64,000 bases of DNA from Pseudomonas karstica. GTDB taxonomy: Bacteria > Pseudomonadota > Gammaproteobacteria > Pseudomonadales > Pseudomonadaceae. Position numbers and translations under genes: made by a program. The notes under the pieces are model-generated. The model worked only from the letters and a program-made list of their open reading frames with translations, did not search any database and was not told the origin of the DNA. Below are positions 1-64,000 of this stretch, piece by piece. How positions within the stretch are numbered: the stretch's first letter is position 1; the number at the start of each line of letters is the position of its first letter. The stretch covers positions 1 to 64,000 of the forward strand of contig NZ_WLYI01000032.1 of NCBI RefSeq assembly GCF_009707515.1, read 5' to 3'.

Positions 1-64
1 CCAGACGACTGCTGCGCAGCCGATCGCAGGCTGCGCCAGCGGCTACAGGTGATCAGTGATCGGC
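1..64. repeat. Partial REPIN-like repeat unit
   Basis: This is the right-hand end of the unit seen complete at 21390-21629 and 30589-31220. The terminal motif CAGCGGCTACA ends at base 47 and is followed by the family's linker (GTGATCAGTGATCGGC). The left part lies outside the window. A degenerate half unit may continue to about base 105. Bases 106-259, before the permease, hold no gene or structure that I recognise. Confidence 0.8.
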
Positions 65-259
65 AAGTGGCTGCCGAGGGACGAACTCCCCCAGCGCCTA
101 CAGCAACCGTGTTGCAAATCCGATGGCGAGCCGCACCATGGTCATGGTGAATTCCACACCAGGATTTTAGACAAAGGCTGGAGAAATATCCTTTCGCACT
201 TCTGACCATCAGAACTTTCTGGCATTCTGCGCCTCCTTTTTCCTACCCGAGCCCGTATT

Positions 260-1687
260 TTGTCTGACGCTCAAGCCCCTCGCCCCCGCTATAAATCCGA
301 CCTGATCTACGGCCTGGAAGACCGCCCGCACTTCACCGCGGCGATTTTTGCTGCGTTGCAGCATGTGCTGGCCAGCTTCGTCGGCATCATCACCCCGACC
401 TTGATTGTCGGCGGCGTGTTGGGCCTGGAAAGCGAAGTACCGTACCTGGTGAGCATGGCGCTGTTCGTTTCCGGGCTGGGCACCTTTGTCCAGGCGCGAC
501 GCTTTGGTCCGGTGGGTTCGGGGTTGTTGTGCCTGCAGGGCACCAGCTTTTCATTTATCAGTGTGATCCTCAGCGCCGGCTTTATGGTCAAGGCCCGGGG
601 CGGCGGCACCGATGAAATTCTCTCGACGATCTTTGGCATCTGCTTCTTTGCAGCCTTTATCGAAGTGGTGCTCAGCCAATTCATTGGCAAATTGCGCAAG
701 CTGATCACCCCGGTAGTAACCGGTACCATCATTACCCTGATGGGCCTGTCGTTGATCAAGGTGGCGGTCACCGACATGGCCGGAGGCTTTGGTGCCAACG
801 ACCTGGGGGCGGCCAGCAATATGGGGCTCGCGGCGCTGGTGCTGCTGACCATCGTGGTGCTCAACCGCTTCAACAACCCGTTCCTGCGCCTGGGTTCGAT
901 CGTGATAGGCCTGACCCTGGGCTTCATTGTCGCCTGGTGGTTCGGTCGTGTGGACCTGGCAGCATTGCCTCAAGTGCCGCTGATCAGCGTGCCGGTACCG
1001 TTCAAATACGGCTTTTCCTTTGACTGGGTGGCGTTTATCCCAGTAGCGGTGATCTTTCTGATTTCCCCGCTGGAAGCCGCAGGTGACCTGACCGCCAACT
1101 CGATGATTTCCCAACAGCCGGTCAAAGGCCCCCTGTACATCAAACGCATCAAGTCCGGGCTGTTGGCCGACGGCCTGAACTCGGTAATGGCCGCTACCTT
1201 CAACAGCCTGCCGATGGTGACATTCGCCCAGAACAACGGCGTGATCCAATTGACCGGCGTGGCCAGCCGTTATGTGGCGTATTTCATTGCAGGCTTGCTG
1301 GTACTGCTGGGGCTGTTCCCAATGATCGGCGCAGTGTTGCAATTGATGCCCAAGCCGGTATTGGGCGGCGCGACGTTGATCATGTTCGGCACGGTGGCCG
1401 TGGCCGGGATCAAGATCCTTGCCGAAGCCGGCCTGCATCGGCGCAATGTGCTGATCGTGTCGATTTCCCTGGGAATGGGCCTGGGTGTGGCGGCGGTGCC
1501 GGAAGTGCTGCGCGACCTGCCCAAGGCACTGCACAACATCTTCGAGTCACCGATCACTGTCGGGGCGTTCTGCGCTATCTTGCTGAACGTCTTCCTGCCT
1601 GAAGAGTTCATAGAGTTGGAAGAAGACGAATTTGATCCGGAGGCCGCAACCCTCAAGGTCATGCAAGACCCGGACGTCATAAAATAG
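260..1687 (+). CDS. Xanthine/uracil permease, NCS2 family (XanQ/XanP-like)
   Basis: An inner-membrane nucleobase:proton symporter of the NCS2 (NAT) family, 475 residues, the usual length. The NAT signature around QNNGVIQLTGVASRYV (about residues 317-332) and the carboxylate motif SPLEAAGDLTANS (about 270-282) are present. The N-terminus (KSDLIYGLEDRPHF) and the stretch VPFKYGFSF resemble the E. coli xanthine permeases XanQ/XanP more than UraA, so xanthine is the likelier substrate; this is inference. The start used is TTG at 260, with no clear Shine-Dalgarno sequence, because the protein aligns naturally from MSDAQAP. The lipoprotein gene follows after 8 bases, so the two are probably cotranscribed. 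Confidence 0.88.
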   Translation: MSDAQAPRPRYKSDLIYGLEDRPHFTAAIFAALQHVLASFVGIITPTLIVGGVLGLESEVPYLVSMALFVSGLGTFVQARRFGPVGSGLLCLQGTSFSFISVILSAGFMVKARGGGTDEILSTIFGICFFAAFIEVVLSQFIGKLRKLITPVVTGTIITLMGLSLIKVAVTDMAGGFGANDLGAASNMGLAALVLLTIVVLNRFNNPFLRLGSIVIGLTLGFIVAWWFGRVDLAALPQVPLISVPVPFKYGFSFDWVAFIPVAVIFLISPLEAAGDLTANSMISQQPVKGPLYIKRIKSGLLADGLNSVMAATFNSLPMVTFAQNNGVIQLTGVASRYVAYFIAGLLVLLGLFPMIGAVLQLMPKPVLGGATLIMFGTVAVAGIKILAEAGLHRRNVLIVSISLGMGLGVAAVPEVLRDLPKALHNIFESPITVGAFCAILLNVFLPEEFIELEEDEFDPEAATLKVMQDPDVIK

Positions 1688-1695
1688 GAACCCTT

Positions 1696-2166
1696 ATGCG
1701 CAGACTCACAGGCCTGACCCTTGCATTGCTGTTGCTCACACTGAGCGCCTGCGCCCTGTTCCCCAATCGCGACCCGGTGAACATCAACGTAGTGGGCATC
1801 GAGCCGCTGCAAAGCCAGGACCTGGAAGTGCGCTTCGCGGTGAAACTGCGGGTGCAGAACCCCAATGAAACCGCGATCGACTACAACGGCGTGGCGCTGG
1901 ACCTGGAGGTCAATGGCCGGCCGTTGGCATCTGGGGTCAGCGATCAGCAGGGATCCATCCCACGGTTTTCCGAGACGGTGTTGATGATTCCAGTGAGTGT
2001 TTCTGCATTCTCTGTGTTGCGCCAGACCCTCGGCCTGAGCCAAACCCAAAGCCTGGACAACCTGCCCTACGTCTTGCGCGGCAAACTGGCGGGAGGCCTG
2101 TTCGGGACCATGCGTTTTGTGGATCGCGGCACCCTGGACCTGCCGAACGCTGCCGCCACCTGGTAA
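1696..2166 (+). CDS. LEA type 2 (WHy domain) lipoprotein
   Basis: A small lipoprotein of 156 residues. The hydrophobic signal ends in the lipobox LSAC (Cys about residue 19). The rest is a single LEA14/WHy-type beta-sandwich, recognisable by the pattern VNINVVGIEPLQSQDLEVRF, then VQNPNETAIDYNGVALDLEVNG. The role of bacterial WHy lipoproteins is poorly defined; desiccation or stress protection has been proposed for the family. AGGAA lies just upstream of ATG 1696, 8 bases after the permease stop, and the acetyltransferase follows after 20 bases, so the three genes look like an operon. Confidence 0.8.
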   Translation: MRRLTGLTLALLLLTLSACALFPNRDPVNINVVGIEPLQSQDLEVRFAVKLRVQNPNETAIDYNGVALDLEVNGRPLASGVSDQQGSIPRFSETVLMIPVSVSAFSVLRQTLGLSQTQSLDNLPYVLRGKLAGGLFGTMRFVDRGTLDLPNAAATW

Positions 2167-2186
2167 ATACGGAGAACCGTGCGGAC

Positions 2187-2735
2187 ATGGACACGTTACC
2201 GACGCTGTACACCGAGCGCTTGATTTTGCGCCCGCTGACCCTGGACGATGCCGAGGGTATCCAGCAGCAATTCCCCCACTGGGCAGTGGTGCGCTACCTC
2301 AATGCCATGGTGCCTTGGCCCTACCCGGCCGACGGTGCTCGTGCCTACCTGGAAAACGTCGCGCTGCCGGCCATTGCCCAGGGTGAGGAATGGCACTGGT
2401 CGATTCGCCTCAAAAGCGCGCCGCAGCAGTTGATCGGCAACGTCAGCCTGATGGATGAGGCCGACAATAACCGTGGCTTCTGGCTCGGGCCGCAGTGGCA
2501 AGGCCAGGGGTTGATGACCGAGGCCAGCGTGGCGGTGACCGAATATTGGTTCGAGGTGCTCAAGCGACCACTGATGCGGGTGCCCAAGGCCGCACCAAAT
2601 ATGGCGTCGCGACGGATCTCCGAGCGCACGGGGATGCGTTTGGTCAGAACGGATCAAGGCCGCTTTGTCGAAGGCAATTTCCCTCGGGATATCTGGGAAA
2701 TCACCCGCGAGGAATGGCTGCTCAGTCAGCGATAA
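2187..2735 (+). CDS. GNAT family N-acetyltransferase (RimJ/RimL type)
   Basis: A 182-residue acetyl-CoA-dependent N-acetyltransferase. The opening TERLILRPLTLDDAEGI is typical of the RimJ/RimL branch. The core GFWLGPQWQGQGLMTEA (about residues 96-112) carries the acetyl-CoA pyrophosphate-binding Q/RxxGxG/A-like loop, and NMASRRISERTGM (about 138-150) is the usual beta-5/alpha-4 region. The substrate cannot be predicted. GGAG lies upstream of ATG 2187. It is third in a tight gene trio with the permease and the lipoprotein, although no functional link is evident. Confidence 0.82.
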   Translation: MDTLPTLYTERLILRPLTLDDAEGIQQQFPHWAVVRYLNAMVPWPYPADGARAYLENVALPAIAQGEEWHWSIRLKSAPQQLIGNVSLMDEADNNRGFWLGPQWQGQGLMTEASVAVTEYWFEVLKRPLMRVPKAAPNMASRRISERTGMRLVRTDQGRFVEGNFPRDIWEITREEWLLSQR

Positions 2736-2843
2736 ACCGCACACCTGGTTTGTGCCCGCTCATCCACCCTCAGCTCAAATACATCCGGACGGGCGTGTTG
2801 GACTCAATGCTGCTCAAGGTTCAAGAAGCCGTGCTCGCCTGCT

Positions 2844-3095
2844 TTACTTCGCCGCCATCAGCCGATTGACTTCACTGCGCACCATGTTGGCAAATTCCGG
2901 TGGCGACATGCTGTCCAGTTCCGAGCGCACCCACTCGGCCCATTTGCCCTTGCGCTTGGAGCGTTCGCCGAACAAGCGTGCGCCTTCGCCCTTGGCCTTG
3001 CCCAGGTTGCTTTGCCACAGGTCATACAGGCGGGATTTTTCATCTTCAAGCGCGGCGCGCTCGGCGTGGGGTTTGTTGGCCAGGTTGAAGCTCAT
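2844..3095 (-). CDS. Conserved hypothetical protein, 83 aa, charged
   Basis: A small, highly charged, probably cytoplasmic helical protein of 83 residues with no signal peptide or membrane segment. It is rich in Lys, Arg and Glu (for example LGKAKGEGARLFGERSKRKG) and ends in an amphipathic stretch PEFANMVRSEVNRLMAAK. The length and coding character are convincing, and similar short proteins are annotated as hypothetical in other pseudomonads from memory. A purine-rich AGGT lies upstream of ATG 3095. It converges with the acetyltransferase and stands alone. Function unknown. Confidence 0.7.
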   Translation of the reverse strand: MSFNLANKPHAERAALEDEKSRLYDLWQSNLGKAKGEGARLFGERSKRKGKWAEWVRSELDSMSPPEFANMVRSEVNRLMAAK

Positions 3096-3259
3096 GTGGA
3101 ATTACCTGCTACGTAAATAGCTGACATCTTACACCGCGAGTGGAAATGTCTGAGTTCGGATTTATCATCGGGTTGGCCATGGCACGAAAAAAAACTGCAA
3201 CTTTTGCCGCGTTCCACGACTCCATTGTGCATCGCCAAATCCACTCAAGGAGCTACCCA

Positions 3260-3580
3260 ATGGCCCGTAAAACCGCCGCGCAAGCTGTCGAGGATCAAAT
3301 CAAGGATCAAGCTTTCAGCGAGCTCCAGGCCCTGATCGAAGAGTCAGACAAATTGCTCAAGAGCAGCGCCAGCCTGGTGGGCGAAGAAGGTGAAACCCTG
3401 CGTGAACAGGTGGCCATCAAGCTCAAGCAAGCCCTGGACTCGGTCTCCAACGTACGTGAACGCAGCAAGCCGGTGGTGGATGCCACCGAGACTTACATTG
3501 GTGGCCACCCGTGGCAAACCGTGGCTATCTCCGCAGGCTTCGGCCTGGTGGTTGGCTTGCTGCTGGGCCGTCGTAACTGA
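3260..3580 (+). CDS. DUF883 family membrane-anchored protein (ElaB/YqjD/YgaM-like)
   Basis: A 106-residue protein of the DUF883 family, whose E. coli members (ElaB, YqjD) are C-tail-anchored inner-membrane proteins, some of them ribosome-associated in stationary phase. A soluble helical N-terminus (AVEDQIKDQAFSELQALIEE...) leads to ATETYIGGHPWQTVAIS, then a short glycine-rich membrane segment ending in VGLLLGRRN, all typical of the family. ATG 3260 was chosen over an in-frame upstream start at 3140 because AAGGAGC lies 7 bases before it and the upstream extension is not family-like. Confidence 0.88.
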   Translation: MARKTAAQAVEDQIKDQAFSELQALIEESDKLLKSSASLVGEEGETLREQVAIKLKQALDSVSNVRERSKPVVDATETYIGGHPWQTVAISAGFGLVVGLLLGRRN

Positions 3581-3613
3581 GATGGTGGCAAGGGTTGATT
3601 GCCCCCCCGGCAA

Positions 3614-4651
3614 TCAACCCTGCGCCAATACCCGTAACCGACTCAACTCTTGGGCATCAATAGCGATCCCTTCCACCTCGGCCTTCGCCCGCGCGCGATG
3701 GCGACGGTCCCCCGGTAAACGCTTAAGCCCCGCCGCATGCATCTGCCGCACCAGTTCCTGGCTGCGTTCGGCAAAGTTTTGCCCGGCAGCTTTGCTCGGG
3801 TCGATCACAATCAGCAACTGGCCCGTCCAGGGCGTCTTGGCGCCAGGGTGATTGGACCAGTCGAACTCGAACGAAAAATTGCCCCCAGTCAGCGCCGCCG
3901 CCAACAACTCGACCATCATCGACAACGCCGAGCCCTTGTGCCCACCGAACGGCAACAGCGCACCTCCTTCGAGGATCGCCTTGGGGTCCTGGGTCGGCTG
4001 CCCCAGGCTGTCGACGCCAGTTCCCGGCGGCACGCGTTCGCCCTTGCGGGCAGCGAGCTGCACGTCACCATGGGCGATAGCGCTGGTGGCCAGGTCAAAG
4101 ACTATTGGCGGCCCATCGGCCCGCGGTGCGGCAAACGCTATCGGGTTGGTGCCAAATACAGGCCGGTCGGCGCCATGGGGCACCACACAGGTCATGCTGT
4201 TGACCACACTGATGGCCAGCAACCCTTCCTCGGCGAACGGTTCGACATCGGGCCACAACGCGGCAAAGTGGTGGGAATTGCGGATAGCCAATACGGCGAT
4301 CCCGGCACTGCGGGCTTTTTCAACCAGCAACGGTCGCGCTGCCGCCAAGGCGGGTTGGGCAAAACCATTGCAAGCGTCTACCCGAACGAAACCTGACGCA
4401 ACATCTTCGACAACCGGCACCGCAGAGCCATTGACCCAGGCGCTGCCCAACGTTGACACATAGCCGGGAATACGAAATACCCCATGGCTATGAGCGCCAT
4501 CACGTTCGGCGCTGGCGCAATTATTCGCCAGGATGGCGGCCACCTGCGGTGACGTACCGTGTTTGACAAACACCTGTTGCAGCAACGCCACCAACTCGGT
4601 GAAACCAATGTAGGTTGAAGAACTGTCAACTACCGGAGACTGCACAGACAT
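3614..4651 (-). CDS. dpkA: Delta1-piperideine-2-carboxylate / pyrroline-2-carboxylate reductase (Ldh/MDH2 family)
   Basis: An NADPH-dependent reductase of the malate/L-lactate dehydrogenase-like (type 2 MDH) superfamily, 345 residues. In Pseudomonas, DpkA reduces Pip2C to L-pipecolate and Pyr2C to L-proline in D-lysine and D-proline catabolism. Family motifs seen are GAHSHGVFRIPGY (catalytic-loop His), AIRNSHHFAALWPDVEPFAEEGL, NSMTCVVPHGA, FGTNPIAFAAP and LLPFGGHKGSALSMMVELL. These match remembered Pseudomonas DpkA sequences closely. ATG 4651 is preceded by CGGAG; a longer frame to 4777 lacks family sequence. No D-amino-acid dehydrogenase lies beside it. A related Ldh-family dehydrogenase is the main alternative. 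Confidence 0.82.
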   Translation of the reverse strand: MSVQSPVVDSSSTYIGFTELVALLQQVFVKHGTSPQVAAILANNCASAERDGAHSHGVFRIPGYVSTLGSAWVNGSAVPVVEDVASGFVRVDACNGFAQPALAAARPLLVEKARSAGIAVLAIRNSHHFAALWPDVEPFAEEGLLAISVVNSMTCVVPHGADRPVFGTNPIAFAAPRADGPPIVFDLATSAIAHGDVQLAARKGERVPPGTGVDSLGQPTQDPKAILEGGALLPFGGHKGSALSMMVELLAAALTGGNFSFEFDWSNHPGAKTPWTGQLLIVIDPSKAAGQNFAERSQELVRQMHAAGLKRLPGDRRHRARAKAEVEGIAIDAQELSRLRVLAQG

Positions 4652-4874
4652 TTGAAGCTCCGCTTTTATGATTGGAAGGGGCAACAAGCATGGACATCCA
4701 GACTGTCGATTAACAACGCGACCAGCGTCTGCTGTCAATCTGCGTGTGAACTCAAGTTCGATACCCCCTCGGAGCAAGAAAACTCAGCGACACGCGGAAA
4801 GGTTTAATGGGTAACGCCGACACACGCCGGAAGATGGGAGCCCGAGGCCTGACGAGGCCCCGGAGGTACTACGG

Positions 4875-5144
4875 TCAGTCCTTCTGGTCACGCAACACAT
4901 TGCCGGAGGCGCCATCGATACGGAATTCATACACCACACCGTCAGACTTGCGCCCTTCGCCTTCCCAATAACCGTCGTTATCCGCCTCGATCTTGTAGAC
5001 CTCGATATAACCGGCCTTGGTCTTGGCGGTCTCAATGGCCTTTTCAATGGTGATCCAGCCGGCGCCAGGGCGATCCGCCAGAGCGACGCCTGCACTGAGC
5101 ATGGCGGTGGTAGCAATTATGGCAGCCAGGGTTTTCTTGAGCAT
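4875..5144 (-). CDS. Periplasmic PepSY domain protein
   Basis: An 89-residue exported protein with a signal peptide (MLKKTLAAIIATTAMLSAGVALA, cleavage about residue 23) followed by one PepSY domain. The domain is recognised from TIEKAIETAKTKAGYIEVYKIEADNDGYWEGEGRK, then VYEFRIDGASGNVLRDQKD. Free-standing PepSY proteins are thought to bind or restrain periplasmic or membrane partners and often sit beside two-component systems; none is adjacent here. A strong AAGGAAG site precedes ATG 5144. The promoter region is occupied by the small repeat element at 5173-5262. Confidence 0.85.
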   Translation of the reverse strand: MLKKTLAAIIATTAMLSAGVALADRPGAGWITIEKAIETAKTKAGYIEVYKIEADNDGYWEGEGRKSDGVVYEFRIDGASGNVLRDQKD

Positions 5145-5172
5145 TGTCGTACTTCCTTTGTTTAGAAAAGAC

Positions 5173-5262
5173 AGGAACTGCTTCTAATGCCGACCAGTTA
5201 AGCCTTTTTGTAGGAGCGAGGGTCGGGGTTCGCTTAACTGATTGGCATTAGGAACTGCTTCT
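5173..5262. mobile_element. MITE-like inverted-repeat element with 13-bp direct repeats
   Basis: Two 20-base arms at 5184-5203 and 5232-5251 are inverted complements at 18 of 20 positions and enclose 28 bases containing GTAGGAGCGAGG. The same 13 bases, AGGAACTGCTTCT, occur at 5173-5185 and 5250-5262, on both outer edges. Imperfect terminal inverted repeats flanked by a direct repeat, with no coding capacity, suggest a non-autonomous mobile element or duplicated operator. It lies between the divergent PepSY and fecR-like genes. Confidence 0.5.
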
Positions 5263-5375
5263 GTGTTTTAGGGCGGAGGCGACGAGAATTAGTTCCAATT
5301 GATAGGCATTTGCCATGACGGTTGTTCTCGTCACGGGTTCGCGAAGGTTAGAATGTAAGAAATCAGGATGGATCA

Positions 5376-6377
5376 ATGACAGAACAGTCCCTTTCAGAAG
5401 CCGAATATGACGCGATCACCGATGCAGCCGCACAGTGGTGCATGCGCTTGCACGCCTGCGATTGCACGACTGTCGAACGTCAGGCCTTTGAGCAATGGCA
5501 TAACGCCCATCCATTGCACGCTTTTGAATATGCGGCGATGCTCGAAATCTGGGACGTCGCCGATCACCTGCCCCGCGTCGACACGGCGTCGCTGGCGGCC
5601 GTCGCCCCGTTTACGCCTCGTAGCCGGTTGCGCCGCTATGCAGTGGCAGCAGCCGTTTGCCTGCTAGCCTTGCCGCTGGCGGCATTCACCGGCTGGAAAG
5701 CGGGCTGGCTGCCCAGTTCATACCAGCATTTCGAGGCCGTAAACGGTCTGCGCCAGGTCACGCTGGACGATGGCAGCCAGGTGGAACTGAACCTGGGTAC
5801 TGAACTGGTCTACAGCAATTACAAAGACCAACGCCAAGTGACCCTGCGCAAGGGCGAAGCGTTTTTCAAGATCAGCCATGACACCGAGCACCCTTTCGTG
5901 GTGCGTGCCGGCGAAGGGCGAATCCGTGTGACGGGTACCCAGTTCAACGTCTGGAAATACGAAGACCAGGTGCGGGTCATGTTGCTGGAGGGCTCGGTAC
6001 AGATCGCCAGCGATAAGGTCCACGGCGCAGAGCCACTGTCACCCGGCATGCAGGCCAGTTACAACCGGGGTGACACCAGCCCCCACGTCAAGCCTATCGA
6101 TCCCAACGACACCGCCCTGGCCTGGCGCAATGGCAAGCTGATCCTCGACAACCTGGCACTGGCCGATGCCCTGCCGCTGATCAACCGCTACCTGAATAAG
6201 CCGGTGATGCTGGCCGATGCCGGCACCGGCGCCATTCGTATCGGCGGGATCTACAATCTCAACGAGGTCAACAACCTCGTCCTTTCGCTGCCCAAGGTCC
6301 TGCCGGTCTACCTGACCCAGAACCAGGACGGCAACCCTGTGCTCAACTCGATACCGCGTAAAACACCCAAGGGCTGA
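5376..6377 (+). CDS. FecR-type transmembrane anti-sigma regulator, orphan
   Basis: A 333-residue FecR-family protein, which normally relays a signal from a TonB-dependent transducer to an ECF sigma factor. Residues 1-80 form the cytoplasmic DUF4880 sigma-binding domain (AAQWCMRLHACDCTTVERQAFEQWH). One membrane helix follows at about 88-108. The periplasmic FecR domain carries FEAVNGLRQVTLDDGSQVELN and RIRVTGTQFNVW. The ATG at 5376 is preceded only by a weak AGGA. The usual fecI-like sigma gene should lie just upstream and a receptor gene downstream, but neither is present: upstream is the repeat element and PepSY, downstream a gene-free stretch. It may act on a distant sigma factor or be a relic. 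Confidence 0.88.
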   Translation: MTEQSLSEAEYDAITDAAAQWCMRLHACDCTTVERQAFEQWHNAHPLHAFEYAAMLEIWDVADHLPRVDTASLAAVAPFTPRSRLRRYAVAAAVCLLALPLAAFTGWKAGWLPSSYQHFEAVNGLRQVTLDDGSQVELNLGTELVYSNYKDQRQVTLRKGEAFFKISHDTEHPFVVRAGEGRIRVTGTQFNVWKYEDQVRVMLLEGSVQIASDKVHGAEPLSPGMQASYNRGDTSPHVKPIDPNDTALAWRNGKLILDNLALADALPLINRYLNKPVMLADAGTGAIRIGGIYNLNEVNNLVLSLPKVLPVYLTQNQDGNPVLNSIPRKTPKG

Positions 6378-6724
6378 TTGCCAACTAATCCTTGCTGTAA
6401 AAATTATTAAAATTATTTAGAAACAACACCTTGGGAAAGCTGTCGGGCATCCCGGCCAAGTCTGGATACAGACCTTGTGCCGTTTGACTATAAAAGCTGG
6501 AAAAAGCTGGCTTTCCGACTCCACAAAAAAATAAAACGATTAAGTCCAATCGTTCATGGGGCTTTCAAAACAGTGCCTTACATGACACCCATCACGGAAA
6601 GTTGAAAATTGTTGTTCTAAGATGTGACCCGTACCCCTTCATCGTGCATCAGTACTAGTACAAGCCGAAGGGTAAGCCCAACCGCCGGCACATCATTTGA
6701 TTGGGCATTTAGAGAGAAGACCCC
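6378..6724. other. Gene-free 347-base stretch
   Basis: No coding frame with a start and ribosome site is supported here. The first part is unusually AT-rich for this genome (runs such as AAAATTATTAAAATTATTT near 6398), which could be promoter or UP-element-like DNA or residue of a lost gene after the fecR-like gene. The last 15 bases provide a ribosome site (AGAGAAGA) for the next gene. No tRNA, terminator or known riboswitch was seen. Confidence 0.5.
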
Positions 6725-6988
6725 ATGAACGCCCCGCTCCGTATCAACGAAGCACTTTTGATCGCAGACCGCGCTTTCAAACCCTTTCAGTGTGTCGCCT
6801 GGGCCCAGGACGGCAATGGCGAACTCAGCCTGACCGTGATCGACCGGACCAATACCCGCATTGGCCGCAAACAGATCTCCTCCACTACTTACTCCGACCC
6901 TGCCCAGTTGGAAGACCTGCTTAATCAAGCACGCTCCGAACTGAGCAGTGAAGGCTACGCCCTGCAATCCTGGGCCATGCCCAAGTAA
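6725..6988 (+). CDS. Conserved hypothetical protein, 87 aa
   Basis: A small soluble protein of 87 residues without a signal or membrane segment. It starts MNAPLRINEALLIADRAFKPF and contains the central hydrophilic stretch DRTNTRIGRKQIS, then a helix DPAQLEDLLNQARSELSSEGY and a C-terminal LQSWAMPK. ATG 6725 has AGAGAGAAGA upstream. Coding character is good. I do not recognise a named family; the alternating beta-like pattern in the first half followed by a helix suggests a small compact domain. It stands alone between two gene-free stretches. Confidence 0.7.
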   Translation: MNAPLRINEALLIADRAFKPFQCVAWAQDGNGELSLTVIDRTNTRIGRKQISSTTYSDPAQLEDLLNQARSELSSEGYALQSWAMPK

Positions 6989-7304
6989 CTCACGGCCGAC
7001 ATCGAGTGACGGAACATGCACCGTCACTCGACTGCCGAACTCTAATGACCAACTGCCTCAGGAAAGAACACTTCCTGGCGCGTTAGAATCAATGTTTGCC
7101 TAAAGAGCATTAGTTCGAAGCTGATCCATTTTCTTAAACTCCCCTCCCCCGATCAATGCCCAATAGACGTGTGATTACAGTGATACTTCGTAATTGCGAA
7201 GTCACGAACACACTCATGGCGGATCACTCGATCGCGATGCAAACAACTGCTTGATCTTCCCTCTCTCGTACGGCACCTTGCGCTTCTGCCCAAAGGAGCA
7301 CTTC
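6989..7304. other. Gene-free 316-base stretch before nhaB
   Basis: The open frame into nhaB can be extended from a TTG at 7194, but the extra residues lack family resemblance and the strong ribosome site AAAGGAG is at 7291-7297, so this is read as leader DNA. A short imperfect inverted repeat (GTCACTCGA / TCGAGTGAC) lies at about 7001-7031 and may terminate the preceding gene. Nothing else was recognised. Confidence 0.5.
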
Positions 7305-8807
7305 ATGTCCGAATCAATGGCTCAGGCCTTCACCCATAACTTCCTCGGTCATTCCCCCCGCTGGTACAAAGCCTGCATTCTTGCCTTCCTGATCCTCAAC
7401 CCATTGGTGCTCTGGGCCTTCGGCCCGGTGGCCGCTGGTTGGCTGCTGGTGGCCGAGTTCATTTTCACCCTGGCCATGGCACTACAATGCTACCCATTGA
7501 TGCCCGGCGGCCTGCTGATGGTCGAGGCGCTGCTGCTGCGGATGACGACACCTGAAGCACTGTACGACGAGTTGCTGCACAACTTTCCGGTGATCCTGCT
7601 GCTGATGTTCATGGTGGCCGGGATCTACTTTATGAAAGACCTGCTGCTGTTCCTGTTTTCGCGATTGCTGCTGGGGGTTAAATCGAAGGCATTGCTGGGG
7701 CTGATGTTCTGTTTTCTGTCGGCATTTCTTTCGGCCTTTCTCGATGCGCTGACCGTGACCGCAGTGATTATCAGCGCCGCCGTGGGTTTTTATTCGGTGT
7801 ATCACCGAGTTACCTCAGGCAATGATCCGCGCCAGGACAGCGAATTCAGCGATGATCACCACATACCCAGCCTGCATCACGCCGACCTGGACCAGTTTCG
7901 GGCCTTCCTGCGCAGCCTGCTGATGCATGGCGCGGTGGGCACGGCCCTGGGGGGCGTGTGCACCCTGGTGGGCGAACCACAAAACTTGTTGATCGGCCAT
8001 GAGATGGGCTGGAACTTCAGCGAGTTCTTTATCCGGATCGCCCCGGTGGCCTTACCGGTGCTGGCTGCAGGCCTGGTCACCTGTGTGCTGCTGGAAAAAT
8101 TGCGTTGGTTCGGATACGGCACGCTGCTGCCGGACAGCGTGCGCCAAGTGCTGGCCAACTACGCCCAGGAAGATAACGCCGAACGCACCCCGCGCCAGCG
8201 CGCAGCCTTGATCGTCCAGGGCCTGGCCGCGCTGATACTGATCGCCGGGCTGGCCCTTCATGTGGCAGAAGTGGGCCTGATCGGCCTGCTGGTCATCGTG
8301 TTGATCACCGCGTTTACCGGCATTACCGAAGAGCACCGCATCGGCAACGCATTCAAGGACGCCCTGCCCTTCACCGCGCTGCTGGTAGTGTTTTTCGCCA
8401 TCGTCGCGGTCATTCACGATCAACAGTTGTTTACGCCGTTGATCCAGTGGGTATTGGCGCAGCCCGCCGACCAGCAACCGGGGATGCTGTTTATCGCCAA
8501 CGGGTTGTTGTCAGCCATCAGTGATAACGTTTTCGTGGCGACGATCTACATCACCGAGGTCAAGCAAGCATTTGTTTCCGGGCACATGAGCCGCGAACAT
8601 TTTGAAACCCTGGCAATCGCCATCAATACCGGCACCAACCTGCCCAGTGTGGCGACCCCCAATGGCCAGGCGGCGTTTCTGTTTTTGCTGACGTCGGCGA
8701 TTGCACCACTGATTCGCCTGTCGTATGGACGGATGGTGTGGATGGCGCTGCCCTATACGGTGGTGATGGGGGTGTTGGGCTGGTATGGCGTGGCCTATTG
8801 GTTATAG
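7305..8807 (+). CDS. nhaB: Na+/H+ antiporter NhaB
   Basis: A sodium:proton antiporter of the inner membrane, 500 residues, the expected NhaB length, with about a dozen hydrophobic segments. The N-terminus [27 protein letters not shown] is diagnostic for NhaB. Further family motifs are [16 protein letters not shown] (about 221-236), [16 protein letters not shown] and [16 protein letters not shown], with the acidic residues expected for ion exchange, and [27 protein letters not shown] 7305 has a strong AAAGGAG. It is monocistronic and faces the gnd-zwf-HAD operon, with a shared hairpin between them. Confidence 0.96.
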
Positions 8808-8808
8808 A

Positions 8809-8850
8809 CCCTTGATCACGAGGCTGTGCGAACAGCCTCGTGATCAAGGG
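8809..8850. terminator. Perfect 19-bp hairpin between convergent genes
   Basis: CCCTTGATCACGAGGCTGT at 8809-8827 and its exact complement at 8832-8850 enclose the loop GCGA. It begins one base after the nhaB stop and contains the stop codon of the HAD gene on the other strand (8844-8846). There is no clear T tail on either side, so termination is inferred from position and the perfect stem. Confidence 0.65.
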
Positions 8851-9668
8851 CGCGACAGAATAAACCGCTCAATCGCCTCCGCCGCGCCATCCTCGACATT
8901 ACTGCCGGTGACCACCGTGGCCTGCTGCTTGACCGCTTCCTCGGCCTGGCCCATGGCAATCGATAACCCGGCTACATGAAACATCGCCGGGTCATTGCCA
9001 CCATCCCCAATGGCCGCTGTTTGCTCCAGCGGCACGCCCAAATGCGCCGCCAGGGTCTTCAGGGCCTCGCCCTTGTTAGCCTTCATTGCCGTCACATCCA
9101 GAAATACCGGTTGCGAACGGGAGACCTGGGCCAGTCCTTCAACCTTGGGCAGCAACTGCGCTTCCAGCTCGATCAGCAATTGCGTATTGGTACTGGCGGC
9201 GACGATCTTGTTGACCCGACCCAGAAACGGCTCGAAGCTCGAAACCACGATCGGCCCGTAACCCAGCCCGTGCTCCTCCCGAACCGCCATCGGCCCACCG
9301 GGGTCACGGCGCAGCCAGTCACCGTCGGCAAACAACCAGACTTCAACGTCCGGCTGCTCGCCAAACAATGCCAGGGCAATCAGTGCGGCTTCGGCCGGCA
9401 GGTGGTGGGAAACCAGCACACTGCCATCGGGGTTGACCAGCGTGCCGCCATTAAAACCCGCCACCGGCACATCGACGCCCAGGGCCTCGATCTGCTGCAA
9501 CATGGCTTTGGGTGGCCGTCCGCTGGCCAGGCTGAAAAACACCCCGGCCTCACGCAGGGCGCGGACCGTATCAATGGTGCGCTGGCTGAGACTGTGATCC
9601 GGATGCAACAACGTGCCATCCATATCACTCAGGACAAACCGGATGGGATGAATCGGTGTGTCACTCAT
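8844..9668 (-). CDS. HAD-superfamily hydrolase, Cof-type (HAD-IIB)
   Basis: A phosphatase-like HAD hydrolase of the Cof/IIB subgroup, 274 residues. Motif I is LSDMDGTLL (nucleophile Asp about residue 15), motif II lies in FSLASGRPP, the Lys of motif III is near MKANKGEALKTL, and motif IV is AIGDGGNDPAMF. Such enzymes dephosphorylate sugar phosphates and similar small molecules. It starts inside the zwf stop codon (ATGA overlap at 9665-9668), so it is translationally coupled as the third gene of gnd-zwf-HAD. A phosphosugar housekeeping role is plausible from that context only. Confidence 0.88.
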   Translation of the reverse strand: MSDTPIHPIRFVLSDMDGTLLHPDHSLSQRTIDTVRALREAGVFFSLASGRPPKAMLQQIEALGVDVPVAGFNGGTLVNPDGSVLVSHHLPAEAALIALALFGEQPDVEVWLFADGDWLRRDPGGPMAVREEHGLGYGPIVVSSFEPFLGRVNKIVAASTNTQLLIELEAQLLPKVEGLAQVSRSQPVFLDVTAMKANKGEALKTLAAHLGVPLEQTAAIGDGGNDPAMFHVAGLSIAMGQAEEAVKQQATVVTGSNVEDGAAEAIERFILSRP

Positions 9669-11184
9669 CCGAGGCTGTGCCAGGTTCGACCATCGCGGGC
9701 CAGCAAGGCATCGGCCGCTGCTGGGCCATCTTCGCCAGCCTTGTAGGCTTGGATACCGTCATCTTCCTTCCACGCATCCAGGAATGGCTGTACTGCCCGC
9801 CAGCCGTTCTCAATGTTATCGGCACGCTGGAACAGGGTCTGGTCACCGGTCAGGCAGTCATAGATCAGGGTTTCATATCCCGTCGACGGCTGCATCTCGA
9901 AGAAGTCCTTGTAGGCAAAACCCAACTCGATGTTGGCCATGTCCAGGGTAGGTCCGGGTTTTTTCGCCAACAGGTCGAACCACATGCCTTCGTTGGGCTG
10001 AATCTGGATCTTCAGGTACGTGGGCTTGAGTTCATCTACCTCGGTATCACGAAACTGTGCATAAGGCGCGGGCTTGAAACAGATGATGATCTCGGTATCG
10101 CGAATACTCATGCGCTTGCCGGTGCGCAGGTAGAACGGCACGCCGACCCAACGCCAGTTGTCGATCATCACCTTGAGGGCAACGAAGGTCTCGGTGCTGC
10201 TGTCGGACGCGACATTGGCCTCTTCGCGGTAACCAGGCAGTTGTTTGTCGCCGACGCTACCTGCGGTGTACTGGCCGCGAACCGAGTTGGCCCGGGCGTC
10301 TTCCAGCGACCAGGGCCGTATCGCACCGATCACCTTGGCCTTTTCCCCCCGCACAGCATCGGCACCAAAGGCGGCCGGTGGCTCCATGGCCACCATCGCC
10401 AGCAACTGGAACAGATGATTGGGCACCATGTCGCGCAGAGTGCCGGTGTGCTCGAAGAAACTGCCACGGGTTTCCACGCCAACGGTTTCAGCGGCAGTGA
10501 TTTGCACGTGATCGATGTAGTGGTTGTTCCAGAACGCCTCGAACAGCACATTGGAGAAACGGCTGATGAGGATGTTCTGTACCGTCTCCTTGCCCAGGTA
10601 ATGGTCGATACGGTAGATCTGCTTTTCACTCATGACCTTGAGCAAGCAAGCGTTCAGCGCTTCGGCGGTGGCCAGGTCGGAGCCGAAGGGCTTCTCGATC
10701 ACCACTCGACGGAATGCCTCGGGAGCTTCTTCCAGCAATCCCGCACGCCCCAGGCGCTGCACCACTTCGCTAAAGAAGCGGGGGGCCGTGGCCAGGTAGA
10801 ACACCGCATTGGCGGTGCCGCTGGCGGCGATTTTCGCCGCCAGCTTGGTGTAGGTGCTGTCGTCAAGAAAGTCGCCCTGGACATAGCTGATGCTCTTGGC
10901 CAACTGGCCCCACAATTCGGGGTCCAGCGCGTTTTCGGCATTGCCCTTGACCTTGCTGGCGGCCTCGGCGCGAATAAAGTCCTCGAGCTTGCTGGCAAAG
11001 TCGGCATCGCTGATCGGGTTGTGATCAACACCGACAATATGCAAACCGTTACCCAGCAAACCGTCGCGATTGAGGTTGTACAGCGCCGGCATCAGCAGGC
11101 GCTTGACCAGGTCGCCATGGGCGCCAAACAGAAACAGCGTGGTCGGTGGAGCAGGTTCGGCCTTGGATTTCTTGCCGTTGGCGG

Positions 11185-11188
<4 letters not shown>
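9665..11188 (-). CDS. zwf: Glucose-6-phosphate 1-dehydrogenase
   Basis: Oxidises glucose 6-phosphate to 6-phosphogluconolactone with NAD(P)+, feeding the Entner-Doudoroff and pentose-phosphate routes. It has 507 residues, the normal length. The dinucleotide fold starts at [23 protein letters not shown] (about residues 17-39). The active site is in the conserved [14 protein letters not shown] motif (about 190-203), with substrate contacts in [15 protein letters not shown]. The ATG overlaps the gnd stop (ATGA, 11185-11188) and its stop overlaps the HAD start. Pseudomonads often carry more than one zwf; this is the copy paired with gnd rather than one beside hexR and edd. Confidence 0.96.
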
Positions 11189-12165
<977 letters not shown>

Positions 12166-12279
12166 GTGCTGATGCTCCTTACTGCTCATAAATACAAAAA
12201 AATGTGTGACATAGTTTATAGCGCAATGAGGCTAATGAGGGTTAGTCCAGAGCGGATTGGCATAGTTTCATGACAAATA

Positions 12280-12420
12280 ATGGCTATTCTTTCGCTTCCA
12301 CCCTGGCAAAAGCCCCTAAAAACCCTTTATGTCGGCACCCACCGCGATGAATTGCGCCAAATCAAGGAAGAACGCAACCCACTGCAACAGGACGCCTTGC
12401 GCGTGCAAGTGCAGGGCTAA
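12280..12420 (+). CDS. Possible small protein, 46 aa
   Basis: A 46-codon frame starting MAILSLPPWQKPLKTLYVG and ending NPLQQDALRVQVQG. Codon choice looks like the neighbouring genes (third positions mostly G or C) although the surrounding DNA is AT-richer. No good ribosome site precedes the ATG. A 10-bp hairpin lies 88 bases downstream on the same strand. It could be a real short gene or the C-terminal scrap of a lost one. I do not recognise a family. The rest of 12166-12571 shows nothing but the hairpin. Confidence 0.35.
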   Translation: MAILSLPPWQKPLKTLYVGTHRDELRQIKEERNPLQQDALRVQVQG

Positions 12421-12508
12421 CTCGACCGCTGTCGATAAGCCGCCAGCCCATTTGTACCTGATTTAACTCACAAAGTTTTCACACGCCCTTGCCGATAATC
12501 CCGCGCCA

Positions 12509-12534
12509 AAGGGCTCCCACAGGCGGGAGCCCTT
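12509..12534 (+). terminator. 10-bp hairpin upstream of cptA
   Basis: AAGGGCTCCC at 12509-12518 and GGGAGCCCTT at 12525-12534 form a perfect stem around a 6-base loop, followed by a weak T-containing tail (CTGTCGT). It fits a rho-independent terminator for transcripts coming from the 12.3 kb region, placed just before cptA. Confidence 0.5.
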
Positions 12535-12583
12535 CTGTCGTGCGCGTGCGGCAACGGTAAAAAATCATTGGATGGGGCACTGG

Positions 12584-14326
12584 ATGGCGATGTTTAAACG
12601 CAGCACTACGTCTGCGAAAGGGTTTGATTGGGCCGGCCTTGGCTGGTCGTTCCTGTTTTTCTGGTACTTCTCGGGTATCACCCAACTGCTGATCCAACTG
12701 ACCGGCACTTCCGGCTTCAGCGGTTTCCGCCAAGCGTTTTTCATGAGTGCCCTGTGGCTGGCGCCCATGCTGTTGTTCCCACGACGCGCACGATTGCTCG
12801 CAGCGTTGATCGGCGTGGTGCTGTGGGCCTGCTCCATGGCCAGCCTGGGTTATTTCTTCATTTACCAGCAGGAATTCTCCCAAAGCGTCATCTTCATCAT
12901 GTTCGAATCGAACATCTCTGAAGCCGGCGAATATGCGACCCAATATTTTGCCTGGTGGATCGTCCTGGCGTTCCTGGCTCACACGGCCATGTCGATTTTC
13001 CTGTGGACCCGCGTTCGCTCGGTCTACTTGCCACGAGGCCAGGCCATGCTGGCCGCCACGGCCATCGTGCTGGCCGTTGTCGGTTACCCACTGGTCAAGC
13101 AGATTGCCAAGAACGACACCATGGAAGTGGCCATCGACCGCTTCGAAACGCGCATCGAGCCTGCAGTGCCGTGGCAAATGATCGTCGCCTATCGCCGCTA
13201 CACCGAACAACTGGACAACATGCAGGGCATGCTGGCCAGCGTCAGCAAGATCCCGCCCCTGACCAACCTCAAGGACAGCATGGCCAACCAGCCTTCAACC
13301 CTCGTGCTGGTGATTGGCGAGTCTACCAACCGCCAGCGCATGAGCCTTTATGGCTACCCGCGCAACACCACGCCGGAGCTGGACAAGCTGCGCGACCAAC
13401 TGGCAGTGTTCGATAACGTCATCACCCCGCGCCCCTACACCATCGAGGCCTTGCAACAGGTACTGACCTTCGCCGACGAAGAGAATCCAGACCTGTACCT
13501 CAAGACACCGTCCCTGGTCAGCATGATGAAACAGGCCGGCTACAAAACCTTCTGGATCACCAACCAGCAGACCATGACCAAGCGCAACACCATGCTCACG
13601 ACTTTTTCCGAACAGGCCGACGAGCAGGTGTACCTGAACAACAACCGCAACCAGAATGCCCGTCAATACGACGGCGATGTGCTGCAGCCGTTTGCCAAGG
13701 CCATGACCGACACCGCCCAACGCAAGTTCATCGTCGTGCACTTGCTGGGCACCCACATGAGCTACCAATACCGCTACCCGTCGACCTTCGATAAATTCAC
13801 CGATCGCCAGGGCGTGCCGCCGGGTATCAGTGATGATCAGTTGCCGACCTACAACAGCTACGACAACGCGGTGCTGTACAACGACTTCGTGGTCTCCAGC
13901 CTGATCAAGGATTACGCCAAGACCGACCCCAACGGCTTCTTGCTGTACCTCTCCGATCACGGCGAAGACGTCTACGACTCCCCAGGTCACAACACCCTGG
14001 GCCGTAACGAAGGCAAGCCAACTACACCGATGTACACCATTCCATTCATGGCCTGGGCCTCGCCAAAATGGCGTGAAAGCCATGACTGGAATTTCGCCGG
14101 CGACTTGCAACGGCCCTATCAGAGCTCGCAACTGATCCATACTTGGGCGGACATGGCCGGTATCAGCTTTGATGAGTTGGACCACAGCAAAAGCCTGATC
14201 AGCGACAGCTTCAAGCCCCGACCGCGGATGATTGGCGACCCATATGCCCGCCCGCAAAAGGCCTTGATCGATTTCAGCCTGCTGAAACCGAAGAAAGTCG
14301 ACGTGGCCGAAGCGCTCGCCAAATAG
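12584..14326 (+). CDS. cptA: Phosphoethanolamine transferase CptA
   Basis: An inner-membrane enzyme that transfers phosphoethanolamine from phosphatidylethanolamine to lipopolysaccharide core sugars, about 580 residues. Five hydrophobic segments occupy the first 175 residues, followed by a periplasmic sulfatase-fold domain. The catalytic Thr lies in LVLVIGESTNRQRMSLYG (about residues 243-260), with metal ligands expected near VHLLGTHMSYQYRYP and LYLSDHGEDVYDSPGHNTLGR. Whole-length resemblance to E. coli CptA (YijP) is strong, including SQSVIFIMFESNISEA and ITNQQTMTKRNTMLT. The start is uncertain: ATGs at 12572, 12584 and 12590 are in frame. 12584 has GGGG at a suitable distance. Confidence 0.93.
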   Translation: MAMFKRSTTSAKGFDWAGLGWSFLFFWYFSGITQLLIQLTGTSGFSGFRQAFFMSALWLAPMLLFPRRARLLAALIGVVLWACSMASLGYFFIYQQEFSQSVIFIMFESNISEAGEYATQYFAWWIVLAFLAHTAMSIFLWTRVRSVYLPRGQAMLAATAIVLAVVGYPLVKQIAKNDTMEVAIDRFETRIEPAVPWQMIVAYRRYTEQLDNMQGMLASVSKIPPLTNLKDSMANQPSTLVLVIGESTNRQRMSLYGYPRNTTPELDKLRDQLAVFDNVITPRPYTIEALQQVLTFADEENPDLYLKTPSLVSMMKQAGYKTFWITNQQTMTKRNTMLTTFSEQADEQVYLNNNRNQNARQYDGDVLQPFAKAMTDTAQRKFIVVHLLGTHMSYQYRYPSTFDKFTDRQGVPPGISDDQLPTYNSYDNAVLYNDFVVSSLIKDYAKTDPNGFLLYLSDHGEDVYDSPGHNTLGRNEGKPTTPMYTIPFMAWASPKWRESHDWNFAGDLQRPYQSSQLIHTWADMAGISFDELDHSKSLISDSFKPRPRMIGDPYARPQKALIDFSLLKPKKVDVAEALAK

Positions 14327-14388
14327 CCAGTACCTCTTGGGTTTCACCTGCGCAATGTGCGTGAAACCCGATTCGGCCGAAGCATTAA

Positions 14389-14407
14389 GATAATAATTAT
14401 TCTCGTT
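14389..14407 (+). promoter_or_regulatory. Predicted Fur box
   Basis: GATAATAATTATTCTCGTT matches 12 of 19 positions of the classical Fur consensus GATAATGATAATCATTATC. It lies 77 bases before the ATG of a siderophore receptor gene, where Fur repression is expected. A site prediction only. Confidence 0.6.
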
Positions 14408-14483
14408 TACCGCTAAAGTTCCCCGCCTCCTTTCGTCTTTGAGCCAATGGCATTTTTTCAAAGACGACAAGGAGTCCGCCGCG

Positions 14484-16727
14484 ATGTTCGCGCCCATCAC
14501 TCGTTCCATGACCCTGACCGCAGGCCTTCTTGGCCTGACCGCAAGCCCGGTTTTGCTGGCTGAAACCAAAGTTGGCCAGAGCCTCGAAGCACCTGCCCCG
14601 GTACTGGAACTGGCCAGTACCAACGTCAGCGCCCAAAACCTGGGCAGCGATACCGAAGACACCGGAGCCTATACCACCGGAGCCATGAGTACCGCGACGC
14701 GGCTGAACCTGTCGATCAAGGAGACCCCACAGTCCGTATCGGTCATTACCCGCCAGCAAATGGACGACTTCAAGCTGGGCACCTTGACCGAGGTGATGAA
14801 CCAGACCACCGGGGTGGTGGTGCAGCGCACCGACTCCGAACGCTTCAATTTCTATTCCCGCGGCTACAGCATCCAGAATTTCCAGATCGACGGGATGCTC
14901 AATACCTTCTCCGGCTTGAAGTCCGATTCCGACACCATCATCTATGACCGTATCGAAGTGGTGCGCGGTGCTACCGGCCTGACCACGGGCGCGGGCGATC
15001 CCTCGGGCACCATCAACATGGTGCGCAAGCGCCCCACCCATGAATGGGCAAGCAAGGTTGGCGTCAGCGGTGGCAGCCATGACAACTACTACAGCTACCT
15101 CGACGTTGGTGGCCCGCTTGGCTTCGATGGACGCCTGCGTGGGCGCACGGTATTGGCCTATCGCGACAGTAAATCCTTCCGCGACCGCTATGCCCTTGAG
15201 CGCAAGGTGGGCTACGGCATCCTTGAAGCCGACCTGACCGACGACACGATACTGGCAGTGGGTTATGACTATCAGGACAAGCAGGTCCAAGGCGCGACCT
15301 GGGGCAGCGTACCTTACTGGAATTCGTCAGGCGGCAAGGCCAATATGCCGCGCTCCAATAACATCACCACGCCCTGGAGCAACTGGCCGCTGACCGACCG
15401 TACGACGTTTGCCACAGTGGATCAGCGGCTCGCCAACGACTGGCATCTCAAGGCCGCCTATACCCACCGGGAAAGCGAGTCCGACGGCAAGGTCTACTAC
15501 GGTGGTGGCGGTTATCCGAATGCCGACCGCAGTGGGGTGAGCGCCTATCGCAGCCATTTCTCCGGTGAAGACAAAATGGACGCGGTGGACTTCAACGTCG
15601 CCGGATCCTATTCATTGTTCGGGCGTGAACATCAAGCCATGATCGGCTATGGCCAGGCCCGCCATCGCGACTCCTCGCCCTATATCATTGCTGGGCCCGT
15701 GACTGCCGACTACGACAAGATTGCCGACTGGGCAAACACCGGCGGCATTCCTGAGTTTGCCGATGAAAAAACCCATCTGGATGCCAATAACAGCAGCACC
15801 TATCAAAAAGCCGGCTACCTGGCGACACGCCTGAGCCTGAGCGATAACTGGCACGCCGTGCTGGGTAGCCGCTATGGCAGCTGGGAGACCCGCAGTTCCA
15901 ATTACACCTACGATGACAATCACCAACTGTCGCGCATTCAGTCCAGCAGCCAGACCCACAATGATGTCTGGACCCCTTATGCAGGGCTGCTTTATGACAT
16001 CAACCAGGATTTCACGGTGTATGTCAGCTACACCGACATCTTCAACCCGCAGACGCAAAAAGATGTCAGTGACAAATACCTGGAGCCGATTGTTGGCAAA
16101 AGCTACGAATTGGGCCTCAAGGGCAGCGTGTTTGAAGACCGCCTGAACCTCTCCAGCGCCGTGTTCTGGAGCACCCAGGATAACGTCGCAGAAGTCGACG
16201 ACTCCGTGCCGCTGGGCCCGAACGGCAAGCAATATTACACGTCCGGCGGCAAGGGCAACAAAGTGCAGGGCTTCGAGTTGGAGGCTGCGGGTGAAGTACT
16301 GCCCGACTGGAACCTGACGGCGGGTTATACCTACACCCATTCGGTGAACGGAGAAAACCAGCGCAACAATACTGCCCAACCCCTGAACTTGCTGCGCGCT
16401 TCCACCACCTATCGCCTGCCGGGCGCCTGGAAAGGCTTGACAGTAGGTGCAGGAGTCCGTTGGCAGAGCGATATCTACCGTTTCGCCAAGCGTCCCATCG
16501 GGCGAGACCCCGATGGGAAGTTCATCACCCAGAGCACCGCGATTCGCCAGGAAGCCTACAGTCTGGTCAATCTGATGTCGCGTTATGAGTTCGACGAGCA
16601 CCTGTCAGCTTCACTGAACGTCACCAACTTGCTCGACAAGCAGTACTACAACAACGTCGGCTTCTACAACGGCGTTTTTTGGGGCGACCCACGCACCGTG
16701 GCGCTGAGCATGGACTGGAAGCTGTAA
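14484..16727 (+). CDS. TonB-dependent ferric siderophore receptor (FhuE/FpvB-like)
   Basis: An outer-membrane ferric-siderophore transporter of 747 residues. After the signal peptide the protein goes almost directly to the plug domain (SIKETPQSVSVITRQQMDDF; IYDRIEVVRGATGLTTGAGDPSG), so it lacks the N-terminal STN signalling domain and should not talk to a FecR-sigma pair. The barrel ends in the expected aromatic-rich strand GDPRTVALSMDWKL. The plug and barrel resemble the hydroxamate/pyoverdine receptors FhuE and FpvB, but the ligand is not certain. ATG 14484 has AAGGAG 9 bases upstream. The Fur box at 14389 implies iron repression. Confidence 0.88.
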   Translation: MFAPITRSMTLTAGLLGLTASPVLLAETKVGQSLEAPAPVLELASTNVSAQNLGSDTEDTGAYTTGAMSTATRLNLSIKETPQSVSVITRQQMDDFKLGTLTEVMNQTTGVVVQRTDSERFNFYSRGYSIQNFQIDGMLNTFSGLKSDSDTIIYDRIEVVRGATGLTTGAGDPSGTINMVRKRPTHEWASKVGVSGGSHDNYYSYLDVGGPLGFDGRLRGRTVLAYRDSKSFRDRYALERKVGYGILEADLTDDTILAVGYDYQDKQVQGATWGSVPYWNSSGGKANMPRSNNITTPWSNWPLTDRTTFATVDQRLANDWHLKAAYTHRESESDGKVYYGGGGYPNADRSGVSAYRSHFSGEDKMDAVDFNVAGSYSLFGREHQAMIGYGQARHRDSSPYIIAGPVTADYDKIADWANTGGIPEFADEKTHLDANNSSTYQKAGYLATRLSLSDNWHAVLGSRYGSWETRSSNYTYDDNHQLSRIQSSSQTHNDVWTPYAGLLYDINQDFTVYVSYTDIFNPQTQKDVSDKYLEPIVGKSYELGLKGSVFEDRLNLSSAVFWSTQDNVAEVDDSVPLGPNGKQYYTSGGKGNKVQGFELEAAGEVLPDWNLTAGYTYTHSVNGENQRNNTAQPLNLLRASTTYRLPGAWKGLTVGAGVRWQSDIYRFAKRPIGRDPDGKFITQSTAIRQEAYSLVNLMSRYEFDEHLSASLNVTNLLDKQYYNNVGFYNGVFWGDPRTVALSMDWKL

Positions 16728-16870
16728 AAACACTGCGACCGAAGCTAACCACGTATTAACTTCGGGTCTGTTTTACGTTAACTCCCACTTAATATGATCG
16801 GCTCACTCTCTGCACATGGTCTGATCAAGGACGAGGCAGACCCCGATCACTTTTAATGGGAAGACATACA

Positions 16871-17092
16871 ATGAAACTTTCGACTTTGATACTGGCCAGC
16901 CTAATGCCCTTAACATCTATAGCCGCTTTTGCAGAAGGTGGATCTGAGCGCTCGAAGGAGTACTACAACAATTTTACGTTCATCCAGGAAAAAACCCACG
17001 GCCCGACCGAAAAAATCGCTTCGGCGCTTACCAAAAAAACAGGTTCGGATTCCGTCGACAATAACGGTACTTCACAACAACCTGAGTCCTGA
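16871..17092 (+). CDS. Small secreted protein, 73 aa, unknown function
   Basis: A 73-residue protein with a convincing signal peptide (MKLSTLILASLMPLTSIAAF, then AEGG; cleavage about residue 21). The short mature part is hydrophilic: SERSKEYYNNFTFIQEKTHG, then EKIASALTKKTGSDSVDNNG. No domain is recognised. ATG 16871 is favoured over an in-frame ATG at 16856 because it begins the signal peptide; GAAGA lies before it. A good terminator follows 50 bases after the stop. It precedes a heavy-metal-type response regulator and could be a small periplasmic stress protein under its control, which is inference from position only. Confidence 0.65.
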   Translation: MKLSTLILASLMPLTSIAAFAEGGSERSKEYYNNFTFIQEKTHGPTEKIASALTKKTGSDSVDNNGTSQQPES

Positions 17093-17142
17093 CGTATCCG
17101 TACTCTCTGCGCGAGTCCACATCGCCAGCAAAAAAATACAGG

Positions 17143-17166
17143 GCGCCCATTAAGGGCGCTTTTTTG
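17143..17166 (+). terminator. Rho-independent terminator after the small secreted protein gene
   Basis: A stem of GCGCCC (17143-17148) and GGGCGC (17154-17159) with loop ATTAA is followed by six or more T residues. This is a classical intrinsic terminator on the plus strand. Confidence 0.85.
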
Positions 17167-17295
17167 TGGCTGGTTTTTTTCAATAAACTTTCTGCATTAT
17201 TACACATCAGCCATTCGCGCCCTGGCATGACTGCTCAGTATTAATATCCCGTTAATGATCAAGGTATCCGTAGCATTAACGAGGAAATATCAAAA

Positions 17296-17334
17296 ATGAC
17301 TAAACATAGACTTTCCGCCCGCTTCCTCTTGTAG
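17296..17334 (+). CDS. Possible 12-codon leader peptide
   Basis: ATG at 17296 follows GAGGA (17281-17285) and opens a 12-codon frame, MTKHRLSARFLL, then stop. It lies 185 bases ahead of the response regulator in an otherwise gene-free stretch (17167-17519). It may be a leader peptide or the surviving start of a decayed gene: basic residues followed by hydrophobic ones look like the opening of an exported or membrane protein. Weak evidence. Confidence 0.3.
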   Translation: MTKHRLSARFLL

Positions 17335-17519
17335 GACTGATCACCTTGTGAGCGGTGGTCCACAGTACCGCGACTGATTGTCGCAGATTGCTATAGGTCG
17401 CATAATAGAGCCCCAAGCCCTTGGCCCTAAAGCCACTTCAAGGCTCACAATTTTCCTACATACCGGGACTACACGCCCTGTAACTATTTTTACTTTGCAT
17501 ATTTTAAAGATGAACTTTA

Positions 17520-18194
17520 ATGCGCATTCTTGTTGTCGAGGACGAACCTAAAACGGCCGATTATTTACATCAAGGCCTGACAGAAATTGGTTATGCCGTT
17601 GACTACGCAGCTAACCGTATAGACGCATTGCACCTGACGAACCAATACCCCTATGAGCTGGTGCTTCTTGATGTGAATCTTCCGACGAAAGATGGCTGGC
17701 AAGTGCTTTCTGAGCTACATCAAAGCACTTCCACCCGCGTGATGATGTTAACGGCCCGTGGTCGGCTGACGGATAAAATCAAGGGCCTGGATATGGGCGC
17801 CGATGACTATCTGGTCAAACCTTTCGAGTTCCCGGAGTTGCTGGCGCGCGTCCGGACACTGTTGCGGCGTAGTGAGCATATTCCGTTGCCTGAAGTTTTT
17901 CAGGTGGCCGATCTCGAACTTGATCCGCGTCGTCACCGGGCATATCGCGGCACGCGGCGCATTGATTTGACCACCAAGGAGTTCGCACTTTTGCAAGTGT
18001 TGATGCGCCAGAGTGGCGAAGTAATGACCCGTACCCAGATTATCTCACTGGTCTGGGACATGAACTTTGATTGCGACACCAATGTCGTGGAAGTTTCCAT
18101 CAGCCGCCTGCGGACCAAGATCGACGACCTGAGCGAAGTCAAGCTGATCCATACCATTCGCGGCGTCGGTTATGTACTGGAGGCGCACCAGTGA
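17520..18194 (+). CDS. Response regulator, OmpR family, heavy-metal type (CusR/CopR-like)
   Basis: A two-component transcription factor of 224 residues. The receiver has acidic pocket residues in RILVVEDEP, the phosphoacceptor Asp in LVLLDVNLP (about residue 51), a conserved Thr in MLTARG and the Lys in DDYLVKPFEF. The C-terminal winged helix includes LTTKEFALLQVLMRQSGEVMT and ISRLRTKIDD, with VKLIHTIRGVGYVL, typical of the CusR/CopR/IrlR group. Its TGA overlaps the GTG start of a kinase gene (GTGA at 18191-18194), the normal operon arrangement, but that kinase is gutted. The regulator itself is intact and may be unphosphorylated or served by another kinase. Confidence 0.92.
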   Translation: MRILVVEDEPKTADYLHQGLTEIGYAVDYAANRIDALHLTNQYPYELVLLDVNLPTKDGWQVLSELHQSTSTRVMMLTARGRLTDKIKGLDMGADDYLVKPFEFPELLARVRTLLRRSEHIPLPEVFQVADLELDPRRHRAYRGTRRIDLTTKEFALLQVLMRQSGEVMTRTQIISLVWDMNFDCDTNVVEVSISRLRTKIDDLSEVKLIHTIRGVGYVLEAHQ

Positions 18195-18358
18195 AGTCCT
18201 CCAGCTTGTCAATGCGCCTGGGACTGACTGTCAGCCTGATGGGGCTGGCCATCGTGCGGTCGATCATGAACCTGCATCAGGGCCAGACCGAAGTCAGCAG
18301 CCTGCAAGGCAGTTTTACCCTGTTTCGACTGGTGTTCCCCTGCCCCCTCACAAACTGA
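18191..18358 (+). pseudogene. Sensor histidine kinase reduced to a 55-codon in-frame remnant
   Basis: The frame starts at GTG 18191, overlapping the regulator stop as kinase genes do. It reads MKSSSLSMRLGLTVSLMG, the usual beginning of a heavy-metal sensor kinase, and then passes directly into LAIVRSIMNLHQGQTEVSS and FTLFRLVFP, which is the G2 box and C-terminus of a kinase ATPase domain. The membrane helices, sensor loop, HAMP, His-box and N/G1 boxes are missing, about 400 codons. The junction GLAIV is shared by both ends (N-terminal GLAL-like, C-terminal GLGLAIV), which suggests deletion by recombination at a short match. It cannot have kinase activity. Confidence 0.85.
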
Positions 18359-19547
18359 TAAGCACGCCGGCGGCACCGCCCAGTGCCACCACCAGCCAGG
18401 GCGGCCATTTCCAGATCATCAGGGCCAGCAACGCCAGCAGCATCAAGGCAAAATCCATCGGCGCCAGGATCCCCGTGGTCCATAGTGGTTGATACAGCGC
18501 CGCCAACAACAAACCCACTACCGCTGCGTTGACTCCCGCCAAAGCAGCCTGGACGCTGGGGTTGGTGCGCAGTGACTGCCAGAACGGCAAGACCCCGATG
18601 ACCAATAGCATCGACGGCAGGAAGATCGCCAGGACACACAGCAACGCGCCGGTCCAACCGTGAACGACCGCGCCCAGAAACGCCGAAAAGCTGAACAGCG
18701 GCCCTGGCATCGCCTGGGTCGCTGCATACCCGGCGAGGAACGTATCACTGTCAACCCAACCGCTCGCCACCACCGTCTGCTCCAGCAGTGGCAGCACCAC
18801 ATGACCGCCGCCAAACACCAAGGCTCCCGAGCGATAAAAACCGGCGAACACCTCCAGCAGCGCCGCTCCGGAGTGCTGCGCCCACACCGGCAGACCAAGC
18901 AGCAAGATCACAAACAGCGCTAGCATGGCGGCACCCGCCCGCCTTGATACGCCAATCACCAGGCCCTGCTCATGCGCCAACGCGCTGGGCTTGAGTAAAG
19001 CGACACCCAACCCGGCCGCCACGATCATGATCAGCACTTGGCTGACAGGTGCCGACCAGAGTACCGCCACGCAGGCCGCCATGATCGCCAGGGCCCAGCG
19101 CCGACTGTCGGTGCAGAGCAAGCGCGCCATGGCCCAGACCGCCTGGACCACAACGGCCACGGCCATGACCTTAAGCCCATGAACCAGCCCGTCCGGCAGG
19201 CGACTGCCCCAGCTTGTAAGGCCCATGGCCAACACCCCCAACGCAGCTGCCGAGGGCAAGGTAAAACCGAGCCATGCTGCCAGCGCACCACGATACCCGG
19301 CTCGGGACAGTCCCAGCGCCATGCCCACCTGGCTGCTGGAAGGTCCTGGGAGAAATTGACATAAGGCGATCAGTTCAGCGTAGGACGCCTCGCTTAACCA
19401 GCGACGACGCTCGACGAACTCAGTACGAAAAAAACCCAGGTGGGCCACCGGTCCGCCAAACGCAATACAACCCAGGCGCAGGAAAATCAACAACACGCGC
19501 CAGGCACTCTCTGGCTGAGCTGTCTTGATTACAGTGGCGCTGATCAC
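18348..19547 (-). CDS. chrA: Chromate efflux transporter ChrA
   Basis: A CHR-family inner-membrane protein of 399 residues that exports chromate. Both homologous halves are present: the first with LRLGCIAFGGPVAHLGFFRTEFV and LPGPSSSQVGMALGL (about residues 28-75), the second with YRSGALVFGGGHVVLPLLE and GYAATQAMPGPLFSFSAFLGA (about 240-300). This is the long-chain (two-domain) form. It converges with the kinase remnant and overlaps its last 11 bases, so the kinase C-terminus kept its original position next to chrA. No chrB-type regulator is adjacent. Confidence 0.92.
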   Translation of the reverse strand: MISATVIKTAQPESAWRVLLIFLRLGCIAFGGPVAHLGFFRTEFVERRRWLSEASYAELIALCQFLPGPSSSQVGMALGLSRAGYRGALAAWLGFTLPSAAALGVLAMGLTSWGSRLPDGLVHGLKVMAVAVVVQAVWAMARLLCTDSRRWALAIMAACVAVLWSAPVSQVLIMIVAAGLGVALLKPSALAHEQGLVIGVSRRAGAAMLALFVILLLGLPVWAQHSGAALLEVFAGFYRSGALVFGGGHVVLPLLEQTVVASGWVDSDTFLAGYAATQAMPGPLFSFSAFLGAVVHGWTGALLCVLAIFLPSMLLVIGVLPFWQSLRTNPSVQAALAGVNAAVVGLLLAALYQPLWTTGILAPMDFALMLLALLALMIWKWPPWLVVALGGAAGVLISL

Positions 19548-19559
19548 ATTGTCGGTCCT

Positions 19560-20048
19560 TTATAAGGCCTTGCTCCAGAACAGCATCCGGCCATAGGCGG
19601 GGTCGAAGATCGAGTCGTCGAAACCAAACTTGCGGTACGACGCCTGCGCAACGTCATTGCCTTCAAGTACCTCCAGGGTGATCTTGCTGCAGCCACGCTG
19701 GCGGGCGATTTCCTCGACCTTTTGCAGCATTTTCTGACTCAACCCCAAGCCACGGAACCGGTCCATCACCATCACATCGTGGACGTTGACCAGTGGCCGG
19801 CAGGCAAAGGTCGAGAAGCCTTCAAAACAGTTGACCAGCCCAGCCGGCTCTCCGCCGACAAATGCCAGCACACTGAAAGCATGGGGACGCTTGGCCAACT
19901 CGGCAGGCAGTTGCAGCAAACGGTCGGCAGGCAGTGCATGACCACCACCCATCGGGTCTTGTGCGTAATGGTTGAGCAACAGGCCGATGGCCTCAGCGTG
20001 TACAGGGTTGCTGTAGCTGGCTTGCAGCACCAGTATCTCGGCGTCCAT
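19560..20048 (-). CDS. GNAT family N-acetyltransferase
   Basis: A 162-residue acetyltransferase. VNVHDVMVMDRFRGLGLSQKMLQKVEEIA (about residues 86-114) contains the acetyl-CoA-binding R-G-x-G-x-S type loop, followed by CSKITLEVLEGNDVAQASYRKFGF. The substrate is unknown. The ATG at 20048 was chosen because GAGGAAGGAA precedes it closely; an in-frame ATG at 20081 is possible. It lies 12 bases upstream of nothing on its own strand but directly before chrA (gap 12 bases), so the two may be cotranscribed. Confidence 0.82.
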   Translation of the reverse strand: MDAEILVLQASYSNPVHAEAIGLLLNHYAQDPMGGGHALPADRLLQLPAELAKRPHAFSVLAFVGGEPAGLVNCFEGFSTFACRPLVNVHDVMVMDRFRGLGLSQKMLQKVEEIARQRGCSKITLEVLEGNDVAQASYRKFGFDDSIFDPAYGRMLFWSKAL

Positions 20049-20212
20049 TTCCTTCCTCGATAGCGACTGAGCGGGGATCACTTCCCCTCAAAGGGGATCA
20101 ATTGTAAGGGGGCGTCGACATTAGATGAAGGAGATTAACGAGATACTCCTGCATGAAAGCGCGAATTTGTCGCGCCAGGAAGCCCATCTTCTCTGAGCCA
20201 CGGCACTTTTTC

Positions 20213-21325
20213 TTACAGAGGATCGACGAAACGCTGCAACTGCATTTCTTGCAAACGACTCAAGGCGCGGCGAAACGGGAACTCCAGATAGCCTTGCGTA
20301 TAAAGACTCTCCAGCGCAACCCTGGCCTCGATATACAGGGGGACCTTGCGGTCGTAACACTCATCCACCAACGCAATGAAGCGCCGAACACTGTCGTCGT
20401 GTACGGACAGTTCGGGCAGTTGCCGATCACCGGCCTCCACCCGCAGAGCGGCATCCTCCGTGCCACGAGCGATGCGTCCCGGGCGTTTTTGTGCACTCAG
20501 GTTGGGAACCTCTCCCAGCAATATCGCCTTGAACCGATCACACAGCAGCATGAAATCCATCGTCGCCAAGGGCTGTTCGCACAGATCGCAGTAGCGACAC
20601 CACAGCACCGTATCGCTGGACTGCACCACCACAATGGAGCGGTAACCGACGGCCAGTGGCGCACCGCTGGCTGGCTGCCCGTCACTCAATTGCTTGAACA
20701 CTCCGGCCAGCGCCTGGGGCTGGTCGACCCAGTAACGCTGTAGCCCCGCGCCCGGGTGCAGGCGATGATCCTCACCGCCGTCCACCGCCACCACCTGCAT
20801 GTGCTGCTGGATTGCCTGGATACCTGGCAGGAACCGGTCACGGTTGAAACCCTCGGCATACAGCTGTTCCGGCGGCTGGTTGGAGGTGCAGACCATCACC
20901 ACCCCTTCTTCGAACATCACTTGGAACAACCGGCCAAGGATGATGGCATCGCCGATGTCATTGACGAACAATTCATCGAAACACAGCACCCGCACTTCCT
21001 GGCTCAACTCCCGGGCCAACGCCTGCAGCGGGTCATGGGTGCCCGTCAGTTGGAAGGAGCGCTGGTGCACCCGACCCATGAAGTGATGAAAATGCTGACG
21101 CCGCGCCGGCACTTGCAGGCTCCGGTAGAACTGGTCCATCAACCAGGTCTTGCCGCGACCAACCGGCCCCCATAGGTAAACGCCGGGAGGCGAGACGCGG
21201 CCCTGGTGCAAGACCTCGTGACAACGTTGCAAGGCTTGCACCGCCTGCCATTGGGCGTCGTCGGCGACGAACCCGTTCTGGCTGATGGCGTTTTGGTAAG
21301 CGGCGAGTGGCGATTCAAAAGTCAT
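20213..21325 (-). CDS. zapE: Cell division protein ZapE (AFG1-like ATPase)
   Basis: A P-loop ATPase of the AFG1/ZapE family, 370 residues, that acts at the division septum by modulating FtsZ. The Walker A motif is GPVGRGKTWLMDQFY (about residues 50-64), Walker B LCFDELFVND (about 112-121), and further family motifs are RLFQVMFEEGVVMVCTSNQPPEQLY and RFIALVDECYDRKVPLYI near the C-terminus. ATG 21325 starts the recognisable N-terminus MTFESPLAAYQNAI; the longer frame runs into the REPIN-like repeats upstream. In many gammaproteobacteria zapE lies near rplM-rpsI; that neighbourhood is not seen here, so this may be a second or relocated copy. Confidence 0.9.
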   Translation of the reverse strand: MTFESPLAAYQNAISQNGFVADDAQWQAVQALQRCHEVLHQGRVSPPGVYLWGPVGRGKTWLMDQFYRSLQVPARRQHFHHFMGRVHQRSFQLTGTHDPLQALARELSQEVRVLCFDELFVNDIGDAIILGRLFQVMFEEGVVMVCTSNQPPEQLYAEGFNRDRFLPGIQAIQQHMQVVAVDGGEDHRLHPGAGLQRYWVDQPQALAGVFKQLSDGQPASGAPLAVGYRSIVVVQSSDTVLWCRYCDLCEQPLATMDFMLLCDRFKAILLGEVPNLSAQKRPGRIARGTEDAALRVEAGDRQLPELSVHDDSVRRFIALVDECYDRKVPLYIEARVALESLYTQGYLEFPFRRALSRLQEMQLQRFVDPL

Positions 21326-21389
21326 GGGAAGCAGTATGCCATGACCCTGTGTCTCGGCAGCGGCAAGGGACCGTCGATCAGCGATCACC

Positions 21390-21629
21390 TGTAGCCGCTG
21401 GCGCAGCCTGCGATCGGCTGCGTAGCAGTCGTTTGGGGTTTGAAATTGCCGAAGGTCCTGCGGCCCTTATCGCAGCCTCGTGCCTCGACAGCGGCTACAA
21501 AAGCCGATCAGCGATCACCTGTAGCCGCTGGCGTAGCCTGCGATCGGCTGCGTAGCAGTCGTCTGGGTTTTGAAATTGCCGAAGGTCCTGCGGCCCTTAT
21601 CGCAGCCTCGTGCCTCGACAGCGGCTACA
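21390..21629. repeat. Two REPIN-like units in tandem
   Basis: Two 110-base units, 21390-21499 and 21520-21629, each bounded by TGTAGCCGCTG and its complement CAGCGGCTACA and separated by a 20-base linker. They are nearly identical to each other and, in reverse orientation, to the array at 30492-31220. The second unit's end overlaps the stop codon of the NTF2-like gene. Confidence 0.88.
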
Positions 21630-21966
21630 GGGAAATATCCAGGCGGGAAATTTTCCCTGTTTCGTTAAGCCGGAAGGTGTATCGCAATTCCAGCGGACTA
21701 CCTGGAAAACTACCGGATATCAGGTTGCGGACCAGTACCTTGCCGGTGCGGTGCTGGACATCCAGCACCTGGACCTTCGGCTGATATCGACGCCCCGTCT
21801 CCTCCATCCAACGAACGATGGCGGCCGTGCCGACTTGATGCTCACCCTCGTCGAATACATTGGCATCTTCGGCGAAACAGTGAATCACTGCCGAGGTGTC
21901 TCCGGCATTGGCTGCCGCGATATAAGCCGCAATCGCCGGGGCTAGGCCAAGGGTGGGTTGGGACAT
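21625..21966 (-). CDS. NTF2-like / SnoaL-type protein
   Basis: A 113-residue protein of the nuclear-transport-factor-2-like fold. The pattern APAIAAYIAAANAGDTSAVIHCFAEDANVFDEGEHQVG, then AAIVRWMEETGRRYQPKVQV, is typical of SnoaL/DUF4440-like polypeptides that act as small enzymes or binding proteins. It lies 53 bases downstream of the WYL regulator on the same strand and is probably expressed with it or controlled by it. Its stop TAG (21625-21627) lies in the terminal inverted repeat of the adjoining repeat unit. Confidence 0.8.
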   Translation of the reverse strand: MSQPTLGLAPAIAAYIAAANAGDTSAVIHCFAEDANVFDEGEHQVGTAAIVRWMEETGRRYQPKVQVLDVQHRTGKVLVRNLISGSFPGSPLELRYTFRLNETGKISRLDISL

Positions 21967-22019
21967 GCTGACAACTCCTTGTTAGTGATTTTCCAGAGCC
22001 ATCTTAAGCCAGTGTCATG

Positions 22020-22745
22020 TCAGTTCTTGTCAGGAGTGAAAGGTCCTGATTCATTTTGCTCCATCAACTTGCGCCAGGCTCGTAGCCAATCGCTGCGCCT
22101 TCCAGGATACCGCTCGCCCTGGGCACCGGCAGCAGCAATGCGGTCGGTACGAAAGGTGCGATAGGCGCCACGTAACTCGCACCAGGCCACGATCACTCGC
22201 GCGTCATTGAGAAAACCCAGGGCCAGAGGCCAGATCAGACGCTGGCTGGGGGCCTGGCTGGCATCGGTATAATCAATATGCATCTTGGCCTGGCTACGAA
22301 TGGCGTCGCGAAACATACTCAACGGCACGCGGTTTTCCGGGTAACCATACCCTGGCGGGCCCGGTAGCAATGTGGGATTGCGCATTGCATCCTGGGCGAT
22401 GGGGTCTAGAACTGCCGCGATTTTTGCCAGCGCATTGGCCGCGGCATGGCTCAACACCTCGTCGCCCCGCTGATCGACATAGCGCAAGCCCAGGACGATA
22501 GCCTCGGTCTCGTCGGCGTTGAGCATCAGCGGCGGCAGGAACAGCCCACTGCGCAACACATAACCTACCCCGGCCTCACCAAAGATCGGCGCGCCAAGGG
22601 CTGTCAGCTCGGCAATGTCGCGATAGAGCGTGCGCTCGGAAACCCCCAGCTCCGTCGCCAGTACGGCGGCGGTTACCGGGCGTTTCTTGCCCCTCATAAG
22701 TTGTAACAAGGTTAACAGGCGGCTGGTACGCGACACATTCATCAC
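22020..22745 (-). CDS. YafY-type HTH/WYL domain transcriptional regulator
   Basis: A DNA-binding regulator of 241 residues. The N-terminal DeoR-like helix-turn-helix is RLLTLLQLMRGKKRPVTAAVLATELGVSERTLYRDIAELTALGAPI (about residues 9-54). A WYL domain follows (MHIDYTDASQAPSQRLIWPLALGFLNDARVIVAWCELRGAYRTFRTDRI), which in this family senses small ligands or nucleic acids. It is the first gene of a pair with the NTF2-like protein. Targets are unknown; autoregulation of the pair is plausible from the arrangement. Confidence 0.88.
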   Translation of the reverse strand: MMNVSRTSRLLTLLQLMRGKKRPVTAAVLATELGVSERTLYRDIAELTALGAPIFGEAGVGYVLRSGLFLPPLMLNADETEAIVLGLRYVDQRGDEVLSHAAANALAKIAAVLDPIAQDAMRNPTLLPGPPGYGYPENRVPLSMFRDAIRSQAKMHIDYTDASQAPSQRLIWPLALGFLNDARVIVAWCELRGAYRTFRTDRIAAAGAQGERYPGRRSDWLRAWRKLMEQNESGPFTPDKN

Positions 22746-22767
22746 GCTCGCAAAGGAAATAAGCCGA

Positions 22768-22795
22768 ACGGCCCGTTGTGTAAAGAACGGGCCGT
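22768..22795 (-). terminator. Hairpin after pepN
   Basis: ACGGCCCGTT (22768-22777) and AACGGGCCGT (22786-22795) form a perfect 10-bp stem with an 8-base loop, 12 bases beyond the pepN stop. A T-rich tail is weak (TTCGGCTTATTT on the minus strand), so termination is probable rather than certain. Confidence 0.6.
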
Positions 22796-22807
22796 ATGAG
22801 GGGAGTA

Positions 22808-25465
22808 TTACGCGAGACTTTTGCTGACCACTTCAAACACATCGCTGGACAGTTCGCCAGACGCGAGGATCCGCTCCAGTTCGGCTTTCATCAGGGCCTG
22901 GCGGGCGCTGTCGTATTTGCGCCAGCGAGTCAGCGGCGCCAACTGCCGCGAAGCGATCTGCGGGTTGAAGGCATTCAACTGGATCACCAGATCCGCCAGG
23001 AAGCGATACCCAGAACCATCGGCCGCGTGGAAGTTGATCAGGTTCTGCCCGGCAAACGCCCCCACCAAAGCCCGGACCTTGTTCGGATTCTTGAGGTTGA
23101 AGGCCGAATGCTGCATCAGCACCTTGACCCGCTCCAGCGCGCCCGGCAAACCGCTGCCAGCCTGGACACTGAACCATTGGTCCATGACCAGCGGGTTGTC
23201 CTTGAAGTTCTCGGCAAACACCGCCAGGGCCGTAGCCTTTTCTGCTTCGAACGGTGAATTGACCAGCACCGCCAGCGCCGTCAGGCGTTCAGTCATGTTG
23301 TCGCAGGTGTCGAACTGTTCCAGGGTTGCCGCCAGCACTTCGGGCTTGCCACTGAGCAGCAAGTACGACAAGGCGATGTTCTGCAAGGCGCGCCGGGCAA
23401 AATGCTCGGCAGCTGCCACATACGGGGTTTTTTTCGACAGGTCGCGGTTGGCCTGGTAGCGCAGCCACAAACCTTCAAACAGGTTGTCGGCCAACTGCTT
23501 GCGGGCAAACTCACGGGCGGCGTGGATAGCGTCGACGTCGGCCACTTCGCTGATTTCAGCCAAATAGGCTTCGCTCGGCAGCGACAGCATCTCGGCGACC
23601 ATCGCCTGGTCCAGGCTCTCATCGCTCAACACACTACGCAGCGCTGTGATCAGGCGTTGATCGAGCACCAGTTTCTTGCCCTGCTGATGTTGGCCGATCA
23701 GTTCCTGCAACACCTGCACGGAGAGTTGCTGGCCGGCCTCCCAGCGATTGAAACCGTCGCTGTCGTGCTGCATGAGGAACATTAACTGGTCGCGGCTGTA
23801 GGGGAAGCTCAGCTTCACCGGGGCCGAGAAACCACGCAGCAACGAAGGCAATGGCTGTTCGGCGACATCAACGAAGGTGAAGGTCTGTTCGGCTTCTGTC
23901 ACCGAAATCACTCGGGACGTAGCGCCCGCCTTCGCTTCACCCGCCAGGCGCAAGGCAATACCCGCACCTTTGCTGTCCAGCAGGCCCAGCTCCAGCGGAA
24001 TCACGAATGGCAGTTTTTCGACCTTGTCCGGGGTTTCCGGGCAGCTCTGACGGAAGGTCAGGCTGTAGGTTTTTGCTGCGCCGTCATAGGCTTCGCTGAC
24101 CGCCAACCGTGGCGTACCGGCCTGGCTGTACCAGCGTTTGAATTGGGTCAGGTCAGCGCCATTCGCATCTTCCATGGCCTTGATGAAGTCGTCGCAAGTC
24201 ACGGCCTGGCCGTCATGGCGCTCGAAGTACAGGTCGCTGCCTTTGCGGAAGCCTTCGGCGCCGAGCAAGGTGTGGATCATGCCAACCACTTCCGAGCCCT
24301 TTTCGTATACGGTCAGGGTGTAGAAGTTGGATATCTCGATAAAGCTGTCCGGGCGCACGGCGTGGGCCATGGGGCCGGCGTCTTCGGCGAACTGGTGGGT
24401 GCGCAGGTAGGCCACATCCTGGATACGCTTGACCGTGGCCGAGTTCATGTCGGCAGAGAAGCCTGAGTCACGGAATACGGTGAAGCCTTCCTTGAGCGAC
24501 AGCTGGAACCAGTCACGGCAGGTCACGCGGTTACCCGACCAGTTGTGGAAGTATTCGTGGGCGACGATGGCCTCGACCCGCTGGTGTGCGGCGTCGGTGG
24601 CGGTTTCGGCACGGGCCAGCACGGCGCTGGAGTTGAAGATATTGAGGCCCTTGTTCTCCATGGCGCCCATGTTGAAGTCGTTGACCGCGACGATCATGAA
24701 GATGTCCAGGTCGTACTCACGACCATAGACCTCTTCGTCCCAGCGCATGGATTTCTTCAAGCTGGTCATGGCGTGCTGGCACTTGTCGATGTTCTCTGGC
24801 TCGACATAGATACGCAACGCCACGGTGCGTTCGGTCATGGTGGTGAAAGTATCTTCAACGCACCACAGGTCACCCGCTACCAGCGCGAACAGGTAAGCCG
24901 GTTTCATGAACGGGTCTTCCCAGGTCGCCCAGTGCCGGCCTTCTTCACCAGGTCCGGAGGCAATCGGGTTGCCGTTGGACAACAGCACCGGGTAGCTGTG
25001 CTGTTCGGCGATCACCGTGGTGGTGAACTTGCTCATCACGTCAGGGCGGTCGAGGTAATAGGTGATCTTGCGGAAACCCTCGGCCTCGCACTGGGTGCAG
25101 AACATGTCGCCGGATTTATACAGGCCTTCCAGCGCAGTGTTGGTTTCCGGGTGGATCTTGACGCTGATGTCGACGCTGAAGCTGTCGCTCGCCGGGTGCA
25201 GTGTCAGGTGGTTTTCAGTCAACTGGTAGTCGGCCGCCGTCAGTTCCTGATCGGCCAGGTTGACCGACAGCAACTCCAACTGCTGGCCATCCAGCACCAG
25301 AGGCGGCAGACCTGCGCCACGTGCAGGGTTGCGGCGCATCACCAGTTGCGCATGGACCAGGCTATGGTCCTCGAACAACTCGAAGGTCAGGTGCGTCTCG
25401 TCGATCAGGTACTCCGGCGCCTGATAGTCCTTAAGGTAAATCATCTTCGGTTGTTCGGTGCGCAT
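22808..25465 (-). CDS. pepN: Aminopeptidase N
   Basis: A zinc metallopeptidase (M1 family) that removes N-terminal residues from peptides, 885 residues, the typical bacterial length. The exopeptidase motif is NFNMGAMENKGLNIF (GAMEN, about residues 255-269) and the zinc site HEYFHNWSGNRVT (HExxH, about 296-308), with the third ligand Glu in LKEGFTVFRD. The DUF3458 and C-terminal helical domains follow, with ARQALMKAELERIL near the end. The gene starts at ATG 25465 with AAGGATT upstream, 13 bases after the DUF2797 gene, suggesting an operon yeaC-DUF2797-pepN. Confidence 0.96.
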   Translation of the reverse strand: MRTEQPKMIYLKDYQAPEYLIDETHLTFELFEDHSLVHAQLVMRRNPARGAGLPPLVLDGQQLELLSVNLADQELTAADYQLTENHLTLHPASDSFSVDISVKIHPETNTALEGLYKSGDMFCTQCEAEGFRKITYYLDRPDVMSKFTTTVIAEQHSYPVLLSNGNPIASGPGEEGRHWATWEDPFMKPAYLFALVAGDLWCVEDTFTTMTERTVALRIYVEPENIDKCQHAMTSLKKSMRWDEEVYGREYDLDIFMIVAVNDFNMGAMENKGLNIFNSSAVLARAETATDAAHQRVEAIVAHEYFHNWSGNRVTCRDWFQLSLKEGFTVFRDSGFSADMNSATVKRIQDVAYLRTHQFAEDAGPMAHAVRPDSFIEISNFYTLTVYEKGSEVVGMIHTLLGAEGFRKGSDLYFERHDGQAVTCDDFIKAMEDANGADLTQFKRWYSQAGTPRLAVSEAYDGAAKTYSLTFRQSCPETPDKVEKLPFVIPLELGLLDSKGAGIALRLAGEAKAGATSRVISVTEAEQTFTFVDVAEQPLPSLLRGFSAPVKLSFPYSRDQLMFLMQHDSDGFNRWEAGQQLSVQVLQELIGQHQQGKKLVLDQRLITALRSVLSDESLDQAMVAEMLSLPSEAYLAEISEVADVDAIHAAREFARKQLADNLFEGLWLRYQANRDLSKKTPYVAAAEHFARRALQNIALSYLLLSGKPEVLAATLEQFDTCDNMTERLTALAVLVNSPFEAEKATALAVFAENFKDNPLVMDQWFSVQAGSGLPGALERVKVLMQHSAFNLKNPNKVRALVGAFAGQNLINFHAADGSGYRFLADLVIQLNAFNPQIASRQLAPLTRWRKYDSARQALMKAELERILASGELSSDVFEVVSKSLA

Positions 25466-25478
25466 GCGTCGAATCCTT

Positions 25479-26309
25479 CTACTGATGCACGGCGAGCTGG
25501 TAAGCCGTGTATTTACGAATATTGATCACACCGGTGTCGAAGATCAGGTATTGGCCTTTGATCCCCATCAGCGTGCCTTCGGCAATCGGGTTCTTGTCCA
25601 GGTTGAAGCTGACGATCTTGGTCGGATACTGCTCGATCGGGTAACGGATTTCGAGTGGTTCGATATCAGTCACTGGCTGAATGGCCTGCAGGCCAAAGCG
25701 CTCTTGCAGCCCAAGCAAGCCTTCGGCGCAGGAAGCAAAGAGTTCATCGCGCACCTGCTTGAGGTCAACGGCCTGAGCATCACCCTTGAGCAATGCACGC
25801 CAGTTGGTCTTGTCGGCCACTTGACTGCGGAACAGATCTTCGACAAAGCCCGATTGCTGACGGGTAGACACCCGCATGATCGGCAATGCCTGGCTCGCGC
25901 CTTGGTCCAGCCAGCGGGTTGGCAACTGACTGGCACGGGTGATGCCGACCTTGACCCCCGACGAATTGGCCAGGTAGACCACGTGATCGGTCATGCAGAA
26001 CTTCTCGCCCCAGGCCGGATCACGGCAGGTACCAGCGTCGTAATGGCAGCGCTCGGGGCTCATGATGCACAGGTCACACTGGGCCAGCTTGGTCATGCAC
26101 GGGTAGCAATACCCCTGGCTGAAACTGGTCTTGGTCTTGCGACCACAATGACTGCAATGGATTGCACCGAGATACTCCAGGCGCACGCTGGAGCCGATCA
26201 GCGGGTTGACCGGCACCTCGGTATCGCCCAGGCGAAAGGCGTATTGAACGGTCGGCTCACCCAACTGCGCCGACATCTTGCTGACTGCACCACGGCCAAT
26301 CTCAATCAA
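25479..26309 (-). CDS. DUF2797 family protein with cysteine-rich zinc-ribbon-like region
   Basis: A DUF2797 protein of about 276 residues, function unknown. It contains a Cys-rich stretch: CSHCGRKTKTSFSQGYCYPC, then CDLC and ERCHYDAGTCRDP, probably a metal-binding module. A conserved region follows (VYLANSSGVKVGITRASQLPTRWLDQGASQALPI), reminiscent of GIY-YIG-like folds. The start is inferred: a TTG at 26309 overlaps the yeaC stop (TTGA, 26306-26309), giving translational coupling, whereas an upstream ATG frame would lie 60 bases inside yeaC. ATG 26276 is the next alternative. Confidence 0.75.
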   Translation of the reverse strand: MIEIGRGAVSKMSAQLGEPTVQYAFRLGDTEVPVNPLIGSSVRLEYLGAIHCSHCGRKTKTSFSQGYCYPCMTKLAQCDLCIMSPERCHYDAGTCRDPAWGEKFCMTDHVVYLANSSGVKVGITRASQLPTRWLDQGASQALPIMRVSTRQQSGFVEDLFRSQVADKTNWRALLKGDAQAVDLKQVRDELFASCAEGLLGLQERFGLQAIQPVTDIEPLEIRYPIEQYPTKIVSFNLDKNPIAEGTLMGIKGQYLIFDTGVINIRKYTAYQLAVHQ

Positions 26310-26566
26310 TGGATAGCATCCGACTTGAACAGGATATTCGGCACCGGAGCCGACTTGGAGGCGCATTCCTGCGGCCCCATGTAGCCAGTGCGCTGGTCTT
26401 CCGGCAGGTTCTGCAGCTCCCAGGCAATCACCGCTTGCAGGGACAGTTCACGCTGCTCGGCGGTGAGTTTGCGGCCATCAGACCATTTGCCGATTTCCAC
26501 GGCGAGCTTGAGGCTCTCGTAGATGTCCGGGGTGATGTTTTCGATCATTTCAGCAAAAGAGGACAT
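26306..26566 (-). CDS. YeaC family protein (DUF1315)
   Basis: An 86-residue protein of the YeaC/DUF1315 family. The N-terminus MSSFAEMIENITPDIYESLKLAVEIGKWSDGRKLTAEQRE and the C-terminal half with LQNLPEDQRTGYMGPQEC are family features. E. coli YeaC is uncharacterised. ATG 26566 has AAGGAAGAG upstream. Its stop overlaps the inferred TTG start of DUF2797. Co-occurrence of the two families is common in gammaproteobacteria as far as I recall, suggesting a shared but unknown role. Confidence 0.88.
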   Translation of the reverse strand: MSSFAEMIENITPDIYESLKLAVEIGKWSDGRKLTAEQRELSLQAVIAWELQNLPEDQRTGYMGPQECASKSAPVPNILFKSDAIH

Positions 26567-26593
26567 GAGACTCTTCCTTAACGAATAGGAGAT

Positions 26594-27463
26594 TCAAAGG
26601 GCTTGCTTGCGGCGGTTATACAAGCCGCCCAACAAGCCCGTCAGGCAACCGGCCACCAGCCCGCCGACGTGTGCGGCATTGGCGATTTCGCCGAAACCAA
26701 TCATCGAGACCAGGCCCGACAAGCAAAGCAGCAGCCACACCAGCATCATTACCAGCACCCCACGGGGCAGGTGATAAACCGGGTTTGGCGAAAGCCATTG
26801 ATAGATCCAGCAATGCCCGAGCAAACCGTACAGCACGCCGGACAAGCCACCGAACAGACCAGGGCCACCGAAATAGTATTGAGCGTAGTTGGACACCAAG
26901 CTGAACAACAGGGTCAGGCCCAGCAGGTTGATACTGCCCTGGCGCATCTCGATACGGCGTCCCAGCTCCCAGTACCACATGCCGTTCATCGCCAGGTGCA
27001 GGATGCCGAAGTGGATCAGCATCGGCGTCACCAGGCGCCACCATTGTCCCGCCGCGAGACTGTCGGCCAACGATGTGAAGTGGATGTACTCACCGACTAC
27101 CTGGAACTGCAAGAAGGTCAGCCAGCTCATGGCTTGCAGGTTTTCCCCCAGCATCGTCACGGCGCCGACGATCATGCTGAGCAGCAGAACCAGTGCAGTC
27201 ATCGGACTATGGCGCAGTTGCTGGACAAAGCCGGGACGCTTGGTGGCCTGTTGCGCTGGAATATCCAGTTGATGGTCCGGATCGCCCGCAGGGAAGCGTT
27301 GATACAACACCCGCACATCCTCGCTGATGGCGTCGGGCACCCACAGCACTTGTTCCCCCGCATCTTCGCTGACGCGATGGGGCACTTGCATACGCTGCAA
27401 CAGCTTGACGAAACCCGCCAGGTCCACGCTCAGAGGCAGGCGCAATACCGCAACGCTACTCAT
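26594..27463 (-). CDS. glpG: Rhomboid intramembrane serine protease GlpG
   Basis: A rhomboid protease of 289 residues that cleaves within membrane helices of substrate proteins. An N-terminal cytoplasmic domain (about residues 1-75, LRLPLSVDLAGFVKLLQRMQVPHRV) precedes six membrane segments. The catalytic Ser is in GGLSGVLYGLLGHCW and the catalytic His in NAAHVGGLVAGCLTG. LAMNGMWYWELGRRIE supplies the conserved loop Asn. ATG 27463 overlaps the stop of the phosphoesterase gene (ATGA, 27460-27463), so it is preferred over an upstream in-frame start at 27496. Confidence 0.92.
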   Translation of the reverse strand: MSSVAVLRLPLSVDLAGFVKLLQRMQVPHRVSEDAGEQVLWVPDAISEDVRVLYQRFPAGDPDHQLDIPAQQATKRPGFVQQLRHSPMTALVLLLSMIVGAVTMLGENLQAMSWLTFLQFQVVGEYIHFTSLADSLAAGQWWRLVTPMLIHFGILHLAMNGMWYWELGRRIEMRQGSINLLGLTLLFSLVSNYAQYYFGGPGLFGGLSGVLYGLLGHCWIYQWLSPNPVYHLPRGVLVMMLVWLLLCLSGLVSMIGFGEIANAAHVGGLVAGCLTGLLGGLYNRRKQAL

Positions 27464-28431
27464 GAAATCACCTCGGGGCGCTCGACATCCACCCAAACAA
27501 ATTTACGCGGATCAAGGCGAGTTTCCTGGTCCAGCCGATAAGCTACCAACTTGCCATACAGCACCGCGCTGTAATCCAGGCAGGCCAGGTTCGGGCGGAT
27601 TGGCACCGGTTTGCCGCTGCGCCAATAATGGCCGACAAACAACAACGGTTCGTCGACGCCGTAGCGCAGCAGGGAGTTTTTTTCGGTAGACGACAACGGC
27701 GTCGCGGCCACCGGCTCCGGCAACGCATCGGGCTGAAACACGATATCGCCGTAGGTTTTCGGGTCGTCTTCCCAGAACTTGGTGCGAAAGAACGAGCGTG
27801 TCAGGCCATCGCCGCCGGTCAGGGTCAAGCCGTGCGGCAGGCGCATGTCGGTACCCCGCAACAAGCGGTCAAAGGCGTTGCTGGCGAAACTGCCGGGCAC
27901 GGCGGCGGCCTGCAGGAAGTGCTGGTCGATACAGCCGTCGGGGAAACTCGAGCGCAGTGGCTCGATGAAGCCCTCATCCCAACAGGCATGCACCACGCGA
28001 AAACGCCCGGCATCGACAAACAGCGGCATGTTGTAGAACCAACCGAGGAAGTCGTGCCAGTCTGCTGGATGCTGCTCGAACTGAGTCAAGGTCTCGTGGA
28101 TCAGCCGGGCATGGCGTGGCGTGTGCTCACGCACAAACTGCTTGCCACTGCCGGGCGGTGCCGGCGTGCTCCAGCCCAGGGCGTTAAACTCATGGTTGCC
28201 CATGATGCACAGTGCCTGGCCGGCCTCGGTCATGTCGTGAACGATATGCAGCGCCTCGCGAATGCGCGGCCCACGGTCGATGATATCGCCCAGGAACACC
28301 GCCATGCGTGACGGGTGGCGCCAGGTGCCGCCCTGCTTGTGGTAACCGAGCCGGTCGAGCAAGTGCTCAAGGGTATGAGCGCAACCGTGCACGTCACCAA
28401 TCAGGTCGTAGCTACGCGCGGGATCAAGCAT
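27460..28431 (-). CDS. Metallophosphoesterase (PrpE/ApaH-like)
   Basis: A calcineurin-like phosphoesterase of 323 residues. The metal-binding signatures DLIGDVHGCAHTLEHLL (about residues 9-25), FLGDIIDRGPRIREAL (about 46-61) and IMGNHEFNAL (about 75-84) define the family; a later His is in LFVGHYWRSGKPVPI. The N-terminal placement of the GDVHG motif resembles diadenosine tetraphosphatase and protein phosphatase PrpE, but the substrate is not known. It is coupled to glpG downstream (overlap ATGA) and its start overlaps the nadK stop by a single base. Confidence 0.87.
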   Translation of the reverse strand: MLDPARSYDLIGDVHGCAHTLEHLLDRLGYHKQGGTWRHPSRMAVFLGDIIDRGPRIREALHIVHDMTEAGQALCIMGNHEFNALGWSTPAPPGSGKQFVREHTPRHARLIHETLTQFEQHPADWHDFLGWFYNMPLFVDAGRFRVVHACWDEGFIEPLRSSFPDGCIDQHFLQAAAVPGSFASNAFDRLLRGTDMRLPHGLTLTGGDGLTRSFFRTKFWEDDPKTYGDIVFQPDALPEPVAATPLSSTEKNSLLRYGVDEPLLFVGHYWRSGKPVPIRPNLACLDYSAVLYGKLVAYRLDQETRLDPRKFVWVDVERPEVIS

Positions 28432-29321
28432 CAGTCGCCTCCACCCCCCAAGCGGCTGCCCCAGCCCAACTTGGTCCGGCAGACTTCGTAATAGTTGTGG
28501 TCCAACGGGTGGATCAGCCGCAACTTCTGCGCCTTTTTGCTCACGGTGATGGTATCGCCGGGGGCGCAGGTGAAATGGTTCTGCCCGTCACAGGAGACTT
28601 GTGGGTAGATCTGCATGTCTTTGGAAACCACGATTTTCAACTCACTGTTGCCGTCGACTACGATGGGCCTACTGGACAACATATGGGGGTACATCGGCAC
28701 GATCACAATGGCGTCGAGCTTGGGGTGCATGATCGGGCCACCAGCAGACAACGCATACGCGGTGGAACCGGTAGGCGTAGCGACGATCAAGCCGTCAGCC
28801 TTCTGGCTGCAGACGAACTGGCCGTCGATGTACAGCTCGAACTCGATCATTCGCGTCGATTTGCCAGGGTGCAGTACCACGTCGTTGAGGGCATCGCCCT
28901 GGCCGATGGCTTCGCCATGGCGACGCACTTCAGCCTGCAGAAGAAAGCGGTTTTCCACCAGGTAATGACCATCCAGCACCTTCGCCACTTCGACTTCCAG
29001 CTCATCGGGGCGAATATCGGTGAGGAAACCCAGGCTGCCACGGTTGATCCCCAGCACCGGCACGTTATGCCGGGCCAATGCCCGGGCGGCGCCCAGCAGG
29101 CTCCCGTCGCCACCGACCACGATCACCATGTCACAGACTTCGCCAAGCATCTTGCGCGACGAGGTCTGCAAGCCATGGCCTGGCAGAATCTCGGCGATGG
29201 TGTCTTCGAGGATCACATGCAGGTGGCGCTCGAGCAGAAACTTTTTCAGCCGGCGGACGGTGTCCAGGACCTGCGTGCTGCCCAGGCGACCGATAATGCC
29301 GATATTGCGAAATTGCTCCAT
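28431..29321 (-). CDS. nadK: NAD kinase
   Basis: Phosphorylates NAD+ to NADP+ in the cytoplasm, 296 residues. The signature GGDGSLLGAARALARHNVPVLGINRGSLGFLTD (about residues 72-104) holds the catalytic Asp and glycine-rich loop. ADGLIVATPTGSTAYALSAGGPI (about 164-186) is the second family motif. It is the first gene of a tight minus-strand operon nadK-phosphoesterase-glpG with 1- and 4-base overlaps. The upstream region contains half a REPIN-like unit at 29494-29525, between it and the divergent DUF1853 gene. Confidence 0.95.
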   Translation of the reverse strand: MEQFRNIGIIGRLGSTQVLDTVRRLKKFLLERHLHVILEDTIAEILPGHGLQTSSRKMLGEVCDMVIVVGGDGSLLGAARALARHNVPVLGINRGSLGFLTDIRPDELEVEVAKVLDGHYLVENRFLLQAEVRRHGEAIGQGDALNDVVLHPGKSTRMIEFELYIDGQFVCSQKADGLIVATPTGSTAYALSAGGPIMHPKLDAIVIVPMYPHMLSSRPIVVDGNSELKIVVSKDMQIYPQVSCDGQNHFTCAPGDTITVSKKAQKLRLIHPLDHNYYEVCRTKLGWGSRLGGGGD

Positions 29322-29493
29322 GGGGCTCCTGCGAGGGTTTGCGTCGAGACAAAGGAACGATTATGGGCGAAAGGCGGCGTTACACAAAATGCTTTGTCGC
29401 CAAACCCAGTAGCCGCTGATGAGGTACGAGGCTGCAATGTGTGTCCACAGGACCGCCATCGGGGGGTCGCTTCGTCGGAATGCTGCACCCAAC

Positions 29494-29525
29494 CCATCGC
29501 AGCCTCGTGCCTCGGCAGCGGCTAC
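29494..29525. repeat. Half REPIN-like unit
   Basis: ATCGCAGCCTCGTGCCTCGG, then CAGCGGCTACA, is one end of the family unit, which here lacks its other half. It lies 10 bases before the DUF1853 start codon, between divergent genes, where it must influence the promoter or leader. Confidence 0.75.
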
Positions 29526-29535
29526 ACTCGCACGT

Positions 29536-30483
29536 ATGACTCTGTTCCCGGAACTTGCCAGCCTGCCCCGCCAACTGCACCACCCCGAGGTGCGCGACCT
29601 GGCGTGGGTGATTGTTGCCCCACCGATGCTGATGCAAACGCCTTGGCCGCAACGCCACCCGCTGGCGGGCAGCGACTGGGTGCAAGCACCCCATCAGCTT
29701 GAGTGCTGGCTGCGACAATTGGACCAGGACAGCGCCGCCTTGCAACACTGGTTGAGCCTGGCTCGCACCCGGCGCCTGGGCCTGTATTACGAGCGCCTGT
29801 GGCAATTTGCCATACAGCATGCCCCGGGAGTTGAACTGCTGGCGGCCAACCTGGCAATCCGCCAGGCCGGGCATACCTTGGGTGAGTTGGATATGTTGCT
29901 GCGCGACCGCGACGGCGTGCACCACCTGGAACTGGCGATCAAACTTTATCTCGGCCCTCAGGACGGCGATGGACAGGACGCGGCTCAGTGGTTGGGCCCA
30001 GGCTGTCACGACCGCCTGGACCGCAAGCTGGCCCACCTGACCCGGCATCAGTTGCCAATTTCCACGCGCCCGGAAAGCCGCGAGGTGCTTGCGGCGTTGG
30101 ATATCCAGCAATTTGATGCTCACCTGTGGCTGGGCGGGTATTTGTTGTACCCATGGCCCGGTAAGGCCCTGCCACCGGTCGGCGCGCATCCGCAGCACCT
30201 GAATGGTCGCTGGTTGCATCAACGCGATTGGTTGAGTTTTGTCAGCCAGGCGCCCCAGGGCCGCTGGCAACCCCTGCCCCGCCATGCCTGGCTGGCGCCG
30301 GCGCACTATCCGGCGGAACAGGTGTGGAGTGAAGAACAACTGCACCGTTGGCTGGTCGATCTTGACCCTCTGGCCCCAGCACAGCTTCTGGTGCGGCTGG
30401 TGCTGGCAGGTGAGGACTGGGAAGAAGCCGAACGCTTGTTCCTGGTCGCGGACCTTTGGCCGAATGTACCGGGAAGTAGTTAA
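29536..30483 (+). CDS. DUF1853 family protein
   Basis: A 315-residue DUF1853 protein, function unknown. The sequence begins [25 protein letters not shown], and the centre holds [15 protein letters not shown] and [11 protein letters not shown], with the charged pattern E-x-A-x-K that resembles PD-(D/E)XK nuclease-like cores; that similarity is my inference. The ATG at 29536 was chosen over an in-frame start at 29419 because the upstream extension crosses the repeat. It diverges from nadK and is followed by the large repeat array. Confidence 0.82.
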
Positions 30484-30491
30484 CCTGCAAC

Positions 30492-31220
30492 AAGGGCCGA
30501 AGGACCTTCAACAATCTCAAAGCCCCAGGCGACTGCTGCGCAGCCGATCGCAGGCTACGCCAGCGGCTACAGTTGATCGGTGATCCTTTGTAGCCGCTGT
30601 CGAGGCACGAGGCTGCGATAAGGGCCGAAGGGCCTTCAGCAATTTCAAAACCCAGACGACTGCTACGCAGCCGATCGCAGGCTACGCCAGCGGCTACAGT
30701 TGATCGGTGATCGGCTTTTGTAGCCGCTGTCGAGGCACGAGGCTGCGATAAGGGCCGAAGGACCTTCAGCAATTTCAAAACCCAGACGACTGCTACGCAG
30801 TCGATCGCAGGCTACGCCAGCGGCTACAAGTGATCACTGATCGGCTTTTGTAGCCGCTGTCGAGGCACGAGGCTGCGATAAGGGCCGCAGGACCTTCAAC
30901 AATCTCAAAGCCCCAAACGACTGCTGCGCAGCCGATCGCAGGCTGCGCCAGCGGCTACAAGTGATCACTGATCGGCTTTTGTAGCCGCTGTCGAGGCACG
31001 AGGCTGCGATAAGGGCCGAAGGACCTTCAGCAATTTCAAAACCCAGACGACTGCTACGCAGTCGATCGCAGGCTGCGCCAGCGGCTACAAGTGATCACTG
31101 ATCGGCTTTTGTAGCCGCTGTCGAGGCACGAGGCTGCGATAAGGGCCGCAGGACCTTCAACAATCTCAAAGCCCCAAACGACTGCTGCGCAGCCGATCGC
31201 AGGCTGCGCCAGCGGCTACA
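30492..31220. repeat. Tandem array of six REPIN-like units, 130-base period
   Basis: One truncated unit (30492-30571) and five complete units, whose left ends start at about 30589, 30719, 30849, 30980 and 31110, repeat every 130-131 bases. Each unit is about 110 bases with terminal inverted repeats TGTAGCCGCTG and CAGCGGCTACA and an internal hairpin. Linkers of about 20 bases contain TGATCACTGATCGGC. The stretch contains no supported gene. Its right end supplies the stop codon of the vWA part of chlD. Confidence 0.93.
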
Positions 31221-31877
31221 AGTCATCGATATGCCGATAATCAACCTGTAACCCGGCAGCCAGCTCCCGCGCTCGACCCAATCGAATCGGCCCGCGTTCG
31301 ATATCCACCAATAACCCCGGGCAGTCCAGCAGTGGCAGCCCAGCTACATCCTTAAGTCGTCCATCCGTGATCACCAGCAACCGCTGCTGCTCCGCCGGAT
31401 AGCCTTTGCGTCGCGCTACCAGCCAATGCCTCGCCTCGCTCAACGCCGCCAATAATGGCGTACCACCGCCAGCTCCGAGCCCATCGAGCCAAGTGACCAA
31501 GCCTTTCGCCGCCTTCAGGCCTTGCACCTGCCACTTGGGTGACTGCCCGCTGGCCGTCAACAACGCCATCCGCGCCCGCTGCCGGTAGGCATCATCAAAC
31601 AGCTGTGCCAGCAAGCCCTTGGCATCCCTCAGCGCCTGATGCCGCCGAGTAGACGCCGACGCATCGACCACCACCAGCCACAATTCGTGGGGCGAACGGC
31701 TGCGCAGTCGATACAGCAAGTCTTCACGGCGCTGTGGCCGCCCGCCCAACAAGGTGCCGGGCCAGTTGACCGTACCTTCGGCGGCGGCGTATGCCTGCCC
31801 TTGCCTGCCCTTGTCCAGTCGGCCCGCCTTGGGCCGGGCATCCGCCCCCGCGTCAGGTCGAGGGCGAATGCCTAGGG
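31216..31877 (-). CDS. chlD: von Willebrand A domain portion of chlD, reached by -1 frameshift
   Basis: This reading frame carries a vWA domain: LWLVVVDASASTRRHQAL (MIDAS motif D-x-S-x-S), then GGGTPLLAALSEARHWLV and LLVITDGRLKDV. That is the C-terminal half of magnesium-chelatase-D-like subunits that pair with CobN. Upstream of the first possible start (TTG 31752) the frame stays open with coding-like sequence (KGRQGQAYAAAEGTVNWPG) and no ATG or GTG back to the chlI end. The frame is -1 relative to chlI. It is best read as the extension of chlI, giving a 551-residue ChlD. The stop TAG at 31216-31218 lies in the repeat array. Confidence 0.78.
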
Positions 31878-32870
31878 CTTTTTTGGCCAGGTGGGAAGTT
31901 CTCGCCGAGCGCCCACCGGCATCGCTGGCGCAGGCATATCACCCCACTGGCCCTGGCCCGGCGAGGGGTCAAGCGGTTTTGTTGATTGGCCGCCACTGTG
32001 CGGAGTGACCGGTGGGGAATGTTCCTGACGCCGATGCCGCAGGGCGAACTCCGCCACCGCGTCGATATCTTCTTCACTGATGGCCCTTGCCCCACGCCAT
32101 GCCGCATGCGCCCTGGCGCCCCGCAGCCAGACCAGGTCGGCACGCAAGCCGTCGACGCCGGCGGCAAAGCAACGCTCGGTGATCTGCGCCAAAGCCTGGT
32201 CATCCAGCGGGATGCTTTCCAGCAGTGCGCGTGCCTCGGTGCAGCGCTCGCGCAACGCACTCTGCGGATCGGCCCATTGTGAGCAGAAACCCTGAGGGTC
32301 GCTGTCAAAATCCAGCCGGCGACGAATGATCTGCACACGCTCGGCAGGCAGCGTCTGCCCACTCAGCACAACGTTGAAACCAAAACGGTCGAGCAGTTGC
32401 GGGCGCAGCTCGCCCTCTTCCGGGTTCATGGTGCCGATCAGCACAAAACGCGCCGAATGCCGGTGGGAAATACCGTCGCGCTCAATCAGGTTGGTGCCGC
32501 TGGCGGCCACATCCAGCAGCAGGTCCACCAGGTGGTCCGCCAGCAGGTTGACTTCATCGACATACAGCACGCCGCCATCGGCCTTGGCCAACACACCGGG
32601 GGAAAACTGCGCCCGGCCCTCGCCCAGCGCGGCGTCCAGATCGAGAGTGCCCACCAGGCGCTCTTCGGTGGCGCCCAGGGGCAGCGTGACGAACTGCCCG
32701 CTGGCCAACACGTCCGCCAGGCCGCGGGCCAGGGTGGACTTGGCCATGCCACGAGGGCCTTCAATCAGCACACCGCCGATTTTCGGGTCGATGGCGGTCA
32801 GGCACAGGGCCAGTTTCAGCGCATCGGCACCGACGATCGCGGACAACGGGAAATGGGGGGTATCGTTCAT
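31872..32870 (-). CDS. Cobalt chelatase small subunit, ChlI/BchI-like AAA+ ATPase
   Basis: An AAA+ ATPase of 332 residues. Walker A is VLIEGPRGMAKSTLARGLADVL (about residues 34-55), Walker B VLYVDEVNLL (about 101-110), with the sensor region HSARFVLIGTMNPEEGELRPQLLDRFG. In aerobic cobalamin synthesis, small and medium subunits with CobN insert Co2+ into hydrogenobyrinic acid a,c-diamide using ATP. Zero-frame translation ends PKKP at 31872; a -1 shift at 31878-31884 would extend it to the vWA domain. ATG 32870 begins MNDTPHFPLSAIVGADALK; upstream sequence is repeat-derived. It belongs with cobW-cobN, though a repeat lies between. Confidence 0.9.
   Translation of the reverse strand: MNDTPHFPLSAIVGADALKLALCLTAIDPKIGGVLIEGPRGMAKSTLARGLADVLASGQFVTLPLGATEERLVGTLDLDAALGEGRAQFSPGVLAKADGGVLYVDEVNLLADHLVDLLLDVAASGTNLIERDGISHRHSARFVLIGTMNPEEGELRPQLLDRFGFNVVLSGQTLPAERVQIIRRRLDFDSDPQGFCSQWADPQSALRERCTEARALLESIPLDDQALAQITERCFAAGVDGLRADLVWLRGARAHAAWRGARAISEEDIDAVAEFALRHRRQEHSPPVTPHSGGQSTKPLDPSPGQGQWGDMPAPAMPVGARRELPTWPKKP
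31878..31884 (-). promoter_or_regulatory. Slippery heptamer A_AAA_AAG for -1 ribosomal frameshifting
   Basis: In the chlI frame the codons are CCA AAA AAG CCC TAG, so the heptamer A AAA AAG, the same as the E. coli dnaX site, comes one codon before the stop. A -1 slip joins chlI to the vWA frame. A GC-rich stem of CGGCCC and GGGCCG with loop AAGGC follows at 31836-31820, about 41 bases downstream. This is further than usual, so its role as a stimulator is uncertain. Programmed frameshifting in chlD to make two cobalt-chelatase subunits has been reported in the literature. Confidence 0.75.
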
Positions 32871-32890
32871 CAACTGTCTTCTTCCATATT

Positions 32891-32998
32891 GATCGTTCCC
32901 ACGCTCCCGCGTGGGAATGCCACACTGGGCGCTCGGCGTCCGCTGTTGTGACGCGAGCGTCACGGCTGCATCCCCACGCAGAGCGCGGGGATGATCGC
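32891..32998. repeat. GATCGTTCCCACGC-type intergenic repeat
   Basis: GATCGTTCCCACGC, CCGCGTGGGAATGC and the oppositely oriented CCCACGCAGAGCG, GGGGATGATCG form an element of about 108 bases with inverted ends. A shorter relative is at 40625-40680. It fills the cobN-chlI gap and ends right at the cobN stop codon. Confidence 0.8.
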
Positions 32999-35900
32999 TC
33001 AGCCCTCTTCTTCTATGTCCAGCAACAAATTTTCTAATGCCTCGCGATACGTCCCTGGCTCCTGCCACAGGCCGCGCTGCTGAGCTTCCAGCATGCGTTC
33101 AGCCATATCCCGCAAGGCGGCCGGGTTATGCTGTTGCACAAACTCGCGGGTGTCAGGATCCAGTAAATAAGCATCGGCCAGCAACGCATACTGATGATCA
33201 TCGATCAGCGCCGTGGTGGCGTCGAAGGCAAACAGGTTGTCCACTGTAGCGGCCATCTCGAACGCGCCTTTGTAGCCGTGACGCTTGACGCCTTCGATCC
33301 ACTTGGGGTTGGCCGCCCGGGCACGGATCACCCGGTTCAGCTCTTCCTTCAAGGTGCGGATTTTCGGCAGGTCTGGCTGGCTGTGATCGCCGTGATAACT
33401 GGCGACTTTATCGCCACTCAGGGTTTCCACGGCAGCGAGCATGCCGCCCTGGAACTGGTAGTAATCGTTGGAATCGAGCAGGTCATGCTCGCGGTTGTCC
33501 TGGTTCTGCAACACCGCCTGGACCTGGCTCAAACGCTGCGCAAACTGTTCACGGGCAGCGGTGCCTTCATCACCGCCGCCATAGGCATAGCCGCCCCAGT
33601 TGAGGTAGACCTCGGCCAGGTCTTCGCGGCTCTGCCACAGGCGACCGTCAATCGCACCTTGCACACCCGCGCCATAGGCCCCGGGCTTGGCACCGAAGAT
33701 CCTCCAGCCCGCCTGCTTCGCGGCGTCTTCCTCGTTCAAGCCGGACTGGCGCAGGGCTTCGCATTCGCTGCGCACTTTGGCGGCCAACGGGTTCATATCG
33801 GCTGGTTCATCCAGCGCGGCCACAGCGTGTACGGCAGCATCGAACAAACGGATCAGGTTGGCAAAGGCATCCCGGAAAAACCCCGATACCCGTAGCGTCA
33901 CATCCACACGCGGGCGATCCAGCAGGCTCAGGGGCAGGATTTCAAAGTCATCCACCCGCTGGCTGCCAGTGGCCCACACCGGGCGTACGCCCATCAGCGC
34001 CATGGCCTGGGCAATATCGTCACCACCGGTACGCATGGTGGCGGTGCCCCACACCGACAAGCCAAGCTGGCGCAGGTGGTCGCCGTGGTCCTGCAGATGC
34101 CGCTCAAGAATCAGGTTCGCCGACTGGAAACCAATACGCCAAGCGGTGGTGGTGGGCAGATTGCGCACATCCACCGAGAAAAAATTGCGCCCGGTAGGCA
34201 ACACATCCAGGCGCCCACGGCTGGGCGCCCCACTGGGACCGGCTGGCACGAAACGCCCGCACACGGCATCCAGCAAACCGCGCATCTCCGCCGGGCCGCA
34301 GGCATCCAGGCGCGGAGCGACGACCATCCGCAAACTCTCGATCACGCCCTTGACGTCCTGCCAACCCGGCTCTTCAAGCTGTTCGACCGCGCCCTCCAGG
34401 GACTGCTCGATCAAACGTGTGGCGTAGAGTTCCAGGCGTTCACGGGTGTCGCCCGCCGTGCGCCACAATTGTGGGTCGATCTTCTGCAGCACCCTCGGAC
34501 GGCGCCCAGCCCAAGGCTCGGCCAGGGCGCAATCCAGCGGGTCGAAACCCAGTTCGAAGGCCTTGGCCAGCACCCGCAGCAGGCTCGACTGCGGCCCACG
34601 GCCATCGCCTCGAGGGATGCGCAGCAAAGCCAGCAAGGTGTCGATACGCAAGCGGCCCACCGGCGACTCACCGAAGATATGCAGGCCGTCGCGGATCTGC
34701 GATTCCTTCAAGTCGCACAGATAAGTATCGAGGCGCGGCAGCCAGATGGCGGCATCGGCGGCGCTGTCGAGGTTGGCGTCCAGCGCCAGTTCCTGGTCGA
34801 TACGGGTTTCCCGCACCAACTTGAGAATATCCTTTTGCAGCTCTTGGGCACGCCGTGGATCAAGCAACTGCGCTTCGTAATACTCGTCCGCCAGCAGTTC
34901 CAGGTTGCGCAGCGGCCCGTAGGTTTCGGCACGGGTCAGTGGCGGCATCAGGTGGTCGATGATCACCGCCTGGGTGCGACGCTTGGCTTGGGCACCTTCG
35001 CCTGGATCGTTGACGATAAATGGATAGATATTCGGCAGCGGCCCCAGCAGCACGTCGGGCCAGCAGTTTTCGGAAAGCCCAACCCCTTTGCCTGGCAGCC
35101 ACTCCAGATTACCGTGCTTGCCAACGTGGATCACCGCGTGCGCGCCATAGGTCTGGCGCAGCCAGAAGTAGAACGCCAGGTAACCGTGGGGCGGCACCAA
35201 ATCCGGGTCGTGGTACACGGCGCTGGCATCCACCTGATAACCCCGGGCCGGCTGGATGCCGACAAAGGTCAGGCCAAAGCGCAAACCGGCGATCATCATG
35301 CGACCGTCACGGCACATCGGGTCGCTGTGAGGCGCGCCCCAACGCTCCAGCACCGCTTGGCGGTTGGCTTCGGGCAAGCGTTTGAACATTGCCTCGTAAT
35401 CGTCCAGCCCCAGGCTTTGATGGCAGGGGCGCAGGTCGAGGCCATCCGGATCATTCGTGACGCCACCTAACAGCTCTTGGATCAAGGCCGTGCCGCTGTC
35501 CGGCAACGCGTCAGCCAGCGGGTAGCCTTCAGCTTTTAACGCCCGCAGGATATTCAGCGCGGTTGCCGGGGTGTCAAGCCCAACGCCGTTGCCGATGCGA
35601 CCGTCTCGTGTCGGGTAGTTGGCGAGAATCAGTGCAACGCGCTTTTCGCCATTGGGTAACCGCGCCAGGTCTACCCAGCGTCGCGCCAGTTCGGCGACAA
35701 AGCCCATGCGCTCGGGTTGAGCCCGGTAGCACACCACGTCAGACTGGCTGCGCTCACTGCGCCAGGCCAAGTCCTTGAAGCTGATCGGGCGGCTGATGAT
35801 CCGCCCGTCCAGCTCCGGCAAGGCAATGTGCATCGCCAGATCGCGCGGGCCAAGGCCTTGCTCGCTGGCTTGCCAGCCCGACTCGTTATCCTGGGCGCAG

Positions 35901-36772
35901 ATGGCCTGGATCACCGGGACATTGCGGCGAAATGGTCGCAGGTGCGGCGCTTCAGGACTGGATTGGGCAAAGCCGGTGGTGTTGAGAATCACCGAGGCTT
36001 GCACCTCGTCCAGCCAATCCTCGACCAACATCAGGCAGCCGGGCTCTTTCAGGCTGGCCACCGCAATGGGCAGTGGGTTGAGCCCTGCGGCCTGCAAGCG
36101 CTGGCAGAACACATCGATAAACGCCGTGTTGGCCGCCTGCAAGTGAGAGCGGTAGAACAGCACGGCTGCCACCGGATTTTCAGCCTGCCAGTCGGCCTGC
36201 CAATCACCCAGGCTGGCATTGGCTTTATGTGGATGATAAATCGCCGTGCGCGGCAAGCTCTGTGGCTCGCCCCAGGGGTAGTCGCGTCCCAGGTAGCGCG
36301 TGGCCAGGCAACGGTAAAAGTTCAGGGCGTTGCCCAGGCCGCCTTGGCGCAGGAAGTGCCAGAGGCGGTCGCGTTCTTCGATGCCAACCGTGCTCAGGCC
36401 GCTGAGTTCCGGGTCTGGGCGATCATCACCCGGCACCAGAATCAGTTGCACGCCCCGCCCTGCCAACTCCACCAAACGTTCGATGCCATAACGCCAATAA
36501 CCGATCCCGCCGTGCAGCGAGATCAAGATGACTTTGGCATGGCGCAGCACTTCATCGACATACAAATCGACAGAGGCGTGGTTCTGCACCTGCATCGGGT
36601 TGGCCAGGCGCAGGCTCGGGTAGTTCTCAGGCAACTGCTGGAGCGCTTGGGCCAGCAACGCCAGGCTGGAGTCGCCACTGCACAGGACCACCAGGTCGGC
36701 CGGGGTTTGCCCAAGGTCGGCAATGTTGTCATCCGAAACAAAACCGCCGGGTTGAGTCCTGAGCAGGTGCAT
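32999..36772 (-). CDS. cobN: Cobaltochelatase subunit CobN
   Basis: The large subunit of the aerobic cobalt chelatase (class I, ATP-dependent), which binds hydrogenobyrinic acid a,c-diamide and performs Co2+ insertion, 1257 residues, the usual size. Motifs are [61 protein letters not shown] and [23 protein letters not shown], all hallmarks of CobN/BchH. The C-terminal part contains [17 protein letters not shown]. It begins 3 bases after the cobW stop and is followed by the chlI/D gene after a repeat. The cobalamin riboswitch ahead of cobW should control it. Confidence 0.96.
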   Translation of the reverse strand: [1257 protein letters not shown]

Positions 36773-36775
36773 GGC

Positions 36776-37843
36776 TTAAACGCTGAGCGCGGCGCGCAGT
36801 TGCGCTTCAAGCAGGCCGGCATCCAGCTCCTGGCCAATTAGCACCAGGTGGGTCGCGCGCGGTTCATCGGCACGCCATGCGCGGTCGAAGTGTTTGTCGA
36901 AACGGCTGCCCACGCCCTGGATCAGCAGGCGCATCGGTTTGTTGGGGATCGCCGCAAAACCCTTGACCCGCAGGATGCCGTGCTGGACCACCAATTGGGT
37001 CAGGGCATCGAGCAACAGGCTTTCGTCGGCCTGGGGCAGTTCGATGGAGATCGAATCGAAGGCATCGTGGTCGTGATCATGGTCATCTTCACCTTCATGA
37101 TGATGATCATGATGGCTGTGGCGGCCATCGATGTGCTCTTCGGAACCGGCACCCAGGCCAATCAACACATCCAGGGGCAAACGACCACTGCTGGCTTCGA
37201 TGACTTTCACCGCTGGCGGCAGTTCCTCGGTGACTTCCAGGCGCACCCGGGCCAGGTATTCGGGGCTGATCAGGTCGGTTTTGTTGAGAATCACCAGGTC
37301 GGCGCTGGCCAGTTGATCGGCGAACAGCTCGTGCAGCGGTGACTCGTGGTCCAGGTTCGGATCGAGTTTACGCATGGCGTCCACCTGATCCGGAAACGCA
37401 GCGAACGTACCTGCGGCCACGGCCGGGCTGTCGACCACAGTGATCACCGCGTCAACGGTGCAGGCGCTGCGAATTTCCGGCCACTGGAAGGCCTGGACCA
37501 AAGGCTTTGGCAAGGCCAGGCCCGAGGTTTCGATAAGGATGTGGTCGAGATCGCCGCGACGGGCCACCAATTCGCGCATTACCGGGAAGAACTCTTCCTG
37601 GACCGTGCAGCACAGGCAACCGTTGGCCAACTCGTAGACGCGGCCGCGGGCTTCTTCTTCCGTACAGCCGATTGCGCATTGCTTGAGGATTTCACCGTCA
37701 ATGCCCAACTCGCCAAACTCGTTGACGATCACCGCAATGCGGCGACCCTGGGCATTGTCGAGCATGTGGCGCAGCAAGGTGGTCTTGCCCGAACCGAGGA
37801 AGCCGGTAACGATGGTGACGGGGAGTTTGGCCAGTGTTTTCAT
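36776..37843 (-). CDS. cobW: CobW GTP-binding cobalt metallochaperone
   Basis: A G3E-family GTPase of 355 residues that supplies cobalt to the chelatase. The P-loop is GFLGSGKTTLL (about residues 14-24), the metal site is GCLCCTVQEEF (CxCC motif), and the switch region has ILIETSGLALPKPL. NKTD at about residue 190 is the G4 motif. A His/Asp-rich loop (HSHHDHHHEGEDDHDHDHD) lies before the C-terminal CobW_C domain. ATG 37843 was chosen because MKTLAKLPVTIVTGFLGSGK is the family N-terminus. It is the first gene of cobW-cobN-chlI/D under the minus-strand riboswitch. Confidence 0.95.
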   Translation of the reverse strand: MKTLAKLPVTIVTGFLGSGKTTLLRHMLDNAQGRRIAVIVNEFGELGIDGEILKQCAIGCTEEEARGRVYELANGCLCCTVQEEFFPVMRELVARRGDLDHILIETSGLALPKPLVQAFQWPEIRSACTVDAVITVVDSPAVAAGTFAAFPDQVDAMRKLDPNLDHESPLHELFADQLASADLVILNKTDLISPEYLARVRLEVTEELPPAVKVIEASSGRLPLDVLIGLGAGSEEHIDGRHSHHDHHHEGEDDHDHDHDAFDSISIELPQADESLLLDALTQLVVQHGILRVKGFAAIPNKPMRLLIQGVGSRFDKHFDRAWRADEPRATHLVLIGQELDAGLLEAQLRAALSV

Positions 37844-37952
37844 CGGATGCCCTTGGAGGCGGGCATACGGGACGACAGGCCCTGCGACGGTGCGCAGCAG
37901 CCCATTTCGCCACCGGATCACCCCGCCCGGTTGAAAGTTGAGAAACAGTTGC

Positions 37953-38140
37953 GAGGCAGGTCTCCTGGCTTAGGGCGTGCAGGTCCAGGGACCGGCGCTG
38001 ACTGCGCCTTCCCGCCTTGTTCAGGCAGTGGCGTGGCAGTCAGATAAACCCTTTACAGTTGCGGGGGCAGCCGCGGCATCGACCGCGTTCCCTTCTTAGC
38101 TTCGGCCTGGGCCGAAGAACCTCGAGGGTGCAAGGCTACA
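37953..38140 (-). ncRNA. Cobalamin riboswitch controlling cobW-cobN-chlI/D
   Basis: On the minus strand the core GCTGCCCCCGCAACTGTAA and the closing helix AAGCCAGGAGACCTGCCT (at about 37956-37973) are the conserved elements of the AdoCbl riboswitch. The 5' part starts near GCACCCTCGAGGTTC. The aptamer ends about 110 bases before the cobW ATG, leaving room for an expression platform that would shut the operon down when B12 is plentiful. Boundaries are approximate. Confidence 0.92.
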
Positions 38141-38192
38141 GGGGCTCAGTCAATTTGACTACCGTCCCTCGCCCATGCTCTCCTACACATCT

Positions 38193-38380
38193 TGTTTCGG
38201 GTGCCCTTCACAGGGTGAAACGGGAAACCGGTGAGTCATGCGCGCATGATCAGTCCGGTGCTGCCCCCGCAACGGTAAGCGAGCGAAGCATCAGAGCCAC
38301 TGTGCCTACGGCATGGGAAGGCGATGCTTTTTGGATGCTTTTTCTACAAGCAGCCCCTCGCAAGCCCGGAGACCGGCCCG
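38193..38380 (+). ncRNA. Cobalamin riboswitch controlling cbtB-cbtA-cobE-cobM
   Basis: On the plus strand the aptamer begins TTTCGGGTGCCCTTCACAGG (about 38195) and has the core GTGCTGCCCCCGCAACGGTA near 38262-38281. It closes with CAAGCCCGGAGACCGGCC at about 38361-38378. It lies 112 bases before cbtB. Together with the minus-strand riboswitch only about 50 bases away it forms a divergent pair. Boundaries are approximate. Confidence 0.93.
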
Positions 38381-38491
38381 AAAAAACCAGATAACAAACC
38401 CGCGGTGGGCGGGCGCTGTTAAGACTCTGCGTGCCCGGCTCGCAGGGCTTTCATGCGCTCGTTTCACCCTGACACTCGAAAGGGACGCGCC

Positions 38492-38680
38492 ATGTCAATC
38501 ATCAGCAGCACCTCACACACCGCCAGCAACACCGCCACCTTGAGCCAACGCCTGATTGGCGCCATCGGTGCATCGATCCTGGGTGCCAGCCTTGTGTATT
38601 TCGCCGGTTTTTCCCATATCGAAGCGGTGCACAATGCCGCCCACGACACCCGTCATAGCGCCGCGTTTCCATGCCATTGA
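38492..38680 (+). CDS. cbtB: CbtB, cobalt transporter subunit
   Basis: A 62-residue membrane protein with one transmembrane helix (LIGAIGASILGASLVYFAGF, about residues 20-39) and a short C-terminal tail carrying several His (EAVHNAAHDTRHSAAFPCH), the likely metal-binding motif of CbtB. CbtA/CbtB are proposed cobalt transporters found under B12 riboswitches. ATG 38492 is preceded by AAGGGACG. It is the first gene after the plus-strand riboswitch and lies 11 bases before cbtA. Confidence 0.92.
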   Translation: MSIISSTSHTASNTATLSQRLIGAIGASILGASLVYFAGFSHIEAVHNAAHDTRHSAAFPCH

Positions 38681-38691
38681 GACCTGCCGAC

Positions 38692-39393
38692 ATGATCAAG
38701 CGTATTGTGCAAACCGCAGGTTTTACCGGCCTGCTGGCAGCCTTGTTGCTGACCCTGCTGCAAAGCTTCTGGGTCGCGCCACTGATTCTCCAGGCGGAAG
38801 CCTTCGAAAAGGCCCCGGCCACCCAAGTGCATGAACATGCCGATGGCGCGGCCGCCGCTCACAGCCACGACGCGGAAGCATGGGAGCCCGAAGACGGCTG
38901 GCAGCGCGTGCTGTCCACCACCGGCGGCAACCTGGTGGTCGCGGTAGGTTTTGCCCTGATGCTGGCCGGGCTCTACACCTTGCGTGCCCCGACCCGTACT
39001 GCCCAGGGCCTGTTGTGGGGCTTGGCTGGCTATGCCACCTTCGTATTGGCGCCAACCCTTGGCTTGCCTCCTGAGCTTCCGGGTACCGCTGCGGCTGACC
39101 TGGCGCAACGGCAAATCTGGTGGGTCGGCACTGCGGCCTCCACCGCTGCCGGTATTGCGTTGGTTGTGTTCGGTCGCAACTGGTTGCTGAAAGTGTTCGG
39201 CGTGGCGATTCTGGTGGTACCTCACGTAATTGGCGCGCCGCAGCCGGAAGTCCACTCGATGCTCGCGCCTGAAGCCCTGGAAGCGCAGTTCAAGATTGCC
39301 TCGCAACTGACTAACGTGGCGTTCTGGCTGGCGCTGGGCTTGATCAGCGCCTGGCTGTTTCGCCGCAACCGCGACGAGCAGTACTCGGCATGA
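38692..39393 (+). CDS. cbtA: CbtA, cobalt transporter subunit
   Basis: A multi-span inner-membrane protein of 233 residues, the partner of CbtB in predicted cobalt uptake. About six hydrophobic segments are seen. A His-rich loop, HEHADGAAAAHSHDAEAWEPEDGWQR (quoted in part: HEHADGAAAAHSH), lies between the first two. WWVGTAASTAAGIAL and LLKVFGVAILVVPHVIGAPQPE are family-like. ATG 38692 was preferred over 38671, which would overlap cbtB. Its stop overlaps the cobE start (ATGA, 39390-39393). Confidence 0.9.
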   Translation: MIKRIVQTAGFTGLLAALLLTLLQSFWVAPLILQAEAFEKAPATQVHEHADGAAAAHSHDAEAWEPEDGWQRVLSTTGGNLVVAVGFALMLAGLYTLRAPTRTAQGLLWGLAGYATFVLAPTLGLPPELPGTAAADLAQRQIWWVGTAASTAAGIALVVFGRNWLLKVFGVAILVVPHVIGAPQPEVHSMLAPEALEAQFKIASQLTNVAFWLALGLISAWLFRRNRDEQYSA

Positions 39394-39794
39394 ATACCGC
39401 GCCGGCCCTGGTGGTCGGCCTGGGGTGCCAGCGGGGGTGCGACGTCGACACCCTGCTGGACCTGTTCAATACCACCCTCAAGGCCCATGGGATCGATCGC
39501 CAGCGTATCAGCGCACTTGCCAGTATCGACCGCAAGCAAGCTGAGCCAGGATTACTGGCGCTGGCCAAGCTCCTGAACCTGCCACTGCGGTTTTTCAGTG
39601 CCGAGCAATTGATGGCTTATACGTCGCGACTGAGCCATAAATCGGCTGCCGCCTACGCCCATACCGGTTGCCATGGAGTCGCCGAAAGCGCTGCCCTGGC
39701 CCTGGCCGAGCAATTGGGCCAACTCCCCGCCACACTGCTGATCACCCGCCAAAAAATCGCCCGGGCGACCTTCGCATTGGCGTGCACCGGCTAA
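39390..39794 (+). CDS. cobE: CobE, cobalamin biosynthesis protein
   Basis: A 134-residue CobE/GbiG C-terminal family protein. The N-terminus ALVVGLGCQRGCDVDTLLDLF and the motifs ASIDRKQAEPGLLALAKLLNLPLRFFSAEQL and GCHGVAESAALALAE define it. CobE is required in the aerobic route, possibly in handling a ring-contracted precorrin intermediate; its exact role is not settled. It is coupled to cbtA by an ATGA overlap and is followed by cobM after 81 bases. Confidence 0.92.
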   Translation: MNTAPALVVGLGCQRGCDVDTLLDLFNTTLKAHGIDRQRISALASIDRKQAEPGLLALAKLLNLPLRFFSAEQLMAYTSRLSHKSAAAYAHTGCHGVAESAALALAEQLGQLPATLLITRQKIARATFALACTG

Positions 39795-39875
39795 ACCCCC
39801 GATAATCGTGCCCCTTGATCATGAGCGATCTTCATCTGAAGCCTTGCTCGCACGCGTTTGCACAGGAAAGTAACC

Positions 39876-40622
39876 ATGACTGTCTTTTTCATCGGTGCCG
39901 GCCCCGGCGACCCGGAACTGATCACCGTCAAGGGTCAACGGCTGATTCATCGCTGCCCGGTGATCATCTATGCCGGCTCCCTTGTCCCGGCAGCCGTACT
40001 GGAAGGCCATCAAGCTGAACAGGTGGTTAACAGCGCTGAGCTGCACCTGGAACAGATCATCGAGCTGATGCGGGCCGCCCATGAAAAAGGCCAGGATGTA
40101 GCGCGGGTGCATTCCGGCGACCCGAGCCTGTATGGCGCGATTGGCGAGCAAATCCGCTGCTTGAGGGCGCGAGGCATTCCATTCCAGATCATCCCGGGCG
40201 TGACAGCGGTGGCTGCTTGCGCGGCACTGCTGGAAACTGAGCTGACCCTGCCGGACATCGCCCAGAGCGTGATCCTGACCCGTTATGCCGATAAAACCAC
40301 AATGCCAGCGGGTGAAGCCTTCAACAGCCTGGCGCAGCATGGCACCACCATGGCGATTCATCTGGGGGTCAATCACCTGGAAAGGATCGTCACCGAACTG
40401 CTGCCGCACTATGGCGCAGACTGCCCGATCGCCGTGGTGCATCGAGCCACATGGCCGGATCAGGATTGGGCTATCGGGACGTTGGCGGATATTGCCCAGA
40501 AGGTTGCTGCCAAGGGCTTCAGGCGTACCGCGTTGATCGTCGTGGGCCGGGTGTTGGCCAGCGACAGCTTCAGCGAGTCATCGCTGTATCGTGCAGGACA
40601 TGCCCACCTTTATCGACCTTGA
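39876..40622 (+). CDS. cobM: Precorrin-4 C11-methyltransferase
   Basis: Transfers a methyl group from SAM to C-11 of precorrin-4, yielding precorrin-5, 248 residues. The tetrapyrrole methyltransferase features are VFFIGAGPGDPELITVKGQRLI (N-terminal glycine-rich loop), VARVHSGDPSLYGAIGEQIR (about residues 75-94), IPGVTAVAACAALL and VHRATWPDQ. ATG 39876 has AGGAAAG 5 bases upstream; an in-frame ATG at 39858 lies before that site. It is the last gene of the riboswitch-controlled operon, followed by a repeat and a terminator. Other corrin-ring genes are not in this window. Confidence 0.95.
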   Translation: MTVFFIGAGPGDPELITVKGQRLIHRCPVIIYAGSLVPAAVLEGHQAEQVVNSAELHLEQIIELMRAAHEKGQDVARVHSGDPSLYGAIGEQIRCLRARGIPFQIIPGVTAVAACAALLETELTLPDIAQSVILTRYADKTTMPAGEAFNSLAQHGTTMAIHLGVNHLERIVTELLPHYGADCPIAVVHRATWPDQDWAIGTLADIAQKVAAKGFRRTALIVVGRVLASDSFSESSLYRAGHAHLYRP

Positions 40623-40624
40623 AA

Positions 40625-40680
40625 AGCGGACGCAGAGCGTCCAGGGATGCGTTCCCACGCAGAGCGTGGGAACGATCATC
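40625..40680. repeat. Short GTTCCCACGCAGAGCG-type intergenic repeat
   Basis: GCGGACGCAGAGCGTCC and GTTCCCACGCAGAGCGTGGG, then AACGATCA, are related to the element at 32891-32998. They lie directly after the cobM stop and before the terminator, so both cob transcription units carry this repeat at an intergenic junction. Confidence 0.78.
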
Positions 40681-40699
40681 CACGATCATCCAGGCATAA

Positions 40700-40728
40700 A
40701 AAACGGCGCTCACGGGCGCCGTTTTTTT
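40700..40728. terminator. Bidirectional terminator between cobM and nfuA
   Basis: ACGGCGC (40703-40709) and GCGCCGT (40716-40722) pair around a 6-base loop and are flanked by A residues on the left and seven T residues on the right. It can end transcription from cobM and, in reverse, from the convergent nfuA. Confidence 0.9.
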
Positions 40729-40748
40729 GTCCGCAGCGAACACCTTAC

Positions 40749-41342
<594 letters not shown>

Positions 41343-41419
41343 TCACAGGCTTGCCCGCAGTTTACGCCAAATTATTACGGAGGTACAAAGTCCTAGTGTT
41401 TTTGTCGGGATACGGTTTT

Positions 41420-42112
41420 TTTGGGGGGTGGGGTTGGGGGGGCATATCCGTTGCTGCGGTTACGGCTGCGTATGGTTCCGCCCTTACGGCGGGTCACTTT
41501 CGAAAAGCGCGAAAGTAACCAAAGCGCTCTTGCCCCAACACTCGGTGCCTCGCCTAGGCTCGGCATGCCCGAACGCAGGCATTACTCCGTGGGCCGCCGC
41601 GACGGGCCATCCATGGCCCAACACGGCTAAACCGGCGTCCTGCCGGTTTGCCCACTGCGTAATACCTGCGTTCGGCCAGCGTGGTTTAACGGGGCGCCTA
41701 GATCAAAAACAGAGCAAAAGCGAGGCGGCCTGACAGCCGACCTATCCTCTGAAGCGTACGCGCTGTTGCTCTTGCCCTGACGTCCTTATTCGCTGACGAA
41801 GTCAGCACTCTCTTGATCTGGCTGTTGATCTTGATCTAGGCGCCCCGTTAAACCACGATGGCCGGAGTCCGGCATTGATTCGGGGGGTAAACCGGCAGGA
41901 CGCCGGTTTAGCCGCACTGGGCCAGGGATGGCCCATTGCGGCGGCCCCCCGGATCAATGTCGGACTGCGGGCATGCCGAGCCACAGCGAGGCACCAAGTG
42001 GTGGGGCAAGAGCCCTTTGCTTACTTTGGGGCTTTTCCAAAGTGAGTCGCTGTAAAAGCGAAACCAATAGCCGCCGTGACCGCAGCAACGGATATGCCCC
42101 CAATCCCACCCC
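41420..42112. repeat. Large imperfect palindrome of two roughly 300-base repeat copies
   Basis: The left arm (about 41420-41730) and right arm (about 41822-42112) are inverted copies. Shared landmarks include CATATCCGTTGCTGCGGT, CTCTTGCCCCA, CTCGGCATGCCC, TAAACCGGCGTCCTGCCGGT and GTTTAACGGGGCGCCTAGAT, interrupted by mismatches. The spacer of about 90 bases holds a separate inverted segment. Each arm has its own hairpin (ACCGGCGTCCTGCCGGT). The gene-free stretch 41334-42122 is almost wholly this element; open frames in it are not supported as genes. Confidence 0.88.
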
Positions 42113-42122
42113 CAACAACCAC

Positions 42123-44414
42123 CTACAAATTCTCATACCGATTCATATCCAACACCCCCTCTTCCACCGGCGTGGACTCCCGGATGTACCGCGACAAGTC
42201 ATGAAAATACTGCCAAAACTGCGGATGACTACGGCGAATCCCCCACCGATCCACAATTGCCTCAAACCGCTTCGCATCCTTGGCATTTTCCATCGCCGCC
42301 ACAAACTCCGGCACTTCCTCAGCCGGAATATTGAACATGAAATTCGGATAGCTACTCAGCACCCCCGGATAAATCGTCACCGTATCCAGCCCCGGCTGAT
42401 AGCGATAAGCCTCACCCAACATAAACGCCACATTACTGTGCGCCCGGTTACGCAACAGGCTATAGACCTCACGCTTACCACTGCGAGTCTCGATCCGTAG
42501 CATCGTAGCCTCCGGCAGTTGCTCAATCACCTTGAGCCCAGCCGCCGGTCGCGAGGTCAATCGGCTCAAGGCCTGTTCAGCATCCCGCAGCACCGGATCA
42601 ATACCTGGACGTGAACAATAGGCACTGACACACCGGTTGATCGGGTCCGGGCTGACGTTCAGCTCGCCATAACGGGCCAGCAGTTGGTTGGCAAAGTCGC
42701 GCTTGGGGTCCTTTTCATCCAGCGCCAGGCCAGTGGGCTTGTTATCGTCGATGGCTTCATAGTCCAGCCACAGCTTGACCTTGCCACTATTCTGATACCA
42801 ATCGTCGAGGAAACCCTCCCGGGTGTCGGCGGGCATCAGGCGCAGGAAATTCTGTTCGGCACCGTTACGGATCAGGTCGAAATACAGCCGAGTCTGCGCC
42901 TGATGGGAGACGTTGCCAAAGACATCGAAGTTGACCGCCAACTGGTAATAAGTGCGCTCCAGCAACGGGTAGTCGAAAAGCCACATCGTTTGCGGGACTT
43001 CGCCGATCAGCCCCTTGTTCACCGCAGCGCTGTCGAAGTGACGGAAGATCGATAACAACGCATTATCGTTACCCGCCCACAAGGTTGACCAGCCGGGCGG
43101 CGATAAGTCCGTGTAGCTGTCGCGGCGCAGAGCCTCATAGGCGTTGCGCTTGTCGCGGTAAGCCAGCCACAGGCTCAGTACACTGCCCACGTCATCGTTC
43201 TGCCCCGGCATCGCCAGCAATGGCGTGGCTTGGCCACGGTAGCGCGCATCGGTGATGTACAGGTCATGCTCAGGATCCTGGAACAGGGTCCAGAAGTTGT
43301 CGCGAATAACATCCGTGGCAATCTGTCCGCGGCACACGGGGCCGCGAATAAAGGTGCGCACGAAGTATTCGGCGTTATCCAGCATGAACTGGTAACGGGC
43401 CTTGGCCGGGATGGCTTCGAAGGTCTCGAAGGGATTGGCCCGGCGCCCTGGCCCGTAGCCCGGCAGTGCATTGACCTGCCAGTCGCCGGCGTAGAACAAC
43501 GACTTGACCCGGGCCATTTTCTCGGCACTAAACGGATAGGTGATGTGCGTCTTGTGCACGATCACCCCTTGAACCGGCCACAGGCGATAGTACACCTGAG
43601 TCCCCGGATCATCATTGGGGCGACGGGTGTTGATCAAGTCAATCGGCTGGCCACTGGGGGTTCTGGAGCGTACCCACTGGAAAAAATGCCCCGGCTCGCT
43701 GCCTTCAAAATAGATATGCGCCAGGAACAGATGCTCGTACAGCCAGCGCGCCACCAAGCTTTCCCGGGCGCCAGGTTGGTTGAACAGGTTTTCCCACTGC
43801 TGGACCTGCAGCGCTTCCTTCGCGCTGGGTGCCAGGCCTTGTTCGTCGATCGGGGCTCCGGAGGCCAGCCAGCGTTGCAGGGTCTGGTACTGCTGGTCGG
43901 TCAGCCCGGTGACGGCCAGGGGCATGCCTTCCCTGGGGTGAGCGCCGGCATAGGCCTCGAACTCTCCAGGCAATGGGCACATATTCTCGCGATTCAGGCC
44001 CAGGACGATGTCGTCTGGCAACTTGGCATTGGGCTGCAGGGGCACCTTATGCCCCAACTCCAGCATCCGCGCCATCAACGCCGCCTGGCTACCCTGGGCG
44101 TCGAGCACCGAGCCAAAGCCCTGGCGCTGCCAGGCGGCCTTGCCGAAAGCGTCATAGAACAAACGGGTGGGCTGCGTTGCCTTGCCGCGCTCGCCGTCGT
44201 AGACCGGAACCTTGGTGGCCCCTCGCGCAACCCCTTCACCGCTGCCCAGGTTGAGCTGACAGGCCGAATCGTAGCAGGCGTGGCAAGCCACGCACTTCTG
44301 GGTAAAGATCGGTTGAATGTCCCGGGCATAGGAAATCGCCGGGGCAGGACCCTGGGCCTGGGTGCTGCTGGCAATCAGCAATAGGAAAGTGCTGATGATG
44401 AGGCGATGCGACAT
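42123..44414 (-). CDS. cti: Fatty acid cis/trans isomerase (Cti)
   Basis: A periplasmic c-type-cytochrome enzyme of 763 residues that converts cis to trans unsaturated fatty acids in membrane phospholipids during solvent or heat stress in Pseudomonas and relatives. The signal peptide covers about residues 1-20. The haem-binding motif CVACHACYDSACQLNLG (CxxCH, about residues 42-46) follows PIFTQK. Conserved family stretches include GSEPGHFFQWVRSRTPSG, ITYPFSAEKMARV and RGPVCRGQIATDVI. Monocistronic. The stop is right beside the palindrome. Confidence 0.95.
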   Translation of the reverse strand: MSHRLIISTFLLLIASSTQAQGPAPAISYARDIQPIFTQKCVACHACYDSACQLNLGSGEGVARGATKVPVYDGERGKATQPTRLFYDAFGKAAWQRQGFGSVLDAQGSQAALMARMLELGHKVPLQPNAKLPDDIVLGLNRENMCPLPGEFEAYAGAHPREGMPLAVTGLTDQQYQTLQRWLASGAPIDEQGLAPSAKEALQVQQWENLFNQPGARESLVARWLYEHLFLAHIYFEGSEPGHFFQWVRSRTPSGQPIDLINTRRPNDDPGTQVYYRLWPVQGVIVHKTHITYPFSAEKMARVKSLFYAGDWQVNALPGYGPGRRANPFETFEAIPAKARYQFMLDNAEYFVRTFIRGPVCRGQIATDVIRDNFWTLFQDPEHDLYITDARYRGQATPLLAMPGQNDDVGSVLSLWLAYRDKRNAYEALRRDSYTDLSPPGWSTLWAGNDNALLSIFRHFDSAAVNKGLIGEVPQTMWLFDYPLLERTYYQLAVNFDVFGNVSHQAQTRLYFDLIRNGAEQNFLRLMPADTREGFLDDWYQNSGKVKLWLDYEAIDDNKPTGLALDEKDPKRDFANQLLARYGELNVSPDPINRCVSAYCSRPGIDPVLRDAEQALSRLTSRPAAGLKVIEQLPEATMLRIETRSGKREVYSLLRNRAHSNVAFMLGEAYRYQPGLDTVTIYPGVLSSYPNFMFNIPAEEVPEFVAAMENAKDAKRFEAIVDRWGIRRSHPQFWQYFHDLSRYIRESTPVEEGVLDMNRYENL

Positions 44415-44576
44415 GTTCCCGGTCCCGATTCAATGCGTGTGATAAACCGGGCGATTCTACCGAGGTACTGCCACCACCAACATGAGCGATATTCATGCAA
44501 ACCCCGAACATACTCAAAAAGCGCACAGGTTTGTTATGATCCATACCCTTCGTAATCGCCTGACCAGAGTAGTCCC

Positions 44577-47500
44577 ATGTCCGATCGTAGCGTTCGTCTG
44601 CAAGCCCTCCACCAAGCTCTCAAGGAACGCATCCTGATCCTGGATGGCGGTATGGGCACGATGATCCAGAGCTACAAACTGGAAGAAGGAGATTACCGTG
44701 GCCAACGCTTCGCTGACTGGCCGAGCGACGTCAAGGGCAACAACGACCTGTTGATCATCACCCGTCCGGACGTGATCGGCGGGATCGAAAAGGCCTACCT
44801 GGATGCCGGCGCCGACATTCTCGAAACCAACACGTTCAACGCCACCCAGGTGTCCCAGGCCGACTACGGCATGCAAGAGCTGGCCTACGAATTGAACGTA
44901 GAGGGTGCCCGCCTGGCGCGTAAGGTCGCTGACGCAAAAACCCTCGAGACCCCGGATCGCCCGCGTTTCGTCGCCGGCGTCCTCGGCCCTACCAGCCGTA
45001 CCTGCTCACTGTCGCCTGACGTGAACAACCCCGGCTACCGCAACGTGACCTTCGATGAACTGGTGGAGAACTACACCGAGGCCACCAAAGGCCTGATCGA
45101 AGGCGGTGCGGACATGATCCTCATCGAAACCATCTTCGACACCCTCAACGCCAAGGCCGCGATCTTCGCCGTGCAGGGCGTGTACGAGGAGTTGGGCGTC
45201 GAATTGCCAATCATGATTTCCGGCACCATCACCGACGCCTCCGGCCGCACCCTGTCGGGCCAGACCACTGAAGCGTTCTGGAACTCCATCAGCCACGCCA
45301 AGCCGATTTCCGTAGGCCTGAACTGTGCCCTTGGGGCCAGTGAACTGCGACCGTACCTGGAAGAGCTGTCGAACAAGGCCAGCACCTACGTTTCCGCCCA
45401 CCCGAACGCCGGCCTGCCCAACGAATTCGGCGAGTACGACGAACTGCCAGCCGAAACCGCCAAGGTCATCGAGGAATTCGCCCAGAGCGGCTTCCTCAAC
45501 ATTGTCGGCGGTTGCTGCGGTACCACACCGGGGCATATCGAAGCCATTGCCAACGCTGTGGCCGGCTATGCCCCGCGCCAGATTCCGGACATTCCCAAGG
45601 CCTGTCGCTTGTCGGGCCTGGAGCCGTTCACCATTGATCGCAGCTCGTTGTTCGTCAACGTCGGCGAGCGGACCAACATCACCGGTTCCGCCAAATTCGC
45701 CCGGCTGATCCGTGAAGACAACTACACCGAAGCCCTGGAAGTCGCCCTGCAACAGGTGGAAGCCGGCGCCCAGGTGATCGACATCAACATGGACGAAGGC
45801 ATGCTCGATTCGAAGAAGGCCATGGTGACCTTCCTCAATCTGATTGCCGGCGAGCCGGACATCTCCCGCGTGCCAATCATGATCGACTCCTCCAAGTGGG
45901 AAGTGATCGAGGCCGGCCTGAAGTGCATCCAGGGCAAGGGCATCGTCAACTCCATCAGTATGAAGGAAGGCGTAGAGCAGTTCATTCACCACGCCAAACT
46001 GTGCAAGCGCTACGGCGCCGCGGTGGTGGTGATGGCGTTCGACGAGTCCGGCCAGGCCGACACCGAGGCGCGTAAAAAGGAAATCTGCAAACGCTCCTAC
46101 GACATCCTGGTCAATGACGTGGGCTTCCCACCGGAAGACATCATTTTCGACCCGAACATCTTTGCCATCGCCACCGGTATCGAAGAGCACAATAACTATG
46201 CCGTCGACTTCATCAACGCCTGTGCCTATATCCGTGACGAACTGCCTTACGCCCTGACCTCGGGCGGCGTGTCCAACGTGTCGTTCTCGTTCCGCGGCAA
46301 CAACCCGGTACGTGAGGCGATCCACTCGGTGTTCCTGCTGTACGCGATCCGCAATGGCCTGACCATGGGTATCGTCAACGCCGGCCAGTTGGAGATCTAC
46401 GACCAGATCCCGGCGGAACTGCGTGACACCGTTGAAGACGTGATCCTCAATCGCACCCCGGAAGGCACCGACGCCCTCCTCGCCATCGCCGACAAATACA
46501 AGGGCGATGGCAGCGTCAAGGAAGCCGAGACCGAGGAATGGCGCGGCTGGCACGTCAACAAGCGCCTGGAACACGCGCTGGTCAAGGGCATCACCACCCA
46601 CATCGTGGAAGACACCGAGGAATCCCGGCAGTCCTTCGCCCGCCCGATCGAGGTGATCGAAGGCCCACTGATGTCTGGCATGAACATCGTCGGCGACCTG
46701 TTCGGCGCCGGCAAAATGTTCCTGCCCCAGGTGGTGAAATCCGCCCGGGTGATGAAACAGGCCGTGGCCCACTTGATTCCGTTTATCGAGCTGGAAAAAG
46801 GCGACAAGCCTGAAGCCAAGGGCAAGATCCTGATGGCTACCGTGAAAGGCGACGTGCATGACATCGGCAAGAACATTGTCGGCGTGGTGCTCGGCTGCAA
46901 CGGCTATGACATCGTCGACTTGGGCGTGATGGTACCGGCAGAGAAGATCCTCCAAGTGGCCAAGGAACAAAAATGCGACATCATCGGCCTGTCCGGCCTG
47001 ATCACCCCATCCCTGGATGAAATGGTCCACGTGGCCCGCGAGATGCAACGCCAGGATTTCCACCTGCCGTTGATGATCGGTGGCGCTACGACGTCCAAGG
47101 CGCACACGGCAGTGAAGATCGAACCCAAGTACAGCAATGACGCTGTGATCTACGTCACCGACGCTTCCCGCGCGGTGGGCGTGGCCACGCAGTTGCTGTC
47201 CAAGGAGCTGAAAGCCGGTTTTGTCGAGAAAACCCGCCTGGAATACATCGACGTACGCGAGCGCACCGCCAACCGCAGCGCCCGTACCGAGCGCTTGAGT
47301 TATCCGGCGGCCATCGCCAAGAAGCCGCAGTTCGATTGGAGCCACTACACGCCGGTCAAGCCGACGTTCACAGGCGCCAAGGTACTGGACAATATCGACC
47401 TCAACGTCCTGGCCGAGTACATCGACTGGACGCCGTTCTTTATCTCTTGGGACCTGGCCGGCAAATTCCCACGCATCCTTGACGATGAAGTCGTCGGTGA

Positions 47501-48287
47501 AGCCGCCACCGCGTTGTACGCCGACGCCCGGGAAATGCTGAAAAAACTGATCGACGAAAAGCTCATCAGTGCCCGCGCCGTGTTTGGCTTCTGGCCGACC
47601 AACCAGGTGCAGGACGATGACCTGGAAGTCTACGGCGACGACGGCCAGCCGCTGGCTCGCCTGCACCACTTGCGCCAACAGATCATCAAGACCGACGGCA
47701 AGCCGAACTTTTCCCTGGCCGACTTCGTGGCCCCCAAGGACAGCGGCGTGGCCGACTACATCGGCGGCTTCATCACCACCGCCGGCATCGGTGCCGAAGA
47801 AGTGGCCAAGGCTTATCAGGACGCAGGGGACGATTACAACTCGATCATGGTCAAGGCCCTGGCCGACCGCCTGGCCGAGGCCTGCGCCGAGTGGCTGCAC
47901 CAGCAGGTTCGCAAGGACTACTGGGGCTACGCCAAAGACGAGCAATTGGACAACGATGCGCTGATCAAGGAGCAATACAGCGGCATCCGCCCTGCCCCCG
48001 GCTACCCGGCGTGCCCGGATCACACCGAGAAAAGCGCGCTGTTCAAGCTCCTGGACCCCGAGGCCAGCGAAATGCAGGCCGGACGCAGCGGCGTGTTCCT
48101 CACCGAGCATTATGCGATGTTCCCGGCGGCAGCAGTCAGTGGCTGGTATTTCGCCCACCCACAGGCGCAGTACTTTGCCGTGGGCAAGGTCGACAAGGAT
48201 CAGGTGACGAGCTACACCGCCCGTAAAGGTCAGGACTTGGCCGTAAGCGAGCGGTGGCTGGCGCCGAACCTGGGTTACGACAACTGA
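44577..48287 (+). CDS. metH: Cobalamin-dependent methionine synthase
   Basis: Transfers a methyl group from 5-methyltetrahydrofolate to homocysteine through methylcobalamin, 1236 residues. The homocysteine domain has [11 protein letters not shown] at the start and zinc ligands in GLNCALGA and [11 protein letters not shown]. The pterin domain has [16 protein letters not shown] (about residue 360). The B12 domain has [19 protein letters not shown] (Asp-x-His-x-x-Gly, about residues 759-764) and the C-terminal activation domain has [15 protein letters not shown]. It makes the organism a B12 user, consistent with the cobalamin genes 4 kb away. No riboswitch was recognised before it. Confidence 0.97.
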
Positions 48288-48292
48288 TCCCC

Positions 48293-48394
48293 TTGTAGGA
48301 GCGGGCTTGCCCGCGAAGGACTCAAGGACCCCGCGTGTATTCAGGTAGCACGCATTATCGTTGACGTCCTTAGCGGGCAAGCCCGCACCTACAA
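48293..48394. repeat. REPIN: two inverted REP sequences
   Basis: TGTAGGAGCGGGCTTGCCCGC at the left (quoted to 20: TGTAGGAGCGGGCTTGCCCG) and GCGGGCAAGCCCGCACCTACA at the right are the two oppositely oriented REP sequences typical of Pseudomonas, spaced by about 60 bases that include AGGAC and GTCCT. It lies after the metH stop. Confidence 0.9.
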
Positions 48395-48446
48395 TGAGAG
48401 GAGAAGTTGACTATGCTGTCCTCACACACCTTGTAGTGAGGGATGC

Positions 48447-48665
48447 ATGGACGATCCAGCCGACAACAAGCCGCCAACCTTCTGGCAAATGCTTCACAGC
48501 GTGGTGGCTGCCGCCTTTGGCGTGCAAAGCGGCAAGAACCGCGCCCGCGACTTCACCCACGGCAAGCCCAGCCATTTTGTGATCCTGGGCATCCTGTTCA
48601 CGGCGGTGTTCGCGCTAACGCTGTTTGGCATCGTCAAGCTGGTGTTGCACCTGGCGGGGGTGTAG
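48447..48665 (+). CDS. DUF2970 family small membrane protein
   Basis: A 72-residue DUF2970 protein with one membrane helix (HFVILGILFTAVFALTLFGIVKLVL, about residues 43-67) and an N-terminal motif FWQMLHSVVAAAFGVQSGKNRARDF that defines the family. The function is unknown. The start at ATG 48447 is preceded by GAGGG. A hairpin terminator follows. Confidence 0.88.
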   Translation: MDDPADNKPPTFWQMLHSVVAAAFGVQSGKNRARDFTHGKPSHFVILGILFTAVFALTLFGIVKLVLHLAGV

Positions 48666-48677
48666 CCCATGCAGGAT

Positions 48678-48706
48678 GAGGGAGCAGCCCCGCGGCTCCC
48701 TCATTT
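48678..48706 (+). terminator. Hairpin terminator after the DUF2970 gene
   Basis: GAGGGAGC (48678-48685) and GCTCCCTC (48695-48702) pair around a 9-base loop, followed by ATTT. A weak T tail makes this a probable terminator. Confidence 0.55.
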
Positions 48707-48733
48707 GCCTTACCTCAAGATCTCACCCTCGTC

Positions 48734-48847
48734 CTACTGATGACTGACCCAGAACACAGCGGTTGAAACCACCAGGATAATCAGGAAAAGAATCGCCCAC
48801 GCGTCCACGGCACTGTCGCTTTTGCGGGCTTTGGTTGGATTGCTCAT
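48734..48847 (-). CDS. Small single-span membrane protein, 37 aa
   Basis: A 37-residue protein, MSNPTKARKSDSAVDAWAIL followed by a hydrophobic helix (LFLIILVVSTAVFWVS) and HQ. AGAGGCG precedes ATG 48847 at a suitable distance. It has the composition of a genuine small membrane protein and is below the size that many gene finders report; a longer frame to 49009 is not convincing. It faces the DUF2970 gene. Function unknown. Confidence 0.65.
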   Translation of the reverse strand: MSNPTKARKSDSAVDAWAILFLIILVVSTAVFWVSHQ

Positions 48848-49080
48848 CGCATCGCCTCTTGTCGGTTTTATAGGTGATTGCATCAAGACTCGACCACAGT
48901 AAAGTCCATGATTGCCCGCATGACAAATGTGGGTAATACGATAACCAGTCTCATTAGTCGATTTGGTTCTTTGCATATACTCAAACATCACTTTTGCGCA
49001 TAAACGCAAACTGGTATCGTGCGCCGGCTCCGTTGGGAGTGCGCGGCCGTGCGCGCAGATTTGCCGAGAACAGGACCTAT

Positions 49081-50739
49081 ATGTACGTATACGACGAATA
49101 CGATCAGCGCATCATCGAGGACCGCGTCAAGCAGTTCCGTGATCAGACCCGACGCTATCTGGCAGGTGAACTGAGCGAAGAAGAGTTCCGCCCTCTGCGC
49201 CTGCAAAATGGCCTTTATATTCAGCGCTTTGCGCCGATGCTCCGGGTGGCCGTGCCCTATGGCCAACTGACCTCGCGCCAGACGCGAATGATGGCCAGGA
49301 TTGCCCGCGACTTCGACAAGGGCTACGCCCACATCAGCACCCGCCAGAATGTTCAGTTCAACTGGCCGGCCCTGGAAGACGTGCCGGACATCCTGGCTGA
49401 ATTGGCCACCGTGCAGATGCACGCGATTCAGACCAGTGGTAACTGCCTGCGTAACGTCACCACCGACCAGTTCGCCGGTGTTGCCGCCGATGAGCTGATC
49501 GACCCGCGCCCCTGGTGTGAAATCGTGCGTCAATGGACGACGTTCCACCCCGAGTTCGCTTACCTGCCACGCAAGTTCAAGATCGCCATCAATGGCTCGA
49601 CCTCGGACCGTGCGGCAATTGAAGTCCACGATATCGGCCTGGAGCCGGTGCATAACGCCGCAGGCGAACTGGGCTTTCGTGTACTCGTAGGTGGCGGCCT
49701 GGGGCGTACCCCGGTGGTCGGCGCCTTTATCAATGAGTTCCTGCCGTGGCAGGACCTGTTGAGCTACCTCGACGCCATCCTGCGTGTGTACAACCGCTAT
49801 GGTCGTCGTGACAACAAGTACAAGGCGCGGATCAAGATCCTGGTCAAGGCCCTCACCCCCGAGGTCTTCGCCCAAAAAGTCGACGCCGAGATGGAACACC
49901 TGCGCGGCGGCCAAACCACGCTGACCGAAGCCGAAGTGCACCGTGTCGCCAAGCACTTCGTCGATCCGGACTACAAGGCCCTGAGCAAGCTGGACGCCGA
50001 ACTCGCCGAGCTCGACCAACAGCACCCGGGTTTCGCCCGCTGGCGTGTGCGCAATACCCTAGCCCACAAGAAACCGGGTTATGTTGCCGTGACCCTGTCG
50101 CTCAAACCTACCGGTGTGGCGCCGGGTGATGTCACTGACAAACAACTGGACGGCATCGCCGACCTGGCCGAGCGTTACAGCTTCGGCCAGTTGCGTACCT
50201 CCCACGAGCAGAACATTATCCTGGCGGACGTCGAGCAAGCCCAACTGTTCACCCTGTGGGGCGAACTGCGCGAACAAGGTTTCGCCACGCCAAACATTGG
50301 CCTGTTGACCGACATCATCTGCTGCCCGGGTGGCGATTTCTGTTCCCTGGCCAACGCCAAGTCGATCCCGATTGCCGAATCGATCCAGCGCCGCTTCGAC
50401 GACCTGGACTACCTGTTCGACATCGGCGAACTGGACCTGAACATCTCCGGCTGCATGAACGCCTGTGGTCATCACCACGTTGGCCATATCGGCATTCTTG
50501 GGGTGGACAAGAAAGGCCAAGAATTCTATCAAGTGTCCCTGGGCGGCAGCGCCAGCCGCGACGCGAGCCTGGGCAAGATCCTCGGCCCGTCCTTCGCCCA
50601 GGAAGCCATGCCGGAGGTGATCGGTAAGTTGATCGACGTCTACGTTGAACAGCGCACCGAAGATGAGCGTTTCATCGACACCTACCAGCGCATCGGCATC
50701 GACCTGTTCAAGGAGCGTGTCTATGCAGCGAATCATTAA
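49081..50739 (+). CDS. cysI: Sulfite reductase hemoprotein subunit (nitrite/sulfite reductase)
   Basis: Reduces sulfite to sulfide in assimilatory sulfur metabolism, 552 residues, the length of Pseudomonas CysI. Two ferredoxin-like half-domains precede siroheme/4Fe-4S sites. The cluster ligands are in CCPGGDFCSLANAKS (C-x5-C, about residues 415-421) and SGCMNACGHHHVGHIG (C-x3-C, about 455-459). The start MYVYDEYDQRIIEDRVKQFRDQ at ATG 49081 is the family N-terminus with AGGACC upstream; the longer frame from 48994 is not. DUF934 overlaps its 3' end. Confidence 0.95.
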   Translation: MYVYDEYDQRIIEDRVKQFRDQTRRYLAGELSEEEFRPLRLQNGLYIQRFAPMLRVAVPYGQLTSRQTRMMARIARDFDKGYAHISTRQNVQFNWPALEDVPDILAELATVQMHAIQTSGNCLRNVTTDQFAGVAADELIDPRPWCEIVRQWTTFHPEFAYLPRKFKIAINGSTSDRAAIEVHDIGLEPVHNAAGELGFRVLVGGGLGRTPVVGAFINEFLPWQDLLSYLDAILRVYNRYGRRDNKYKARIKILVKALTPEVFAQKVDAEMEHLRGGQTTLTEAEVHRVAKHFVDPDYKALSKLDAELAELDQQHPGFARWRVRNTLAHKKPGYVAVTLSLKPTGVAPGDVTDKQLDGIADLAERYSFGQLRTSHEQNIILADVEQAQLFTLWGELREQGFATPNIGLLTDIICCPGGDFCSLANAKSIPIAESIQRRFDDLDYLFDIGELDLNISGCMNACGHHHVGHIGILGVDKKGQEFYQVSLGGSASRDASLGKILGPSFAQEAMPEVIGKLIDVYVEQRTEDERFIDTYQRIGIDLFKERVYAANH

Positions 50740-51217
50740 ACACAACGAGGTCATCGACGAAACCTGGCACCTGCTGCCCAAGGACGCGAGCTTCGATGGC
50801 ATTTCCAACTGCGACGACCTGATCGTGCCACTGGCCTTGTGGCGCGACCACGCTCACGCCCTCAAGGCCCGCGACGGTGGCTTGGGGGTGTGGCTGGACG
50901 CCGATGAAGAAGCCGAAGAAATCGGTGACTTTGTTGAGCACTTCCAGGTTATCGCCCTGAACTTCCCGGCCTTTACCGACGGCCGCAACTACTCCAACGC
51001 CCGCCTGTTGCGTGACCGTTACGGTTACAAGGGTGAATTGCGGGCCATTGGCGATGTATTGCGCGACCAGTTGTTCTACCTGCGCCGCTGCGGGTTCGAT
51101 GCCTACGCCTTGCGCGCCGACAAAGACCCCTATGAAGCCCTGGAAAGCCTCAAGGATTTCTCGGTGACCTACCAGGCAGCAACCGACGAGCCGTTGCCAC
51201 TGTTCCGCCGACGCTGA
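50723..51217 (+). CDS. DUF934 family protein, sulfite-reduction accessory
   Basis: A 164-residue DUF934 protein that commonly follows cysI in proteobacteria, thought to assist sulfite reduction although its biochemical role is unknown. Motifs seen are DLIVPLALWRDHAHALKARDGGLGVWLDADEEAEEIGDFVEHF and FPAFTDGRNYSNARLLRDRYGYKGELRAIGDVLRDQLFYLRRCGFDAY, typical of the family. It starts inside cysI (ATG 50723, before the cysI stop at 50739), so it is translationally coupled. A strong terminator follows at 51241. Confidence 0.92.
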   Translation: MQRIIKHNEVIDETWHLLPKDASFDGISNCDDLIVPLALWRDHAHALKARDGGLGVWLDADEEAEEIGDFVEHFQVIALNFPAFTDGRNYSNARLLRDRYGYKGELRAIGDVLRDQLFYLRRCGFDAYALRADKDPYEALESLKDFSVTYQAATDEPLPLFRRR

Positions 51218-51240
51218 GACTGAGGTTGAGCGGCAAATGA

Positions 51241-51277
51241 AAGCCCCGACATCTGGTTCACAGAGTCGGGGCTTTTT
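51241..51277 (+). terminator. Terminator after the cysI-DUF934 operon
   Basis: AAGCCCCGAC (51241-51250) pairs with GTCGGGGCTT (51265-51274) around a 14-base loop, followed by TTT. A perfect 10-bp stem with a T tail. Confidence 0.85.
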
Positions 51278-51330
51278 CATGGGGCACTGATCAGGCTGTG
51301 CAGAAGCCGGGGCACGTCAGTGCGTGGACA

Positions 51331-51888
51331 TTACGCCTTCTGCTTTTCCACCCACTTGCCATACGCATCGATAAACGCCTGCAAGAACGTCCGGGTTCTT
51401 TGTGACACCTTGCCCGACTCATCAAATGCGCTGCCGGCGTTACCCAGGTAAGCTTCCGGCTGCTGCATGCACGGTACATCGAGAAATACCAGGGACTGGC
51501 GCAACTGGTGATTCGCGCCAAAACCGCCGATAGCGCCAGGGGACACACTGATCACCGCACCCGGCTTGCCACCCCAGACACTCTGGCCATACGGGCGGGA
51601 ACCTACGTCAATCGCGTTCTTCAACGCAGCGGGCATGGAGCGGTTGTATTCGGGAGTCACGAACAACACCGCGTCGGATGAACCCACATGCTGACGGAAA
51701 GTACTGTAGGCTGCCGGCGGGACAGGGCCGTCGAGGTCTTCGTTGTAGAGCGGCAAATCGCCGATTTCGACAATGTTCAACTTGAGATTGGCAGGCGCCA
51801 ACTCGGCCAATGCCAAGGCAACCTTGCGGTTGATCGACTCTTTTCTCAAGCTGCCGACCAGGACGGCGACCGTGTAGACCTTGCTCAT
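51331..51888 (-). CDS. NADPH-dependent FMN reductase
   Basis: A flavodoxin-fold FMN reductase of 185 residues, of the ChrR/YieF-like quinone or chromate reductase group. The FMN-binding loop is VLVGSLRKESINRKVA (about residues 9-24) and the second loop is LFVTPEYNRSMPAALKNAIDVGSRP (about 77-101). These enzymes reduce quinones or metals to protect against oxidative stress. The ATG 51888 was used because the upstream frame (to 51912) gives only a short extension. It is isolated from the rest, with convergent neighbours. Confidence 0.88.
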   Translation of the reverse strand: MSKVYTVAVLVGSLRKESINRKVALALAELAPANLKLNIVEIGDLPLYNEDLDGPVPPAAYSTFRQHVGSSDAVLFVTPEYNRSMPAALKNAIDVGSRPYGQSVWGGKPGAVISVSPGAIGGFGANHQLRQSLVFLDVPCMQQPEAYLGNAGSAFDESGKVSQRTRTFLQAFIDAYGKWVEKQKA

Positions 51889-52115
51889 TGGGATTTCCTG
51901 ACTTCTAACCAAAGGAGCTTGTAGTTATAGAGTTTTCGCGGCCCTGCCGCCAACAGGTTTTTACAACACCCATGGCATTCAAGGTATGCCATGCAGCGTA
52001 AGCAACATCTGAAAAAGTCAACGAATAGTATTTTTTTTGCGTAGGCAAACTACCCCGCTCCATGACGGTCTACAGCACCGCAAATTGAGTGTTTATCCCC
52101 AGAGGTTTTAAACAG

Positions 52116-52352
52116 ATGGCAGCAGTACTTGTCGGACAGTTCCATGCCAGAGATGCGGAAGGCCGCATTTATTCCGTGCATGAGTTCCAGGAATCCAACC
52201 CGGCGCAAAGCGACCTGGCTGGATCGGCGCCTACCACCACTTACAAGTTGGCCATTGGCGACCGCGTAGAAAAAATGGACGGCGACGAGTTCCGGTTGAT
52301 TCAGTCAGGGACCATTATCGTCCGCGAATCGCAAACATCCTACGCGTCATAA
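52116..52352 (+). CDS. Conserved hypothetical protein, 78 aa
   Basis: A 78-residue soluble protein beginning MAAVLVGQFHARDAEGRIYS, with central VHEFQESNPAQSDLAGSAPTT and a C-terminal segment VEKMDGDEFRLIQSGTIIVRE. The beta-rich pattern suggests a small domain. ATG 52116 is preceded by AGAGG. No family is recognised. The first nine residues of a longer frame from 52089 are unlikely to be part of it. It lies 88 bases before the LysR regulator on the same strand. Confidence 0.68.
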   Translation: MAAVLVGQFHARDAEGRIYSVHEFQESNPAQSDLAGSAPTTTYKLAIGDRVEKMDGDEFRLIQSGTIIVRESQTSYAS

Positions 52353-52440
52353 CCTTATGCTCCAGGCAGACGTCATATGGACGGACTTGGGTTAGGATTC
52401 AAGTGTTGAATCTTTTACCCGCTGAACATGGACTTCACAC

Positions 52441-53334
52441 ATGCGTCTACGTCATATCGAAGTGATTCAGGCCATCTTGCAGACCGGTCATCTCGGCACC
52501 GCTGCCGAGTGGCTGCAACTGTCGGTGGCTGATGTTGACACTACCCTCAAGGATGCTGAGCAACAGCTGGGGTTCATGCTGTTCGCCAGCGTCCGGGGAA
52601 GGCTGCAAGCCACCCGCGAAACCCTCGAACTGCAAGGCCAAATCGCTCATCTTTATGAAGCCCTGGAGCCGGTGCAACGCCTGGCCAGCAGCTTGAAACA
52701 TCATCACGCCCCACCCCTTCGCACGCTTTGCACAGCGCCGCTGGCCAATCAACTGTTGCCGCAAAGCATGGCCCTGCTGCGCCGTCGTTTCCAGGACACG
52801 CCATGCAACCTGTCGAGCCAGCCAACCCGTGAGATCGTCAAAAGCCTGCTGTTGCACGAAGCCGATCTGGGCCTGAGCCTGCACGACCCCGAACACCCAC
52901 AAATCCACAGCGCCGCGCTGGCCCAGGGCAAGCTGCAACTGCTGGCACCCCATGGCTGGCTCAAGCCTCGGCAGAAATATATCGCGCTGCAAGAGTTGGC
53001 CGGGCAATCAATGATTGGCCTGGAAGGCCAGGACCCATTGAGCAGCCTGCTGGACAGCAAGTTGCAGGCCCTGCGCCCACTGCCGGTGATTCAGACACGC
53101 GTGCAGACCTATCAGATGATGCGCAGCATGGTGGAGGCCGGGGAAGGCCTGGCGATTGTCGACCCGTTCACAGCCACGGGCGCACGGGAGGCCGGGCTGG
53201 ATGCCTGCCCCTTATCACCACCGATCCTGGTGACGTTGTATGCGTTGACGCTGAAGGGAGGCACGACCTCCCCTGCCTTGAATGCCTTGCTGGAGATTGT
53301 CACGGAAAAAGCCGAAAACCTGCTGACTCTCTGA
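52441..53334 (+). CDS. LysR family transcriptional regulator
   Basis: A LysR-type regulator of 297 residues. The N-terminal helix-turn-helix is MRLRHIEVIQAILQTGHLGTAAEWLQLSVADVDTTLKDAEQQLGFMLFASVRGRLQATRE (quoted in part: RHIEVIQAILQTGHLGTAA). The first helix is divergent from many LysR proteins. The effector domain follows at about residues 90-290, with GLEGQDPLSSLLDS and MVEAGEGLAIVDPF. The target is unknown; it converges with an acetyltransferase gene with no gap (stop at 53334, next end at 53335). Confidence 0.85.
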   Translation: MRLRHIEVIQAILQTGHLGTAAEWLQLSVADVDTTLKDAEQQLGFMLFASVRGRLQATRETLELQGQIAHLYEALEPVQRLASSLKHHHAPPLRTLCTAPLANQLLPQSMALLRRRFQDTPCNLSSQPTREIVKSLLLHEADLGLSLHDPEHPQIHSAALAQGKLQLLAPHGWLKPRQKYIALQELAGQSMIGLEGQDPLSSLLDSKLQALRPLPVIQTRVQTYQMMRSMVEAGEGLAIVDPFTATGAREAGLDACPLSPPILVTLYALTLKGGTTSPALNALLEIVTEKAENLLTL

Positions 53335-53916
53335 TCAGGCCGCTTCCAGCTCAGACTTGAACAGCCGATACCAAAAGATCGCCACTTCCCTGGTCTGCGG
53401 ATCAATCCCACGATAGCGCAAGTGATCAATCCCCCCCATCACATACCCGCAACGCTCATACAAGCGACACGCGCCGAGGTTGTTGTTCTGGGTCTCCAGC
53501 ATGATGCCCGGCAGGTTTTTCTTGCGACTCCAGAACTGCGCCACATCCAGCAGCGCCTTGGCCACGCCATGGCGACGCGCGGGCAACACCACTGCCAACT
53601 CATCCACATGGGCAAAACCGTTCCAGTTGGTGCTGACCACGACATGCCCCACAGGCCGGTCATCCAGGTAGGCCATAAACACCGCACTGTCGACCGCGCC
53701 CCGGTAACTGGCGAACTCTTGCGGGTCGATGCCATAGCACTTGCGATACGGCAAGACCTGCTCGAGTGCCCACTGTTCGACCTGCGCGCCCATCTGCGGC
53801 ACACCGTAGGCGCTGACTTCAAAGCTGAAATCATTGCCCCACACGTAAGCTTCAAACCCCTCGTCGGCGACTCGCACACTGAGCCCCGGGTACTTCGGAT
53901 TCATCACAACTTGCAT
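53335..53916 (-). CDS. GNAT family N-acetyltransferase
   Basis: A 193-residue acetyltransferase. HVDELAVVLPARRHGVAKALLDVAQFW (about residues 103-129) is the acetyl-CoA site, here with R-R-H-G-V-A in place of the usual Q/R-G-x-G-x-G/A. It is followed by IMLETQNNNLGACRLYERCGYVMGG. The substrate is unknown. ATG 53916 was preferred over 53955, which would overlap ldcA. It begins 8 bases after the ldcA stop, so it is probably cotranscribed with the decarboxylase; whether it acts on cadaverine or a related amine is speculation. Confidence 0.82.
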   Translation of the reverse strand: MQVVMNPKYPGLSVRVADEGFEAYVWGNDFSFEVSAYGVPQMGAQVEQWALEQVLPYRKCYGIDPQEFASYRGAVDSAVFMAYLDDRPVGHVVVSTNWNGFAHVDELAVVLPARRHGVAKALLDVAQFWSRKKNLPGIMLETQNNNLGACRLYERCGYVMGGIDHLRYRGIDPQTREVAIFWYRLFKSELEAA

Positions 53917-53924
53917 AGCTATCC

Positions 53925-56180
53925 CTAAACCTTGATGCAATCGACGGTGTAACAACGAACCTTGCCGTCGTCTTCATGTTGCAACCCGTGAACATCAGCA
54001 ATAAAACCTGGGAAACTGCTATCGAACTCCCGCGCAAAGGCCAGGTAGTCGATGATAGAGCGAGTCGCCTCAGTAAAGCGCTCCCCAGGCATGATCAACG
54101 GAATGCCCGGCGGATAAGGCACCAGCATCACCGCTGCGATACGTCCTGGCAAGGCATCGATGGGCACCGCCTCGACCTCACCTCGTACCAATTGGTCGTA
54201 GGCATCCGCGGGCTTCATCGCAATCTCGGGTAACACCGTATACATCCGCTTGAGGTGCCTGGCCGTGGCATTGCTGCGATAACAGCCATGCAATTGATCG
54301 CACAAGTCCCGCAGACCCAAGCCCTGATACCGTCCCGGGCTCTGTTGATACACCGAAGGCAAACAGCTTGCGAGACTGACATTGGCGTCGTAGTTGCGTT
54401 TGAATTCCAGCAACTCCGTAAGCAGGGTGCTCCACTTGCCTTTGGTAATGCCCATGGAAAACAGCACCAGGAAAGAATACAACCCGGTCTTTTCCACCAC
54501 CAATCCGCGCTCCCAGAGAAATTTACTGACCACCGCGGCGGGAATTCCGCATTCGCTCAAGACCCCGCCGGCGCTCAGCCCCGGCATCACCAGCGTCACC
54601 TTGATCGGGTCGAGCAACACGTAGTCTTCTGCAATGTCCCCAAAACCGTGCCAGTCGGCTTCAGGTTGCAGCAGCCAGTCGGCCGTGGCTACCCGATCAA
54701 TGCCGGCCACCAGCGGTGGCTGCCAAATGGAAAACCACCAGTCTTGGGCGTCAATGTGCTGGCGCAAGTTGGCCAGGGCGCGACGAAAGCTCAACGCTTC
54801 ATCGAACATTTCCTGCAGCAGCGAACGCCCTGCGGGCCCTTCCATCATCGCTGATGCCACGTCCAGGGAAGCGATGATGCTGTACTGGGGCGAAGTGGAA
54901 ATATGCATCATGAACGCTTCGTTAAAACGGTCACGATCCAGTTGCCGGGCACCACCATCCTGCACATGGATCATCGATGCCTGGCTGAAAGCCGCCAACA
55001 GTTTATGGGTGGAGTGCGTCGTGAACACCAGCGGGCTGTCCGGCGTACGCGACGTGCCCATGCCATAGCGACCGGAAAAAAACTCATGAAATGCCGCATA
55101 GGCGTACCAGGCTTCATCGAAGTGCAGTACCTCGACGCTATTCCCCAGTTGCTGCTTGATCAGCTCGGCGTTGTAACACAGGCCATCGTAGGTGGAGTTG
55201 GTGACCACCGCCATCTTGACCTTTGCGGGACGGCCACGGGTCAACGGGCTGGCATCGATCTTGGCGCGGATGGATTCGGGGCTGAACTCGCTCAGGGGAA
55301 TCGGCCCGATGATCCCTAGTTCATTGCGCTCCGGGCACAGGTACAGCGGAATGGCGCCGGTCATGATGATCGAGTGCAACACCGACTTGTGACAGTTGCG
55401 ATCTACCAGCACCAAGTCATCACGCCCGACCATGGAGTGCCAGACAATCTTGTTGGCGGTGGACGTGCCATTGATCACGAAGAAGGTGTGGTCAGCGCCG
55501 AAATTACGCGCCGCCCGCGCTTCAGCTTCGGCCAAGGGCCCGGTGTGGTCCAGCAGCGACCCCAGTTCCGGTACCGACACCGACAGGTCCGAGCGCAGGG
55601 TGTTTTCTCCGAAAAACTGATGAAATGCCTGCCCCACCGGGCTCTTTCGATAGGCCACGCCACCACCATGGCCGGGGGTATGCCAGGAATAGTTGGAGTC
55701 GGCGGTGTGCTGCACCAGGGCCTTGAAAAATGGCGGCAGCAGGCCATCGAGGTAGCTGCGCGCGGCGCGGGCCACTTGCCGGGCAAGGAAGGGCACCGTG
55801 TCTTCGAACAAGTAGAGAATGCCCCGCAGTTGGTTGAGTTCACTCATGGCATCGGCCGGAGCGTTTTCCAGGGTAACTTGCTCACCCAGGGCAAAGATCG
55901 GCAGGTTGGGTGCTCGCACTCGCGCCAGGCGAATCAGCTCCACCATGTTTTGCAGCAGATGAGTGTTTTCTCCAGCGCCCTCAGCGGCGATCAACATGCA
56001 GGCGAGGCCGTGATGGGTCGAGGCAACCAGGCGGCCTTCGGCGTAGTCCACCGCAGAAAAGATACTGAAGCCCTCCTGCTCCAACTCCCGGGCGATACCC
56101 CGAACCCGGTCACCGGCGACGGTATCGGCCTTGATGTCGCGGTGCACGATAAGGACGGGGAACTTCAGGTCTTTGTACAT
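53925..56180 (-). CDS. ldcA: Lysine decarboxylase, Orn/Lys/Arg decarboxylase family
   Basis: A PLP-dependent decarboxylase of 751 residues, the same length I recall for P. aeruginosa LdcA, which makes cadaverine from lysine. The wing domain (about residues 1-135) is followed by the AAT-fold core. TPGHGGGVAYRKSPVGQAF (about 190) and INGTSTANKIVWHSMVGRDDLVLVDRNCHKS are family motifs, and the PLP-binding Lys is in THSTHKLLAAFSQASMIHV. The start MYKDLKFPVLIVHRD at ATG 56180 is the family N-terminus. The adjoining acetyltransferase is in the same operon. Arginine or ornithine as substrate cannot be excluded from sequence. Confidence 0.88.
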   Translation of the reverse strand: MYKDLKFPVLIVHRDIKADTVAGDRVRGIARELEQEGFSIFSAVDYAEGRLVASTHHGLACMLIAAEGAGENTHLLQNMVELIRLARVRAPNLPIFALGEQVTLENAPADAMSELNQLRGILYLFEDTVPFLARQVARAARSYLDGLLPPFFKALVQHTADSNYSWHTPGHGGGVAYRKSPVGQAFHQFFGENTLRSDLSVSVPELGSLLDHTGPLAEAEARAARNFGADHTFFVINGTSTANKIVWHSMVGRDDLVLVDRNCHKSVLHSIIMTGAIPLYLCPERNELGIIGPIPLSEFSPESIRAKIDASPLTRGRPAKVKMAVVTNSTYDGLCYNAELIKQQLGNSVEVLHFDEAWYAYAAFHEFFSGRYGMGTSRTPDSPLVFTTHSTHKLLAAFSQASMIHVQDGGARQLDRDRFNEAFMMHISTSPQYSIIASLDVASAMMEGPAGRSLLQEMFDEALSFRRALANLRQHIDAQDWWFSIWQPPLVAGIDRVATADWLLQPEADWHGFGDIAEDYVLLDPIKVTLVMPGLSAGGVLSECGIPAAVVSKFLWERGLVVEKTGLYSFLVLFSMGITKGKWSTLLTELLEFKRNYDANVSLASCLPSVYQQSPGRYQGLGLRDLCDQLHGCYRSNATARHLKRMYTVLPEIAMKPADAYDQLVRGEVEAVPIDALPGRIAAVMLVPYPPGIPLIMPGERFTEATRSIIDYLAFAREFDSSFPGFIADVHGLQHEDDGKVRCYTVDCIKV

Positions 56181-56304
56181 GAGGGCAGGTTGTCCTGAGG
56201 CGGCGGAAGGCTGTCCGCCAATACACTCAGGGTAGAAGCTTGGCGCGAATGTGCGAGTTAGGAGTGCCACGCCCCTGCATTTAAATTTAATCGACTCAAT
56301 AGAC

Positions 56305-57051
56305 CTATTGCTCGGTCAATTGTGTCCATAGCGCGGGAGCCCCGGCTGACTTGGCAATGGCTTCCAGGCGCGCCGCATGCTCCAGCAGGTCCTGCTCGCT
56401 GGCGCGAATGATAGTGGTGGGCTTGCGATCAGCCGGCAGGCGACGAATTTCCGAAGCGCGATTACCCGAGCTTTCCGCCGAACCGTTGCCATCCGAAGCG
56501 TTACCCGCCAGGGACAGGCTGGTCTGGCCGCCGGTCATGGTCAGGTAGACGTCAGCCAGAATCTCGGAGTCGAGCAAGGCGCCGTGCAACTCACGGCCGG
56601 AGTTGTCGACACCATAGCGCTTGCACAACGCATCGAGGCTGTTGCGCTGGCCCGGGTGACGCCCACGCGCCATCATCAGGGTGTCGAGGATCGTGCAATG
56701 CTGGGTGATATCAGCACGGTCCGTCTGCCCCATCAGGGCGAATTCGTTATTGATGAAACCGACGTCGAACGCGGCGTTATGGATGATCAGTTGCGCGCCG
56801 TTGATGAATTCGAAGAACTCATCGGCCACTTCGGCAAAACGCGGCTTGCCCACCAGGAATTCGTTGGTAATACCGTGGACGCCAATGGCGCCTTCGTCAC
56901 TTTCCCGGTCCGGTTGCAGGTACACGTGGAAGTGGCGACCGGTGAGGCGGCGACCCAGCAATTCGACACAACCGATTTCAATGATCCGGTGGCCGTCGGT
57001 CACCGGCATGCCGGTGGTTTCGGTATCGAGTACTACCTTCCTGTCAGCCAT
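56305..57051 (-). CDS. dnaQ: DNA polymerase III epsilon subunit, 3'-5' exonuclease
   Basis: The proofreading exonuclease of the replicative polymerase, 248 residues. The ExoI motif is VVLDTETTGMPV (Asp and Glu about residues 7 and 9), ExoII lies in IHNAAFDVGFINNEF, and ExoIII-epsilon is in LHGALLDSEILADVYL (H-x4-D). The start ATG 57051 (MADRKVVLDTETTG) matches the family; an in-frame start at 57072 is possible. In Pseudomonas and many gammaproteobacteria dnaQ is adjacent to rnhA; here rnhA is 4 kb away beyond the cassette at 57.4-61 kb. Confidence 0.95.
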   Translation of the reverse strand: MADRKVVLDTETTGMPVTDGHRIIEIGCVELLGRRLTGRHFHVYLQPDRESDEGAIGVHGITNEFLVGKPRFAEVADEFFEFINGAQLIIHNAAFDVGFINNEFALMGQTDRADITQHCTILDTLMMARGRHPGQRNSLDALCKRYGVDNSGRELHGALLDSEILADVYLTMTGGQTSLSLAGNASDGNGSAESSGNRASEIRRLPADRKPTTIIRASEQDLLEHAARLEAIAKSAGAPALWTQLTEQ

Positions 57052-57367
57052 ATTTTTGTAACCCGTCATCACTAAGTCATCTGTAAATACGCGCCAAATC
57101 TTAACATATCGTCAAAAAAACACCGCAACAAATGGCGATGGCCTGCAAGCAGCAATTGACATCCCCTCCACTACGCAGAGGTGTAAAGCGTTATCGACGC
57201 GACCTTCTGTTTGTTCAACTGACTGAAAAATCCAATCTTGCGAATCTCCAAGTAGTGCGAGCTGGTATCGGCTGAACCAATTCACACCTGGGAATTATCG
57301 ATTTGTACTGTTAGCAATCAGTAATGAGTATGGCGCCACACCTCACAACAAAAAACAGAGGACCGCC

Positions 57368-57502
57368 ATGATCGCTCGATTTCATAATCGCGCGCGTGAA
57401 ACTGCCGTTGATAGCAACGGCGTGGAACGCCTTGAGTTGGGTATGGGAAATCGTCATCGGGGAAGCCTGGGCATAGGCTCAACTTATTCATGCATACGTT
57501 AA
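57368..57502 (+). CDS. Possible small protein, 44 aa
   Basis: A 44-codon frame starting MIARFHNRARETAVDSNGVE and ending GIGSTYSCIR, preceded by CAGAGGACC, a reasonable ribosome site. It lies at the left edge of the cassette and could be a short gene or the N-terminal scrap of a degraded one. No family is recognised. The remaining bases between dnaQ and ridA (57052-57600, 549 bases) contain nothing else that I can support and are AT-richer than the neighbours. Confidence 0.35.
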   Translation: MIARFHNRARETAVDSNGVERLELGMGNRHRGSLGIGSTYSCIR

Positions 57503-57600
57503 TCGACTTTATTTATAGACGATGACTGCAAGCATGACTTTCGCAAGCCCCCGACCAGTGCTCGAACACTGCCGCCCTCGTATCAACCCAGGAATGCTTA

Positions 57601-57951
57601 ATGCAAATCGAACGTTTCGCCGCGATAAAACGCCGCTCGGACATGGTCCGGTATGACAACCATCTCTACATCGGTGGCCAGGTTGCCACGGACCTCAGTG
57701 GCGATATCGAGGCACAGACCCACGAGGTGCTCGAGGGTATCGAGCAGCTTTTGCTCAGTGCCGGCAGCAGCCGCAAGCAGGTGCTTTCGGTGCGTATCCT
57801 GCTCGCCCATCGCGGGGACTATGCAGGGCTCAATAAAGTCTGGGACGAGTTTTTCCCCAAAGGCCATGCCCCCACGCGAGCATGCACCCTGGCCGACTTG
57901 ATCGACCCCGGTTGGCGCGTGGAAATGATCGTGGTCGCCGCGTGCGGCTGA
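57601..57951 (+). CDS. RidA family protein
   Basis: A 116-residue RidA (YjgF/YER057c/UK114) protein. RidA deaminates reactive enamine/imine intermediates released by PLP or FAD enzymes. The family Arg lies in PTRACTLADLIDPGWRVEMIVVAACG (about residue 96) and the conserved N-terminal HLYIGGQVATD is present. ATG 57601 has AGGAA upstream. Directly followed by a DAO-family oxidase, it probably hydrolyses the imine produced by that enzyme; this is inference from the gene pair. Confidence 0.9.
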   Translation: MQIERFAAIKRRSDMVRYDNHLYIGGQVATDLSGDIEAQTHEVLEGIEQLLLSAGSSRKQVLSVRILLAHRGDYAGLNKVWDEFFPKGHAPTRACTLADLIDPGWRVEMIVVAACG

Positions 57952-57997
57952 TTGCTTCCTCAATCCTGCCCCCAACCGCTCAAATGGAGATGACCGC

Positions 57998-59389
57998 ATG
58001 CGCCCCTACTGGCTCGATCAGGCCCTGAAAACTCAACCCGGCCCGCCCTGCCCGCCGCTGCGCCAGAACACCCGCGCCGATGTCTGCATCGTCGGTGGTG
58101 GTTACACCGGTTTGTGGACGGCCATCATGCTCAAGGAACAGAACCCCGAGCTGGACGTGGTCATCGTCGAATCCGACATCTGCGGTGCCGGCGCCAGTGG
58201 GCGCAACGGCGGCTGCGCACTGTCCTGGTCGGCCAAGTACTTCACCCTGGAGCGCTTGTTCGGCGTCAAAGAGGCCATACGCCTGGTCAAGGAGTCTGAG
58301 CAAAGCATCTACGCCATCGGCAGCTTTTGCGAGAAGTACGCGGTTGATGCCGATTACCGTCTCGATGGCACGCTTTACACGGCGACTAACCGCGCTCAGG
58401 TCGGCTCGACCGACGGAGTGATCGCCGCACTGGAGCGCAATGGCATCAACTCTTTCTCCAAGTGCGTGCTAGCTGACGTGCAGCGGATGGCGGGTTCGAC
58501 CCGACACGTTGAAGGCTGGTTCTCGCCTGCGGCAGCCAGTGTGCAGCCGGGCAAGCTGGTGCGCGGTCTGCGTCGAGTCGCAATGGAGCTGGGTGTGCGC
58601 ATCTACGAAGGCTCGCCGATGACCGGCTTGGAAGAGGGGCGGCCAGCCATCGTCAACACGCCGAGCGGGAAAGTGACCTGCGATCGGGTCGTGTTGGCGA
58701 TGAACGCCTGGATGGCCCGTGCCTTTCCACAGTTTTCGCGTTCGGTAGCCATCGTCTCCAGTGACATGATCATTACCGAGCCACGACCTGACCTGCTCGA
58801 GCGGATCGGCCTGACCAGCGGGGTCACAGTGCTCGACTCACGCATCTTCGTGCATTACTACCACAACACCCCGGACGGCCGGATCATGCTCGGCAAAGGT
58901 GGCAATACCTTCGCCTATGGCGGGCGTATCCTGCCAGTATTTGACCAGCCCTCGCCCTATAAAGGGTTATTGCGCAACACCTTGACTGAGTTCTTTCCAG
59001 ACTTTGCCGATGTTGGCATTGCCGCCACATGGAATGGCCCGTCCGATCGTTCAGTCACAGGGCTACCTTTCTTCGGCCGAATGGGCGCAAGCAGCAACAT
59101 CTTTTATGGCTTTGGCTATTCCGGCAGCGGCGTCGGTCCCTGTCATATGGGAGGGCAAATCCTGTCATCGCTGGTTTTGGGGGTGGACAACCCCTGGACA
59201 CGTTCACCGCTGGTGCAGGGTCCGCTCGGCCACTTCCCTCCAGAGCCGATCCGCTACCTTGGCTCGCTGATGGTGCGCAACGCCATTCGCCGCAAGGAGC
59301 ATGCCGAGGACCACAACCAGCACCCCCGTCGATTGGATGTGCGCCTGGCGAAATTCGCCGCTGCGGCCGGCAAGTCAGACAAGGGGTAA
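57998..59389 (+). CDS. FAD-dependent oxidoreductase, DAO family
   Basis: A DAO-superfamily flavoenzyme of 463 residues, of the PuuB / glycine-oxidase / sarcosine-oxidase-like group that oxidises amines or amino acids. The FAD-binding Rossmann motif is VCIVGGGYTGLWTAIMLKEQNPELDVVIVES (about residues 29-59) and the GASGRNGGC motif follows at about 67-75. The C-terminal RFGFGYSGSGVGPCHMGGQI region (quoted in part: GFGYSGSGVGPCHMGG) closes the FAD site. The substrate is unknown. The ribosome site GGAGATG precedes ATG 57998. With RidA upstream and an OPA transporter downstream it suggests uptake and oxidative deamination of a small amine, perhaps phosphorylated or phosphonylated. Confidence 0.87.
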   Translation: MRPYWLDQALKTQPGPPCPPLRQNTRADVCIVGGGYTGLWTAIMLKEQNPELDVVIVESDICGAGASGRNGGCALSWSAKYFTLERLFGVKEAIRLVKESEQSIYAIGSFCEKYAVDADYRLDGTLYTATNRAQVGSTDGVIAALERNGINSFSKCVLADVQRMAGSTRHVEGWFSPAAASVQPGKLVRGLRRVAMELGVRIYEGSPMTGLEEGRPAIVNTPSGKVTCDRVVLAMNAWMARAFPQFSRSVAIVSSDMIITEPRPDLLERIGLTSGVTVLDSRIFVHYYHNTPDGRIMLGKGGNTFAYGGRILPVFDQPSPYKGLLRNTLTEFFPDFADVGIAATWNGPSDRSVTGLPFFGRMGASSNIFYGFGYSGSGVGPCHMGGQILSSLVLGVDNPWTRSPLVQGPLGHFPPEPIRYLGSLMVRNAIRRKEHAEDHNQHPRRLDVRLAKFAAAAGKSDKG

Positions 59390-59509
59390 CGCACCGGTCA
59401 CTCAACGAAACTTCACGCCCACCCTGCGTGGAGAGATTTTCTGCACCTAAAACAAAAATAAAACCCATGATTTTGCGCTGTCTGGCACCACATACGGGAT
59501 CAGAACACC

Positions 59510-60853
59510 ATGAATAAGAACGCTACAAGCCCTCTCGCAACCGGCTGGAAATCGCTCCAGCGTTGGCGCGTGCAAGTTTTCCTCATCACCTGGGTGGCCT
59601 ATGCCGCCTTCTACTTCACCCGCAAAGCTTTTTCTGTTGCCAAATTGGGTATTGGCGAAGACCAGGACTTCGTGCTTGAAAAGGCCATGATGGCCAATCT
59701 CGACTCCATCTATCTAGCCGCTTATGCATTGGGGCAGTTTCTTTGGGGCAGCTTTTCTGACCGTTTCGGTCCAAGGGTTGTGGTACTGAGCGGGCTCGTC
59801 ATCTCGGCCCTCGCCGCGCTGCTCATGGGTACTTACGCCACCTTGCCGGTCTTCGCCTCCTGCATGCTAATCCAGGGCCTTGCCCAGTCTACTGGTTGGT
59901 CTGGTCTATGCAAGAACGTCGGCAGCTTCTTCAGCACCAGCGAACGTGGCCGCGTACTGGGTTACTGGAGCACCTCCTACGCCTTCGGTGGCCTGGTTGC
60001 AACGCCGTTTGCCGGTTGGTGGGCCTACAACGCTTACCATGACTGGCGCATGGCGTTCATCAGCAGCGCCATCGTGGTACTGGTGGTTGCGGTGTTGTTT
60101 TTTTTCCTCCAGCGCAACCAGCCAGAAGACGTCGGGCTGCCTGCGGTCGAGATCGAAATCGAACCCGTCAGCAAGGTCACAGTTGTGCGCGAAAGTATGT
60201 GGGCCGGCTTGCGCACGGTGATGAAAAATCGAACCGTGCTGGTGCTCGGCCTTGCCTATTTCATGCTCAAGCCAGCGCGCTATGCCATCCTCCTGTGGGG
60301 GCCAGTGATTATCTACGAACGGATGCCTGAGATTGGCAAAGTGGCCTCGGCAATTGTCCCCACCGCTTTTGAACTGGCAGGTCTGATAGGTCCTATCCTC
60401 ATCGGTATCGCATCGGATAAGTACTTCGGCGCCCGCCGTATACCGGTCTGCGTCCTGAGCCTGGTTGCCCTCACGGTATGTCTCGGGCTGTTCGTTCCCG
60501 CCATGCAGAGCGGCAGTCTTTACATGGTGGTCGGCCTGCTATTCATGATGGGCCTGACGCTCTACGGACCGGATTCAATGCTCGGCGGCTCGGCCGCGAT
60601 TGACTTCGGTAGCAAGGACGGAGCGGCCTCCGCCGCAGGCTTCGTAAACGGCTGTGGTTCGATAGGTGCGATCCTCGGCGGCTTGCTGCCAGGTTACTTC
60701 GATACCATCACTGTGTTCCTGGTATTCACCGCCTCTGCACTTCTGGCCAGCTTGATGTTGGTGCCGTTTTGGAACAGCCGCCCTAAAACAGTAGAAATGG
60801 AGGAGTTAACCTCGGCTCCGGTGCAACCGGTCATTGTCGGCGCCAACTCCTGA
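59510..60853 (+). CDS. MFS transporter, organophosphate:phosphate antiporter (OPA) type
   Basis: A 12-span major-facilitator transporter of 447 residues. WVAYAAFYFTRKAFSVAKLGI (about residues 23-43), GLAQSTGWSGLCKNVGSFFSTSERGRVLGYWSTSYAFGG (about 122-160) and GPDSMLGGSAAIDFGSKDGAASAAGFVNGCGSIG (about 346-379) are hallmarks of the OPA family (GlpT, UhpT and relatives), which exchange organophosphates or phosphonates for phosphate. It is the last gene of the cassette before the aldehyde dehydrogenase scrap; the gap to the oxidoreductase is 120 bases. Confidence 0.88.
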   Translation: MNKNATSPLATGWKSLQRWRVQVFLITWVAYAAFYFTRKAFSVAKLGIGEDQDFVLEKAMMANLDSIYLAAYALGQFLWGSFSDRFGPRVVVLSGLVISALAALLMGTYATLPVFASCMLIQGLAQSTGWSGLCKNVGSFFSTSERGRVLGYWSTSYAFGGLVATPFAGWWAYNAYHDWRMAFISSAIVVLVVAVLFFFLQRNQPEDVGLPAVEIEIEPVSKVTVVRESMWAGLRTVMKNRTVLVLGLAYFMLKPARYAILLWGPVIIYERMPEIGKVASAIVPTAFELAGLIGPILIGIASDKYFGARRIPVCVLSLVALTVCLGLFVPAMQSGSLYMVVGLLFMMGLTLYGPDSMLGGSAAIDFGSKDGAASAAGFVNGCGSIGAILGGLLPGYFDTITVFLVFTASALLASLMLVPFWNSRPKTVEMEELTSAPVQPVIVGANS

Positions 60854-60880
60854 ACTCGAACCCACCCATTATCCATCCAT

Positions 60881-60976
60881 GAACCACTGGACGTGGTCGG
60901 GCAGACCACCCCGTGGAACCTCCCGATCCTGCCTGATGGCTGCCTGGAAACCCGCCCCGGCCCTGGCGGCCATCAG
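60881..60976 (+). pseudogene. Aldehyde dehydrogenase fragment with 4-base duplication
   Basis: Translation from 60881 reads EPLDVVGQTTPWNLPIL, the conserved NAD(P)-binding region of aldehyde dehydrogenases, and continues in another frame as LMAAWKPAPALAA, the next conserved part. The two frames are joined by a tandem duplication of CCTG (60928-60931 and 60932-60935); removing one copy restores ILMAAWKPAPALAA. Only about 32 codons survive. The remainder of 60854-61080 contains no intact gene. It implies that the cassette once carried or bordered an aldehyde dehydrogenase gene. Confidence 0.8.
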
Positions 60977-61080
60977 GGTTCAGCGCCCAACGGTTCGGTG
61001 CATTTCAACGGGCGGGCATTAACTCCTCATCCAACCAGAGGCCCAAGGAAGGCCTGAGGCCTTCAGCGCTTGAGCCTTGA

Positions 61081-61533
61081 TCAGCTCTGCTTGTAGCCGC
61101 GCACGTCATCCACGCCACGGTTGGCCAACTGGTCAGCCCGTTCGTTGCCAGGATGGCCGATATGGCCGCGCACCCATTTCCAGGTGATGTTATGGCGATT
61201 GCATTGCTCGTCGAGCAACTGCCACAGGTCGGCATTCTTCACGGGTTCTTTGGCTGCCGTTTTCCAGCCGCGCTTTTTCCAGTTGACCATCCATTCGTTG
61301 ATGCCCTTCATGACGTACTGGGAGTCGGTCACCAGCAACACGTCACAACGGCGCTTGAGCTCTTCGAGGCCGCGAATGGCGCCCATCAATTCCATGCGAT
61401 TATTGGTGGTATTGGCTTCGCCGCCCCACAGTTCCTTCTCCACGCCCTTGCACACCAGCAAGGCGCCCCAGCCGCCAGGGCCAGGATTGCCCTTGCAGGC
61501 GCCATCGGTGAAGAGTTCTACGCTATCGGTCAT
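61081..61533 (-). CDS. rnhA: Ribonuclease HI
   Basis: Degrades the RNA strand of RNA:DNA hybrids, 150 residues. The catalytic carboxylates are in [16 protein letters not shown] (Asp), [16 protein letters not shown] (Glu), [11 protein letters not shown] (Asp) and [10 protein letters not shown] (Asp), with the flexible His in [17 protein letters not shown] 61533 begins [12 protein letters not shown], matching known Pseudomonas RnhA; upstream in-frame codons to 61866 lie in the methyltransferase gene. The gap to dnaQ is filled by the accessory cassette. It is downstream of the methyltransferase, from which it is separated by 88 bases. Confidence 0.96.
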
Positions 61534-61621
61534 TGCAATATCCATTCGAAAAGGCTGCCGATTAACGACCGACAGACCCCAAGACCGAGAAGCTCGGCCT
61601 GAAACCAAAAAGAGAGTTCTA

Positions 61622-62377
61622 CTACTCGCTGGTGTGACGATTGACCTTGGCCATCGGCATCGGTACCAGTTTGCCCATGGGCTCACGCCGCACCTGGCGT
61701 ACGGGCCGCAGCCCGACCACAATCTTGCGCGCCACCAGCAAGTAGAAACCACCGCCAGACAGTTGCCAGGCACCGGCCCTGCGCTCCCAGCCGGCCAGCC
61801 GGCCCTGCCACTTGGCGGACGATAGCGGCGGACGATAGCACCCGAAGCGGCGTTTCTCCAGCGCAAAGCCCAGCAGGTTCAACCAGTCGCTGACCCGTGA
61901 AGGCGAGATGCAACGCGCCTGGCGTAACCCGTCATGGGCGAAGAAATGACGCAAGCCCCAACCGCTCCAGGGGTTGATGCCAATGATCAGCAAATGGCCA
62001 CCCGGACGCACGCTACTGGCAGCTTCGCGCAATAGTCCGTGGGGCGACAGGCAGAAATCCAGGCCATGCTGCAACACCACCACATCGGCCGCATGCTCGC
62101 TCAATGGCCAGGCCTGCTCCTCGCAGACGATCTCCACCCCTGGCAAGGGTGCTCCCAGTCGCACATTGCGTTGTACCTGGGGTGCAACCGGCGGGTTTTG
62201 TGCCGAGGGGCCGTAATGCACCAGGTATCCACCAAAAAACCGGCCCAGTTCGTCATCGAGCATGCGCCGCTCTTCATCCAGCAGAAATTGCCCGATAGGC
62301 CCCGACAACCAGTCACGGGCTGCGCCGATCAAAGCCAGCCACTCAGGATCGGCCTGGGCGAACGCTTTATCAGTCAT
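61622..62377 (-). CDS. Class I SAM-dependent methyltransferase
   Basis: A methyltransferase-fold protein of 251 residues. [69 protein letters not shown] (quoted in part: [20 protein letters not shown]) contains the SAM-binding motifs characteristic of the methyltransferase-11 type. The canonical motif I glycine loop is not obvious, so the SAM site may be divergent. It lies in the conserved order rnhA-methyltransferase-gloB seen in Pseudomonas. GGAG precedes ATG 62377. Diverges from gloB. Confidence 0.82.
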
Positions 62378-62442
62378 TGCATTCTCCAACTCGCCAAGAC
62401 GTTCTAAGATGCACCAATGTGTTCAGCTTGGCGAATCAAAGA

Positions 62443-63210
62443 ATGATACAGATCAGTGCCCTGCCCGCCTTCACCGATAACTACATCTGGTTGTTACAGG
62501 ATCATCGCAGCCACCGCTGCGCCGTGGTCGACCCCGGCGATGCCGCGCCCGTCCTCGCCTGGCTCGAGCAACATCCGCAATGGACGCTCAGCGATATCCT
62601 GGTGACGCACCACCACCATGATCATGTCGGCGGTGTCGAACAACTGAAAAGCGTTTGCGGGGCGATGGTATACGGCCCGGCAAATGAACACATTCCGGCC
62701 CGGGATATCGCCCTGAACGATAACGACCGCATCAACGTGCTGGGCTGGGACTTCGACGTCTTCGCTGTGCCCGGCCATACCCTGGGCCATATCGCCTTTT
62801 ACCATCATGGCCAGTTGTTCTGCGGCGACACCTTGTTTGCCGCCGGTTGCGGTCGCCTGTTCGAGGGCACGCCAGAACAAATGTATACCTCCCTGGAACG
62901 CTTGGCCGCCCTGCCAGCCGACACGCTGGTCTACTGCACCCACGAATACACACAAAGTAACCTGAGATTTGCCCAAGCCGTGGAGCCGACCAACGCCGAC
63001 ATCGCCGAACGGCTGAAAAACGTCAGCCAACTGCGGGCCAACGCCAAGATGACCCTGCCTTCGACCCTGGCCCTGGAAAAACTCACCAACCCGTTCCTGC
63101 GCACTGCCGAAACATCTGTTAAAGAAAAAGCGGACGAACGGAATGGGCGCAATAACCAGTCCGGGAGTGATGTGTTTGCTAGCTTGCGGTCGTGGAAAGA
63201 TACGTTCTAA
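62443..63210 (+). CDS. gloB: Hydroxyacylglutathione hydrolase (glyoxalase II)
   Basis: Hydrolyses S-lactoylglutathione to D-lactate and glutathione, completing methylglyoxal detoxification, 255 residues. The metallo-beta-lactamase motif [14 protein letters not shown] (about residues 53-66) binds the binuclear metal centre. Further ligands are in [31 protein letters not shown] and [17 protein letters not shown] 62443 begins [18 protein letters not shown], the family N-terminus; the longer frame from 62377 overlaps the divergent methyltransferase start. It is followed by mltD. Confidence 0.95.
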
Positions 63211-63308
63211 GAAGAAGGATTCTGATACGGAATTTCTGAATGGTTGACCGGAACCAAAGCGCTTTCTAGAATCGCCCGACATTTTTGCCCGGAACTTACT
63301 TCCAGCCA

Positions 63309-64000
63309 ATGTCGTCATCTATTCGTAAATCCAACTATTCAGACGCATTGACCCGCTTGGCTCAAGCCATAGCGGTTGGTGTCTGCGCAACTCTGGCAGG
63401 CTGCCAAACGACCCATTTTGCTGCACAAACCACCGTGCAACCCAAACCGAATCTTACCGCCAAGATCAAGCAAAAACCCCTTTGGCTATCAGAGAAGCCA
63501 AGCCCCCAGGAGCCCCAGGATGTCTGGGAACGCATGCGCCAGGGGTTCCAATTGCAGGATGGGGCGGGCGTCAACCCGCGCATTGAGCAGCAACGCTTGT
63601 GGTTCGCCAGCAACCCGTCCTTTCTGGAGAATGCCGGCGAACGCGGCAGCCTCTACATTCATTACATCGTCGAGCGTCTTGAAGAGCGCAATATGCCTCT
63701 GGAACTGGCGCTGCTGCCAGTGATTGAAAGTGCCTACAACCCGATGGCCTATTCACGCAGCAATGCGGTCGGCTTGTGGCAATTCATTCCTTCCACCGGG
63801 CGCTACTTCAACCTGCGCCAGACCAGCGCCTATGATGGTCGCCGCGATATCACTGCCTCCACCACTGCTGCCCTGGACTATCTGACACGTCTGCATGACA
63901 TGTTCAACGGCGACTGGTTGTTGGCCCTGGCGGCTTATAACGCGGGTGAAGGCACGGTCAGCCGGGCTATCGAGCGTAACGAGAAGCTCGGCCTGCCGAC
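63309..64000 (+). CDS. mltD: Membrane-bound lytic murein transglycosylase D (partial)
   Basis: The start of a lytic transglycosylase that cleaves the glycan strand of peptidoglycan and is anchored as a lipoprotein in the outer membrane. A lipoprotein signal with LAGC (Cys about residue 32) is followed by the SLT domain. The catalytic Glu is in [12 protein letters not shown] (about residue 139), and [17 protein letters not shown] and [17 protein letters not shown] are typical of MltD. About 231 codons are present and the gene runs off the window; C-terminal LysM repeats, usual in MltD, would lie beyond. Start at ATG 63309; the ribosome site is weak. Confidence 0.93.

Follow-up and report, generated by a model that had tools for sequence, protein, structure and literature searches.

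The contig NZ_WLYI01000032.1 of Pseudomonas karstica, of which the first 64,000 nucleotides were analysed (the window), carries a chlI-like gene that ends in a stop codon shortly after a run of six adenines, while a vWA domain is encoded in the -1 frame across the same junction. This raises the question whether the two halves are separate genes or a single one that is decoded in two ways. We consider it very probable (about 0.95) from the sequence evidence that chlI and the vWA half belong to a single gene which is decoded through programmed -1 ribosomal frameshifting. We favour this because the slip site is conserved, a hairpin covaries at canonical spacing, relatives share no independent start for the vWA half, the element co-occurs with CobN, and reporter data are published for homologues. 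The phenomenon as such is already known, as a programmed -1 frameshift has been described for chlD in Pseudomonas. The sequence-only reading of this locus had stated that chlD frameshifting is reported to yield two cobalt-chelatase subunits, and such a mechanism is indeed described in the literature for this gene (PMC3711429, PMC5009743 and PMC9227772).

Most of what had been described from the letters alone could be confirmed. On the minus strand, the reading frame of chlI ends with CCA AAA AAG CCC TAG, which places the heptamer in the phase known from dnaX, and translation together with a Pfam search confirmed a -1 frame that stays open for 220 codons and contains a vWA domain. The proposed product sizes are correct, with 332 residues for unshifted translation and 551 residues (331 + 220) after a -1 shift. 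It is also correct that TTG 31752 is the first ATG, GTG or TTG of the -1 frame after the preceding stop codon. In the ChlI product, the Pfam domains AAA_lid_2, AAA_5 and Mg_chelatase all score over their cut-offs, and its top NCBIfam matches are TIGR02442 and TIGR02030, each under its cut-off; it contains the sequence GPRGMAKST, which we take to be a Walker-like motif. The vWA part matches VWA_2 over cut-off (residues 68-173, counted in the -1 part) and contains DASAS, presumably a MIDAS-like motif. One counterpoint to the frameshift reading is that the joined 551-residue protein reaches only 466.6 bits against TIGR02442, a single-chain model for a putative cobaltochelatase with a curated cut-off of 779.45, although this is still its best NCBIfam match. 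Coordinates of all features are given in Table 1.

Table 1. Features of the chlI/vWA locus and its upstream neighbourhood in the window.
Feature	Positions	Strand	Basis
Product of the zero frame, a ChlI-like AAA+ subunit of 332 aa; TAG stop at 31874-31872	31872..32870	-	translation and Pfam
Slippery heptamer A_AAA_AAG in dnaX-type phase (CCA AAA AAG CCC TAG)	31878..31884	-	sequence; AAAAAAG in 79 of 80 named relatives
Spacer of 5 nt from heptamer to hairpin, ending in the T and A of the TAG stop	31873..31877	-	
Putative stimulatory hairpin, 5' arm (14 bp)	31859..31872	-	folding; covariation
Putative stimulatory hairpin, 3' arm; the 8-nt loop 31851-31858 lies between the arms	31837..31850	-	folding; covariation; covariance-model match
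-1 frame continuation with linker and vWA domain, 220 codons and stop (31218-31216)	31216..31878	-	translation; Pfam VWA_2
Longest vWA ORF with an ATG, GTG or TTG start (TTG); not favoured as an independent gene	31216..31752	-	no start common to relatives there
cobN, cobaltochelatase large subunit, upstream	32999..36772	-	TIGR02257, 1729.8 bits (cut-off 822.05)
cobW ORF directly upstream of cobN	36776..37921	-	TIGR02475, 524.3 bits (cut-off 332.1), beginning at residue 31
Cobalamin riboswitch in front of cobW, cobN and chlI/D	37938..38139	-	Rfam RF00174, 112.5 bits

In one respect the sequence-only reading has to be corrected. It had described the slippery site as being without a close downstream hairpin, but a stem of 14 bp (31872-31859 pairing with 31850-31837) starts 5 nt past the heptamer, and its first pair includes the G of the TAG stop codon. 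This correction strengthens the frameshift reading, and the lone odd feature noted at the site is gone. The 60 nt from the heptamer onward fold with -32.3 kcal/mol, a z of -3.35 relative to dinucleotide shuffles (-21.9 +/- 3.1), of which 2 of 200 are as stable. A second counterpoint is that the window's own hairpin is ordinary when compared to synonymous-codon controls, nine of 100 of which are as stable, and it is thus unremarkable if taken alone. When 119 distinct heptamer-bearing cassettes were treated in this way, the mean z was -1.96, and at most 5 of 100 controls were as stable in 67 of them. Folded singly, 117 of these 119 show a longest stem of 6 bp or more that begins 3-9 nt past the heptamer, the exceptions being loci L178 and L187. 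At some -1-frame sites within the hairpin only a single codon is used (GGC for Gly in 116 of 116, GAT for Asp in 98 of 98).

Covariation was analysed in a gap-free alignment of 68 cassettes from the genus, which were hand-picked from 102 distinct ones. Of those omitted, 22 closely resemble retained cassettes, while 12 appeared to have a different arm length or to be too distant (L138, L150, L153, L160, L170, L173, L176, L177, L178, L182, L183 and L187). Six of the 14 pairs have changed on both sides and four are invariant. The clearest case is the pair of columns 18 and 43, which is C-G in 36 sequences, U-G in 18 and U-A in 14. None of 500 shuffles, which do not preserve the relatedness of the sequences, reaches the covariation score of the hairpin. 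In the alignment, 90.8% of the cells pair, a value that is biased upward by the omission of the 12 unusual cassettes, compared to 35.5-51.5% in slid controls. The RNAalifold consensus has eight pairs, namely the lower six of the 14 plus two upper ones in another register, which indicates a fixed lower stem and a variable upper one.

The sequence-only reading had proposed to align the junction across Pseudomonas genomes, and the result supports it. In 80 named loci, which were retrieved via the vWA part and not selected for the heptamer, AAAAAAG is present in 79 (L102 among them bears a seventh A, and the remaining locus, L104, is one A short), and a TAG follows one codon on in all 80. Such recurrence in loci not selected for the heptamer is not due to chance. 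Nor is the uniform CCA AAA AAG expected from codon usage, as CCA and AAA are minority codons in the ChlI body (240 of 2078 Pro and 78 of 359 Lys codons in 136 loci). The slip-site codons of these 136 loci are themselves no evidence because the set was chosen for the heptamer; the counts over 119, 136 and 142 distinct loci all refer to heptamer-bearing loci only. Counting same-genome duplicates as well, 164 of 175 loci carry the heptamer in phase. Where the heptamer-bearing loci have their stop at the codon found here, it is TAG in 115 of 135, TGA in 18 and TAA in two; in L132, the stop comes six codons later than usual. TAG is the least used stop codon in Pseudomonas, and its prevalence past the heptamer may be explained by shared descent.

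Of 298 genomes of the genus, 277 have a match to the vWA part (E<=1e-20). When heptamer and hairpin were combined in a covariance model, 282 of the 298 had a match at E<=0.01, wherever the match falls, a count in which the genomes behind the 68 training sequences match by construction. At E<=1e-6 there are 272 genomes with a match, all of them within the 277 having the vWA part. Among the five that differ, three (G146, G148 and G161, with loci L176, L178 and L177) have AAAAAAG in phase followed by a different downstream sequence, G076 has the vWA part without a model match, and G080 (L175; 86% complete) reads AGAAAAG and has an interrupted ChlI. Irregularities are also seen elsewhere: in G034 (L126/L154) the ChlI match is fragmented upstream but the model still matches at the junction; in G052 and G129 the vWA match is in two pieces, yet the model match is present; and L173 has a frame change past the cassette. 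The cassette of P. karstica matches at 31835-31884 (E 4.6e-23). In a search of its genome for a second cassette, the true site scores 74.6 bits, followed by its own reverse complement with 21.3 bits and other matches with at most 20.5 bits.

Outside the genus, a vWA match at E<=1e-10 occurs in 10 of 273 sampled genomes from the class. Six of these relatives are single-frame fusions (L180, L181, L184, L185, L186 and L188), which like the shifted product have an AAA+ part followed by a vWA part; in these fused ChlD-like proteins one frame spans both parts, unlike the split frames of P. karstica. The other four are -1 overlaps with an A-run, which is A6G in L187, A7G in L182 and L183 (from one genus) and A10G in L179.

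Three other explanations for the split frame were weighed and rejected. RNA polymerase might stutter on the six As, so that part of the mRNAs carry an insertion or deletion which joins the frames. The junction does contain an A-run, bacterial transcriptional slippage is described for runs of nine As or Ts (2016 review, PMC5009743), and the distant relative L179 has ten As. However, the run has just six As here, and it is AAAAAAG in nearly all of the 80 named loci. Furthermore, conservation extends to the X_XXY_YYZ phase, to a G as the seventh base and to a hairpin located 5-6 nt downstream, none of which is needed for polymerase slippage, and we regard this explanation as very unlikely. A pseudogene or a sequencing error that splits a fused chlD would agree with the six single-frame homologues among the ten distant relatives and with the broken frames in a few genomes (L104, L126, L173 and L175). 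In our view, it is refuted by the genus-wide conservation: the same junction recurs in 79 of 80 loci, 272 of the 277 genomes that have a vWA part match the model at E<=1e-6, and the structure covaries. We attribute practically no probability to it.

The vWA half might also be translated separately, either from TTG 31752 or by coupled re-initiation past the TAG. A start at this TTG would retain the entire Pfam vWA match, and in 75 of 142 distinct heptamer-bearing loci an ATG, GTG or TTG is found 23 codons upstream in the open -1 frame. The counterpart of that codon in P. karstica is a GTG formed across CAG TGG, the Gln and Trp codons of ChlI in the overlapping frame, and a TGA follows it two codons on. 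Ahead of the shift, the -1 frame is open for just 20 codons, none of which is ATG, GTG or TTG. Such codons are missing between the upstream stop and residue 40 in 31 of the 142 loci, and ahead of residue 5 of the -1 part in 62. The purine-rich run nearest to TTG 31752, GAAGG, is 22 nt upstream of it, and two separate genes would leave heptamer and hairpin unexplained. We consider separate translation extremely unlikely and retain the frameshift reading.

Upstream of the locus, on the same strand, is cobN, and a search for a CobT match in the genome of P. karstica gave none, which bears on the proposed assignment of ChlI and the joined protein as small and medium subunits of a cobalt chelatase. 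With cobW further upstream, the true start of which is probably inside the ORF, the genes would form a single operon headed by a cobalamin riboswitch. This riboswitch (37938-38139, minus strand) is back to back with a divergent one (38182-38395, plus strand), with about 40 bp between them. Two TwoAYGGAY RNA matches in divergent orientation are located at 41556-41691 (minus) and 41851-41981 (plus), with 46.3 and 53.7 bits (gathering score 43). At the other side of the locus, just downstream of the vWA frame and overlapping its end by 12 bp, a tandem array (30485-31227) repeats a 130-bp unit about 5.7 times, with 92% matches.

Co-occurrence with CobN is seen across the genus. A CobN match (E<=1e-50) is absent in 11 of the 298 genomes, and all 11 are within the 21 that lack a vWA match. 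In the other ten of the 21 (G288 being placed among them by elimination), six have only weaker CobN-family matches, while G027, G273, G284 and G288 have a full CobN. In G273, cobN is at a contig end, and in G284 ChlI is truncated by one. G027 and G288, which lack a match to the P. karstica vWA part, have a distant version of the locus with a 58% identical ChlI; when read by eye, it has AAAAAAG in phase one codon ahead of a TGA, and a vWA-like -1 frame. The six genomes with weaker matches (G060, G082, G180, G185, G242 and G260) have two of these each, with best E-values of 9.4e-68 to 9.8e-64, and no full CobN.

The published system that corresponds to this locus is fs-chlD. An AAA+ ChlI ORF is followed by an overlapping vWA ORF in the -1 frame, A_AAA_AAR occurs in zero-frame phase just ahead of the zero-frame stop, a covarying 14-bp RNA structure is only 5 nt off, and the signal is conserved across species. 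Gene, genus, slip site, -1 direction, a near-identical hairpin sequence and two presumed cobalt-chelatase subunits are all shared, and we see no essential difference. A further paper (Antonov 2020, Mol Biol Evol) reportedly also deals with the fs-chlD frameshift. Antonov et al. (2013) grouped 23 magnesium-chelatase genes with a -1 frameshift into one cluster, Pseudomonas included, and found 63, 40 and 10% shift for three homologue cassettes in E. coli reporters; these contained 7, 9 and 11 As instead of A6G (PMC3711429). The 2016 review reports strong purifying selection on A_AAA_AAR in Pseudomonas and other genera and shows a P. protegens stem-loop that closely resembles the present hairpin (PMC5009743). 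Kuznetsov et al. (2022) assign P. aeruginosa to their stage 8, with a frameshifted chlD giving both cobalt-chelatase subunits (PMC9227772). The P. karstica copy is not individually named in the parts of these three papers on which we rely, and these parts hold no peptide or reporter evidence for it.

E. coli dnaX has the same heptamer in the same phase and likewise a stem-loop downstream, but its shift leads to a shorter product while the shift proposed here would lead to a longer one. The Shine-Dalgarno-like stimulator of dnaX is located about 10 nt ahead of the heptamer. In the mean anti-SD pairing profile of 136 loci, no clear or strong site of this kind is seen between positions -30 and -4, the best mean energy being -2.69 (background mean -0.81, 5% quantile -4.80). 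According to the 2016 review, dnaX has such an upstream element, and the reversed layout with a longer shifted product occurs in some dnaX genes (PMC5009743).

Based on these signals and on the homologues, we infer that ribosomes on A_AAA_AAG would pause at the hairpin. In some of them, tRNA-Lys would re-pair one base back and reading would continue in the -1 frame, giving a ChlD-like (medium) subunit that comprises the AAA+ domain, a linker and the vWA domain. The remaining ones would read CCC and stop at TAG to give the ChlI-like (small) subunit, the share of each depending on the slip efficiency. Both products, together with CobN from the same riboswitch-led cluster, would then serve cobalt insertion in aerobic B12 synthesis. 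The 2016 review raises regulation and cation binding via a possible triplex (PMC5009743). The 3' arm of the hairpin has a purine fraction of 0.65, with longest homopurine runs of 3 (12 of the 68 sequences), 5 (45), 6 (10) and 9 (one); as the run does not exceed 5 in 57 of 68 sequences, the triplex idea gets little support. We consider it unlikely that the cassette is a regulated switch, in which metal, B12 status or release-factor supply would alter the share of slipping ribosomes and thus the ChlI:ChlD ratio, on top of the riboswitch. In such a switch, the position of the stop-codon G in the first stem pair could couple termination to the opening of the hairpin in this gene.

For the published case of one gene that supplies two chelatase subunits, the present analysis adds support from covariation and genus-wide counts. 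If the locus is decoded as proposed, a gene caller that reports an independent vWA gene starting at TTG 31752 would annotate it wrongly.
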